Assembly (NCBI GenBank): GCA_003024175.1
Contig: MDYQ01000250.1
Span: 47,280 to 111,279, forward strand
Direction of reading: 5' to 3'
From: Planoprotostelium fungivorum
Lineage: Eukaryota; Evosea; Variosea; Cavosteliida; Cavosteliaceae
DNA length: 64,000 nucleotides
Shown here piece by piece: positions 1-64,000 of this stretch. The notes below the pieces were generated by a model. It saw only the letters and a program-made list of their open reading frames with translations. It was not told the DNA's origin and did not search any database. The translations under genes and the position numbers were made by a program. How positions within the stretch are numbered: the stretch's first letter is position 1; every line of letters begins with the position of its first letter.

Positions 1-3000
1 GTGAAAGCTCTACGCTGAATCATATGTGATGCATCTCTATATCGTACATCACATCCTACGAAAGAGTTTATTCGATAGATATCGCGATGTATGATATATA
101 TATAAAATACGAGAATAGACAGAAGAGATTAAAAGAAACACAGGAAGACACCATGTGCGTCAGTCGATACTGCGTCTCCTCTTGGTTCTGGCAGGGCATT
201 CGAATCTTACTCTTACTCTCTTGTCTCTCTCCTTCCACCGTCGGATCAGTCCTCTGGTCCTGGCCCTCCACCCGAGAGATCATGAAGATGATGATCAGCC
301 GCGTCTGGTGTTACCCTCCCTTCCATCTCTCTCCACTGCAAGAGAATTCGATTCTACCACCCGACATGAAGAAGAGAGAGGTGAGTCTGTAGGGTGTGGA
401 GAAGCTCAAGGGTTTAGTTACAAGAAGAAGATCTATTGACACTGGAGAACATCAATCGACAGAGAGGACAGTGGGGCTGTGCCGTGGCAGAGGATGTCAA
501 ACAGATGCACATCAACACGTCGGACATGTTTCCACTGGAAGATCATCCGATTACCCGGCCGTCCGTGGAGGTGCATCCCATCACCCTCGAGAGAGATTGA
601 GACGTGGCAGGTTGTAGAGAGAGTGAGGGAATTGGAGGGAGAATACAAATTGGGACACATGCTGTGTGCTTCGAGGAATCCCAATTTCCTCTTGAACGTC
701 ATCTCTGCCTGTGTCGAAGAGAAGAGAGAAGACACGCAGAGAGAGAGCTCCGTGGACAATCTAAAATGGCTGCCCCACATCATTCAACAAGATCCAGACA
801 TACTGCAGGTGATCCACCGTGATTCGTTTCATTTCCACGTGTGGCTGAACGATCCAGGTCCTACCGATAACTTCTCTCTCCCAATTGTTTGTCGTGTACG
901 TGACGAGAGAAGGAGAGAGAGAAGAGAAGAAGAAGATTCTATCCATCTTGTGTCATCACGTCAGGCAACAAGGAAGATCTGCATTCGATATCATCCAATA
1001 CTTGTTGTCAGGAATGAACAGCAGGTGAGACATCACACCATCATGTAGATAGTGACGCATCTACAGCAGGACGGAAGAGAGGAGAAGACACAAGAAGGCT
1101 CTGTACATCTTGCTGACTTGTCAATCGATTGGAGATGAAGGACGCATCGATCGACTGCTGGACGAGAAGGATTATTCCACGGACGGTTGGCTGAATCTAT
1201 TCCACGAGAATTTGAAGGGGGAGAAGATATCAGAGCTGTTGGTGTCCCACGTTCGAGAGTCTCTGTTCAAGGAGACGGACATGGACAGTCTGTCCTCTTA
1301 TCTGCTCTACCTTCACTCTCTCTCTTCGAATACGTCTCAGTCTATTGATCTGGCCCTGGTGAGTTTTATCTATCGTTTATCCCTTTCACGCTATCTTCCA
1401 TCGTGATGTGCACATATACATCAACACGCACATGTATTTATCTATGACCACTCGTGTTGCATTGACCTGAACAAACTACAGGACACTTGTAAGCTACTGA
1501 TTGATCGACACTTGTTCATGGAGAGGCTGATGAGAGACGAAAAGAGTCGCACCACGATACGACACATCATCATCCGAGCCGTAGAGTCCTGCGGACAGAC
1601 CAACATCGATGTCAAAGTGAGACATACAACATCGACTCGATTTTGATTGATCTTCTATCAGGACAGCGTACAGATCCAAGTGAATGGAGGAAGAGAGAGT
1701 GCAATTCTACCGGAGAGATTGTGGAACGGGTTGTTACAGCTCTTGTCTCTCTTGCCTGCAGGGGAGGCGGAGGACACATCGATGGCTCGATTCTTCTTTT
1801 CTAGTGGATCGAGATTGTCTCTCGTTCGATCGAACGGTCAGGCGATGCCAATCACTCTCTCCTCACATCAAGTGATTTCATCACATCGATGTCCCTTCAT
1901 CATCACATCGTATATCACAACGTACATCACATCATGCATCACATCGATGTCCCTTCATCATCACATCATGCATCACATCATGCATCACATCATGCATCAC
2001 ATCATGCATCACATCATGCATCACATCGATACGATGACGAGATCCATCACATGGCGTGATCGTTCGATTGAAAGAGGGACAGAGAGACAAAGTGGGAAGT
2101 ATGGGAGGGAAGATCAGAGAAGGACTCGTGAGATCTATGGACGATGACAGCCTCTACCATCTCATGATGCAAGACACATTCGATCTCCTCGTGGCGAGTG
2201 ATCTACTGAGGGAGATGGATGAGAGGAACAGACCCCCTCCACTCCGTAGCAGCATCAGGAGAACAGTGAGAAGCATCGATGAGATGAAACTGAAGGACAT
2301 AGATCGTCGATAACATCAGACTCTACATCGATCTGGGTTGTCATCACGGTCGCATCACGATGGATGCACTCTCCGTAGGATTATCTTCACATCCATCGAG
2401 AGGTGATGCAGATGTACAAGGATGATGTCTGAATTCACGCAGGAGACGACACGATGAGAGACATGCAGGTAGACGAGAAGAGAGAAGAGAAGAAGAGAGA
2501 CGAAATCACTCGATTACTCTGGTCATCTCTGGATACAAATTCACAAGATGGAGGACACATGATAGAAGATATGCAAGAGAACAGAGGAGGAGAGAAGAGC
2601 TTATTGCCTCTCATGCTGGCCGAAGACATTGCCACCCGAGCGGGAGTGAAGACATCGACGAGAGAGAAGAGAGGAGACCATCCACTCGTCCGACTCTACA
2701 TGGAGAAGAGTGGAAGCGGTAGACACATCCAAGACGATGACAAGGAAGCAATGGACCTTCTAAAGAGTGTAGACAACACCAAGGACAATCGAAACAAGAT
2801 GCGAGAGACCATCGAGAAGATGGTGAGAAGGAGAGAGGAGAAGGATTGACGCGTTGTAGATGAAGACGAAGAGGGGAAGGATAGAGGATGCCCTGGGTCT
2901 ACTCATCCAGAGGTACGTCACAGATCACGACGTACGAGGCGCCGTACAATGGATCGAGAGGCTCTTCTCCCTCACCGATGGAAGAGAAGACGGAATCCTC

Positions 3001-5102
3001 TTGGACTGGTACGTTCACTTGACCCCACACCTCGATCGATCAAAAGTCATTCGTTGGATGTTCCACGAGAGAGAGGGGAGGATGAGAGAGAGGACACCTC
3101 TCATCGTGTCGACTCTACTCGATTCGTCCAGTTGGAAGAACTTGAGGATCTGTGCAGAAGAGCTACTGAAGGAGGGACAAGATGTCAACGAAGACGTCGC
3201 GTTAGGTTTCATCTCTTCGTACGAGAACCACCCTCGATCGTGGTTGGGTTATGTCCATCCATCAGATGACGTGCACGTCGACACCATCAGTTCGGTGAGT
3301 GGATGAGTGGTTCATCGTCTGTCGATCGATGCCTTACGATGATGTAGAGGACGTTCGGTACCGCATCACCCGTGGTAGAAGATCTGGGACCAGTCTTACC
3401 ACTGAGTGAAGAGATGTCGATTAGAATGATCGAGTGGTTGTTCTCTGGAAGGCATTCGAGGGGAAAGATGGAAGACAAGATGCACGAGCTACTCTTACTC
3501 ATACAGAAGAATCACAGCGTAGAACAATTGTTCGTGTATCTGTGTCATCAGGTGAGAGAAAAGAGAGGGAAGGAGATTGAAGAGAGAAGGTGAAGAAGGG
3601 AGGAGGAGAGAGATACAGAGACATGATGGTACACATCTACAATCACTCTTCTCCTTCTCTGGCCAGAGAATTGGAGAGTAAACCAGATGCACCACGCATC
3701 ATCGTCGATGCCATTGTAGATCGATTGGAGGACATCGAGAGGACATCACTCTTCTTCTCTTCACACGTTCTGTGGCAGAGACTGGTGAGACATTCACTTC
3801 TAGAAGGAGAGAGTACGAACGATGAACAGGTCGATTTGACGAGGACGATTCCACAACTAGTGGCAACGAGGCTCGATTCGATATTCACCATGCTGAGGAA
3901 GAGAAGCTCGTACACCATCGAGCAGCTCACGGAAACACAATATCATCAGATGTTACAATTGGGAACGAAATTGATCGATATGATGCGGCCCAATTCATTT
4001 CAGGTGAGGGAGAGACACGAGTGAAACTGAATGACTCAGCATCCTCTCTTCCTCCCCTTCTTATCTCAACTGGTGGATCAGTGTCACAAGATCGACAAGG
4101 TGGAGGAGAGATTGATCGAGTTGATCACTGCTTCTCTCCGTCTCGTGCATCACAGCATCCTCTATGGTCCCACTTTCTCAGCTTCTTCCTTTGCTTCCAG
4201 TGCAGACGTACCCAATCTGATGCTTTTACCTAAGATCATAGAGTGGGTTGATCATCGATTTATATTTCACCATAAGTACAATAGGATGCATCATAAATCA
4301 AGTGAAATAAGATGCATCACGATCTAAATAAGATGCATCACGATCTATACGAATGAAATAAGATGTGTCACACTAGTAGATAAGTGAAAGAAGATATATC
4401 ACACGATCATCGAGTAATATGAGATGCATATCAGATCAACACTATCTAACATTCAACCCAGAAACATCCTACAATTGTATCCACAACTGCAGACCGTCAT
4501 CAGCAGCATGAACATGCTCCAAGTACAAGCCCACCAGAGGACCTCCGCCAACGCCCTCCTGACCGCATCGAGAGAACAACTCTACCACATCAAACGTCAG
4601 ATCGAATACGATCACACCGAGAGCGTGTCCATACGTCCAGTCACTGCCTGCCTCGGCGACATCGATACCGCCTCACAGATCGACCCCAGTGTCATCTCTT
4701 TCTTTCACCTTCAGATCTTATCTCTGATGGCTTCACCTAGGAGTGAGCTGAGGAATACGGCCTACCAATTGACACTGAGGTGAGAGGAGAGAGAGAGTGA
4801 GACTGAAGAGAGGAGGTACCTGTCGAATTGTCACAGGGAGGAGGATAAGAGGGACATCGTCTCTTCTTTCTTCGAGCTGCTGAATCACCCGGAAGAGGCC
4901 GTGCGTTACGATGCACTGTTGCGAATGGATCACTTTCACAGAGCGTATTACGGTGAGAACCATCAACACGATACCATCAACGTGTGTTGACCACCATCGT
5001 GTAGGTACGGGATTCTTGAAGAGGATGTCTCAGTCACCCATCGCTGCACAGAGTCTGCCACGATTGATCGCCAACCTCTGTCGAGAGAAAGATAAAGTCT
5101 AG
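1..5102 (+). CDS. INTS1: Integrator complex subunit 1 (INTS1), 3' portion, partial
   Basis: Scaffold subunit of the nuclear Integrator complex, which cleaves snRNA and paused Pol II transcripts. Many exons line up in order with the C-terminal two thirds of animal INTS1 as I remember it: LGHMLCASRNPNFLL (about 655), LKWLPHIIQ (about 760), ETDMDSLSSYLLYLH (about 1275; animal METDPQTISAYLIYL), ILLDWYVHLTPHLD (about 2995), SSWKNLRICAEELL (about 3130), and DPSVISFFHLQILSLM (about 4690) near the end. The final exon ends CREKDKV-stop at 5102. Introns are short; 1359-1481 and 2823-2859 are read directly from the frame change. The N-terminus lies upstream of the window, and the first about 480 bases are not resolved into exons. 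Exons around 1800-2450 are poorly resolved because of intronic repeats. Identity is firm; exact exon borders are not. Confidence 0.88.
1866..2040. repeat. CATCACATCATG simple tandem repeat
   Basis: A roughly 12-bp unit, CATCACATCATG, is repeated almost perfectly from about 1959 to 2030, preceded by degenerate CATCACATCGATGTCC-type copies. It lies within INTS1 and is most likely part of an intron, because its only open reading is a histidine/methionine run without resemblance to the protein family. Confidence 0.8.
4262..4430. repeat. Degenerate AAGATGCATCACGATCT repeat in an INTS1 intron
   Basis: Several imperfect copies of a roughly 19-21 bp unit (AAATAAGATGCATCACGATCT and relatives) fill an AT-richer stretch between the exon ending in IIEWVDHRF and the next exon starting near 4430. 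Coding frames are closed here, so it is best read as a longer than usual intron. Confidence 0.65.
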
Positions 5103-5121
5103 TTCTTCATTTGTACAAATT

Positions 5122-7536
5122 TCATTTCTCCGCCTTTCGGTTGGTTTTCGTGTGCCCCGGCGAGCCATCCGAGAAGGCTTTGATGAGACTCGACAGCCCC
5201 ACGAAGGATTTCCTCTTGTTTATCTTCTCTTGATGCTCTTCTTCGCTTAATTTCGCCAGTGGGCTCTTCTTTGGACTCTCTCGTTCGTTCCTGGGTGAAG
5301 AGCTGGACGTATTCCTGGGGCTGAGGTCCAAATCGACTGGAGGAGTTAAGATCGATCTTCCACGTGGTGTCTAGACTCACTGCCGTCTAAACGGAGGGGA
5401 GGAGTCAGGGAGGCCACAGGCATCGAGTGTCTTACGTTCGATGGCTCTCTCAGCTTCGACAGTTCGTAAATGTCCTTCTCCGTCGCCTGTTTGAGGAGTG
5501 AGTAGAGAAGATTGAAGTGGAGGAGTGAGTAGAGAAGATTGAAGTGGAGGAGTGAGTAGAGGAGATTGAAGTGGATGAGTTGAATCACCTGTGGTAAATC
5601 CATCTGTAAGATGGTCTGGTAAAATTCGTTGGGCGGGAAATCGTATTCGGTGGATTTCAACAGCGTGACCTCACGGATGGCATTATGAACAAGACGCATC
5701 CGATCACTGTTCACGTGATGTCCGTCGATGTATTTCGGTACTTCGTGTATAAACGTTAAATCCTTTAGTGTCACCCCTGACGAACGTCAGCTCACTATTT
5801 TCAAGATGGAGAAAGAAAGCTCACCCAGGTAAGGAACAAAAGGGCCTTTTCCTTCGGCCACGAGGGTCTTGATGGTGGAACGATAGTTCTTGTAGTTCAT
5901 CGTCCCCTGTGTAAACTCTTCGATCTTGGCCCACTGTTTTTTCGTCCAATCGTCGACCCTCCTCCACGTTCGGGTCAGCCTCGAGATGGACGTTTGAGAT
6001 AAAGCGATGGAAATGATAAATACACTCTCAAAGTCCAAGTGTTTCAGACACGTCTGTCTCTGTTCAATTTACATCTTGGATGACTCTTCACCTTGGCCGT
6101 GATGACAAATTGTTTGATGATGTTGGCTCGGTTGTCTGCCTCCTCCACTCTGACGACACTGAAGGTGATGTAGTTGACGAGTGTGTTGTGCATGTCAATG
6201 ATGCTCTTCACGTTCGGTGCCGTGACGGTCGCATCCTCTTTCGTCCAGTTGAGGTCCAGCAACTCTCTCGCGTCGATGGCTAAGAATCTGAAATGAAATC
6301 AGACCTTCGATGTAGAAGAGATACATCACACCTCTTGGACGTGAGCAGCGTCAACTGTTGAGCCAGCATGGTCTGTTCTTTGATAAGCAAGCTGATCAAA
6401 TGAGAGACTCACCGGATCGTCCCACATTCTGCGAACAGCCTCCCCCTCCACGCGATTCTTCGTTGAAGCGGAACGGGTTCGGGATACCTGATGGAGAATA
6501 AATGAAAGAATAAAAGGAGAGGACGGGACCTGTGGAGCACCGTAGAGGAGGGGTGTGTAGCCAGCCTTTCCAGACAGCGTGTAATATTCTAGATACAAAC
6601 GGTTGGCCACCATGACCGACTCGTGGTCCATGTCTTTCGGATAGAGCTTCGTCCACGTAGATAGAAACCTCGCAATCCTATTTGTGGTGTCAATTTCGCT
6701 TCGGAGGAGACGATTCACTTTTTGATTTCCTCGAAATCGACCCGACGATATTTGGCGGGAGAGCAGAAGGAACCCCAGAATAAGAACCTGTTCATGAGTC
6801 AATAGAGACCTTTTCGTGTAGGCCTGACCTCGTAACCAGCTTGGTTAAGAAGACTTTGGGGGTGACGTAAGCGGGGAAGTTCATCAGCGTCTGCTCCACC
6901 ATTTCGGCTGATAGAGTGAGAAGAGCTTCTTCGATTCGGGTGATGCTCACGATGATCTTGGGTTTCAAGGGCCTGTGTGATCCAGCCGTTGATGTCCACA
7001 CTGTTTCCCATGCTAGTCTTCTCACTGAAGAGACCATCTGCGAAAGCGAAGAGATTTTGTACTGTGTAGTTGTATAGAAGATCATCCTCCAAAACGGTCC
7101 CCGATATGAGGGGATCGGCATAGATTCGAGTGGTGGGGTTCAAAAGGAGGTTGAAAACAGCGATTCCCATTTGTTCGACGAGAGCTCTGGTGTCACATCT
7201 CAGTCAAGAGCTTCTCTCCTTGCTCACCGTGAGTCACAGCGGATAGAGTTGTTCAAGTCGACGAAGAATACGGCGATATTTGAATCGTCCAGAGGAACAC
7301 CCTGACATTGTAATTGACGCATGGACTGTGATCGATCAACATAATCATGTGTATCGATGCAAAGTGCTCACTGGAACGAACTCATCGCCTGAAGGTAACC
7401 AGATGTCCTCCACCATCGTGCAAGATGGTTGTCCTGAAGAAACTTCGGTCAAAAATGCTCTGAATCTTGATAACAGGTTCCTCGTGGTGCAGTCTTCTCC
7501 TCTATGTATGTGTGAGCCGACACCACCACAGTCCAT
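5122..7536 (-). CDS. Ras guanine nucleotide exchange factor (RasGEF_N + CDC25 domains)
   Basis: Predicted activator of Ras-family GTPases at the membrane. A RasGEF N-terminal motif is seen in MVEQTLMNFPAYVTPKVFL and LLRSEIDTTNRIARFLSTW (about 6900-6650). The catalytic CDC25 domain follows: LLDLNWTKEDATVTAPNVK, IIDMHNTLVNYITFSVV (about 6250-6130), SISRLTRTWRRVDDWTKK (about 5980), VPYLGELS then LTFIHEVPKYID (about 5830-5740), and ELSKLREPSN near its end. The tail is Ser/Pro/Lys-rich (SPRNTSSSSP, then a KRKSFVGLSSLIKAF segment) and stops at 5122. I chose ATG 7536: an in-frame stop lies just upstream, and exons SGDEFVP to SMRQLQCQGV and NSIRCDSR to ALVEQMGIAVF join in frame through 40-45 nt introns. 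No extra SH3, LRR or kinase domain is visible. The Ras partner is unknown. Confidence 0.85.
5493..5573 (-). repeat. 27-bp unit in three tandem copies inside a RasGEF intron
   Basis: Three head-to-tail copies of a 27-bp unit (two identical, the third with one change) lie inside the segment 5487-5588. On the coding strand that segment begins GTGATT and ends AAACAG, so it reads as a 102-nt intron between MDLPQ and ATEKDIYELSK. The repeat keeps an open frame (HFNLLYSLL three times) because 27 is a multiple of three. Confidence 0.75.
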
Positions 7537-7992
7537 CTCACACTACTCCCAGAATAACTCTTCCACCGTGATTGATTGCCTGGAGAGAAGGTGCATCATA
7601 TTTGTCTTGTGCTAGCTTCCATAGAGTGATCCCCACAGGTACATCAGTGAGCGTGTTACATGCGTTCATCTCGGCTATTGACTGAGAGACCCGAAAAATG
7701 AACCTGTGTCTGTCGTGTTCCTCTTACGAAGACAGCCTCTGCCGATCTAAACTTCGGAACTTCCCAAGCAACGAACAATTCTCGATTTAAGGAGCTCCTC
7801 TTCTCCCTTCCTGTGCTGGGGTACAGGTGTGCCGGGGTTCGTTCATACAAAGAAGGAGAACACCTTAGGGCAACGAGCAAACCTTTTATTCTATTTTGGA
7901 TCCGCTGCTATTGGTGACACCCCAGCTGAAGCCTCTATCTTCTCTCCAAAGAGCCGCCTGCATCGACTCAGTGCCGTGACGAACGTTTCCCC
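7537..7992. other. Intergenic; no gene recognised
   Basis: Between the 5' end of RasGEF and the 3' end of the PPR gene. Only short unconvincing ORFs are present, none with a recognisable domain or good splice structure. Presumably it holds the RasGEF promoter (right part of the minus-strand gene) and the PPR 3' end. Confidence 0.4.
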
Positions 7993-9678
7993 TCACTTTG
8001 AGTTGATGGCCGACTTTTTTTCATCCGAGAGGCTGTCAAAGACCTCTCTCGCATGCACGATGCTGCCGTTCTGTATCATCTTCTCTAGTCGTTCAGTCCA
8101 CCATATCTGATTCGGAACATTGTGAGAATTCCTCTCCTTCAACAGATTGAACCACTTCATGAAGACCTGAGCGGCTTCAGTATATCTCCTTTCTATCTCC
8201 ACGCAGTTCATTGTTACTCGAGTGTGACTCCCACCTCATTTGTCTCTTTCACGTCGATCAGATATCTCAAAAAGGCCACATGCAGCCGCAGGTCGATCGT
8301 GTGCATCCTCTCCAGTTTAGTCATGTATTCGTCGACTACTTTGACGGGTATCCGGTGGTGCTGTAGAGATGCGAAGAAGGCTTGCGTACACTGTGAGTGT
8401 CAATCTCATTTGAACGTGAATGCGAGCGAGATAACGTCCGTTGCTATCATTCATCAGATGAAAGAAAATCCACCTCGTTCGTGGGTTTGATCCAAGCGGA
8501 TAGCGTTTTGTCCATCCACTGCATCATCTGCGATCGAGTTCAGCTCATCACAGCTCATCACTTGTCTCACATAGTTCCAATTGCGCGATTTTGAGATGTT
8601 GAGGAGTGATGTGAGGTAGACTCGTTGATCGAGCAACACTCCCTCCCTCTTACAGATGTCCAACATCTCTTCCATCATGTCGCTGTCTCCCACTTCTGCC
8701 GCCTTCACCAGCACGACGTAAGCGAATCTCTATCCTTTCGTCAGATGGAACGAAACGAAAATCCTCACCGAGTCGACCTTGGCTTCTTTGTGGTGTTCCA
8801 GCATCTCTCTGACGCAGCTTTTCATGTGATGCCACGTGATGGTACCTCCATTCAATAGCTCGGTCCAAACGTAGATGTCAGTCTTTGTACCCTTGGAGCT
8901 GCTGTGATGAGCTTGATGTGATGATGTGAGTCTCACTGCAGGTAGCGGATGTATTCTATGCCCTTGGATGCATCGAACGGCCTCTTTCGATTGTACATGC
9001 GGATGATGGAGGTCAACAGTTTGGGTCCGGGGATGATGTTCAAGGACAGCATGTGTTCGACGGTCTTTCTGACCTGATGATGTTTCAGATGTGATGAAGG
9101 AGATGGTGACCCTCACCCCTTCTTCGTCGGAAGTTGCGGTGAGCATGCCGACGAGACTGCCGAAGGTGATCCGAGTGAGGCCATTCATCGATTTCATCTG
9201 ATGAAAGTATTTCTCCACCTCATCCATCTCTCTTCTGCGACAGTAAAAATCGATGAGCTAATCCAGTGTGAGTCACGCATTGAAGTTAGCGAGAATTTAT
9301 GAGGTGAGACGGCTCACAATATTATACGTGTAATCGTCCATTTTGAGGTGATTGGTTTCAATCTGATTCAATACCTCTGTGACCTACCATTCGATCAGAT
9401 GAAAACCGCGACACAAATGTCACCTGGTCAGCTGCCATCTGGTCGATACGTACCGTGATATTGACTAATTTTCGATTCAAGTTGGCTATTCTCGGTAAGA
9501 ACATCGAATAGACAATCAGATTGGTGAACTCACTTATTGTTAATCTCTGCTTCATCTCAGAGATGGTAGCGGGTGCTGGTACCTCCATTGACATTTGCCT
9601 TCTGGGCGAGATCATTATCGGTGGTTTCCTCTGAAGAAATGACAAAACAGGCCGCCGAGCCAAACGTGAGATCAGCAT
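7993..9678 (-). CDS. Pentatricopeptide repeat (PPR) protein, probably mitochondrial
   Basis: Putative organelle RNA-binding protein. The start at 9678 gives an Arg-rich, acid-free N-terminus (MLISRLARRPVLSFLQR) typical of a mitochondrial presequence. Downstream exons carry helix pairs of the PPR type: EVEKYFHQMKSMNGLTRITF (about 9220), a segment near 9060-8990 reading GPKLLTSIIRMYNRKR, then SCVREMLEHHKEAKVDS (about 8820), LVKAAEVGDSDMMEEMLDI with GVLLDQRVYLTSLLNIS (about 8700), and the last exon QIWWTERLEKMIQNGSIVHA with REVFDSLSDEKK. It stops at 7993. I count roughly 8-10 degenerate repeats. No DYW, SMR or endonuclease tail is visible. The RNA target is unknown, and some middle exons (about 8700-8215) were not fully joined. 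Confidence 0.65.
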
Positions 9679-9902
9679 GATGATGATCTGATTGATGGTC
9701 TTGTTTGTTGAAATGTTCCGATCAATTACATCCAGCCACTGAAGGAAAATTAATGAAGTTCATCTTTCTTTACGACATTGACACCAATTATAAACTGATG
9801 TTGATCTGCCTGATGGTGTGTAATACACCACAACCGAAAGGGTCTGGCCCATGAACTCATTTTCATCGACGATGTTGGGAACATCCATCTTGTGCTTTAT
9901 TT

Positions 9903-10903
9903 TCATCCTAATCTGAGATTTACGGGCTCGATCTTGTTGCCGTTCTTGTACAAGTCCACCATCTGTACATAAGTGGTAGTATACTCCGTGACGAATGGAT
10001 CTCTTCCCCGAGGTCCGAGGGGGATGTGGCTGTTCCTCATGAATTCTGCCGACTCTCTTGTCGATCTAAGAGTGCAGCTGAGATTCTCTCGATTCATCTT
10101 CTCCATCTGTGGTGAGATGGCGCCTACGGAAGCAGAGTAGGTGGTGGTTGGTTGGTTTCTCTCCTTCTCCTCTGTCCCCTGGTTTCTTCTGTACCTGAGT
10201 GGATGAGTGAAGGATCCTTCACTTTTAAGTAGCTCACAGTGCAGTGGGTGCAGACGATGGCCTTCTATCGTTCAATCGAGTCTCTCTCTTGATGGGAGAC
10301 GTATTAGCGAACATGTCCTGGTAGGAGGTGGGATTCACATCTCCGGTGATGCATCTGAGGACATTTCGAACGATCTCCCTCTGGGTCGCATTGGCTGATG
10401 AGGTGAGCCAGTGGGAGAGACGCTTTGCATGATTCGGTTTCAGTAGAGCTTCTGCGTATTGAATCGTGGCCGACAACTCTTTGATGCTTCAGATGATGTT
10501 CTGCTCGACCGATGTTCACCTCGAGAGACTCCTCGTGAATGGTCAGGGTGACGTGAAGGGCTTCCGTGGAAAGAATGTGTTGTGCTGCGAAACCACAGTG
10601 TCTGATCCGAATTGATCTCAGGTGTTGAGGAATGTCTCGGTATGGATCTGTTGGACGGTATCGGTACCATCTTCTGTGCCGTTTCCGGTGGTTTCGAGAG
10701 TCTCTATCACTTAGTCCAGTTCTTGCCTTTCTACATTTGTTGCGGTCTGAAGATATCTGCTGATTCGCACGTGTTGTGATTCCAAGAAGACCGAAGTGAT
10801 GTTCTGAGATGCGTCACGAGAGCCTCTAATGAAGAATCACCTTGGATAGCTTGGGAGAGAACAGTAGCCCTGTGCTGAATCCTCTAGCTCCAAGGCTAAA
10901 CAT
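9903..10903 (-). CDS. Unrecognised multi-exon protein
   Basis: I do not recognise this gene. Protein-like exons on the minus strand are: a possible first exon at 10903 (MFSLGARGFSTGLLFSPKL, presequence-like) joined through an intron to ITSVFLESQHVRISRYLQT; an exon around 10600-10530 (AAQHILSTEALHVTLTIHEE); an exon 10480-10250 (ATIQYAEALLKPNHAKRLSH, then REIVRNVLRCITGDVNPTSY); and a last exon ending at 9903 (RNSHIPLGPRGRDPFVTEYT). An AATAAA follows the stop within 10 nt, supporting the 3' end. Between the first two parts there is an in-frame TAA that I could not splice around, so the first exon may belong to another gene or the model may be wrong. The IPLG...TTYVQM tail vaguely recalls microtubule-inner proteins, but that is not enough for a call. 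Confidence 0.4.
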
Positions 10904-11193
10904 GGATGGATGGAAGAAGTGATGAGAATGGGAAGGTGTTTTGTTTTGAAATAGAACCCTTAGAGGATCACGTGACCAGACGAAAGGTGCGTACCTGAAC
11001 CCACGTCAGTAGAAATAGGTCGGCCCATTGAAAAGAATTCATACATTGAGACACTCGCACCATCATCCTCTGACGCTGAGAAACTGAATAGAGGCTGGAG
11101 GCAAGCTGATCTCTGTCGATATTGGTATCATCTACAACACACTTTGACGAATTCGGGTTCCACTTTTTTTCTGGAACAAAGCCATCACCCACG

Positions 11194-11571
11194 ATGGCAG
11201 CGGCTGTGAGCAGCAGCGCGGTTGTGAAAGTAGTCGGAACAGAGGAAGAGATAACTGTGAACGTCAACGACAAAGGATTCTACGATGAAGTTGAGATAGA
11301 GGATCTCGAGTTTGATGAAGACAGCGAAACGTTCTATTATCCATGTCCATGGTGAATACTCATGCGACGCAACAGATCTGCTGATACATCATCAGTGGTG
11401 ATAGATTTCAAGTCACGTTGGAAGAGCTGAAGTCTGGCGAAGAGATAGCAAGGTGTCCCAGCTGTTCCCTCCTCATCAGAATCATATACAGTCCGGTGAG
11501 TCCATGGAATCAACCAGTGTTCTGTCCTGACATGGCAACAGGAAGATTTAGAAGAAGTAGAAGACGAATGA
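11194..11571 (+). CDS. DPH3: Diphthamide biosynthesis protein 3 (CSL zinc finger)
   Basis: Small iron/zinc protein that donates electrons to Dph1-Dph2 for the first step of diphthamide formation on elongation factor 2; it also supports tRNA wobble modification. Three exons: 11194-11351, 11396-11495 and 11542-11571, giving 95 residues. The first intron splits the codon of a metal-binding Cys. The core reads [20 protein letters not shown], then [28 protein letters not shown] and RIIYSP, so all four zinc cysteines (CPC and CPSC) and the CSL motif are present. The protein ends EDLEEVEDE. The usual family start is close to the YDEVEIED block; here about 28 residues precede it if ATG 11194 is used (ATG 11122 would be longer still). 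Assignment is secure; the extension is not. Confidence 0.93.
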
Positions 11572-11627
11572 TCACGAATCAAAGCACCATTCACCACCCG
11601 TAGAGAAATGTTTATAAGAGGTGATCG

Positions 11628-12561
11628 TCAATGAGGGGTCAACCAGTGAGAGAGAAATAAAGAAGTGAGGACTGTAGTGATGTTGTCGAGGTCCTGTTGA
11701 TAAGGTAATGACTCCACGATAGAGCAGGCCAAAGCATTGAAGAACATGCTGAACATCAGCTCACTCGCAGAGTGTCGAATGAATCCCTGCGTATGTCTCA
11801 GAGATATTCTTACAACCAACACGTATAGCTATTCTCATCTTCCCGCGTCTCACCATCGAATGAAACCACATGGTGTACATCACCATCACCATGAATGAAC
11901 AGATGAAGAAGGCGAGCGTTCCTCCGACCTATCTAACATTTGAGATGGATTGCTGCATGAGATGGCATCGAGAGAGGGAGGGGTTGTTCACCGTCTTTTC
12001 ATGATTCCAAGGTAATCGTTGTTTAGTCTGTCGACCAAAGAGACCAGCCACACCGTCGCCGATACACAAGATGAGGAGTGAGTGGATGCCAATGTGAGAT
12101 CTTCTCCAGTAGGCAATTGTGCACAACACGTGAATGATACCGTATGATGTTGGTCCGTACAAAACCTCTTTGTAATTTCCTGTTCTAGACACTGAACGTA
12201 CTGTGTCTTCATCTTTGAGCGGTCAATCTCCAAACGAATCGCTCAAAGATACCTTTTACGAGACCCAATCCGATCAAGAGGAATTTACCACCGATGGCTG
12301 CTGGTAAGATAGCGGCGAGCCAAGGCGCCGTCTCGTCATTGGAATAGAATGGCCATACTGCAATGAAGATGGGCCCGATTAGGATGTGTAACTGAGATGA
12401 TCAACGATCAATCGTGAATCAAAGCATCCTCTTACCCACTTACGAGCGGCAAATGACGATAAGACATTGATCTTACTGAGGTAATCTAACGAACGTAATA
12501 ACACACCAGCTAAGAGGATACCAGCAATAATAGTGACGAAGAGATCGTGGAAGAATGCCAT
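11628..12561 (-). CDS. Phytol/farnesol/dolichol-kinase-like membrane protein
   Basis: Polytopic membrane protein of the CTP-dependent polyprenol kinase family (VTE5/FOLK/dolichol kinase, related to phosphatidate cytidylyltransferase), which phosphorylates isoprenoid alcohols in the ER or other membranes. The start at 12561 gives a hydrophobic first helix (MAFFHDLFVTIIAGILLAGV). The family core is clear: a helix in YGIIHVLCTIAYW, then IGIHSLLILCIGDGVAGLFG with the catalytic-region GDG, followed by RLPWNHEKTVNGS (K-S/T-W/V-G-S type loop), a helix GGTLAFFICSFMVMVMYTMW, and the end signature VESLPYQQDLDNITTVL. It stops at 11628. The VESLP...DN(I/L)T end is typical of the phytol/farnesol kinase branch. 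The substrate cannot be told from sequence. Confidence 0.72.
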
Positions 12562-12686
12562 CGATTATCAGTGTCGCGTCATTCTGTTCGTTCGAACCTG
12601 AATAAAATCAAACTTACGATTTAAATCTGTCTTCTATCGAATCTTCGAATCGTCACGACGACGGTTCCAGCTGAAGAATACCACAT

Positions 12687-13115
12687 TCAGAACCACACTC
12701 TCATATTTATTGCTGCTCCCTCTTCTAGATGTTTGCCTGTCCTAGCTCTTCGATTCTGAAACCATATCTGTATCTGTCTCTCGCTGACGTTGAATTTGCT
12801 GGCGAGTACCTGCTTCTGTGCTCGGGAGGGATATTGCGTCTTGTGGAACAGCTCGAGCAATTCCATCTGATGATAGATGCTGAAGACCCTCCGTGGATCC
12901 ACGTGCGGTTTGTGTCTCTGGATGTCCTTCATCTTCCACCCTTCAGCACTGCCCACGGATATGTGTCTCTGGGTGTCCTTCATCTTCCATCCTTCAACAC
13001 TGTCCACGGATATGTATCTCTGTTTGGGCTTGTCGAGGTGCTGCAATTGGGAGGGCTTGTCAGAGCGCTGCAACGGGGACTCGTCCTCTGAAGCGGTGAG
13101 ATAGGGAGCTAGCAT
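12687..13115 (-). CDS. Homeodomain protein, single exon
   Basis: Intronless 142-residue DNA-binding protein, presumably a nuclear transcription factor. A homeodomain of about 60 residues occupies positions 69-128: RVFSIYHQMELLELFHKTQY (helix 1), SRAQKQVLASKFNVSERQIQ (helices 2 and start of 3), and the recognition helix IQIWFQNRRAR at 115-125, with Gln at homeodomain position 50. No TALE three-residue insertion is visible between helices 1 and 2, so it is of the typical 60-residue class. Just upstream is a perfect-length tandem repeat of 17 residues (35-51 and 52-68; EGWKMKD core). The protein ends 14 residues after the homeodomain. The plus-strand ORFs over this gene are shadows. Confidence 0.9.
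   Translation of the reverse strand: MLAPYLTASEDESPLQRSDKPSQLQHLDKPKQRYISVDSVEGWKMKDTQRHISVGSAEGWKMKDIQRHKPHVDPRRVFSIYHQMELLELFHKTQYPSRAQKQVLASKFNVSERQIQIWFQNRRARTGKHLEEGAAINMRVWF
12912..13013 (-). repeat. 51-bp tandem duplication in the homeobox gene
   Basis: Two adjacent 51-bp copies encode ISVDSVEGWKMKDTQRH and ISVGSAEGWKMKDIQRH directly before the homeodomain. Copies differ at three residues, so the duplication is recent on a protein time scale. Confidence 0.85.
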
Positions 13116-13612
13116 CTTTGGTGTCTCTCGTGCTGCTCTCTATGTTGGGGTTTTGAACAGAGTGGGTGTAAATACAACGCAAATGCGGAGAAAACACCAA
13201 TACACCACTCTCTAGCTCCTATAGTAGGGTGCTAGGAGATCTAAGAGATCTTATGTCAGCTGATCTCACACGATGTAGTATTAATAGATCTTAGGCGGAG
13301 GTTCGTTTACATTCTCCAACTCAAGATGATCCGAGGCCTGTGCAGATTTATATCAATCTATTAAGCACCTTAAGATGGTATTGCTTGGCGTGACTCCTCC
13401 ACTAGACTAAAATAAATACTTAAAAGGCCTACGAACATCCTTAGGACACTCCATGTCACGAGAGTATGTCTCTGTACGTTTCCTTATAATACTGCGCGCC
13501 GGACCTATGTCACGTCCGTACACCAATTAAGACGTGCAACTCTGATTCCGATTTACGTCGGAATTACCCCACACACAAGCACCTAAAGAAGGCCCAACAC
13601 GCTCAAGGCAAC
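13116..13612. other. Intergenic between divergent homeobox and kinase genes
   Basis: About 500 bp without a convincing ORF, RNA gene or repeat. It separates two divergently transcribed genes and should hold both promoters. I see no element I can name. Confidence 0.4.
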
Positions 13613-14544
13613 ATGCTGCAGACACGATACCACATCTTGCAGCTGCTGAACCGATGAGCATACGGACAACTCTATGCGGCGGAGGAAGCGGGCAAAAGGC
13701 TGGTCGTCAAAGTCATCGAGAAACGAGAAGGAGGTGACAGAAGACTGGTTGCGAGAGAGATCAAGGCCAACGCGATGGTGAAAGGAACAAAGGGAATATG
13801 CACGTTTCACGGGTATTTCCACGAGGGGAGACAGACGGTAAATGATGCGGTCGAACGACTTCCCTTTCTGATTGCATTATAGAGTTTGATCTTCGATGTC
13901 GTCCACGGAGTCGATCTTTTTACAATATTGCAAAGAAGGAATTTTCAACCGTTGCATGAGAAGTTGGTATGGAAGATTATCAGCCAGGTCGCAGCAGCTC
14001 TGTTCGCTTGTCACCTGAAAGGCATCGCTCATAGAGACGTCAAGTTAGAAAACGTAGGACAAACGAACACTGCCATCCTTTCATCTTAATCCACAACAGA
14101 TCATGGTCGAGGGAGAACGCGTCTTCTTGATCGATTTCGGACTATGCACCTTCTTTCAACTCACAGACGGAAGGGAGAGCCTCTCACTCGATCACTGCGG
14201 TAGGTGATCGAAACGGCATTACAATACGCTCACCTTCATGCAGCCCCGAATATCTATCACCCGAGCACATCGAACATATTCCTCTAAGAGCCACACAAGT
14301 TGACGCCTGGGCGTTGGGCATCACGGCGTATGCACTACTCTTTGGTGTCTTTCCGTATGGTCTGTATGAGATGCTGACGACCTTCGACAAATGCTCGACG
14401 GTACCTTTACCACCAGATAAAGAAGGTTGCGTAGTATCTAGAGGAATGAGAGATCGACTCACGGGACTGCTCACCATCGATCCGACGAAGAGGTCGAGCG
14501 TCAAGATCATGATGGACCTTCCCCTCCACCGATCATGTAGATAA
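13613..14544 (+). CDS. Serine/threonine protein kinase with an in-frame TGA in the glycine loop
   Basis: Short kinase of CAMK/SNF1-like appearance. From ATG 13613 the frame reads MLQTRYHILQLLNR-stop-AYGQLYAAEE: a TGA at 13655-13657 stands where a Gly codon (GGA) of the ATP-binding loop is expected. After it come the beta-3 lysine region RLVVKVIEK, the catalytic loop HRDVKLEN (about 14030), DFGLC (about 14140), the APE-like SPEYLSPEH (about 14250) and DAWALGITAYALLFGVFPY (about 14310). It ends HRSCR-stop at 14544 with only the kinase domain present. Introns after GRQTV and VKLEN, and another near 14200, restore the frame. The stop may be a sequencing error, a real pseudogene mutation, or mean translation starts elsewhere; everything downstream looks intact. 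Confidence 0.75.
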
Positions 14545-14917
14545 AATATGTATGGATGTATCCTTCGTATCACAAGAGTCTCCACTCCTTGCAATTGAAG
14601 AAACGACGAGAGAACAATTCAGAGCCTGAGCAAGGTGGTGCGTCCTTACATCACAAAGAATTAGTACGGGCTGCCTGCGGATTCTGAAGAGTACTCTCTG
14701 CCTGATTGGAATTGCAATACGCATATTCACGAAGGCATCATATTATAATTCGCACTTCTCATGGAAGTCTGGAGATGTTGGAGTGGCTGCTTCACCACAA
14801 TCTCAATCCACACATCGAAAGCGACATGATAGCATTGCATCTCGTGATGATGAACAGGGGATAAAGACAACGAAACTTTTTATGAGTCTGTTGTACAATT
14901 ATGAATGTACGACCGCC
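14545..14917. other. Short intergenic region between convergent genes
   Basis: Lies between the kinase stop and the stop of the minus-strand secreted protein. No gene is recognised; the ORFs here are short and lack domain character. Confidence 0.4.
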
Positions 14918-16533
14918 TCAGTTGACCCAAACTCTGTTGATTGTACCAGCAATCATATTCGGATTCTGTATTCCGTCAGTCTAGGACACTACCAAAGAGA
15001 CATCTCACAGATACGAGGTTGAAGGCAACTCCCTTCAACCAGCAGTCCTTGTTCTGCTTGTTCCACGACCAGGCGTAGCATTGTCCAGTCAGTGCAGGTG
15101 TCCTGTTGAGGCAGAGAGTCTGGCAGTCATTGGCAGAACCGACATTGGGCAAGTAACCGTTATCGATGTCACCTGCTCGCATAAGTACGGCTGTATATCT
15201 CATCGATGTCACCTCCTGGATTGTCAAAACCATCGACCTGAGGACCAACAGAGACGTCGATTCTGGATGGAGAGTTGGGTTTGAATGAGAGGACGTTTGT
15301 TCCTGTGAAACCGTTACACAACTATTGGACATCAATTGTTCGCTCACTCGTCACAGGGGAGAAAACGTTCTGAGCTCCGTCATTAAATCCCCAGGTTGAT
15401 TTGTAACGGGGGGACTTTCGTACGTCAGAATCGTACGACGATGGTGATATACGATCATGTGATGAATGATCTGATCGTATGTACAATTCCGTTGCTTACC
15501 AACTGGAAGATGGTATCACGGATGGGAACCAGAGGGGCGAATGTCTGAGTGGGAACTCCATAGAAGAGGGGTGTCTTGGCTCCTCCAACACAGGGACTGC
15601 CATTGCTACAGTCAGTAGGTACGGTGGGGGTGGGGATCTTAAATCGTCAGGAGACTTCGACGTCGATGGACTCACGGCCAAATTGACGTCTCCTCCTCTC
15701 ACGTCGCAAGCGAAGGGTGACATGTACTGTGTGGGAGTCAGAGATGACGTAGAGAGGTTGACTCACCGACTGATGAGCCTTGTTGACCCAAACCCAAGAG
15801 CATTGGCAGCCACCTGCGGGGCAAGGGGGCATGGAAGGGATCTGAAAGTGCATGAGTCTCTATCTCCGTGGTGGAAAAGCTCACCTGGAAAGTCTGAAGT
15901 TGTCTGACGGGACAATCGTGAGCCACTGCGGAGTGTCAGCGGATATCTTCGTGAGCGATCGTCACCTGAGAAGACGATGAAATCTTGAGGGGTCACAGAA
16001 TAACGATCGCTCTTGTAAGCGATGGCCAGAGCGCATCCCATGATGTCTCCAGGGTAATTATCGGCGTGCATGTCTGACGTTATCTTTAGATGTGAACGCT
16101 ATCGTGTAAGGCCACTCACTTCCCCAGCCGTTCTCGTTCATCCAAGGGTTCGGCACTTGCTCTGGGTTAGGTCTGAGACCTTGTCCCATGGAAGTGAAGG
16201 CCTTGTTTGAGGCAAACTCGAGCTTGAGAGAACCACCGCTGGGGATCTGCAAGGGTCAGACAAACTGAAATGTCGTTTTGAAGACTCACGGGCTGACTTC
16301 CGTTGGAAGGACAGTCCAGAGAGCTGTGCCACCACCATTTGTCCGTCTGTGATCGATCAGCCGTCACGATGATGATGAACTTGCTGTACCTGCCACAGAG
16401 GCCAGACAGGGCGGTCAGAATTAGGGTCAGGGCGACCACAGTCATAAGTTCCAGGGTTCCAGGTGGCCAAGTGAGCACTGACGACAGCCATGAAGAGGAG
16501 GACACAGGTACAGGTGATCGACGTGAACGCCAT
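14918..16533 (-). CDS. Secreted AA14-like candidate copper oxygenase with C-terminal PAN domain
   Basis: The start at 16533 gives a signal peptide of 20 residues (hydrophobic CVLLFMAVVSA) cleaved before histidine: SA^HLATWNPGTYDCG. An N-terminal His is the hallmark of lytic polysaccharide monooxygenases. The mature protein follows the fungal AA14-type pattern as I remember it: SDRPVWPL, TDKWWWHSSLDC, IPSGGSLKLEFASNKAFTS, then DMHADNYPGDIMGCALAIAY (its His is the likely second copper ligand), SVTPQDFIVFS, and IPSMPPCPAGGCQCSWVWV. A further block NGSPCVGGAKTPLFYGV and GFNDGAQNVFSPV precedes a PAN/apple-like module with regularly spaced Cys (NDCQTLCLNRTPALTGQC, YAWSWNKQNKDCWLKG). The last short exon ends INRVWVN-stop. 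About nine exons. The family call rests on memory of motifs; activity is inferred. Confidence 0.68.
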
Positions 16534-18632
<2,099 letters not shown>

Positions 18633-18937
18633 AAGTCGCAACTTCTATCTCTAATAGAACCAGCAATTTTCGCTTGAAGGTCTTCAACTTTTTGTATTTG
18701 ACGAGAGCTGACGACAGTGTGGAGATCGCCAATGATAGAGTCATCAGGATCTCGACGTAAGTGGAGAGTACGAGCAATAGGTCGTCATCCATGGCTTTTT
18801 AGAACATGATGTGCACAACTGCTGGTTCCCTCCCACCCTCACGATTTGCATAACTATGCCACCGCCATACAAACCTCGTGGATACATTTTTCTGGGGAGG
18901 GAGGGAACTAGCGGTTGGAAACATCAAGTCCTCAACA

Positions 18938-20194
18938 ATGATCGACGACGAAATTATGGAACAGCAGTTAGGTGCTACTGTCGAAGACACGACTTTAGAT
19001 GCAACAGAAGCCACCGAGATCGGCAGGTGCGTCGTCAGATGGAAACTTCGGCCAGAGGAGAGGACACTTCCGGAACCAGGTAAAAGGCCACATTATTCAG
19101 AAGACGATTGCCTGGCCATCGTGGAACTCGTAGAGATCATCGGAAAGGTGCATAGCATCATATCGTTCGTTATGTTGTCGATCTGTCACTCAAACAACAT
19201 CAGGCGAAATGGTCGTATGTGGTTACCCGCCTCCACCAGATGCATCGTTGCACTCATTTGGCAGACGATCAGTCGGGGGGCCAGAAGATCAATAAGAAGT
19301 ATACGGATCTACGAGAGAAATACAAAAACACGTATGAAATTCCTCCCTTTAAACCCACGGCACGACAGAAGAAGTACCCTGAGGAACGTCAGAATGCACA
19401 GGCAGACTATCTGAATTCACAGACAAAGACTAAAGAGTTTCACGATGCCATCCACACCATTGTGAAGCGCATCGAAGAGAGAGAGGTCGCGCTATCAACC
19501 GCAAAGAAGTAAGTCAAACACTGCGGATATCAGGGTGACATTTGATAGGACCTCAGAGGCAGAAGCACGGGAGGTATACCTTGAGCGCGATCAGGAGCGT
19601 CGAGCGAAGATGGCGGAACGGCTAGAAGAATCGAAGAGAATAGCCGAAGCAGAAATCAACTTACAGGCGAGCATCACCACAACAATGAGACAGATCAACA
19701 CACTTCTCCCCAGGGCCACAGAAGCGACGAACCTCATCATTTTGATGCTACAGCGCAATCTCGGCATTCCGTCGCCCCCGCAGGATCCGTCATCAGATTC
19801 TGCTCCGGTGGCTTCTCCCGCTTCATTGTCAGATGATCCTCCCATCTCACCTCTTCATTCACCTCTGGCTCAACCCTCAGCCCCAGCTGAACCTTCGCCT
19901 GTAGCCCGACCTCTGCCTGTAGCTGAACCTTCGCCTGTAGCCGCACCTTTGCCTGTAGCTGCACCTTCGCCTGTAGCCCAACCTCCGCCTGTAGCCGCAC
20001 CTTCGCCTGTAGCCGCACCTTCGCCTGTAGCTGCACCTTCGCCTGTAGCCGCACCTGTAGATGATGGTCCTCCGAGATCTGCTCCCCACAGACGACCACC
20101 TGTCAAGAAAACCGCTAAAGGAAAAGCGAAGGGAAAGGCAAAAGCGAGAGCGAAGCCGAAATCAAATTCTCTCCCGGTCTCGAATCCCTGCTGA
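18938..20194 (+). CDS. SANT/Myb-like DNA-binding protein with proline-rich repeat and basic tail
   Basis: Three main exons joined in frame: an intron after LVEIIGK (about 19147-19203) and one starting GTAAGTCAAAC after ALSTAK (about 19510-19550). After an acidic N-terminus, residues about 45-130 (RPHYSEDDCLAIVELVEII, KWSYVVTRLHQMHRC, GQKINKKYTDLREKYKNTY) look like a trihelix/SANT-type domain with its regularly placed aromatic residues. A charged coiled-coil stretch follows (EAREVYLERDQERRAKMAER). The C-terminus has about ten copies of a 6-residue P-[SLP]-P-V-A-[AQRE] repeat and a Lys/Ala-rich basic tail (KKTAKGKAKGKAKARAKPK). Likely a nuclear chromatin-associated or transcription protein; the exact family is not recognised. 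ATG 18938 was preferred over 18878 because the acidic MIDDEIMEQQ start looks more natural. Confidence 0.6.
19886..20059 (+). repeat. 18-bp coding tandem repeat (Pro-Val-Ala-rich)
   Basis: About 9.5 head-to-tail copies of an 18-bp unit, consensus GCNGNACCTTCGCCTGTA, encode a hexapeptide repeat. Copies vary mainly at two positions. Confidence 0.9.
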
Positions 20195-20666
20195 CAGTCC
20201 AACACCGAGATACGGAAAAAGCGCGAATCTATCGGATGAGATCCCTTTGTGGTGGAGAACGTTCTCGTTCGCATCACCGAGAGGAGCCCAGACAAGGGGA
20301 GAGGGCGACAGCGAGAGATCTTACACTTTCATCCATTTCATCCTCTTATCGTTATCCAACTGCGATGGTGGGCTCAGTGGAAGTCTTAGCAACTGTCCTG
20401 TTAGCTGTGGGCGATAGAATCAATTATCCGGAGTAGTGGTGTTCGAGTTCGGCTGATAGATGAGGAGAAGCGTTTTTCGTGTCATCATCGCCGCCTTGGA
20501 TTGGTGTGGATGTGGGTTTGGACGGTGGCACTTCTACTATATTTCGAGAGCAGCACGAACGCGAACCACATCCCTTGTCCTTTGAAGAGGTTGCGACTCC
20601 ATTTCGATATTCCATCGTTGCATCATCGTCAATGAGGCGTCTCACGCATTCGATCAGTCCGAGCTG
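20195..20666. other. Intergenic or unresolved 5' exons
   Basis: Several short ORFs in both directions, none recognised. The frame of the next gene stays open upstream of its first listed ATG to about 20585 (reading through NEASHAFDQSEL), so part of this stretch may be an unassigned first exon of the 20667 gene. Confidence 0.4.
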
Positions 20667-21342
20667 ATGGTTTTCTGCTATCGATTGCCAAAGACACTCC
20701 CTGGTGATCCATCCGAGCAGAAAGCTATCTCTAGACTGACTCGTGCCGAGCTGGCGACACTATTTCCTGGGCTGGAGGCAGGCAGCATTACCCTGAAGAA
20801 TTCTCAGGGTTTTGTCGTGGACACGGAAGTAGTTGTAGAGGGAGAGATTCACTTCGTCTATGGAAGAATCGTCGGTGATTGCATCATCCTCGCATTTGGT
20901 GTCCCTGCCCTGTTCTGGTGGTGTGTCCCCATACTCACAGTCATTCAGGTGATAATTACAGTCGGACTCTCTCAACCGAGCTCATCATAGCCGATATCAA
21001 ACATGAGATCAGAGACCTCAATCGACAGTTTTCAGGTCCGTCAGCCATCACTTCATAAAATGAACTGTAGCAGACATGAAGGATGATGCTTCTGTCCTCG
21101 AAGATCGAACACTGATCAAGCGGGCAATCTGTGCCATCAGAAGTAGGACACCCTTGAGAACACTTCACTATTGGGATAAGTTCCGCCCAGCCGTCTACTT
21201 GACCCTGAAGATCATTTTGGCACTCATGTTCTTGCTCAGTGTGTCGTCAAACATCTACCAATTTGCCACCAGCAATCGTAGCCCGTCAGGACCACCGATG
21301 ATGCCTCAGACGACCGAGCAAATCAAAAGAACTGATCCATAA
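20667..21342 (+). CDS. Unrecognised membrane protein with two hydrophobic segments
   Basis: Not recognised. The N-terminal cytosolic part includes LTRAELATLFPGLEAGS and an acidic strand-rich stretch, then a hydrophobic segment (GDCIILAFGVPALFWWCVPI). Introns starting GTGATAATTAC and GTCCGTCAGCC join it in frame to ADIKHEIRDLNRQFS and a last exon with a second hydrophobic helix (VYLTLKIILALMFLLSVSS) close to the C-terminus, which ends QIKRTDP-stop. Topology would be two membrane spans with a central charged loop of about 75 residues. The start is uncertain because the frame remains open upstream. The encoded protein is about 210 residues. Confidence 0.55.
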
Positions 21343-21530
21343 ATTAAGGCATCGCTCCATCGTGAGATCATCAGTGAATACTCTACAGTATGTCCTTTTT
21401 ATCTCCTCATAGTGGTGCCTGTTGACTGACGTCCGATGTTCTTCACCACTCTCTTTCCAGCGACAGCAGTAGGTTGAGAAGTTTCCACAATTCTCGTTCC
21501 TGACGTCAACTTTTGTATACCTTGATCTCG

Positions 21531-24500
21531 TCATTCACAAAGTTCGTCATCCTCCTCCTCACCGGGTGACTTTGGTGCACTACTCATCACCCTTCCATTC
21601 GGAACGGGTGCCGATTTATACCCGATCGAAGACCTGGCTCCACGGTTCGCCGTATTGACTGCAGGCTTCACCACCGATAGTGGCTTACGTGATATTTTTT
21701 CGGGTGCAACTTCTCTCCTGACGACCTCTTTCTTTGCATTCCTCTTCACGTTCTGTAGTATGGCAGCGATACCAGGTCGATGGGCCGTGTCAGTTTCTTC
21801 GTAAAATTCTTCCTGTGACCGCATGGAAGCGTTGTCGTATGAGTAAGGGTAATCGCGGGATGCTTGTTGTCTTCCGTCGTAACGGTCGAAATCGTATTCG
21901 TCTAGAGAGGAAGAGGGAGGGAAAACGGGGAAATTTCCGTGTCCATCGTTCTGTGATTGGAGATCAGATGAGTCATCGAGGAGAGGTGATGGAACTCACT
22001 TGGTATTCGGCTCTGTCTACAGGTAGATTGGATGATGGTCTTGATGATCCAGCTGACATCGGTCGAGAGGGTGGCCTCTTGGATTTGATGCTCTGGCTCA
22101 TGCGCGTTTCACTCGTAGATGGAGCGTTCTCTCTTCGTTCGTGTCAGTCACAACCAGTTGTGATATCCTTTCACCTCTCATACGGTACCTGATGGCTGTT
22201 CTTGCTGTATTTCTCCATGACTGTATCAAATTCTCGCATAGGAATCTGAACATCGATTCAATGGATGCAAATCAGACGAATGTGCACACCTTCCCGGATG
22301 CTGGATGATCATTCATCGAATTTCCCTGCAGAGAGCCGAGTTTCGCTATGATGTTCTCGTTCTCTCTTCTGATACGATTCAATCTAGAAGGAACTTCCAC
22401 CTGAAACACGTCATCCATCGTGACGTCACTGTCGTCTCGTTACCTCTAATTTGTTGTTCGCCGCGAGTAGATTGTGATGAAATTTGTTCTGTTGTGATTG
22501 GGCATCCATTCTCATCTGTAAATCGGAGACCACATCGGTCAACGTTCTCAACTGCTCGTTCAGCTTCGAGTTGTCGTGGTAATCCGATTCGATATCGTTC
22601 CTGCGGTTCTCGTTGTATCTGGACCCTTGGCTGTCGTAGTGGTGATTTCTCTGGCGTAATTCCCTCATCTGCTCCACTGAGCGATGGAGCTCTTCTTGAA
22701 GCCTTTGGATCTGTCTCTGAGAGTTTTCCGTTTGATGTGCTGATTGTTCTTCCAATTGTTCCAACTTGTCTTGGTTCTCATCGAGTTGTGCCTGGCAGTC
22801 GTCAGACGAGGAGATAAAACACCGCACCTTCAGTTCAGCGATCTCGCTCTTCTGAATGGCTATCTTCTCTTGATAACTTCGATTGACTCTCTCTTCTTCC
22901 TCTGTCCTACCGTCCACTAATCTCATTGCAGAGACGACCTGCGGGTGATGAGCCGGAATCGTAAGAAGATATCCACCTCTTGATGCTTCAAATCGAGAGC
23001 TGTTTGGAGTTGACTTCTCTCTTGATTCCACTTGCTCCTCTCTGTGCTGAGGATGTCTTGGAGGCTTCTTCCTCTCCTCTCAAAATCTCCCCTTTTGGCA
23101 TCAAGATCCTCCTGTTCACCGTCAGATCATCATCGTCATCAGATCCTCGTCGTCATCTTTTGTCTCACTTTAGCGCTCATCAACTCGTGCTCCATCTTAG
23201 ACAGCTGTTCTCTCATCTCCTCGGCGGCAACGTTCAATCTGTCTGCCAGCACTTCGCTCTCGTGTCTCTTCCTCTGTTCCGTTTCGAGAGCCATGACGGC
23301 CTGATCGATCTGCTCTTCCAGATCCTTCATCAGTTTCTTACTGTTGCTCTCGAAAATGCTCCAATTATTACGTTCGGCCGCAAATTGCTTGGCACTCTCT
23401 TCATTTTGTTTCTTCAAGTCTTCGATCTGATCACGATGAGTGTTGGCTGCACGGCGTAGGCTTCTCACTTGACTTTCGAGTCTCTCTTGAACGAGTCTGG
23501 CGTCTTCTTTTTCATTTCCCCCGTCTTCTTTCTGCTGTTTCAGTTTCTGCTGTAAATCTACGATCTGTTTCTCCTTCTGTGTAATCTTCTCACGAACTCT
23601 TTCCAGTTCCTGCTCGGATGAACATCAACCCACGTCAGATGAACGCACCTTGTTGGTGGCATCGAGCTCCTGCCTGGTGGCAGACAGTCTCTGCTTGGAC
23701 TCCTCTTCGAAGATCTCTCGCCTGGAGGAGATACTGTTGAGTTGTCTCTCCATTTCAAATATCCTCTCGCTCTTGCTGTCCTCTAATAATTTCTTACTGA
23801 TTTTCTCCTGTTCGATGGTCTGACGCAGCTGTCTGATGATCTGGGTGATGTCATTCGATGAATCGAGACGACTTTTACTTGATCTTTTTCTTCCAATCTT
23901 CTTTCCATATCAGATGAACGTAGACGGTCGTGCCTCTCGTCGTGATCTGTAGTCTGTCGATCGTATCGGTCCACCGAAGGTCTCTCATGCGAGTATCGGT
24001 CTGTGTTGTTCCTCTCCTGTCCCATTCGATCTGTCGCGGGAGGTACGTTGGAGTGGAGGGAGAATGGTTTTAAAACCAGGTCGACCTGGAATTGATGAGG
24101 AAGAAGACAGAGGACGAGATTACACCTCATTCTCTCCGTGATTCCTTGATTGACTGAGGTTATCCACGCTCAAACTCCTACGAGACGGTCGCGGGGGTTC
24201 ATCCATGCTATAAGATGGCTGTCGACGTTGGACGAAAGCAAACGTCTGATGGTCACCTCAAAACGGTCGCGTCCCTCCTGACGGTAATCGTCGTATTCTT
24301 CATCGAGAAAGGTGAGCTTGGTTCGGGCTCTCTCTGTCTGTTCAGTGTTGATGTCTCTGTCTTCTGACGCTGATGGATATTCCAGATCAGACTTTTGCAT
24401 CTGGGCTCGAAGTGCCTGTAGTTTACTGTCCAGGAGGTTTCGTTTACCGAGGAGATCTTCTGACACCCTGGGGAGGGTGAGGAGAATGAAGAGATGGATT

Positions 24501-24901
24501 GATTACCTGTGATTGTTGGATGATTTCGATTCCTGGCGAGAACGGTATGTGTCACTCAAAGTTGAATGCTCTTGCGATCTCTCCTGAGAATCGGTTATGG
24601 AAGGGTGGAGATCACTGGAACTCACGGAATACAAATCATCGTTCACACCAGATCGACTGAGACGTCCAGATCTCCAGTCATCAGAAGGATTTCTACGCCA
24701 ATCAGCCTCCACCTCGATTCGGAGATCATCTCACGTTTCATGGTCCCCGCCGTAGAGGTTATATTCTCCCGCGTTCAAGCTTCCTCCAAATTCCATCAGA
24801 TCCGTGTGCTGGCCTAACCGGTTCGACCTTGTGGTATATCGCTCCTCAGTCTCTCGTGAAGAGCTCCAATCAGCTTTCCGGTTGGAATTGTCGCTGTTCA
24901 T
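21531..24901 (-). CDS. Long coiled-coil protein
   Basis: Multi-exon protein of roughly 950 residues. The N-terminal third from ATG 24901 is polar and Ser/Arg-rich (MNSDNSNRKADWSSSRETEE, later SRSGVNDDLYSVSSSDLHPS). The middle is almost continuous heptad sequence: ISKKLLEDSKSERIFEMERQ, EKITQKEKQIVDLQQKLKQQ, KLMKDLEEQIDQAVMALETE, EEMREQLSKMEHELMSAK, LDENQDKLEQLEEQSAHQTE and LRTLTDVVSDLQMRMDAQSQ. The C-terminus is basic and Pro/Ser-rich (GIAAILQNVKRNAKKEVVRR) and ends EEEDDELCE at 21531. No motor, kinase or GRIP domain is visible. It could be a centrosomal, Golgi or cortical scaffold; sequence alone does not decide. It shares a 160-bp divergent promoter region with the next gene. Confidence 0.7.
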
Positions 24902-25061
24902 CGTCTCATCCAAGGCGGTGAACCTGTGGGGTGCGTTGAGATTCAAATTTTGGCGCCAAAAATATAAATCACAATATCGCCATCTACAAATACAATTCCA
25001 CTTCTTTTTTTTACAGAAACAACAGACACACGCCACGACAGACTTACATCACTCGAAGACA
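24902..25061. promoter_or_regulatory. Shared divergent promoter region, 160 bp
   Basis: The only sequence between the two opposite start codons. It contains an AT-rich stretch (AAATTTTGGCGCCAAAAATAT) that includes a perfect TTTTGGCGCCAAAA inverted repeat resembling an E2F/DP site (TTTSGCGC). The function is inferred. Confidence 0.45.
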
Positions 25062-26227
25062 ATGGAAGGTTTTAAGTCATCTGCAGGTGCATTTTTCAAT
25101 TTGCAGGTGGGTGTTGACGTCATTGCCATCACGAAGACATGCAGGTGTCAAGCCAGAAGAGGAAGACGAGCGGAGATGATGAGACAACCAATGACTTCTT
25201 CAATTCTTTCTCTAGTTCGAAGAAGACCAACAAGTTCTTCTTCACCGATGACGCCGAAGCCCCGACTGGAGAGTTTCTCGGCCCCGCCATCCAGCCAAAG
25301 GCTAACAACATGTGATTCTACGTCGTTAATCCTCTATAACTGAATTTCTGTCCAGGCCCTTCGTGTCTCCCGCCAGAGAGGAATCCCCCTCCCCTGCACC
25401 CAAGCCCTCCGAAGAGAGGGACACCCCCGTCTCTCCTCAGACGTCCACTCCACCTTCTATCTCTCATCCGTTGGTCAAGTCAATGGTGAAAGCACCCGAA
25501 GTCACAACGTTGATCAAGTGAGTCGTGATGATGCATATGAGATCTCATCGTCACAGGACCTCACCCACTCTCGACCCATCCAAGAATAAGCCACCCTCGA
25601 AACCGTAATTCCACCACCATCTCACATCCGCTGACATTCTCTCAGATTCTCTTTCCCTCGCTTGAACACCAAGCCTTTCTCTGCGGTGAAGGCTTCGCAA
25701 TCCAAGGTCCACCTTGCCCCTCCGGTATCCATCCCCAGCTTCTCCTTGGCTACTCCATCCAACAGACCCACAACCTCTACCACCTCTTCCCCGTCTGCAC
25801 CCCCCGCTCCAACGGTAACTCACACCACGCCCACTCTCTTGAATACGTCATCCGTGGAGAGAGCAGAGCCCAAGAGAACGACCTCCATCCCCGATGTCCC
25901 TCGCTCCGAGATAGATATCGATGCTATCAAGGAGAAGGTATGATATGGATCGACGATCGGTCTGAACTTCCCAGATCTCTCGTTGGGAGGAAATAACGGA
26001 CAAATCCAACGAATACTTCACCGAACAGATCTCCACGTACGAGAAGAAGGTACTCCCGACATCTCACTCGAACTCACGCGTTGTAGATCGAAGAGAACAC
26101 CGCCGCCGTTCGCAAGGATTTGGAGTCGACCAAAGACCTCATCGTTCGCGCGCTGAAGATCAACTACAGCGTCATGGAGCAGACCAGCAGGATCCACTTG
26201 AAGAGCATCCAAGAGAGAAAGCTGTGA
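25062..26227 (+). CDS. Disordered Ser/Pro-rich protein with C-terminal coiled coil
   Basis: Not assigned to a family. Start 25062 (MEGFKSSAGAFFNLQ), then an intron to VSSQKRKTSGDDETTNDFFN, several exons of low-complexity Ser/Thr/Pro sequence, including KPFSFPRLNTKPFSAVK and SIPSFSLATPSNRPTTSTTS, and a C-terminal helical region (IDIDAIKEKISRWEEITDKS, EENTAAVRKDLESTKDLIVR, ALKINYSVMEQTSRIHLKSI) ending QERKL-stop at 26227. The penultimate intron (26049-26086) ends in GTTGTAG. The architecture, a disordered arm plus short coiled coil, would suit a kinetochore, nuclear-pore or trafficking adaptor, but nothing is specific. Confidence 0.65.
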
Positions 26228-26253
26228 GCGCACACGCTGACATAAATGTCCAT

Positions 26254-28011
26254 TTATGATCGCTTGAAACTCCAAAACTTGGCCCCTTCCACCTGCTCGA
26301 AATGGCGGGAATGACTCTCCTCACCGGCTTCCTTCTTATCAGCGTTACGTGTGCGCTGGTCCTGCTCCACTTTCTTCTTGGCGGCATCTGTGAAGGTGAG
26401 AAAGAGTGAGACGATCCTCTCCCACCCGCTTGGGACATCTCGTTCGCGACGGAGGACAGGTTCACGTCCTTCCAGACCATTTGGGAGGACATGGGGTCTA
26501 AATCCTTCCACGCTCCGTAGTTGGTTTTCGGTCTCTCCATCTCTGATGCATCGTCATCATCGTCGTCATCATCATCATCATCAACTCACCAGTGTAATCG
26601 AAGAGGAGAACAGGATCCTCTGAATCAGAGAGAGTGTAGTGGATCTCCCCTCCACACCTTCCATAGATGGTGGCTACCTCGATCTATCTCATGAGCATCT
26701 CTCATCTCCTCCAGATCTCACCTCCTCCTCTCCCTCCGTCTTCATGACCGTTCCTTGTATCGTGTTGATATAGTTCTCTTCCTGGAGACATTGAGCGTTG
26801 TAGATGGATGGCGTCTACAACGCTCCCACCTGGGCCGTCAGACGCACGGAATATCCGGTGGTATCACATTTCATGTGGATGTTACCCTCCCAGTACATCC
26901 TACGAGTTCCCCACACCACCTGCACTGTATCAGAGATATTGAGGTGACGTCACGTGTGTCAGACTGACATTCTTGATGGTGGCTCCAGGGAACTTCTGGA
27001 CCAGGTCGTAGGTTTCACCGGACTTGGTGAAGCGTACCACACCCCCACCCTCGGTGGTGACGCTGACGCTGTTCCCGCCAAATTGTACGCCGAAGGAGGC
27101 GTTGGTCGTCGCTTCGATTCCCTCTCTGAAGTCGATCAGTTCTACACTCTCTTCCCTCTCACTCTTTGTTGTAGACGTGCCAGGCGGATACGGGAGGGTG
27201 ATGAGACACCTGATAGAGTCAATCTACAATTCGATCTACAACGATCACCTGCTCTCCGATGAAGTGAGTGGCCTCTCTTCCCTCCAATTTGCTGTTCGTG
27301 TGAATGACTTCACCCAAGACAGGGTTGTATGGTTTCTTGTGCCACGATTCCTCCTGAACGAAAGAGAGAGACCAAGCCATCACCTGGAGAGTGAGTCGAG
27401 GACGTTCATCAGAGAGTTTGAGATGACTCTACCTTTAGAAATCGGATGAAAGGATCTTGTTCATCGGGCACACCGAAGAGGAGGTGGAAAGCACCCAACT
27501 CTCTACCAGAGAAGACCTGAAGAGTGAGGAAGGTAACGACACGAGAGTTCACCTCTAACATGGAGAAGGGGTACAAGAGTCCCGCGGGCATGGAAATGCG
27601 GGTCATGTCTTGACCGAGTTTCAACTGTGTGACGAAAGATCTGGACCATCTCAGATTCCAAATGATGGACGTAGTTGCCACTGTCTTCACCTGACGACAC
27701 CAAAGACAGAAATGCTGCGGGTCCTCCATTCTCCATCGATTTCAGCAAAAGAGACCGCCTCATCATCGGGTCCGAGGGAAGGTGGTTCCACCTGCCTCTA
27801 TGAGAATCCCATATGATGCATTTCGATCATCACCCTCAACGCAGAAGCACGAGAGACACGAGGCGAGCCCTTTGGCGTACCTTTCGGCGTGCCCTTCGGT
27901 GTTCCCTTCGGGGTGCTCTTGTTCGATGCGAGCTTGGGCGATTCTTTTGTCTGTGGATGAACATCAGGTGAGAGATTTCATCACGATCGAGCTCACTGCT
28001 GTCTTCGACAT
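26254..28011 (-). CDS. Oxysterol-binding protein-related protein (ORD only)
   Basis: Lipid-transfer protein moving sterol or phosphatidylserine between membranes in exchange for PI4P. Start 28011 (MSKTATKESPKLASNKS) leads into four TPKG repeats, then the OSBP-related domain: EIDGEWRTRSISVFGVV, QLKLGQDMTRISMPAGLL, AWSLSFVQEESWHKKPYNP, and the fingerprint in IGEQVSHHPPVSAWHVYNKE, split by an intron after GEQ. Later come TYDLVQKFPGATIKNVVWGT, YGRCGGEIHYTL and MSSQMVWKDVNLSSVANEM. The basic end KKKVEQDQRTRNADKKEAG leads to FWSFKRS-stop. No PH, ankyrin, FFAT or transmembrane segment was found. It is a paralogue of the ORP at 31740-34790, sharing intron positions and about half of the motif residues. 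Confidence 0.88.
26794..26824. repeat. Intronic 11-bp inverted repeat AGCGTTGTAGA / TCTACAACGCT
   Basis: Perfect 11-bp arms with a 9-bp loop lie in an intron of the minus-strand ORP gene. It is one of the clearest copies of the dispersed TCTACAACG motif. Confidence 0.85.
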
Positions 28012-28234
28012 GGTTCGTACCCGCGGAGTTGTGCCGTAGGTGTGGCAGATTGGGGGTTGTAGAACGCGGAATTTATGCAGAACAAAACATTTCTCACGGA
28101 CCACATCGCGATGGTGAGCGGATGATGCTGGGATGGATCTGATAGAAGACAGCCGAAAGCCAACGCACCTCTGTTGTTGACTACCAAAAAAGTAAAAAAG
28201 TGAGATATCATGTGATATCAAGAGAGGATGGCTG

Positions 28235-28971
28235 ATGGTGGATAGGCTAGACATCCAGAAGACAAATAAGAAGCAGAAGCTCCAATCGAAAGACAGTGTC
28301 AAATTGTGAGTCCGAGTGCATCACTGTCACATCCTCTCGACCCTCGCGTGACATCTCTCGCAGAGAAAAGACACCGACACCCTCTTCTCTCTTCTTCTCT
28401 TACAACACCCAACTCGGTCCCCCATATCACATCCTCTTAGATACCAACTTCATCAATTTCTCCATGCAGAACAAACTGGAGCCCATCAAGGCAGCTATGG
28501 ATTGTCTCTACGCCAAGTGCACCATGTACATCACGGACTGTGTCTTTGCCGAGTTCGAGAAGCTCGGCCCCAAATTTGCTATCGCCCTCAGGTGATCTCT
28601 TCTTCAGACGCACCATCATCGTGTGATCTGACGATCGGTTAGAATTGCACAAGATCCTAGATTTGAGAGATTGACCTGCCAACACGAAGGAAACTACGCC
28701 GATGACTGCATCATGGAGAGAGTCACAGAGGTGAAGAACATCATCTCACCTCCATCTCATCACGTGACTGACGAGAGACAAACAGAGTAGAACGTACATC
28801 GTGGCCACGTGTGATAAAGATTTGAAGAGACGTATCAGAAAGGTACCCGGAGTGCCGATCATGTACATCAAGGGCAAGCAGTATTCAATCGAGAGACTAC
28901 CAGAGGCATTTGGAGGTGAGATTTTACATGTCATGCGATGATGCTGACGAGATGCAGCACCGGCGATGTAG
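28235..28971 (+). CDS. FCF1: rRNA-processing protein FCF1/UTP24 (PIN domain)
   Basis: Nucleolar PIN-domain endonuclease of the small-subunit processome that cuts pre-rRNA at the 5' end of 18S. The match is long: [71 protein letters not shown], then [52 protein letters not shown] and the end GAPAM-stop at 28971. The acidic active-site residues are in LLDTNF, YADDC and CDKDLKRR. The first exon from ATG 28235 gives [15 protein letters not shown]; the usual basic family N-terminus (MGKxKKTRK) is not obvious, so a further upstream exon is possible. AATAAA follows the stop by 9 nt. Confidence 0.93.
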
Positions 28972-29123
28972 AGGAAAGAATAAAACCATATCGTTTCGAA
29001 TTTCGCAGAATATCGATCCACTTCTCGTTTGTAATCCATTTGAGTATCATTTTCGTGTGAATGCTTCCTCGATGAAGCACACAATACAACACACGAGATG
29101 ATGATATCGTTGAAAATACATAT

Positions 29124-30642
29124 TTATTGTACAACTACGTCTTGTAGCAGTTGTTGCATCGTGCTCGATTTGTAATACAGAGACTGGATCCTCTGGAATT
29201 TAGCTCCTATGCTCTCTGCAAACATCTGGCCCTCGCGGTCTGGTACCCCGTGGCTCTTGTTCTTGTGTGATGTGAACAAGTCCATGAGTCGACTCTTCCT
29301 CTTGCTGCTGGCGCTTCCCATGTCTGGAGTCCCGTCCACTCCCAAGACTACGACCTTCATGCCCTCTCCGTGCCTCGTCGTAGAAGCCATGGCTCTCTCA
29401 TACATCTCTCGAAGTGATTCGAGACCCCCCTGATCGGCGTAGTAGACCAATAAGAGGATGTGAGCGAGTCCGTGATGAGAATCCCATTCGCAGGGTGCGA
29501 CTGGTAAGATGCTGACTACATCGTCGGTCACATTTCCTGATCTGGCGTCGGGGACTAACAGGGGGCTGTTGACGCGCGGGCTGTTGTGGAGCTTGGGGTT
29601 CAACATGGACGGTTGAGCTCCGCCGAGGTACATTACGATCTGATCTCTGGGAGGCTTCTGTGCTCTCTCTTGTGTTCTCTTGGCCTTGTTCACGTTGATC
29701 TGAACGTTGTTGAGCCAAGTGGTGCGGAGGTCACACGGGAGAAGATGATGTGAGACGTAGCGGAAGAGCATCTCTCGGCTGAGGATGATGGCGGACTTGT
29801 GCTCAGTGACATGGTGGGGTTGGAACTTGTGACCTTCTCTCTGATAAAAGTCCTCGACAGATGATTCCAATGTCTCCTCCAAATGTTCCAGATCGGTATG
29901 TGTAAAGACTTCATTACCGGCAGATGTGATGGTGAGGCGGTTCTCGAGGGGGGTGAGCATGACAGATACCTCGTAGTTGTGATTCTTAACTATGAACAAT
30001 GCCGCTTGCGGTCGAATCAAGATGGTGTAATTGCTGACCACTCCTTCTTTCTTGGTAAGAATGAGCGTCCATTGTGATCTAGCATCACGCCATTCTTCAT
30101 GGTGAAAACTGTTGGTGATGCCAGCGTGGATGACACGCTTTGTGTGGTGTTTCAGGTGCTGTCTCGTTGATATCCATCGATGGAGATCACGTCCGACCAG
30201 ATGATTCGCAAACTTGGTCTGGGAAAGTTCTGCGTTGATGTCAGCGAAACCAACAAAGAGGCAGACACTCACTCAGCCTCTCGTCTGCCAGTATGACAGA
30301 TCTCCAATGCTTGCAAACTTGTGTCGCTGCGATGAGCGAGCCCGAGCTGAGCTGTTGGAAGATGATCATGACGATCTCGTCTGGTAGTTGTCCAAAGGTC
30401 TCGACCATCTCTTCTGTTGTGGTTGCTACCTCTTGTTGGCTTTCGGTTTGGGTGGGAAATGTTGTGGCTAGATCCTGTTTCTTCTCCCGAGAAAGTGCCG
30501 CGATTCCCTGTGTTGTCACCTTCCGCAGAGATGATCTTCCGCCCCGAAGCCAAGCGACCGGACTCGAAACGGTGGTAGAGCGCTCTGTACAGCTGACAAG
30601 GTCTCCCTCTATGGTGGCTCTCCTAACTTCTCCCTTCTTCAT
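29124..30642 (-). CDS. F-box protein with long C-terminal domain
   Basis: Probable substrate adaptor of an SCF ubiquitin ligase. Two exons: from ATG 30642 (MKKGEVRRATIEGDLVS) to ERL, then a 40-nt intron and a long second exon ending LLQDVVVQ-stop at 29124. The F-box is FGQLPDEIVMIIFQQLSSGS with SLIAATQVCKHWRSVIL (about residues 85-125). The remaining about 370 residues have no repeats. The C-terminal part (EGMKVVVLGVDGT, later EGQMFAESIGAKF and SSTMQQLLQDV) resembles a Ras-like GTPase fold in spacing, but G-motifs (GxxxxGKS, DxxG, NKxD) are missing, so it would be a pseudo-GTPase at best. An internal stretch with LPVAPCEWDSHHGLAHILLL also fits this weak reading. Confidence 0.7.
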
Positions 30643-31272
30643 TCTCTATGAAAATAAAACTGTTGGGTCCTACCCGTCCAGTCCTGAATTCCTCGATCTG
30701 GATCCTTGGAATAATCGGAATCGGCCTGAAAAGGAGAAAAAGAGTCGGAATAAATGCCACAGATAAACGGATCAATCAGGTTCCGTGGACTTGCGATGTT
30801 CGCGAGCTGTGGGCCAGGAATAAATTGGGCGACGCAGGCAGGGAATGTGCTGAGAAGCCGTTCGGACTGACCACGTGGTCGTCTGAAGGGATGAGAGGGG
30901 CATGGGAACAGCCTGCCTGAGCGGGTGAAGGCTATATTAGATCTTGAGGTCTCAAAATGATGGTGTCTATATCATTATAAAAATGTGGTGTGGTGTCCCT
31001 TTCTTATCGGATGTTGCACCTATCGATAGAAAGACACGATGCTCTATAATACCAGTATCATAGCTACAGGCGATTCATATCCAAGGACTGACAATCTCTA
31101 TCAAGTGACTGCCTCTGTACATACCTCAGCTCTGCAGAGCTAGAAATTGAGCGTGACTCTGTATTGTAGAGCTTCGGATTCTGTGAATACCAGACGGAAT
31201 TCGAAATCCTCCGATTCTTCCGGTGTCAAAGCGAACACGTGAAGACACCAGAACAAGACAACACGAACGACG
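30643..31272. other. Intergenic, about 630 bp
   Basis: Lies between divergent genes (F-box, minus; small gene, plus). Short ORFs here have no recognisable character. No tRNA-like cloverleaf or repeat was found by eye. AT-rich stretch near 30960-31100. Confidence 0.4.
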
Positions 31273-31585
31273 ATGGAATCGATCAAGAAGGCAGCATTCG
31301 ACGAATCCAACAGCCAGTCTGAACAGAGGTGACGCAGAAAGTAGACATCATGTCCAGGCTTAATATCACAGATTCGATGTGGTGCACAATGAGACGTACG
31401 ACAAATTCAACCAGAAGCTGGCTTCTAATCCAGCATCTGCGTTGAGCAACGATGTATATAGCATGGAGTCCAATGAAGTGTCAGCTCTTGAGCCAGGAAG
31501 AAGAGGAAAGGGTGCTGAGACGTCCGAACCTTCTTCTTGTCTCAAGGACACCGAAGTTCTCGAGCAGACCGCAGGCAACCTCTAA
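31273..31585 (+). CDS. Small acidic/polar protein of unknown function
   Basis: Two exons joined by an intron that starts GTGACGCAGA after SEQ-R and ends ATATCACAG, giving about 90 residues: MESIKKAAFDESNSQSEQRF, then DVVHNETYDKFNQKLASNPA and a Ser/Glu-rich end EVLEQTAGNL. The stop TAA runs directly into AATAAA (CTCTAAATAAAATG), supporting the 3' end. No signal peptide, membrane segment or known motif. Confidence 0.5.
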
Positions 31586-31739
31586 ATAAAATGCCGCGAC
31601 GAACTCTGCTACCTCATCTTCCAACCCCTGGATCGACGTCATCAAGGATGGATAGGCATCACCCATCCGGCGTCGTCTGATCATGAGATCACATGATGCA
31701 CGTCTCCGTTGCTGATCGAATGATCTATTATTGATTCAT

Positions 31740-34700
31740 TTACACAAATCTAGCGATGAGGAAAGCCAGCATGAGAACGACAAAGAGTTGGACGTAAGAC
31801 AATTTGACCCTTCCGTCGTCTTTTCCCCCCGATATCGATGCCATGATCCTCTTCTCCATGTTCACCAACTTTGTGTCCACCTGCATCATCACATCAGTCT
31901 CCATCTTCCATCATGCATCTCACCTCCATCTTCCAATTCTGCATCTGCTGGATCGTCTGTGACTGGATGTTCTGCGAGTTTGTCCTCTGTTGGTTGCTGA
32001 GTCCATCCAATAGAGCCCTCTGAAACTCTTCGTTCTTCGCGTTCAGCTCTTCCATCGTCTCCCTCCTGTCTACAACGTCCTCCTCCGAATCGACCACGTC
32101 CTCCAATCTGCGTCCCAATGAGGATAAAATAAAATGAAATAAAATGGATTCTCACAGGGCGCCACGGCCGGGATTGGGGTCGTACGTATTTGCGTAATCA
32201 ATTTGAGCCTCTATGGCATCCATCCACGCCTTCCTCTCCTGCTCGCTTCCCACCCTCAATATGCAATAGTTGTACCCCACTAATGACGTCAGATGACGTC
32301 ATCACCATCTACAACGCTCACCGGGTAATTTGGCCATCTTGAGGGTCTCTCCCTTGAGGCCGTACTTGTTGTAGATGGGATAATTCATAGAGTGCCAGAT
32401 CTTGAAGGAGAAGCCGTCCTTGTGTGTGGGTCTCGTTCGGATGTGGCAATCAGCCAGTCGGATGATTCCCGTGCACCGACCCTTCAACATCTCACGGTCG
32501 TCCTGATTGAGTGAGCTAAAGATAGAACGGGCGGGTTGTAGATGGTCACCTTGAAGTAGATGAGGCGGCCGGGACGGAGGGCGAAGAAACGGTTGATCCA
32601 GATTTTCATCGAATTTCTCATCTTGACCTGACCGGTGATGATGTTGACGTCATCAGATAACCTAGCGATGTCTTTCGGTAGGGTCTTGGGTGACTTGTCC
32701 TGAGTGGGTCAATCTACAACGTTGTAGACGGATGACTCACGGTGATCTGGGTGGTATGCCTGAGGGGTAGTTTGTTCCCTCCGGTGTGTTTTCTCTTGAT
32801 CTCTTCTTCACCCGGGCTACCGATGGTCGACGTCACCGTAGGAAGAGCCTGTGACGTCATCAGTCATCTACATCGTTGTAGATGGACCCACGGAAGTAGA
32901 GTGACCCATATTGGCCAGATAATTCACAACGTGGGGATTGCTCGAGTGGGCCAATACCGTGTCGTCCGGGTGACCGATCACGTGACCTGACGAGCCCACG
33001 GACATTGGTAAGATGGCCGCGCTGGACGTCGATCCCGTGACGAGAGTTCCGCTCAGATTCAAGCTGGAGGGATTCGAAGAGTAAGACTGCAGGGTGTTTG
33101 TCTGGTTCGAAGGAGGGTAGCTATTAGAAGGCACGACGTTGCTGTTGTTGACGGGAACAGGTAGGGGACCCGATAGAGCCTGAGGGATGGGCATGGGAGC
33201 GCCTCCGGTCAATTTCCTCTTGTTCTTGTAGACCCAGATTTTGGCAGATTCTGACTGTTCGAAGAATTTTGCGAGGTTCTCTTCACCGTTCTGTTTCTTT
33301 GCGGTGGATCTCTCTCTCTGTGCCTGCTCCACTTCCTTCTTCGAAGCATCTGCAGTCAGATTAAAACGGTCGAAATTCATTTTCGAAATGTTTGATTTCG
33401 ATGAGTGTGTCACCTGCGTTCGGCATGTCATCCGCGATGGAGTACCTGATGGGTTGAGTCATCATCATCATCAAAACTCACTTGTTCACGTCCGCCCACA
33501 CTTGCTGAGAAGACAGAGGTTCCAACTCCTCCCACTTCTTGTAGTGTGTCACCGGCTTATCGATCCCTGTCCTCTTCAGTCGACTCTTCCTCTCTCTCAC
33601 TCACTTCCAGCATCGAAGAAAAAGTCTTTTCTTCCCTTCTCAAACATGTGAACTTCCCCTCCACATTTTCCTTCGATCTTGCACATCTCTTCTTCGTTGC
33701 CTTCTGCGTCAGTTTGGGTGACCGAACCAGTGACGACGTTCTCTGATCCACTCTCTTTGAAGGAGAGGTTGACGGTGTAGCCCGTCTTTGGACACGTGAT
33801 ACAGACCTGGATGGATGTGAGATGGCAGATGATGGAGGAAGATGGGAGGACGAGATCACCTCTCCTGCCCAATACATCTTTCGGGTACCCCAGATGACAT
33901 TCTTGATGACCATTCCGGGGGTCTTACGGACCAGCTCATATTGTTCGTTTCTTCTGTCTAAATTGATGAAGCCACTACCCTCCGTGACGATGGTGACGAT
34001 GTTGTTTCCAAACTTGACACCGAATGAGATGTTGCAATCGAGGGTAATGTTCTCTTGTTCGTTCTTGATGATGAAGGCAGAGACGGGAGGGTGATGAGAG
34101 ACCTTGACGAGTCAGATGTTTGTTCAAGAGGAGAGAGGGTCACCTGTTCACCGATGAATTCACTCCTGCCGGACGTCTTTGTCTCGTTCCATGTCTCAAG
34201 AGTCTCCCCCAGAACTGGATTGTATGGCTTCTTGTGCCAAGACTCCTTCTGAATGAATCCGAGAGACCAGCGGACAACCTGTGAACAAGGTCAATCCATG
34301 CAATGATGGGCTCTGTTCTATGTGTGGATGTTCAATCGAGTGTCACCTGGAGCATTCTCTGGTATGGATCCTCTATCTTGTTCAAATCGAAGAGGAGGTG
34401 AAAGACGCCAAGCTCTCTCGCCGAGAAAACTTCTAGCATGGAGAATGGGTAGAGGAGAGTGGCAGGTAGAGACACACGGGTCATATCTTGTCCGATCTTC
34501 AGATCTGATAGGAGGGACCTGACCACTCCAAAGAGTGTGATTTTTCGTGTTCTCCATTCTCCTTGTTGTTCGATGTATGAAATGGCCTCAGTCCCGGGTA
34601 CCTTCTCCATGACGATGTAGAGGTCACGAGTGTGTGATGAGAGCAGAGAAGATGATCGTGATGCGGTTAGAGATCCGTCGTATACTCCTGGTGCTTCTGT

Positions 34701-34790
34701 GCACACTCGGGGTTTAGAGCTTTGATGCTGTTCGAGGGAGGCCAGTGTGTTGTAGACAGATTCCATATTTTTTTGCTTTATCATCATCAT
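31740..34790 (-). CDS. OSBP-related protein with C-terminal PH domain and tail anchor (ORP5/8-like, permuted)
   Basis: Lipid-transfer protein likely acting at ER contact sites. The ORD comes first: VPGTEAISYIEQQGEWRTRK, DLKIGQDMTRVSLPATLLYP, SWHKKPYNPVLGET, and IGEQ/VSHHPPVSAFIIKNEQ, down to the basic KKEVEQAQRERSTAKKQNGE (about 33310). After a Ser/Thr/Asn linker, in-frame introns lead to a PH domain (KMRNSMKIWINRFFALRPGR; CHIRTRPTHKDGFSFKIWHS; YCILRVGSEQERKAWMDAIE) closely matching the ORP5/ORP8 PH domain, then a coiled coil (VVDRRETMEELNAKNEEFQR) and a C-terminal transmembrane helix (LFVVLMLAFLIARFV-stop). Known ORP5/8 have PH before ORD; here the order is reversed. Every junction between the ORD and PH exons that I checked keeps frame. 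A split into two genes is the alternative. Confidence 0.8.
32712..32729. repeat. Intronic palindrome ATCTACAAC-GTTGTAGAC
   Basis: Near-perfect 18-bp inverted repeat in a 41-nt intron of the ORP5/8-like gene, a few bases from the 5' splice site on the coding strand. Confidence 0.85.
32866..32883. repeat. Intronic palindrome ATCTACATC-GTTGTAGAT
   Basis: 18-bp inverted repeat with one internal mismatch, in the intron that joins the ORD linker exon to the pre-PH exon of the ORP5/8-like gene. Confidence 0.85.
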
Positions 34791-34857
34791 CGTATCGTCG
34801 CATCATCAGTGAGTCTCGCTCATTCATGAGGAATAGGGATTGATATTCATAAGTCTG
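34791..34857. promoter_or_regulatory. 67-bp divergent intergenic region
   Basis: Only 67 bp separate the first ATG of the ORP5/8-like gene (minus) from that of PCID2 (plus). Any promoter for both genes must be here or inside the transcribed regions. If the ORP starts at the next ATG (about 34766), the gap is about 90 bp. Confidence 0.4.
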
Positions 34858-36500
34858 ATGGCTGGCCTTAATGTCAGAGTGAAGAGGGATCTTGCCGCAT
34901 ACATTGTGCAACTTGAGAGGAGTATTAACGTCGGCGATGGTGATCTACTGGCTTCTCTGCTGAGGAAGAACTCTCTATCGAAGTTTCAAAACAAGAATCA
35001 GGTTCTTCTCAATTTGGAATCTCAGATCGATTCCGTGAGGGTGAGCTGGCTGTGACGTATGGATACAGTTCGACCGACAAATCGATAGACGGAAGTGATA
35101 GAGGACAACATCATTGGTCACCTCCAACCACCGTATGACAGAGTGAGTATGACATAGAATCATGCACGATCTCATTCCACCAGGTCGCCTCGGAACATCT
35201 GAAAGCCATCATCTGCCTGAAGAAATCAAATTACGTCGAAGCATACGTCCATCAGGCTCAAGTTGTCACGTGAGTGCCTCATGCAAAATGACACCATCAC
35301 CATATCATCTCACACCTTCTCAGAGATTTCCTGGAGATCTGGAAAGAGCCTCCCAAGCCAGGAGACTACAACTCGGCTCTCAACACCGTCAGCGTCGACC
35401 TCCGCCTCATCGGTCGTCTCGTGAGCGGCCCAAACATTCGTGCCCCCACACTCACCCCATCAGGCCGATCGAGAGCTGAATGGTAAGGGCCAGATGGAAG
35501 ACAAATGTCAAGATGCAGGACGACTCCTCATGAACGTCTTCTCTGCTTGCAATCAGTCGAGAGATGAATCGAAGAAACAATGTCTCCTCTCCATTGTAAA
35601 CAGTCTGTTCAAGATCTATTTCCAGGTGCGTCCGTCTACACCGTTGTAGATTGACGAAATCAGCTGGGAACACTTCGATTATGTAAGAATTTAATCAAGA
35701 CGGTGGAGAACAAAGGATCGCTACCGATCAACTCGTATACCATCGCACAGGTGAGAGGAATGGAGCGTTGTAGATTGAAACGAGACAGAGAGTGACATAC
35801 AAGTTCTACACCGGGAGGCTGAACATGAGTAACAGTCGATTCAAACAGGTGGGTCACGACTGATGACGTCATTGTTCGTCGTAGTGACGTATGCAGGCCG
35901 AGACCGACCTGGATTTCGCCTTCAAGAAGTGTACGGTGAAGAGTAAGAAGAACAAGAGGTGAAGTGAAACACGGTAGTACAATTGACCCTTCCCAGGCAG
36001 ATCTTACTGTACCTCATTCCCGCCAAAATTCTCGTGGGGAAACTACCTCGCTCTACCCTCCTGAAGACGTACAACTTGGTACAATTTGAAGAGATATCCA
36101 AGGCAGTCTGCACTGGAGACCTTCGCAGCTTCACCGTTGCGATGGACGCATATCACAGCTTCTTCATTCGAAAGGGCACCTTCTTAATCATGGAATTGTC
36201 AAAGACGCTCGTCTACCGCAGTTTCATCAAGAAGATGTGAGTCGAGATGTAGAGTCGATGGCTGATGTGGACAGCACCAACATCGTGAAAGACACAAAGA
36301 TTCCACTGTCTAAAATCAAGAGACTCTTGACTAGCTTAGGGATCGAGATGGACATCGGGGAGATCGAGTGCGTTCTGGCCAATCTCATCTTCAGCGGCTA
36401 CATCAGAGGATACGTTTCCCACTTTCACAGCACTCTGGTGGTTGCTGGTAGTGGTCCCTTCCCTCCCATCATCAATATCACCGGAAAGAACGAAGAATAA
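34858..36500 (+). CDS. PCID2: PCI domain-containing protein 2 (Thp1-like, TREX-2 complex)
   Basis: Nuclear mRNA-export factor; with GANP/Sac3 and DSS1/Sem1 it forms TREX-2 at the nuclear pore. Start 34858 (MAGLNVRVKRDLAAYIVQLE). Exons follow the family in order: VIEDNIIGHLQPPYD, SEHLKAIICLKKSNYVEAYV, DFLEIWKEPPKPGDYNSALN, VDLRLIGRLADRELNGKGQM, QCLLSIVNSLFKIYFQ, RVTYKFYTGRLNMSNSRFKQ, then the PCI core KKNKRQILLYLIPAKILVGK, LLKTYNLVQFEEISKAVCTG, FFIRKGTFLIMELSKTLVYR and the winged helix ECVLANLIFSGYIRGYVSHF, ending NEE-stop. The stop codon lies inside AATAAA. Introns are 40-50 nt and several contain the GTTGTAG motif. About 420 residues, the usual length. Confidence 0.93.
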
Positions 36501-36624
36501 AGGGACCCATGTTGATCGAGTGATGCAGAATTGCCTTTGGTGCGGAATTAATTCTGTGCGAGCGCGAGTTTCAGAGCCACCTATCTTTCTTTAGCCGAAG
36601 GCGAGACATCATCTCCTGAATGAG

Positions 36625-38402
36625 ATGGCAACCACTGGACCTTCTGTAATGGCCGACAAAGAAGAGGGTCAACAAATACAGATCATGACACCGCAGGATA
36701 AGATCTCACACAGCTCGCGATGTTTCTTTTCCTTCTCAACGACTCCGCAGTTTCTGTTGTGGCAACATCTGCGAGATCAGATCACCACCATCTTTCGAGC
36801 CAGCAGAGGAGACGGCTGATGTCTAACGGCATCATCTCCAGTCACGATGCTACTAAGGTCATCTTGCACACGGTGATAAACACAAGAAATGAATCACCTG
36901 ACACAAAGAGGCGACAATTCGCCGTTCTTCGCTTGACGTGCAAGTTGTGGAAAGACATCGGTGAGACACTATGACAATCAAACTCTTCTGATGTTTTCAG
37001 TCGACAGCTTCACTGACTGGCTGACCGACTGTGACCTGCTCTTGGCAGTAAAGGGAGGAAAGATTGAGTCCTTACGCTTCCTGTTAACCCGTGATGAGCT
37101 GGACCCATCCAGTGAAGACATCAAGCTACTCAGCAATGCGTCAACAAACCATTCGATCGAGATTGTACGGCTACTCTTCAATGATCATCGAATCGACCCG
37201 TCAGCAGCAGACAACGAGGCCATCATCAGTGCAGCTAGACATGGTCGGACCGATATCGTTCAGTTTCTCTTGTCCGATTCACGAGTGGACCCATCAGCAC
37301 AAGACAATTTTGCCATCAGAACGGCGGCCATAAGGGTCAAAGTGAGGCTGTAAAGCTGCTCTTATCCGATCCACGGGTGGACCCATCAGCAGAAGACGAT
37401 TATGCCGTGAGATACGCAGCCAAAGGGGGTCACACTGAGACTGTACGACTACTCTTGTCCGATTCCCGTGTGAACCCATCAGTTGAAGACAATTATGCCA
37501 TCAGAATGGCGGCCTACAGAGGCCATGCTGAAACTGTACGGCTGCTCATATCCAATCCACGTGTGAGACCATCAGCAGAAGACAATGAGGCCATCAGAAA
37601 GGCAGCTGCTGAGGGTCACTGTGAGGTCTTACGGGTGCTCTTGTCCAGCTCTCGTGTGGACCCATCAGCAGAAGACAACGAGGCCATCAGATACGCAGCG
37701 GATGAGGGTCACATTGAGGCTGTACAGCTGCTCTTATCCGATCCACGTGTGGACCCATCAGCACTAGACGATGAGGCCATGAGATCGGCGGCCTGTGGAG
37801 GATGTACTGAGATCGTACGGTTGCTCTTGTCCGATTCACGCATGGACCCATCAGCACTAGACAATGAGGCCATCAGAATGGCCGTCTATGCAAGCCATAC
37901 TGAGATTGTACGGCTACTCTTGTCCGATCCACGCGTGGACCCATCCGTTCAAGACAATTATGCTATCAGACAAGCAGCTCACGATAATCACACTGAGGTG
38001 GTGCAGCTGCTCTTGTCCGATTCACGTGTGGACCCATCAGCACAAGACAATTATGCCATCAGAAAGGCGGCATCGGACGGACATCATCGAGTAGTGGAGC
38101 TCCTCTTGGCTCATCCACGTGTGGATCCGTCAGCACAATCCGATGAGGCCATCAGAAAAGCAACTCAGAGTGGTTTCATTCAGACTGTGCGGTTACTACT
38201 GGCAGACAAACGAGTGGATCCAACCAGAAACAGCCTCATCTTCGTAGCAGCAGCAAGAGGTCACACCGATGTCGTCGATCTATTGGTCTCTCATCCTGGC
38301 GTGTATGCATCAGCGCAGATGGATGCAGCCAAGAGAAAAGTAACGGACAAGGGATACACACACGTGGAGCAGCTGCTCAACAATCACAAGCGGCAGAAAT
38401 AA
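36625..38402 (+). CDS. Ankyrin repeat protein, interrupted by a frameshift
   Basis: An N-terminal helical region (MSNGIISSHDATKVILH from 36819; RRQFAVLRLTCKLWKDI, faintly F-box-like) is joined by a 43-nt intron ending TTTTCAG to VDSFTDWLTDCDLLLAVKGG and about 14 ankyrin repeats of 33 residues with the signature LLLSDSRVDPSAxDNEAIR. Around 37330 one base is missing relative to the other repeat units (GCGGCCATAAGGGTCAA against an 18-base consensus), so the frame shifts between the second and third full repeats; the downstream frame then stays open to 38402. It ends NNHKRQK-stop with TAA inside AATAAA. The beginning is unclear: ATG 36625 (MATTGPSVMADKEEG) is in a different frame from the later part. 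This repeat type is common in amoebae and their giant viruses; the intron argues for a host gene. Confidence 0.75.
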
Positions 38403-38666
38403 ACCATAGAGAAGCCCAATCTGTGAAAAAACTAGTGTCAGCATGCAGATACAACCTTGACTTGATTTTGTTCAGGCCAACATCGCGTCGGACCCTTCTT
38501 CCGTCAGGTGATCTACATCATCATCGCACGAAGAGTGCGACGTCACCTCGTTTCGCGTTCTCACGCAGATCTTAAGAGTCTCTTCTGATCGACGAATCTC
38601 GCAGACAAAGACATCCACGACACACGAGATGATTCTAAAGAAGGCTGTACGTTTTTTACATTCTCT

Positions 38667-41600
38667 TCACACAACGATGGACCCCATAAACTTGACGAAC
38701 CGGTCTTGGTATTGCGGCGGCGGCACGGCAGATATGGCGGAACCTCCCTCGGCAGAAGAGTAGTACAGCAACGTCTTGATCGCGTGCTCCGCCTTCTTCT
38801 TGGCATCGTACTGCGTCAAGATGTCTATGATGCCAAAGAAGTACACTTCTTCTCCCTTCTCTGGGTCACTCTCCTGCACGTGTACCGAATTGACACCACC
38901 CAACGCCACCCTCCACCGCGACACTTTGACTCTGTCCCTGTCTTCAGTCTCTCCTCTTCACGAGAGAGGCACTCACTTTGAAGGTCGTAACGGTTTCAAG
39001 AAGCGTGAGCCCGGTGGAAGTTTCTTCGAATCGTGGATGCCCACGAGAAGCGAATAGTCACAGATGTTCCTCTCTTCCAACCACTTGCTGTCTCTCTCCA
39101 ATTGGGACATGAAGAACTGAAGATCGTCAGCCTACGTGTCCACTACACCTCTCTCACCTCCTTCTGTATCTGTCCGATGTGTATGAGTCGATTGAAGTTG
39201 AGATCTTTCAATGCAACTTCTGGATTGATACCGGGGCTGATCTTCACGAGACGATCCAATTTGGACCCTTTGAGATCGTACCTCTCGTGGAGGGGTAAGG
39301 GTGTGTCGAAAATATTCTCCATGACGGCAAAGTAGATGATCTTTCCCTGGTACACCATTCGATGTAGACCGAAGAAACGAATGAGGAGGGCGTCGCGATT
39401 CCGCGAGAGGTACTGGATTCGAGTGAGATTTCGAGTTACGTATGGGGTACCTTGAAGTAGTCCGGTAAGAGACGTAAGAGGAGCATGGCCTCGTCGGAGG
39501 GTAACGTCTTTAAGAGGTAACGATCGTCAGAGGTCTTGAAGAAGAAGGAGCCGCTCCTACCCGTGGATGCTACCTGTCAGACTCTTGTCAACGTCTTGTC
39601 AGACGTGTCAGAATGACGTCACACCTCGACCAGGGTACCGAACAAACTCTCCGGAGAGAAAGAAGTCTGGGGATTTGTTGGCGTCTACAACGATGTAGAC
39701 GGACTCACCAGGTAGGCTTCGATATTGATTCCGACGAGACCTCTGAGGTAATAGAAGACGAAGGGCTCGTAATCCGTGAATGACGTCACCGTGTTACCCC
39801 TCCTCCCCGTCAGTTTGAAATTTCGATGAAAACTACTCACCTCTGGACCGGAAATTCCACCGTCTTTCCAAATTCCAAATTGTGTTCTGCGATTTCCTCG
39901 GGCACCAGGGCCGGCTCAGGAACAAAGCCACCCTCTCTCGACATCTGAACCGAAATCAGATCGAAATGAAAATTTAAAAATGGATCGTTGTAGATGATCA
40001 TTACCATGGCGACGGAGTTGGCAATTCCCATGGTGAGGGCCTCGGCCAAGTCCCAATTTTCGTGTCCGAAAAAGATTCCTCCACGGCGAACGGGGCCCGT
40101 CTCTGTTCCACGGTGAGGGGGCACGAATATTTGGTCCGTTGTAGTCTCACCCGTACCATCTAACCCCAAAATTTCGAGGAATTGTGTGTTCTTGAGTAGA
40201 CCTTCGGTGTACATTTGGAAGGTGATCTTCTTTTGATGTCCACTGATGGTGTGGAACAAATGTTTGAGCATCTGTTCGATCTATTTCGACCGTTATTTTG
40301 GCGGGAAAACGTCACTCTCACCTCCTCGGAGACTTTCGTTGCGTTCGTGAAGCGGTACAATGATTTCGTACATTCCAAGAATTTCTGTTCTACAACGAGT
40401 CAATTTCATTTCTCTCTCCCCTCACCATCCACTTTTCCCAGACTCTCGTACATCCTCCACACGACTGCATTTTTCAGCGAATGTTCCATCTACAACGATC
40501 ATCTCACAGTGTAACCTCTCCGTTAGATTTCCCTTGGTTAGCCTCCCCACCCCCTTTGCATATTCTTTAAACGTGAGACGATCGGGTGACTTCTTTTCGA
40601 ACCCTCGAAAGAGTGCGTCACCGATGGCTTCGTCGTTCAGAATGACACCGATGCAGTGAACGAAGGCTGCTTTCTCTACATCTGAACTCTTTGGTAGAGA
40701 AGGTGTCTGTGGTACGACCGAACGGCCCATGATGCGGAAGCTGGTCACGTGAGTGATGACGTGGTGTGATGTCGTACCGATCGAATTGGTTCTTGATGGA
40801 TTGTAATTCCGCGGAACCGAGGAGGAAATATTCTAGGTAATCTTCACGGAAGATATTGTGGTGGGCGGCGGCGAATTGGAGGAAGAGTACCGTACGTCTC
40901 TCAAGGACCCTCTCTAAGTCGGGGGATACGACCTGGGGGAGTGAGCGTCTACAACGAGCCGGAAATTTCACCTTCGATTCGGGTGAACCGACACCGTCGA
41001 CACCATCCACGGATCTACATTTTCATTCAATCTTTTGAGAAATTTCGACGAAATGACATTGAAATTTCCGAGAGATTTCACCTGTACAGCTCGAGGTAAG
41101 CGTCGGCCAGGTATTCGGGAAGTCCAACCGAATTGATCATCTGTGATCTCGACTCCTTCTCCGACACTTGTCGGTAAGATATCTTCGTACACGTCATGAT
41201 GACGTCATATGACGTCACTCACCTTCTTGTGTGCCACCGTTGACAGAGTCTCCGTTATTTCTGCGAGGGACAGAGCCTCCGGCCCGGAGAAAATGTAGAT
41301 TTTTCCGTAATGCCTCGTACCCTCATCAGTGATGACTGTCACGGTCAGAAGAGTTTGATCTATTTTTTAGAACATCTTACCTCTCGTGAGAGCGTCTGTC
41401 AGATCATTTACATCGATGAAACTCATTCTCGTCTGATCTTGGAGGGGTAGTTCGATTACGCCCGAGGTACGTATGCCATCGATCAGAAAACTCTGCATGA
41501 GGTAGTTGTGACGGATGATGGTGAAGTGTAGTGATGATGTCATCAACGCTTGCTCTGAGAAAAGTGAGTGAAATTTCGATACGAAAAGTGTACCCGATGC

Positions 41601-43883
41601 ATTGTGCCACCTCTCGGTTCCCACGAACGACGTCTTGATGACGTGTTCGATCTGGTAGATGTCAGATTGACACGTCACGTCAGATGTGACACCCACCCTC
41701 TTACTCTTACCGGCCTCTAAGAGGAAGATGAGTGTGTCGTTGACGTCATTCGTCGAGAAACCAACGTCCGAGTAGAGTAGAATCTTCTTCACGTCTGCAA
41801 ACAATTGCGATATCTTCGATCGAGTGAAGAAGACAACCTGAGACGTCTCAGTCGCAGATCGCATCGCAGATTTTCACCTCCGCTCCCATGGCGAGATATT
41901 GAGAGATGCAATCTTCAGATAAGATCGAATCTGTCTCTGGATCTGATCGAACGGCGATGCGTGGCGTCCACTTCTTCGTGATCAACTTCTGAATCATCGA
42001 AGAATTGACGGTACAGCTGGAGCTGTAGATTAACACCACGTTGGCCGTCTACAACGATCAGCGGGAATAATGGCGAGTTGTAGATTCACCTTCGTGTTGG
42101 GATTAGGTTGATCTCCCGCGAAATAATTCTTCCATCGTTTCGTATTGATGGTACACCGTTTGTGTCTGTAGGGTGTGTGGAGGTGTGATAACGGTTTCGG
42201 TAGCTGTTCACGTCAGTCTCTCGTCGCTTTCGCATTCGCATGGATCAGATGTAAACTCACTTGTCTCATGGGAGGGACGACGGAGGAAGTGTCCTTCGAT
42301 TGATCTGGAGTTGGCTCGTTGTAGATCTCCGAGCCACAGCTGACGACCGATGGTATAGTCACCACGAAGGTCTTATCTTGCGTCTCTCTATCCTCCCTGA
42401 TCACGTGATTGATAGCACTGATCCACCCTGAATCAATCAGACACTTGTCATCGAGTTCTCCGTGGATTTTCACCGACCTTTCCTCTCGATGTTATCGCTA
42501 GCACATAGATAGAAGGGACGATGTCTCTCTAGAATGTCTGATAGGGTGAAGCCCACCATGCCTTCTACGTCTTTCACTCGTGAGTCCTTATCTACAACGA
42601 CCGAGTTCAACGGCGTTTGGTCCTATTCCGTTCAGAATCGCAGGAACGAGACATATGCGAAACTCACGAATCTTGTCTTCATGTAACTCAATTTGACGAC
42701 TTTCTCTTCTCGGGTCATCACAAACCTTCATCGTCATCATCATCACGATCATCAACATCATCCTCAATGAATCTATCACTCACCATCTCAACTTCCAATC
42801 TGGATTGAATCTTCCCAATTTAGTGAGAGCACCCTGCATCAGAATCTTTGTCGACTCCACAGGCGGTGCCTCCGATGCTCTACCCACTACACTCACCGTG
42901 GGTCGGCTCTCGGGCCGATCTCCCTCTACAACGAGTCATTCCTCCCTCTACAACGAGCCGTTCTCACCCGGATGAATGGCTCGTGCAGCGTGGAGGTTCT
43001 GAAGCATGACGGTTGCCTTGGCGACGCTGCTGATGGGCTCATCATGACCATCATCGTTCTGACTCTTTGGGTTCCTGTGGATGGAAACTGAACCGTTTGG
43101 CTTGCGGACCGTTGTCTGTTGTACCGTGATACCGTAGCCAACGTTCACGGTCTTTTGTGTTCTGAAGCGATTCAGATGGAAGAGATGATGGATGGATGCT
43201 GGTGAGTCGATGGTGATGATGAAATGATAGAGGAGAGAGAGGAGAGGGAGATCATACCTGTTGGCAGAAGCGGCGGCGTTGAGAATGTTTCCGATGTTGG
43301 TGGAAGTGTTGTTACTGTTGTCCTCTAATCGAGGTGAAGATGGTGGCGGACTTGTTTTGACCATATCCTGCTTGTTGACTAATATCTAAGAGTCGTTGAA
43401 TATTTCTTCACGATGGAAGTACGTCTCGATGAAAGACATCGTTCTGACCTGATTAAGATTGTCTGCTGCTGCCTTGACAAAACCTCTCCCTGCATTCTGG
43501 GAGCTCTCTTCTGCATGTGATGCTGGTGGTGCATTCCCATTACCCCATTTCGATCCGCTCAATCTTCTGGTTTGATTGTGTGCCGGAGGTTCCAAATTTG
43601 TGTTGAGACTGTTTGACTTTGTTGATAACTTGATGGAAGGACGAGTTGGAGTGGGCGGGGGCGATGGAGGATGGTCTTCCGAACGTCCGAACAATCGTGA
43701 CATCATAGAAGGTGCCTGTATTGGCTGTGTCGGTGGCATGATCGGGGCTGTATAGATTAGACGAAATATCTAACCGATAAAATGAATCTCACCAGGTGCT
43801 GATTCTTCAGGTTTCGATATTGTCCCCCCACGGTTGAATTTTCTCTCGAGTTCTGAACGTATGTTCTGTTGATTCGAGGTCAT
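38667..43883 (-). CDS. PH / NmrA-like / EF-hand / phosphatidylinositol-phosphate kinase fusion
   Basis: A long multi-exon gene that I could follow in one frame from ATG 43883 (MTSNQQNIRSELERKFNRGG) to GSIVV-stop at 38667. (1) Disordered Ser/Pro region. (2) PH domain, about 42870-42390: LMQGALTKLGRFNPDWKLR, FYLCASDNIERK, SGWISAINHVIRED. (3) NmrA-like Rossmann domain, about 42050-41090: NVVLIYSSSCTVNSSMIQKL, ERWHNASEQALMTSSLHFTI, IRHNYLMQSF, MSFIDVNDLTDALTR, IFSGPEALSLAEITETLS, and its typical end VGLPEYLADAYLELYR. (4) EF-hand-like helical region, about 40940-40150 (RLTFKEYAKGVGRLTKGNL; ITFQMYTEGLLKNTQFLEIL). (5) PIP kinase: STGRSGSFFFKTSDDRYLLK, ENIFDTPLPLHERYDLKGSK, RNICDYSLLVGIHD, IIDILTQYDAKKKAEHAIK. 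The kinase should make PI(4,5)P2; the NmrA-like part lacks the glycine motif. Splitting into two genes is possible but no stop or start supports it. Confidence 0.8.
39683..39700. repeat. Intronic palindrome GTCTACAAC-GATGTAGAC
   Basis: 18-bp inverted repeat near the 5' splice site of a PIP-kinase intron. The exons on either side join as INIEAYL to TSFSPESLFGTLVE, so the whole palindrome is removed by splicing. Confidence 0.85.
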
Positions 43884-44376
43884 TGCAGCGCAGACTGCGG
43901 TGGACTGAAGAAATAACCAATCCTGATCTGGAACCTGTCTCAAAAAGACACTCGGAACACTTCCTCTATGCTCTTTGTCGCAGTGACCTCCGTTTGATGA
44001 TGATGCGGAGGGATTGTAGTTGGCCGGGTGTTCTCGTCACGCAATTTGATGTCGGGACATTACTTTTTGGAGAGTAATCGCTATTGATCAGGATTCTAGT
44101 GTGGTTATATCCTCTGTACTACCTGGAGAACGAGTTCGCAGCTCATCCTCTGCATGGACAGCACCAAATTTGTGACGTGAAGAATGATTCTATAGATGAA
44201 ATGAAATCTTGGGATCATTCCTGATACGAGATACATCCTTTTTTATTCTCTTCATCTTAGTGGAAGAATGAAGATGTTGCACGTTGATTGCGGCTGCAGT
44301 GAAAAACTGTTGATTTTGGGCTCAATTTATTTTGCGTTGCTGATCTGATGTGAAAATCATTTTCCCTGCAATAACA
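43884..44376. other. Divergent intergenic region, about 490 bp
   Basis: Between the starts of the PIP-kinase fusion (minus) and TFIIF-beta (plus). No recognisable gene; a 64-codon plus ORF at its left edge has no family character. Presumed promoters. Confidence 0.4.
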
Positions 44377-45228
44377 ATGAAACGCCACGCAGAAGAGATG
44401 ATTGGTGGAGGAGAGGACGATGCGGCTGTTGATACCACAAAGTCTGGTCTGAAAACGTGGTTGGTAAAGATTCCCAAAGATCTATACGAGGCTTGGAGGA
44501 CACTTGGACATAATTCACAACTTGGAGAAGTGACCATCTTAGAAGAAAAGGGAAAGAAGCCAGAGGTGAGATCACACTCCACCACATCACATCTGATATC
44601 TGAAGATGTCCATCAATCTCGCACCCGAATGCGACGCACGTCTTCCAAGAAGCTATAGGCTACAATATAATCAGACTTCCACACCCATTCGAGTGTTCTC
44701 AGAGAAAGAGGGGACTAATGCACTGGCCATAGAGGGCACAGTAGAATACACCTGCGATGTCAGTCCATTGGATCCCAATGCCCCCGAATATCGTGCCACC
44801 GCCAGAGAGCGCATGAAGAAATCAGAAGTGAAGACCAGACAGGTGATCGCCTCCATTTCCATTTGAAACTCTTTCTGATCTCTCCATCTCAGATCAAGAC
44901 CATCAGCACACCGACTTACTCTACAGTCGGAAAGATGCCCATGATGTCTAGAAAGCCTCCCGTGGAGAAGAGAACGAGAATGGCAGAGAAAGATCTACAG
45001 AATGAAATCTTCTCTGCATTCGAAGAGTCTGAGTACTGGTCGCTCACTCAACTCGTAGAGAGGACGAAACAGCCGGCGGTGAGATGACGATGGAGATGAC
45101 TTGGCATGCTGATGGAACCTCTGCAGCAATACTTGAGGAGTGTGTTGGAATTGGTTGCAGAACAGAACAAGGCAGGGCCTTATAAGACACTGTTCCAGCT
45201 GAAGGAAGAGTACAGAAGAAGGAAATGA
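44377..45228 (+). CDS. GTF2F2: Transcription initiation factor IIF subunit beta (RAP30)
   Basis: General RNA polymerase II initiation factor that pairs with RAP74. Start 44377 (MKRHAEEMIGGGED). N-terminal dimerisation part: TWLVKIPKDLYEAWRTLG, GEVTILEEKGKKPE, then across an intron SINLAPECDARLPRSYRLQY, TPIRVFSEKEGTNALAIEG and the second exon end MKKSEVKTRQ. The third exon holds the linker and winged helix: TPTYSTVGKMPMM, DLQNEIFSAFEESEYWSLTQ, LVERTKQPA; after a short intron the end is QQYLRSVLELVAEQNKAGPY, KTLFQLKEEYRRRK-stop. Length (about 250 residues) and order match the family. AATAAA occurs 12 nt after the stop. MED4 converges from the other side. Confidence 0.92.
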
Positions 45229-45412
45229 TTTGCATCAAAATAAATTGTACATTTCGAATTCATTTCACACGAAACGACTTGACGTCACCACCATCATCGT
45301 CATGCATCATCACGTCCGATCACGGTTGACAGTTTGGTTTATGTTTCAATTCTTTGCTTTTACATTCTTGTCTTTCAGACATGCACGATACAGAACATGA
45401 TGCATCGTGCTT

Positions 45413-46115
45413 TTACGTCTTGAATAAATCTTCTGCCTCCTTCGAGTATAACATTCCAGATCGTATCTCTGTCTCCATTGGTGCAGGAAACTTGTAGAGG
45501 AATGTCTCTTGACCTGGAGACGTTATTGAAAGAGATGAAGTTGAGGCTCACCATCAGACCAACCGGGTGGAGCTGACGTAGTCGCGCTGATGCGATGAGA
45601 GTACGAGACGAGTTCATCGACAAAAGGTGCAGCTGTGAGAGGATTACTATGTGAAGAACATGATGTAATCACATTGTTTGCTCTGTTCTCTGATCTTCAA
45701 TTGTTTTCTGCCTTCTTCTACTTGGGCGGATAGTATGGATTCGGCATCTCGCAGGATCTGTGTAGAATGAGGAAAAGACGAGACAGACACACAATCACAC
45801 ACCTGCATTACTTGCGTTATCTTTTTGTCTTTCTCTTCAATGTCTTTGATTGTCTGATTGATCTTCATCTGGAACTCCTGATGCTTCTTCACTGACAAAC
45901 ACTCAGAATGCATGTCCACATCGTTACAGAGGTGATAGGTGTCTCTCACACTCTTTAACTGCGTTGTTCAACTCCTTGTCTTTCTCGATTAGCTTGCCCA
46001 TCAGATCGGTTGCCGCAGCCGCTTGGCCAGAAGACAGCTCGGAGAATATTTGCAGGGTTAGCTTGCTGTATTCATCTAAGATTTCGTGAAGTTGAGCCCG
46101 AATCGTGTTCGCCAT
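45413..46115 (-). CDS. MED4: Mediator complex subunit 4
   Basis: Middle-module Mediator subunit. Five exons from ATG 46115: MANTIRAQLHEILDEYSKLT, LMGKLIEKDKELNNAVKE; KKHQEFQMKINQTIKDIEE, DKKITQVMQ; ILRDAESILSAQVEEGRKQL; then APFVDELVSYSHRISATTSA, PPGWSDG; and the last YKFPAPMETEIRSGMLYSKE, AEDLFKT-stop at 45413. This reproduces the MED4 layout: coiled coil, the SSEELIKYAHRISA-type box and the P-x-P-T-D-x-EMRSGLL-type box directly after. About 180 residues, shorter than the animal protein because the poorly conserved Ser-rich tail is absent. Start is only 82 bp from the VPS39-like start. Confidence 0.88.
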
Positions 46116-46197
46116 CGTTAATGTGATGTGTCAGAATGATCATCTGATGTGGCAAATTTCAAAAACAACGGAGATCGGTCAGGTGTTTGTATAGAAG
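46116..46197. promoter_or_regulatory. 82-bp divergent promoter region (MED4 / VPS39)
   Basis: The whole interval between two opposite start codons. No obvious TATA box. Any shared control elements must fit here or within first exons. Confidence 0.45.
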
Positions 46198-49100
46198 ATG
46201 AGGCGGCAGACGGTCGCTGCCATCACGAGAGAGACTCACCTAGCTGGTGCATTTGAGCTCTCCGTCTTGATTCCGAAAGTCGAGGGTGGAAAGATTGTAA
46301 CGTTGACCTCGTGGGGTGAGTCTTCAGCCTATCCGATCTACATCCTCTTCCCATCTTCTGAGACCATTGAAACGATCTCCATCATCGAGTAATCCTTTAT
46401 AGAGGAGAAGATCTACGTAGGAACTGACGACGGACAAATCTTATGCTACGACGTCCAAGAACATGAGAACACGGGAAGAGTATGTGAACTATCGGTCATC
46501 ACCCTGAAGAATCACAGTATCTCTTCGAATTAGTCAAAAAAGTCAATCTCAACGTAGGGAAGAGGCCAGTCGAACAGCTGCTCGTCATCAGAGATCTCGG
46601 CAAGCTCATCGCTCGCTGCGGTGACCATCCACCTCACACCATGACACTGACTCGTTGTAGATGGAGTCATCACGGTCTTCAATCTATTCACCCTCGAAAT
46701 CAGTGGAAGGTGATTTTATTCATCTTTTATTTCTCAACACCTGCCGCAGCATACCACACAAGAAGGGTGTCTTACGTGTCTGCCTAGAGAGACAGAGCCA
46801 GCAGTATAGAGTGTGTCTAGAAACTCGTTCGAGGCTCAGCATCTACGAATACAACGGCACGTTCCAACTCATAAAGGTGAGATGACATCATGCATCCGCT
46901 GATGATGCAAGAACATCTCCATACCTGAACCCACACTCTACCTGGAATGGAAGACTGGCATCTTTTGCATCGCATACAAGAACGAATACGTATTACTCGA
47001 TTCAGAGACCGAGGAGGTAAACAACGTCAACCGAAGGATGGCATCGTGATCTGTTGTCGACATTTTCAGGTCATCCCTACCTTCCAGATCGATTCGAAAC
47101 CATGTGCCGCCGTTGTGGCGGACGATTTTCTCCTGGCTAGAGATGGTGAATCGATCTACAACGTTGTGGTGCGACTGAAAATATTCAGATTTAGGAATTT
47201 TTGTGACGGATAAAGGTCTTCCCACGCGAGGCAACGTCGTGTGGTCCTCTACCCCTGACGCTCTAGGTGAGCGACCGTCTACAACGCCCTCTGACCTTGT
47301 ACAGAGGTACGTACCCCGTACGTACTTGCCCTGAGCCAGACGCACTCTTGGTTCGAGATCCACTCGATCTTGAATCAACAGTTGGTCCAGCGACTTCCCT
47401 TCCCCGAGAGAAAAGAGATCAAAACGATGGTAGGAATAGCGTTGTAGATCGACGAATGACACCGATAGAACGCATACGAAGGTTCTAAATTCTTATTGGC
47501 GGCAACTTCTTCAGTCATCTACATGGTCAACACCAGGACAGTGGAATCACAAGTGAAGAAGAAATGTGACTTGGCGTATTTTATTTACTTTTCCGACAGG
47601 TGATCTCCTTGTTGGAACAATCAAAGGGGGAGGATGCAGCCCAATTGGTCGAATATCAATTGAGACAAGAGAAATCTGAAGTTGCAGCGAAGGTGAATTG
47701 GCTCGTTGTAGATGGATATCAACCATTACGTGCAGAGGTACAAGACGATCTTCACGACTGCGGGGGAGACCATGCTGAAACGGGCCAGCATGGAAGGTGC
47801 CTTCTTAGCTTTCGAGTTAGCAGACGTGAGTATGATATCTTCGATGTCGTAGTGACATCCGACAGCTGGATCCACGTCACGTGATGAACTATTTTCCCGC
47901 CTTTTTCCCCGGTGGAACGAAGGACATACAGAAGATCCGTGAGTGTTTGTGGATGAGGTGAAATTGATGATCTCAGTCTTGGATGCTGTCGAGGGGCAGA
48001 AGGTTGAGGCGGACAAGTTATACATTCGCGCCAAAATCAATCTGATGGGCTATCTACAACAGGTAAACCATCACTATCGTCATCTTCGTGACATTACGAT
48101 TGTCAAATCGTGACCGTCATGACATGATGAGCATCATCACGATCACATCATGATTGCGATCACTATCTCACTCATCATCAGATCAAACCATCCCAGAGAC
48201 ATTCAACAACACCCAAGGTGACACTACAACGATTCATTCCAATGACAGCCTTCAGGAGATCAATCAAGTCCTCGTGAAGCTATATTTAGATCCTTCCGTC
48301 TGTCCGGACAACACCCTCGCCGACCAACAGATCGAGCACATATTGGACCAAAATCCGGACAACTACAACGCGACAGAATTGGAACAACTACTGAGAGAAT
48401 CTGGTCACTATCATGCCACCGCCGTCTTGTTACGTAACACGAAAGATCTCCGCGGAGCTTTAGATCTGTGGAAGAGGTAAGACATTCGAAAGGTTCACGT
48501 GATTCGTGAGATTGACGCGTTGTAGATTGGGAAATGGAGGAATTCCAGGAAGTAAAGACACGAACGATGGAGTGCAGCCGACGGTCGATCTGTTGGCATC
48601 GATGGATGTATCTACATCGAGCCTAAATAAGAAATTATTGTGGGAATATGCCGCTTGGGTATTGCAGAGGGACCTCAATACCGGATTGAAGGTGATTGTA
48701 GACGGAGATTAAATCTAAATAAAATAGATATTTATGTCGAAATCGAGACCCACACCCCTGGACCCTAAGGAGGTGAGAAATCTCGAAGAAAATCACTCGT
48801 CGACACTGATAGGTACTGGACTATCTCGTCACATACGGAGACCTAGCAACCGAACCTTTCTTGGAATTTTCCATCTTTGACATGGATGATGACAGCACGG
48901 AGAGGCACAATCGATTGGGCCTCATGTACATCAACACCATCAAGGGCATCATGTCTAAAGGAGGTTACGAGAATCTACTGAATGAAGTGAGCTCATCACG
49001 ATCATCACACGATCGCATGAGGTGACGATTCGATATAGACGAGGGAGAAGTTTGTGAGGTTGATTCGGGAGTCAAAACACATCAAAGAATCGAGCATCTT

Positions 49101-49833
49101 GTTGCAGATACAGACTCTACCTCTCTTAGAAGAGAAGCTCATCCTTTTAACTCGCATGAAACAGCTGATGGTGAGTCACATCGCGATGGATGAGTCATGA
49201 TTAACAAACGGACAGAAAGCATTAGCGCTCATCGTGGAAGAGTTGCACGATTTCGAGAGGGCCGAACAGTTCTGTCACGATCATCAATCAGATGACGAGG
49301 GACTGACGCTGTCATTATTGAAAGTCTATATGGATCTACCCAAAGAGAGTCAGATCATACCACCGAGAGCTGCGGCACTTTTGAAGAGCCATTCGAAACA
49401 ATTGAATCCGGTGCAGGTGATGATATGAGATCTTGCATGGTCGATGTTGATGGATAGGAAGGTATTACCACTGTTACCTGCAGAGATGCCTCTGGTTCAA
49501 GTGAAAGACTATCTTCTCTCTGCCATCCGACACAATCATCACCTCTACCGAACATCACAGATCACGCGGGGTTTATGCAAGAGCGAGACGATGAATGTGA
49601 GCCAACCGACATTTCTCTCTCATTCATCTTCTCTTCAGACGAGGTTTTCCAAGATGAAGACGACAAACAAGGCCCTTCTCATCACGAGAGATGTTCTCTG
49701 TCCGGTCTGTCAGAAACCCATCGGTGATAAGGTCTTTGCGAGGTATCCAAACAACACGGTGGTTCACTTCAAATGTTTCAAGAGTCAGAATGTGTGTCCA
49801 GTGACGAACACAAACTTTAGGAAGATAAAGTGA
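46198..49833 (+). CDS. VPS39: VPS39/VAM6-like HOPS subunit (TGFBRAP1/VPS3 family)
   Basis: Tethering-complex subunit for late endosome/vacuole fusion. The N-terminal CNH/beta-propeller includes GAFELSVLIPKVEGGKIVTL, EEKIYVGTDDGQILCYDV, DGVITVFNLFTLEISG, EPTLYLEWKTGIFCIAYKNE and YVLALSQTHSWFEIHSIL. The helical clathrin-like half has ADQQIEHILDQNPDNY, LLRESGHYHATAVLLRNTKD, LWEYAAWVLQRDLNTGLKIF, VLDYLVTYGD and HDFERAEQFCHDHQSDDEGL. The C-terminal zinc-ribbon-like end is conserved: DVLCPVCQKPIGDKVFARYP, NNTVVHFKCF, ending CPVTNTNFRKIK-stop. About 20 exons, many with GTTGTAG at the 3' splice site. VPS39 is preferred over VPS3/TGFBRAP1 from the end motif CxxCxKxIG...FARYPN, but the CPVT tail occurs in both groups. 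A 19-nt intron is implied at 47693-47711. Confidence 0.85.
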
Positions 49834-50406
49834 AGATGTTTTGCATTCTGATTTTATTGTTTATTGGGAGGGAAGATGGGAACCTGTGAAAAAAATGAGG
49901 ATGTGATCGAGGAGAAAAGGGAGATGAAATGAATGAAGGATCAGAGCTTCTTAGAAAGAAAACCTTCATGAACTTATCAGGAAAGAAAGTAACATCCCAT
50001 CGAGAAAAGAGAGACTGAGAGATAGAGAGGATCTTACCCTATCCATTCGATGACAACCCAAGACTGCAATCGAATCTGTATTCAGATCAGTATACCTTAC
50101 AGGAAACTGATTTGAAAGAAGCAAAAATTTATCAGATAAGAATGGATATTGGTTCTCATCAGGTCTCAGGTTAACGAGATTATAGTTGGTCATCATAATA
50201 AAAGAACGCACAGATGGATGAAATCTTCACCTGATCAGCTCCTCTCCTCCTTAGAAATGATCGGGAAAGAGGCATAGTTTGTGGTACGATATCTTACTTT
50301 TAAGTTTACAACGAGCAAACCGCTCTTTGGTACAATTCAATAATTAGAGGTTCAGTACACACCAGCTCATGATCATACAAACTCTATAATCAACGTCGTT
50401 AGAAAT
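49834..50406. other. Intergenic, about 570 bp
   Basis: Between two plus-strand genes. A minus ORF at 49966-50211 has no recognised features. A stretch near 50050-50110 with GATGACA and a distant CTGA hints at box C/D motifs, but box C is imperfect. No tRNA seen. Confidence 0.4.
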
Positions 50407-53400
50407 GTCAACGACAGGGACGCCTCGCAAGAAGCGAAAGACATCAGCTCAGGATGGGAAGAGTGAGGGGCTTGATGTATCATCACGAGAACAATAGACG
50501 CTTCGTATGCGTCAGCTCTTGATTATACTTGATGGGCGCAGATCAGAAGCGCATCACATTATCATCAACATATCATGTGACGCAAACGATGCTGACGGAA
50601 TGTAGGTAGTCAACCCACTCCAAAACCAAAGAAGAAGTCAACGGTGAGTCTCGGTTCAACCGTCGCAATCATTCATTCCTGGAATTTCGATCATGTTTTT
50701 CCCGCGCTCACTTTTACAGCAACGGCCGCGTCCACCAAAGACCATCATCGTCATCGACGAAGACATCTCAATCATCGGCGAAGATGATCCTTTTATGCCT
50801 CCCACTCAATCAGCTACACGAGCACCTCGCAAGAAAATTCACAACCAACAAGAAGAGGACGTCTACAACGAGATCGAAGACGCATGGATCGCCAGTCAGC
50901 TCTTGAAGAGCCAGAAACAGGAGAAGAAGGTGATCGATGATGATGATGTCACACCGATTTTGACGATGAAAAGGAAGAGATAGTCCCTTCACCAAAGTCT
51001 CAGGCTGTAGTGATCGAAATCGAGGAGTGGTCTAGTGATGAACATAATCCATGCACAGAAGAGAATCCCACAACTATCATCATCACCAAAGATGCTCCCG
51101 ATGCGTCCGCGAGAGTTCGGGCCACCCAATTGGTATCTCCGAGCTGCTCCCCCCTCCCACCCAACCCCATCCATCTACAACCCGCCAAAACAATCGAGTC
51201 CCCCTCTCCTGAGACATCCATTACCGCATCGACACGACAAATTTCCACCGAAAATTTCGGAGAACTTTCACAGAAAGATCAACCGTCTCCCACACCCTCA
51301 CAAGATTGCCTCGTTGTAGAGGAAGAAAAAAAGATATTCGATTGGAGGGCCGAATTTTTGAAGAAAAGCAGAGAACCAGAACCAGTGAGACAGAGAGAGA
51401 AGAAGCTCGTCACTCGCAGTAAGGAATGTGAATACGATTACGTGGCCAATATCATCGAAAATGCGAGGAAACATCCAAACTACATCGCATACATCAACAG
51501 CCTACCCAAGGCCCAGGGAACTCAAATCGAATCGAGCTTGGTACCCGTTCCGGGAACGATGGAAGACGCCGAAATTTCGCGGGAAATTCGAGTCGAAGTC
51601 GAGGCAGCTTCACCCACCGTGACGCAGACTACAAGCCCACTGGATATTTCTCCGAATAGTCTGGAAGAGATGTTCAAATACATCGACGTGGAGACATCAG
51701 TTGCCGTGGTGACACCCACGAAATCTCCACCGAAGGTGCAGCCACCGTCTACAACGGGCCAGACTCCGAACAAAATCCGAGAGGAGACGTCATCACAGAG
51801 ATCGACGCCGATCAAGTCCAATCCTGAGAAGGGTCGGTGAAATTTCCTCCATATTTCACTCACTCTTCTAGATCAAATGGACGATCTATTAGACATGTTG
51901 GCCACCCCAGAATCATCCATGGTGGCTGATGGAGCTAAATATAGGAGGATGATATTGAGACAAGTCATAGACTTGAAGGCCGAACACGTCAAGACGTTAA
52001 GAGCGACAAGAGAAGGATCAGATAGGGAGTACACGATCGAACTGCACGAAGATTGGTACAATTGTGACGTCAGGGAGGGTGACACCATCAACGTCATCGC
52101 AGATATCGGTGAGAAGTTTCATTCGTATGAGACGATGTGGGTGACGCGTTGTAGATGTGACGCACTACGTGAGGGTGGATAATCGGAAGAACATGATCGT
52201 TCTATTTCCGGACACTTTGATTTCGGCGGGAACGGCCAGCGACGGGGGTCAGTGCCTCAGAAAAGTGGGTGAAATTTCGCCGAGGTACCGTACTCACGGA
52301 TCAGATTGTACTGGAGCAGAACGTCAAGAGTGTCAAATACACACCACCGATTTTTCACGGAATTCTCGCACACAACGTATTTGAATCGGCCATGAGAAAT
52401 AACAAGTGAGGTTTCATGCGTATCGTACGTCTGATGGTCGTTAGTTGGGATACGGAGGTGTTGAGAAAGACAATGGATGAAGACATGGACAAGCACGGTG
52501 ACACTGTCTATGCCATAAGAGAGAAGGTGAGGACGTGTGAATAATTGAGTCGAATTGATATAGAGATCATTATGAAATTTTTAGAATATAATTTACTACA
52601 CATCTTTGATATAAATTATATTGAAGATGTATCATATTGATATAGAGATTTCTACAGAGAGCCGACACACGATTGATTATGAGGGGTTACATCGATACCA
52701 TCTCGGAATTCGGACGTAATTACGTGGGGAAAATTCCGAAGTCGGGAAGTACCGTACGCTTCGGGAACGGAGGGAAGAGTTCCGCGTTCTGCATCACGAA
52801 GACGATCAGTACGGAAGAGAGTATCCACTCCGCCATGTACGGAATCACGGGTGAGTGTTTCATATCAATGAAACCGTCGTGAAATTTCCAGGAAAAATCG
52901 ACGTGGTAGTGGAGCTGAAGCAGGACGTGAAGACGGCGGGAGGATCAGAAGACCAAAACAGGTTTCATTCAGATGAAACAACGAATTCTGACACGTACAG
53001 ATACGTAACACACGTCATACCACTGGAGCTGAAGACCGGGAGACCTCACATCTCCCACATCCAGCAGGCTCTCATCTATTCGGTGAGCATCTACAACGTT
53101 GTAGATGGAGGTGTGACATCTTCAGGCCTTGATGTGGGAGAGATACGATATCGAGCCCAATTATGCCATCGTTCTCAACATCAAGAATGACATCAGCATA
53201 CAAATCGGTGGGTTTCATTTCAATGCAACCCTGAGAGTTCACAGGGCAGTTCAACAGAGATATCTTTCGCGCCGTCATCCTTCGCAGAAACGAGATCGTG
53301 TCGCACAATTACCGTGAAGGTGACAATCGAATGAAACTGCCACCCGTCAGGAGGGACACCAACTTCTGTCAATACTGCGATGCGAAAATCGCGTGTGCCA

Positions 53401-56322
53401 TCTACAAGAAGGTGTACGTACCGTACGTACCCCTCTCATCTCAGTAGGTAGAAGAGATGGACGACAAGGAAGCTGTGACGAACTACTGGAGTCCTTTCAA
53501 TAACCACTTGAGCGGTAGAGAATTGGAGTATTTCTTGCAATGGGACAGGTTCCTGTGTGAAGAACAGTTGATCAACGCAGAAGATAAGAGCGAGATGTGG
53601 AGAATCTCTGGGAAGGAAAGGGAGGCCCTGGGAAGGTACGGAGATTTCGGAGAAATTTGGAGTTGACCCGTCAGGTGTTTCAGCGCAATGAAACTTGTAG
53701 AGGGTAAGAATTCACCCGCGGGACAGTTCTGCTACACCTTCGAGGTGATGACGTCATCACACGTCATCTGACGCGTTGTAGAGGGGTGCGGGGGATTTGA
53801 ATCGATCCCTCTTATCGTTGAGCATCCAGATCGGTGACTTTGTCAAAATGAGTACTGAATCTGGACATTTTGGGTTGGGACAAGGCTTCATCGGATCAAT
53901 TACGGAGAAACAGGTCACCGTGGAGACCGAAGAGCCCTTGCAGGTGTCCATCTACAACCCGCCCGTTCGAAATTGAATCGTTGTAGATGCCACCCAGCCA
54001 GACGGTGCAATCACCTTTTAAATCGAGTTTCGAGGGAATTATGGACGTGGAGGATCTAGGTGGCCTGCGTAGTACCTCACCCCACATCAGGTGCGTTGTA
54101 GTGCGAGATATAAATTTCACCCTCCATCAGCTCTTCCGTGTCACCGATTCACCGTCAAATCTTGTGGAGAATCGATCAAGAGAAATTGAGTTCAAATTTC
54201 AAAACGGGGAGAGACAATTTGATCAAATTGTTACAGAAGGAAGGAGGAGACGAGAAGAGAAGGAGATTGATTCTCAACGGAAACGTACACAAGCCCAAAT
54301 TCAGTTTTGGCGGGAAAACGTGGACGAGTAGCCAGAGCCAACCGAGTCCGATATCTGTACCCAGGTGTGTTTTCATCGAGTTTTCATCGAGATCTCACGG
54401 TGTAAGTGGGGGAGAGGGTCGAGTGGATCATCTAAATTCAGATCAATTGGCAGCCGTCGACAAGGTGTCCATCTACAACGAGCCATCAACTCGAAATTCA
54501 ACGAAATTTCACAGGTCATCGCAGCGAGAGATTACGCACTCATCAGTGGCACACCTGGCGCAGGAAAGACAGTCACAACTGCATGGATCATCCATAGACT
54601 ATTAGACATGAACAAGAGGATACTCGTCACGGGACACACGAACACTTGCGTGGACAATCTCCTCATCAAGGTGATGTCTCTCACATCGTCGATGTGTTGA
54701 TCACGTTGATTGATGTGACATCAGCTGAAGGACATGAACGTTGATTTCTTGAGGTTGGGGAAGAGAAGTCGGATTCACAGCAGTCTACACACCTTCACGA
54801 CAGAAGAACACAAGACAAACATGAAACGACAGAACCTTACACTCGATTTAGAAGGTGAGAATATATCTCCACTTCATCTTCTCATGTGTTGGTGATCGAT
54901 GCATCTCTGATGTGATCGATGATGTGATCGATGATGTGATCGATGTCATCTTCTGATGTCGTCGGTAGCTTTCTTCGAATCAAAGAGGGTTGTTGCGACA
55001 ACATGTGCGGGAGTCAAAGATATCTTTTTTTCCAGGGGGCCCAAATTCGATTACTGCTTCGTCGATGAGGCCAGCCAGGTAACGCGTTGTAGATGGATGT
55101 GACTCACCATCTCAGGTCGATCAACCCACTTGCCTCGGTCCCCTTCGCTTCGCTGACATCTTTGTTCTCATCGGTGATGACCGACAGGTGATCCGATCGT
55201 CTACAACGAGCCGACCCCTCAACGACTCCAGCTACAACCGGTGACTCGCTGCAAGAACCCACCACCGAACATAACTCTCTTTGGCCACCTGAAGAGCTTG
55301 CACCCGTTCAGCGTGTCACACTTGCTGACGCAGTATCGAATGAACCGGGAGATTATGTCCATCAGTAACGTCCTGACGTACAATGGTTCACTCAAGTGTG
55401 GTGACGAACGGGTGAGTGGAAGAGAGGAAGGAAGATTGAATGGGACAGGTGGCACGACAGAGATTGAAGATTAATTTGGACCTCCTCGAAACGACTCGAA
55501 TCATCGATGACGAACACTGGCTTCACACTGCGTTAGACCCAGAGTGAGACGATGTCATCGATAACGTCCATCCAATTCGATCGTACATCACATCATCGTG
55601 CCTTCATTCGGCTGAAGAGTAGAAGGAGACCAGTGGTGATGTTATCTACCGATGAGATGGTAGAGACAAATGAGAAGCGGTCCAACCCCATCGAGGCAAT
55701 CATCGTACACACGGTGATCACACATCGCCGATGTGAATCTCATCATCATTTGTAGATTGTGTGTGGGCTGGTGCAGTGTGGGATGAGGGAGAGGGACATT
55801 GGAGTCATATCACCTTACAAAGATCACCTCAAGCTCATCCGAAGCACGCTGCAGAAGATGCATCCTGAAGTGGAAATCGAGACGGTGGACAAATACCAAG
55901 GAAGAGACAAGGAATGTATCATCTTCTCTACCGTACACAATAATAACGAGGGAGAAGTGAGCTTCAGTCATCGATCATCACGTTCATCATCACGTTCATC
56001 ATAACGATCATCATCACGTTCATCATCTAAAGAGCAAATCACAGGTCGGTCTGTTGAGTGACCAGAGACGAGTGAACGTGGCAGTAACAAGAGCGAAATC
56101 GAAACTGATCATCATCGGATCACCAAAGACGTTACAAACCGATGCCACGTGGCAGGTGAGAGGAGAGAGAAGAGAAGAGACTGAGACGGACAGATCGTCA
56201 TGGAGCTGATGGAGGAGAACAAGTGGATCTACAAACTTCCCAAGGAGGCCCACACGACGTACGGAGGAACAACGTCTAACACCAAGAAGAAGCCTACGGC
56301 ACGTCGACTGTTTTTGGATTGA
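50407..56322 (+). CDS. DNA2: DNA replication ATP-dependent helicase/nuclease DNA2
   Basis: Nuclease-helicase that trims Okazaki flaps and resects DNA ends. A basic, acidic-patch-rich disordered N-terminus ([18 protein letters not shown]; 50407-51840) precedes the conserved part. OB-like region: [20 protein letters not shown]. RecB-type nuclease: [41 protein letters not shown] (catalytic ELK), QQALIYSALMWERY. Iron-sulphur cysteines: [16 protein letters not shown] (C-x2-C-x5-C). Superfamily 1 helicase: [10 protein letters not shown], Walker [77 protein letters not shown], and [20 protein letters not shown]. It ends RRLFLD-stop at 56322. The start is the first ATG of a lysine/arginine-rich exon and is plausible rather than proven. 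About 25 short introns. Confidence 0.92.
53089..53106. repeat. Perfect 18-bp intronic palindrome ATCTACAAC-GTTGTAGAT
   Basis: Sits five bases after the GT of a 43-nt DNA2 intron (GTGAGC then the palindrome). The flanking exons join as QALIYS to [10 protein letters not shown], the expected Dna2 sequence, so the palindrome is spliced out. Confidence 0.9.
53944..53986 (+). repeat. DNA2 intron with complementary ends (ATCTACAAC ... GTTGTAG)
   Basis: A 43-nt intron reading GTGTCCATCTACAAC at its 5' side and ATCGTTGTAG at its 3' end, so nearly all of the inverted motif is split between the two intron ends. Exons join as EEPLQ to [10 protein letters not shown]. Confidence 0.8.
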
Positions 56323-56437
56323 ATCTGCACGTACGACGAATAAATGTGATCTATGTAACACGTTATCGCGACACTCGGATATAACAAAGTGGCTGACTAA
56401 TGAGAGCAAGTTGATAAACACCCGTGGCGTCTCAGAC

Positions 56438-56556
56438 AGCTACGATCATACCTGATTGAACACCCACGAACCCATTCCGAACTCGTAAGGTAAGCGATCA
56501 TGGGCGATGCTAATACTGTGATGGGAGACCGCACGGGAATCCATCGTGTCGTAGCT
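56438..56556 (+). rRNA. 5S ribosomal RNA
   Basis: 119-nt 5S rRNA. Terminal helix I is a perfect 8-bp pair, AGCTACGA (56438-56445) with TCGTAGCT (56549-56556). Diagnostic internal elements are present: ATCATACC at the 5' side, GAACCCATTCCGAACTCG for loop B/C, the internal promoter A-box-like AGGTAAGCGATCATGGGCGA, and GTGATGGGAGACCGCACGG for loop E and the C-box. It is immediately followed by a T run. A lone copy dispersed among protein genes, in the 260-bp gap between DNA2 and the HDAC-family gene, rather than in an rDNA array. Confidence 0.95.
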
Positions 56557-56560
56557 TTTT
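56556..56560 (+). terminator. RNA polymerase III terminator (T5)
   Basis: A run of five T begins at the last base of the 5S gene, the usual Pol III stop. Confidence 0.85.
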
Positions 56561-56585
56561 GTTCGTGATGACAAAGACGTTCCGT

Positions 56586-58001
56586 TTATTTCGACAGACC
56601 TTGCAGCAGCTGATGAGCACACTCACCCAGATGTGGATGGTAGCCTCCTTCTTGTACGACTAGTGTGGGCACCTTCAGAGTCTCTCTGACCTACACCCAT
56701 CAACCGACAGAAGCATCAGAACACACGCTCACCCTGCTGCCGATCTTGTGATAGTCTTCGTTTTGCATGGCGAAGATTCCCAGCGGATCGTGAACTGACG
56801 TGTCTACACCGAAGGATATGACGAGGAATTCCGGTGAAAACTCGCGGATGGCCTTGATAGCTCGGTCGAGGTATCCCTCGTACGCTTTGTAGTCCACCTC
56901 CTCTGATCAGAATTTCGAAGAGTGATCCATCTACAACGAAGACCCACCACGGCTCCGTGATCTTGAGGATCCACTGGTAGATTCAAGTTGAAACCTTTCC
57001 CTGGGCCCTCTCCGATCTGTGATATTGTCATCATCGTCCATGATGATGATGATCGTCTTCACACCTCATCACTGTATCCCCAAAAGTACAATTCTCCCAG
57101 CCAGATGTCAGGATCACCGTGAATAGAAACCACAAAGACATCATCTCGATCGTAAAATATTTCTTGCGTTCCGTTACCACCGTGATAATCGATGTCCAGA
57201 ACGGCCACTCTCCTCTTCTCTCCTGTTAAACGTCAACTCGATGGACACGATGATGATGATGCACGGCATCCTGCTCACCATTTCGATCATCCGGTTTCGA
57301 TCGTGTGAGATAGTGGGCGGCGAGAGCTGCGTTGTTCAAGTAACAGAAACCTCCAAAACGAGAGGAAGTGGCGTGGTGGCCAGGAGGGCGACAGATGGAG
57401 TAGACGAGATCATGTTCGCCTCTGTCCTCAACGGAATTAGACCCTTTCGATATCGGATGAGAAAGAGATGATGGACGTGCAGATGGACACCTCTCAATAA
57501 GCTGGCGCCCGATAATGCGACGAATGCCGATGCGACGGATGCTTCGTATGTACCTTTACAGATACCTGTCGTTGTCTCGTAGCAGTACCAGCCGATCTGT
57601 GCCTTGATCGATTTGGGTTTCCTCTGCTTGGCTCGATCGTAAGCCACAATCTCACAGCGATGGATCTGATGTTATGTGAGCTGTATAACAGTATTGGGTA
57701 ATCATCTCACTTGATCTGCCTGTAGATCTTCACATGCCAAACGAAGGTAATCGACGTAATCCTTCTCGTGTATGGCGGTGATGTGATTCATGTCCTTGAC
57801 GAAAGAGCTGACAACGTGATACCTGAAGAGATCATCAGGGATGACAAGGCAAATCACCTCCCACCTCTCGTCAGTCGAGAGTCGTTGAAAGATGTTCTCT
57901 GCCCTCTCAGTCTTCTCGAACGTACCAACGTCGTGAATGTTGTGCACGGGATCATAGAGGATAGGTATCGTCTTTTGTGTTGAAGATTGTGTAACAGACA
58001 T
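56586..58001 (-). CDS. Histone deacetylase/acetylpolyamine amidohydrolase family protein
   Basis: Zinc-dependent deacetylase of the APAH/class II type. Start 58001 (MSVTQSSTQKTIPILYDPVH, NIHDVG), then ERAENIFQRLSTDERWEVI, MNHITAIHEKDYVDYLRLAC, GWYCYETTTGICKGTYEASV (substrate-channel region), a Zn-binding AVLDIDYHGGNGTQEIFY, VFVVSIHGDPDIWLG, GEGPGKGFNLNLPVDPQ, LVISFGVDTSVHDPLG (zinc Asp) and VPTLVVQEGGYHPHLG with the catalytic Tyr region. It ends HQLLQGLSK-stop, whose TAA lies inside AATAAA. Most family members have DxHHGNG; here the second His of the pair is Gly (DYHGGNG), while D, H and D metal ligands remain. The length (about 370 residues) fits a free-standing amidohydrolase; histone or polyamine substrates cannot be separated. 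Confidence 0.85.
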
Positions 58002-58158
58002 ATTGAGATGTAGTCCGTGTCGATGTCGATGTCCAATCAGAAATGGATGTGTAAAGTCAAAATAAAGCCGAAATTGCAAACATTTGAGAAGTGAACTCTT
58101 CAGTCCATGAGCCTCGTTGGATCCACAGTCCAAATCGAATCAATGCAATCCATCTTCT

Positions 58159-61100
58159 TTATATGTCAAACCCCAACTTCCACGGTTGTTGTTGTTGTAT
58201 CTGCTTCTTCTTTCGTTCGACCTCCTCGATGATCATCCGCTGCTTCTTTTCCCTCCCTTGTCTACCACATTCTTTCGCGTAGAACTCCAACATTCTGATC
58301 TGCAGCAATCTGGCTGGTGGAAAGTCCTTCCAAACTGCCATGATCAGATGTCTCATCCATCACTTCACATCACCTGACAGGCTCCTCTCAATCAGAATAA
58401 AGACCCACTGGTATTCGATCTCACTCAACGTACCACACAACCTCGCCTTGTCTAAATAAACGTGCGACAGAACGACCGGATATAGAGGACAGGTGGGATT
58501 AGCCTCGATGGCGCTCATCATGTGTTTCGATGCCAAGTGAAGCAGTCTAAGACAGCCATCAACGTCCACGTGCTTGACGTCCTTCTTTAAGATGGCTCTC
58601 TCTGCCATCACTTTGACCTCATGAAGTGCCTTAGCTCCTCCGGAGAAGTAGATGTCGCTCCTGTGTCGACTCTTCACGTCGACACTGCGGATGTCGGCCT
58701 GAGAGGGTGAGTGGATCGATCTACAACGATGTAGATCACCGTTACGAAGCGAAACGAGAAGCCGCCGGGAGAGGGTTGTCTGATGCGGTCGTAGGCCTCC
58801 GCCGTCAGCTGCAATGATCTTCAGAGAAAAAGAGAATAAATCGAAATAAAATGATTCACGTTGATGTGGCAGAGACGAACTATCGTGTTGATGACGAGTC
58901 TGACGTTGGCCATCTCGTCCAATTCAAATGTTGAAACTTGATCACGGGTGAGGGAGAACTATTCGAGTCAGAAGGTCAGGATGTAGTGTTCGCACCTGAA
59001 ACCACATGTGTAGCTGTCTGCAGAGATCACGCCTCCAATAAGTACGGGAGCTCTTCGATCTTCCGGACAATTGATTCAGAAACTTGACGATGAGTTGTTT
59101 GAACGCTATTCACCATCAGCATCATCTCACCATCTCACTCTTCAAGCATGACGCTCATCTCGTAGACAGAATAGGAGACCTCACGTTCATCAGTCGGCGT
59201 CTGAACTTCCTTCATCTTCGCCCTCATGATCTCTCTCAGTTCTGATTTCGCACATCTAGCCACCGCAACGCTCATGATGGACCTCTTCACGGCATCGTAT
59301 TTACACTTCCCGTACAGAACTCCCAAGTGTCTCAGATTCAGCCCCCTTGAGTGCATCATGATCGTGAAGCGATCCATCTGGATCTGCCTCTCGTCGGTGA
59401 AGGCTGGGGGAGTCAGGAGTGGCGGGTTGTAGATGGACTCACGATGATCGTTCAGGTTCTCGAATTCGGAGAGTTGGATGTAACACCTCGACAGGATGGA
59501 CTCTGCTCTCTCTTCTCTGACGCAGGTAGATACTTTGGCAACGTCTTGGTTCAATTTTCTTCGAATATCCTCCGATGCATCACGATTCCACCTATATACG
59601 TGAATATACAACGAGCCAGAACGTCAGACTACAACGAGGGAGACCCACTTTGAGAAGGCATCACTGCAGAGAGGTACTTGACTCGATAGAACTAACTCTG
59701 GCCGGATCAATTCGGAAAATATGGACCGATTGTTCGGGTGTAATCGGAGTTTCGGATATTCAGGTGGTAGGACTCTTCCGAAATCTACTCAAAATTTCAT
59801 ACACTCCTTCAAGATGATCACTTACCCACTACGTACAGTCTGCCGTCCTGCAAGATGTCATACGGGGAATCATGATGTCTTACTCACGTGACCTCTGTGG
59901 CCTTCTATGTCTCCTGGACCATAGATCACCTCCGGATGAGTCACACCAGTCACGTGACCGCACAGATTCGAACGTTTTCCCGCCAATTCCATCTTCTCTC
60001 TCAGTTCCTCATCTGAATTATGCACATGCATTCCTCCGTCGTCACTTCCATAACATATCGTACCCTACCCCGTGTCATCATCATCCACACCATCATCATC
60101 ATCACGATCATCATCGCGATCCATCGACTCACCTTATCTATGGGTAACACCGGCATGGCAATGAGTCGATATCCCTTGTAATCCACGATGGTCATGAGAG
60201 GATAATGTAGCCCCTCTACATATCTAGAAGAGTGCATCTCTAATCCCTTCAACTCGTTCTTCGCCGCCTTCATGGCAGCCCTGTGGTCGGCTCGGTGACC
60301 ACCATACATCCATAGCCTCGGTTCATCTACAATGATGGTGTCGAAGGCGAATTTAAACAAAATATTCTGGACTCGATATTTTGTACCACCGGCGATGCCG
60401 CCGATGTCTGTCTTGGTCAGTTGGATGTGGCGGGTTGTAGATCACCGATGGGCTGGATGGTCTTCTCTTCTACGGGGAGTTCGGATTCACTGATGATGAT
60501 CTTGGCGTAGATGCTGGCCGTATCCGCTGTGACACGTCATCACACGTCATCACACGTCATCGATACGTACCGAACTCCTGAGCCACACTGTGGAGGCCGT
60601 GCAGGACGGAACCTTCCTTCATCACGGTGATCATGTGACTCTCTCCTCTCTGTAATGCGGTGACGAATTGCGTGTAGTAATGCTGTAGTTGTCAGCTTCA
60701 TCTCTCTTAAATGTTTGAGATGAAGAATCACTTGATACTCTTCGTTCCAATCTCGAAGCTTCTTCTTACTTATAGAGGATAACCTGCGGATGTCTCTCTT
60801 GTATTTCCCACTGGACAACTATTTGGGTTAGAGGGATGAACATGTGTTGACGGAGCACCTTGTCTTTCACTGTGCTCGAAGACTTGTCTTCACGCTCGTT
60901 CGTCTCTTCATCCTCTTCCACGATGACTTCTGATGAATAAGCTCCTTCGTCTGTGCTTCCTGTCTCTTGTCACTCGGTGATGGTCACTTGCATCTACCTT
61001 CTGGGACGTAAGTGGAATCAGTAGAATCGGAGAGATAAAGGTCTTTTGTGCTCTGCATCATGTCAGGGATGAGATGATTGGACGATCACCTCTGATAGAC

Positions 61101-61796
61101 TCTGATCGAAGAAACTATGATCGGCGAGACTCATCGGATCTGCATTCTAAAGATACGTCAGGTGCCGTGCACCGAGATGATGATGTTTCACCTCACGAGC
61201 TGAGATGATGTTGGAGTCGTGAAGAAAGTCGTCTATAAATTGAGATCCAGTCGGTCTTTCCACAGAAGCTGTAGCTGATGATATGGGTATGGCCACACCG
61301 TCGAGATCGTTCCAACTGAATTCGATCAGAGAAGGAAAGAAGATCACACGCACTATTCTACATAATTCACCGGCACATTGAATGGTTTCAGGACCGGCTC
61401 GAATGCCGCTCTGTCATCAATCACATTAGAGATTGACGTTTCTGAGGTCAATATGTCTCACCCTGGCTCATCTTCTGTGATGTCTTTGAAGACTACAGTT
61501 TTAGATGGTACAGACTCTGTTGTGTATATGCAAATGGGTGATGGCACTGGTGAATCATAGGAACCATCGACCGAAACATCCTCGATTTCTTCTCCTATAG
61601 ACTGTTCAAAGCCTTCAGCATACAGAGAGCCAGATAATGAAGGCTGACTACTAGAACTGCAGTTGTCAGTCAATGTGCGTGGTAAGACACACACTCCGTC
61701 TCGTAAAAGATCATGTCTGTTCAATCACTTCCGGATCAATGGCACGAGCAATGTTCTCCCCGACCTCGGTCGGTCCCAATTGATTGAACCCGACAT
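58159..61796 (-). CDS. CLU-domain protein (clustered mitochondria family-like)
   Basis: The CLU central domain is seen in order: KKLRDWNEEYQ, FVTALQRGESHMITVMKEGS, KYRVQNILFKFAFDTIIVDE, RAAMKAAKNELKGLEMHSSR, LHYPLMTIVDYKGYRLIAMP, VLPIDK (about 60820-60140); then IMMHSRGLNLRHLGVLYGKC, AKSELREIMRAKMKEVQTPT (about 59340-59200). CLU proteins bind mRNAs for mitochondrial proteins and keep mitochondria dispersed. The N-terminus was built from ATG 61796: MSGSINWDRPR joins in frame through a short intron to HDLLRDGVCVLPRTLTDN. Downstream of CLU come helical exons (LHEVKVMAERAILKKDVKHV, MSAIEANPTCPLYPVVLSHV) and a Lys/Gln-rich end (ERKKKQIQQQQPWKLGFDI). True CLU1 has an N-terminal GSKIP-like domain and C-terminal TPRs; I see neither clearly, so this may be a shorter relative. 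Confidence 0.72.
58719..58736. repeat. Intronic palindrome ATCTACAAC-GATGTAGAT
   Basis: 18-bp inverted repeat with one central mismatch, in an intron of the CLU-domain gene. Confidence 0.85.
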
Positions 61797-61854
61797 ACGA
61801 ACGGCAAATGACGGAAAATGGAAACAGAAGGGATTGCATCAGTCATGTCGTCTA

Positions 61855-62891
61855 TTACATCAGGAATGGATTTGTGTTGGTTGTCTGTCTGTTCTGCTCG
61901 GTCGGTTTCTCTAAGAGGTTGACCGTTGCGAAGATCTGTGCCAGATCTCTCATCATCTCAGGTGTATAAGATTTCGGTGGAGGCGATAGTTCCTTCTGTA
62001 AGAGAATGAGTTGAATGTAGGACAACACGTCACCATCACCTGCATAGCTCTTCCCTTTTCTCTCGGTACTTCATCGAAGAAGGTCTGTGGTGCCATTCCC
62101 TTCTCTCTCGGTGCATCATCGAAGAAAGTCTGGGGAGCTCTCCCCTTCTCTCTCGGCGTCTCATCATAGAAGGGCTGTGGTGTGGATTTTGATCTTCCCC
62201 TCGAGATGTCATTTTGTACCATCTTGTTGTCCATCTCCTGAATAGAGCCCGATCGACTGCGAGAATCCTGGGAATTATAGACGGTGGTTGTACTGTTGTA
62301 TGGGAGTCCCGATCGAGATGGATAATCTTCCTCAGGAAGCCCTAGTCCAGTCGGATATGCGGTTCCAGCAGCTCTCTTTCCCTCAGACCAATCGATCCAT
62401 TCGGCGTAAGACAGCTCCTTCTCTACGGGAGGCTTATAGAATGGCTTATCATCTCGGCTGCATACGTGTATCTTGAGAAGGAGGACTCCCTTTCCTCCCT
62501 TCCTGTGTTGCTTGTACTTGGCATCACCTAGACGGTACCAACGACGGTGGACTTCTCCATCATCGTAATGGAGGGGACGGATGGTAAGCTCTCCAATCCA
62601 ATCCGAGTTGACAACGTGATTACCCTTCTCTCTCAAAGACACAGAGATGTAGTCGTTCCTGATGTTGTCCACAGAGAATTGGAAGATCTCGGCCCAGTGA
62701 GTGGACCCGGTCTTGAATGAAGTAGATTTGCGATAGGTGGAGGATCCATTGTAATTGATCTTGACTGCACATTTCGGTGGTCCAGTGTGTCCGCGAACGA
62801 CGACCTCTTCGGCCTCCAGAACTACATCCATTATCATCTGCATCCTACATTCAATCGGCGACGCACCTTGGATGTAACAGATCTTATTCAT
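61855..62891 (-). CDS. C2-domain protein with 15-residue repeats
   Basis: An N-terminal C2 domain: MDVVLEAEEVVVRGHTGPPK, CAVKINYNGSSTYRKSTSFK, HWAEIFQFSVDNIRNDYISV, SLREKGNHVVNSDWIGELTI, GDAKYKQHRKGGKGVLLLKI. The Ca-binding Asp residues are poorly conserved (one clear Asp in SDWIG), suggesting Ca-independent lipid or protein binding. Next come a polar linker (SYAEWIDWSEGKRAAGTAYP) and three copies of a 15-residue repeat, core PREKGxAPQTFFDD (about 62195-62045). One 45-nt intron joins GRAMQ to KELSPPPKSYTPEMMRDLAQ; the protein ends NTNPFLM-stop at 61855. ATG 62891 (MNKICYIQGASP) was chosen as first in frame; ATG at about 62845 is an alternative close to the C2 start. Confidence 0.72.
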
Positions 62892-63286
62892 CTTGAAAAG
62901 TTTCGTCGAATGTTGGTACGTGTGGCGATGGTTGTGTTGCTTTCGGGTGGAATGGTTAGATCTGTCCAACAAGACAGCCGAAAAAACACGCCGAAATTTC
63001 GCCTGCTCGTGACTGACGGTGGAGGAAGGGCGCCATCCTCTAAAGAACTCTGTCTCCTCTCAAGTCCACACACGATTGAAGATAGAGAGACCTCGTGTTC
63101 GTATCAAAGATTCACTCTAATTCCGTCGAATTCTCGGAATAACTGTGATTCAATTTACGATATCGCCGTCATCATCGCAGATAGACCTGGAGAGTTCCCA
63201 TTAGGTGTTCACTTCTATCGACCTCCGTCTTAGACATTCGAAAGAAACCCTTCGAGTCCATCCGTTGACGCACAATCACAGAAAAC
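62892..63286. other. Divergent intergenic region, about 395 bp
   Basis: Between the C2 gene (minus) and the lipase-like gene (plus). A plus ORF running 62787-63233 is mostly antisense to C2 and has no family character. Presumed promoters. Confidence 0.4.
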
Positions 63287-64000
63287 ATGGATTATGTACA
63301 AGACCTCTCATCACCATTGAGAATTCGCTCGCGCATGAGCATTCTCTGGTGGGCCTTCCAGCTGTTTGCCGCCGCCGCATTCTTGATGCTAGATGTTGCC
63401 TTTCGCGTATCTGTCTATTTCGTCCTGTAAGTTTTATCCCTCTCTCTTCATCCCCTGACGAAGAATCAGAGTCCCAGGAGCCCTCGTACGTTATGTCTTT
63501 GGGCTGAAGGAGAAACCAAAACCGAAGCCAACAGAGGCACAGCTCGACTTGGACAGAAGCTTCGTCGAGTTTGTAGAATCGAGAGGGTTTCAGGTGGAAG
63601 AATACACCGTACAGACCGAAGATGGTGAGGGAGATGATGTGATGATGTGACATGGCGATAGGGTACCTGTTGACTCTGCATCGCATCTTGCCAAAGAACT
63701 ATGTGAGTGGAAGCGAGTGGAAGCGTAGAGCTGATTATCAGTAGAAAGGGGAATACAATGGAAATTACAAAGACTTGCACGGAGGTGAACAGTTTAAATT
63801 TCAAATTCCTGACGACCGTTAAGATCTGGCGGGACCAGGCAACGGACACAGCAACGGTCGTTCTAAGAACACGGCGTACTTATCGGTACCGTGTCGTGGT
63901 GTCATCTTCTTTCAGCACGGTTTCCTGCAGAGTTCGGAGTGCTGGGTGTTTCGCAAGGATAACGATCAGGTCTTACCCTTCACTCTCGCTGCTCAAGGGT
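63287..64000 (+). CDS. Acid lipase/steryl-ester-hydrolase-like alpha/beta hydrolase, 5' part
   Basis: Partial at the window end. Start 63287 gives a short basic N-terminus and a membrane anchor (WWAFQLFAAAAFLMLDVAF). An intron beginning GTAAGTTTTATC joins FVL to VPGALVRYVFGLKEKPKPK. The acid-lipase N-terminal signature follows: SRGFQVEEYTVQTEDG / YLLTLHRILPKNY, split by a 38-nt intron, then a loop (GPGNGHSNGRSK) and VIFFQHGFLQSSECWV, the His-Gly oxyanion motif of the family. The catalytic Ser, Asp and His lie beyond the window. The membrane anchor resembles yeast and fungal steryl-ester hydrolases (Yeh/Tgl1 type) rather than secreted lysosomal lipase. Substrate is inferred. Confidence 0.8.

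What the first reader, a model, noticed from the sequence alone, without database searches (positions are those of the whole stretch)
38667..43883. One gene appears to join a PH domain, an NmrA-like Rossmann domain, an EF-hand-like region and a PIP kinase
The exons can be followed in one frame across short introns: PH exons, PPMRQ to LPKPLSH, NPNTK to TANVVLIYSSS, the NmrA end HKK to ISYRQVSEKE and LELYR, then SVDGVDGVGSPESK to VVSPDLERVLERR and on to the kinase. NmrA-like proteins (e.g. HSCARG) sense NADP(H) redox state; PIP kinases make PI(4,5)P2. A single protein with both, plus membrane and possibly Ca modules, would couple redox or calcium state to phosphoinositide synthesis. I know no described family with this order. 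The fusion itself is inference from frame continuity.
Basis: partly seen in the sequence, partly recalled or inferred. Interest (0 to 1): 0.78.

Follow-up and report, generated by a model that had tools for sequence, protein, structure and literature searches.

The report
PIP kinase fused to two pseudo-sensors
An amoeba gene really does join a membrane-binding PH domain, an NmrA-like domain and a calcium-sensor-like domain to a lipid kinase that makes a key membrane signal, and at least two relatives share it, but both sensor parts seem to have lost the residues that would bind NADP or calcium, so they probably act as docking parts rather than sensors.

Summary
The minus-strand gene (43883 to 38667) is Planoprotostelium fungivorum PROFUN_08482. 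I model 29 exons, 1295 residues: disordered N-terminus, PH, NmrA-like, neuronal-calcium-sensor-like (NCS) EF-hand region, PIP kinase. The fusion no longer rests on frame continuity alone: exon 17 by itself encodes the last ~28 residues of the NmrA domain and the start of the NCS domain, and two further proteins, a EukProt TRINITY transcript (47% identity) and the product of a 3.8-kb JGI contig (38%), have the same order in one frame. Redox/calcium coupling is not supported: the GxxGxxG loop is altered in all three proteins, and the three recognisable EF loops lack normal calcium ligands. Kinase motifs are intact and look type I. NCS-PIP kinase fusions are known (Plasmodium; also dictyostelid, ciliate and other proteins here); the PH-NmrA addition is what seems new. 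Best reading: a PH-targeted PI4P 5-kinase whose NmrA and NCS modules have become pseudo-sensor scaffolds.

The parts
38667..43883 (-). whole gene, 29 exons, 1295-aa protein; PROFUN_08482
   Evidence: exon list, one stop, at the end; P0001, 96% identity over residues 440-1311 of the 1311-aa version of the model
42843..43883 (-). long low-complexity N-terminal region (aa 1-265), poorly conserved (residues 1-268: 9/55 and 26/122 aligned residues identical to P0002 and P0003)
42396..42842 (-). PH domain (aa 266-363), DAPP1/TAPP1-like, with the basic K-x8-K-x-R pattern
   Evidence: the meaning of the basic pattern is recalled
40849..42048 (-). NmrA-like domain (aa 447-741), GxxGxxG loop lost
40778..40932 (-). 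exon 17: one open frame holding the NmrA C-terminus (40932-40849) and the start of the NCS domain (from 40848)
40161..40848 (-). NCS-like (frequenin/GCAP/recoverin type) EF-hand region (aa 742-918), normal calcium ligands lost
38679..39633 (-). PIP kinase catalytic domain as matched by PF01504 (aa 1031-1292); the kinase region shared with relatives starts earlier, at about aa 927 (exon 22)
   Evidence: fold of the relative P0002:
41078..41080 (-). TGA directly after ...LELYR if intron 15 is not spliced; with an ATG at 41006-41004 the one two-gene break I found worth testing, rejected
40933..40971 (-). intron 16 (39 nt), between exons 16 and 17

Best explanation
One gene encodes a four-module PI4P 5-kinase. 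Shown by sequence: PH, NmrA-like, NCS-like EF-hand and PIP kinase modules in one protein, the same order in three proteins, kinase motifs intact, and the cofactor loops of the two middle modules degenerate. Inferred: the PH domain brings the enzyme to phosphoinositide-bearing membrane; the kinase there turns PI4P into PI(4,5)P2; the NmrA and NCS modules no longer sense NADP(H) or calcium and serve as pseudo-sensor scaffolds that hold the kinase in register or bind partner proteins.
Against: No RNA from P. fungivorum itself was available. The NmrA domain is kept in all three proteins, so some ligand may still bind; P0003 keeps the first and last glycine of the loop. Glu, a possible calcium ligand, stands at position 1 of one EF loop in two of three proteins. 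Substrate choice rests on one recalled residue; PIP4K2A scores only 1.3 Z lower than PIP5K-alpha, and by sequence the best PDB match is PIP4K2B. The NmrA and NCS folds were not confirmed by structure: job 1 pLDDT 34; job 2 pLDDT 57.8, with high confidence mainly in the kinase.
Confidence: 0.72

Rival explanations
1. The NmrA and NCS modules still sense NADP(H) redox state and calcium, directly coupling both to PI(4,5)P2 synthesis.
For: Modules are related to NmrA/SDR proteins and to calcium sensors (NCS-1, GCAP); NmrA and HSCARG are described as dinucleotide-binding regulators; P0003 keeps two of three loop glycines; related PIP kinases have EF-hands above cut-off.
Against: GxxGxxG altered in all three proteins; first recognisable EF loop without normal ligands at positions 1, 3 and 5 (position 1 is Glu in two of three), next loop two residues short, last loop about one short; no Pfam EF-hand family in any of the three, only weak USP32_N matches, E=0.017 and 0.078.
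Confidence: 0.1
2. Two adjacent genes: a PH-NmrA protein ending at the TGA at 41080-41078 and an NCS-PIP kinase starting at the ATG at 41006-41004.
For: A stop follows LELYR if intron 15 is retained, and a continuation MVSTVSVHPNRR-RSLPQVVSPDLE... can be read with another acceptor (reading).
Against: It would cut the NmrA domain before its C-terminus, which lies in exon 17 (also for P0002); P0002 and P0003 read straight through; public annotation reads through (P0001); the two genes would be only about 70 bases apart.
Confidence: 0.03
3. The kinase has type II preference (PI5P 4-kinase) or a broader one rather than PI4P 5-kinase specificity.
For: The best PDB sequence match by E-value is PIP4K2B, 1.4e-41, against 3.5e-38 for PIP5K-alpha.
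Against: Glu at the (recalled) type I position in all three proteins; structural match highest for PIP5K-alpha, though PIP4K2A is only 1.3 Z lower.
Confidence: 0.12

Closest known systems
Plasmodium falciparum PfPI4P5K (PF3D7_0110600), NCS-EF + PIP5K, and Toxoplasma TgPI4P5KA
   Same: N-terminal NCS-type EF-hand domain joined to a type I PIP kinase (PMC10543664, passages seen)
   Different: No PH or NmrA domain mentioned for it in the passages seen; not compared by sequence here
Ankyrin-C1-EF-hand-PIP kinase of Acytostelium subglobosum (P0006)
   Same: EF-hand region before the kinase; hhalign of the NCS parts E=2.3e-8; near the fusion clade in the kinase tree at weak support, 87/79
   Different: Ankyrin and C1 in place of PH and NmrA; EF-hand pairs above Pfam cut-off
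Dictyostelium PikI (PIP5 kinase; PMC3969243, passages seen)
   Same: Amoebozoan type I PIP kinase; PI(4,5)P2 falls by 90% without it
   Different: 'EF-hand' does not occur in the paper's main text (0 occurrences); NmrA not searched there; not compared by sequence here
HSCARG/NMRAL1 and Aspergillus NmrA
   Same: NmrA-like Rossmann family (PMC3999155, PMC5122588, passages seen)
   Different: Described there as dinucleotide-binding regulators; here fused to a kinase, and the binding loop is lost
Triphenylmethane reductase (2vrc) and E. coli YtfG (2zcu)
   Same: Closest solved structures to the NmrA part by sequence
   Different: Stand-alone oxidoreductase chains; the alignments begin after the cofactor loop (query residue 66 or later)

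Membership tests
PIP kinase (PF01504) | family profile above cut-off and catalytic motifs present | tested here: met
   E=1.1e-75, 255 bits vs 27; DLKGS, DYSLLVGIH, IIDILT aligned
PIP kinase (PF01504) | type I (PI4P) specificity | tested here: inconclusive
   Glu at the recalled specificity position; no assay
PH domain (PF00169) | profile above cut-off | tested here: met
   35.4 bits vs 25.1
PH domain (PF00169) | phosphoinositide binding | not testable with these tools
   basic pattern like DAPP1 only; P0003 lacks the second lysine
NmrA-like (PF05368) | family profile above cut-off | tested here: inconclusive
   P. fungivorum 23.5 and P0002 24.5 bits vs 27; P0003 42.7, above; PDB relatives E=2.2e-11. 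Filed as NmrA-derived by descent only
NmrA-like (PF05368) | dinucleotide-binding GxxGxxG loop (feature recalled) | tested here: not met
   SSSCTVN; intact in four of four stand-alone bacterial relatives aligned. Not filed as a dinucleotide-binding member
NCS / EF-hand calcium sensors | sequence relation to NCS proteins | tested here: met
   profile E=3.5e-12 GCAP2, 1.3e-10 frequenin
NCS / EF-hand calcium sensors | at least one canonical calcium-binding loop | tested here: not met
   no canonical loop seen in any of the three proteins; no Pfam EF-hand family. Not filed as a calcium sensor
NCS-PIP5K (apicomplexan type) | NCS-like domain directly before PIP kinase in one protein | tested here: met
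   comparison with the Plasmodium protein is from text only

The most novel reading that the evidence does not exclude
PH-NmrA-NCS-PIP kinase is a distinct amoebozoan enzyme family that began as a PIP kinase under joint NADP(H) and calcium control and is losing both inputs step by step (two loop glycines kept in P0003, one in P0002, none in P. fungivorum), with the Rossmann pocket now reading a different ligand.
Probability: 0.15. Interest if true: 0.65.

Novelty: new variant of a known kind. Interest (0 to 1): 0.46.

Why it matters
It adds a conserved module combination to the PIP kinases. It gives a natural case where two sensor domains are kept in one enzyme after apparently losing their ligand sites, so what such pseudo-sensors do to a lipid kinase can be tested directly. 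It also shows that the NCS-PIP kinase pairing, discussed for parasites, occurs in amoebozoans with lineage-specific N-terminal modules.

Tried and rejected
Two-gene reading: rejected. Gene-model variants: intron 11 is kept in the public protein P0001 but absent from both relatives. My first model (1317 aa) carried six residues that P0002 lacks (removed, 1311 aa) and lacked intron 21 (added, 1295 aa). Searches used the 1311-aa version; the pieces typed into searches are unchanged in the final model. I took an NmrA gene lying next to another PIP kinase (C316) for a possible fusion source; it is a separate open frame on the opposite strand.

Searches with little yield: the profile search with A3 returned only P0002 and two distant kinases, missing two of its own members; the P0003 region search found P0003 and P0001 but not P0002; all three protein searches were capped at just under 8,000 scored candidates. 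So absence from them says little about how widespread the family is. The genome-contig scan (prokaryotes) gave 54 pattern matches and no confirmed relative. Structure job 1 failed in quality (pLDDT 34). Structure job 2 modelled the kinase best, and the 50 rows shown by each fold search were PIP kinases, so PH, NmrA and NCS folds remain untested by structure. The species behind P0002 and P0003 are not given by the database.

Weak points. The NmrA-tail half of exon 17 on its own aligns only weakly (1 of 500 shuffles reaches its score with P0002, 8 of 500 with P0003), whereas the NCS half is strong (0 of 500 for both). The NmrA-tail assignment therefore rests on the alignment with four bacterial proteins; by tblastn only two of these four matches reached that part of the query (H1 to residue 307 and H2 to 308 of 322; H3 stops at 270, H5 at 246), and the other two were aligned there by MAFFT. 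The PDB alignments stop at the first residues of exon 17 (query residue 278 of 296). NCBIfam TIGR03649 reaches its position 283 of 287 at P0002 residue 541 with E=2.4e-10, far below that model's naming cut-off (40 vs 256 bits); in P0001 it stops at its position 253, and in P0003 it gave no match. PF05368 searched against the own genome gave 30 matches, none of them in this gene.

Tree: 38 of 45 sequences used; P0001 was left out as a duplicate of the model and six (P0026, P0028, P0030, P0032, P0034, P0043) fell to my match-length filter. The program warned of long branches, among them P0027.

Full report
What was checked. The finding lies on the minus strand. Three-frame translation and splice sites gave a gene model, corrected against a relative to 29 exons and 1295 residues. 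All 28 introns start with GT and end with AG; they are 36-96 nt long, 22 of 28 of them 36-51. The own-genome search places the window at G000:C203:47280-111279 of a 36.86-Mb assembly. The protein search names the gene PROFUN_08482 of Planoprotostelium fungivorum, an amoebozoan of class Variosea. The public protein (1368 aa) differs by a longer N-terminus, a retained intron 11 and small splice differences.

Modules. Pfam places PH at 266-363 and PIP5K at 1047-1308 of the 1311-residue version (1031-1292 in the final one) above cut-off, and NmrA below cut-off. The weak modules were tested on their own. The NmrA part matches triphenylmethane reductase and YtfG (E=1.9e-10 and 1e-8; profile 2.2e-11). 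The region before the kinase matches NCS proteins: GCAP2, frequenin, recoverin, NCS-1 (profile 3.5e-12 for GCAP2). The kinase matches PIP4K2 and PIP5K structures. The PH domain matches DAPP1 and TAPP1 (E=2.5e-6 and 1e-4).

Is it one gene? If intron 15 were retained there is a TGA right after LELYR, with an ATG about 70 bases on, so a two-gene reading had to be taken seriously. Three results reject it. First, four bacterial stand-alone NmrA-type proteins (L030-L033; the 4 fetched of 34 matching plasmid records), aligned in full with MAFFT, run through the disputed junction and end within a few residues (nine at most) of where exon 17 reads VVSPDLERVLERR...HHNIF; exon 17 then runs on into the NCS domain in the same open frame. 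So the join lies inside one exon. Limits of this alignment are told under Tried and rejected. Second, of 42 proteins found, three cover 99-100% of the query region: P0001 itself, P0002 (a EukProt TRINITY ORF) and P0003 (from a 3,828-base JGI contig, 1236 aa). The other 39 cover at most 61%. Both relatives carry PH, NmrA and PIP5K in this order (NmrA below cut-off in P0002, above in P0003). Third, tblastn of each relative on the window, independent of my model, gives matches in order along the gene, with one weak stray match (E=0.28). Identity by module with P0002 / P0003: PH 55/38%, NmrA 37/36%, NCS 59/38%, kinase 60/49%.

SVDGVDGVGSPESK to VVSPDLERVLERR is not EF-hand-like; it is the NmrA C-terminal segment. 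The real EF-hand-type region starts with REDYLEYF at about 40848 and ends with FLEILGL at about 40161.

Do the modules sense? GxxGxxG reads SSSCTVN (P. fungivorum), GANCLFI (P0002) and GLNFVVG (P0003), against GASGNVG, GATGATG, GATGTTG and GTTGTVG in the four bacterial proteins. In the NCS region the first recognisable loop reads EKKSPDRLTFKE, EKRSKESLTFKE and VKANPNKLTFKE: the usual ligands at positions 1, 3 and 5 are gone (position 1 is Glu in two of three), only the last Glu stays. The next loop is two residues short and the last about one short against NCS proteins. Related PIP kinases keep EF-hands: 9 of the 42 proteins carry an EF-hand Pfam label, among them Acytostelium P0006 and the GRAM-containing P0027. 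The NCS profile aligns with the EF region of P0006 at E=2.3e-8 and of P0027 at 1.3e-7. So the calcium ligands were probably lost in this line while the domain itself stayed. This is inference from sequence; no binding was measured.

Mechanism. Most likely a PH-targeted PI4P 5-kinase with two pseudo-sensor scaffolds. Shown: the modules, their order, the same order in three proteins, and the loss of ligand residues. Inferred: membrane targeting, substrate, scaffold role.

Known work. The NCS-EF plus type I PIP5K fusion of Plasmodium is described, as is its stimulation by Arf1 in vitro (PMC10543664, passages). Dictyostelium has seven PIP kinases and PikI is a type I enzyme (PMC3969243, passages). 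HSCARG and fungal NmrA as dinucleotide-binding regulators: PMC3999155 and PMC5122588, passages. No paper holding both 'NmrA-like' and 'phosphatidylinositol-4-phosphate 5-kinase' was found (0 papers), seen as listings only, showed no title on this architecture; the library holds open-licence papers only. The four-module order therefore appears undescribed as far as these searches reach: a new variant of a known kind.

Noticed in passing
window 27235-58729, 21 places; also genome-wide: A short motif, TCGTTGTAGA, occurs 21 times in the window against 0.14 expected. GGCTCGTTGTAGA occurs 1042 times in the genome against 0 for the reversed control, and CGTTGTAGATGG 2351 times against 8. It lies in both orientations. 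In this gene it sits in several introns (final numbering 4, 9, 16, 18, 19, 24; reversed in 22) and also in exons 7 and 8; in introns 4, 9 and 19 its TAG is the 3' splice site. Its nature is unknown to me.
   Followed up: partly
window, second motif family (no places listed): CGCCTGTAGC occurs 8 times in the window (both strands counted together) against 0.02 expected.
   Followed up: no
37239-38402, + strand: 387-aa open frame made of ankyrin repeats with much alike units (Ank_2 E=5.8e-57), next to and convergent with the PIP kinase gene.
   Followed up: partly
about 44377-45228, + strand: Probable TFIIF beta subunit gene (TFIIF_beta_N E=2.3e-6 on a piece of its first exon; its end is my reading), divergent from the PIP kinase gene.
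   Followed up: partly
G000 contigs C90/C115, C446 (two places), C17/C38: PIP kinase matches appear in pairs with identical scores, which may be duplicated or allelic contigs in the assembly.
   Followed up: no
P0001 (PROFUN_08482): The public protein model seems to retain intron 11 (VGVTSDVTCQSDIYQ), skips three residues (IEQ), keeps six residues (in TPTNPQ) absent from both relatives and has a doubtful N-terminal extension, judged against P0002 and P0003.
   Followed up: yes
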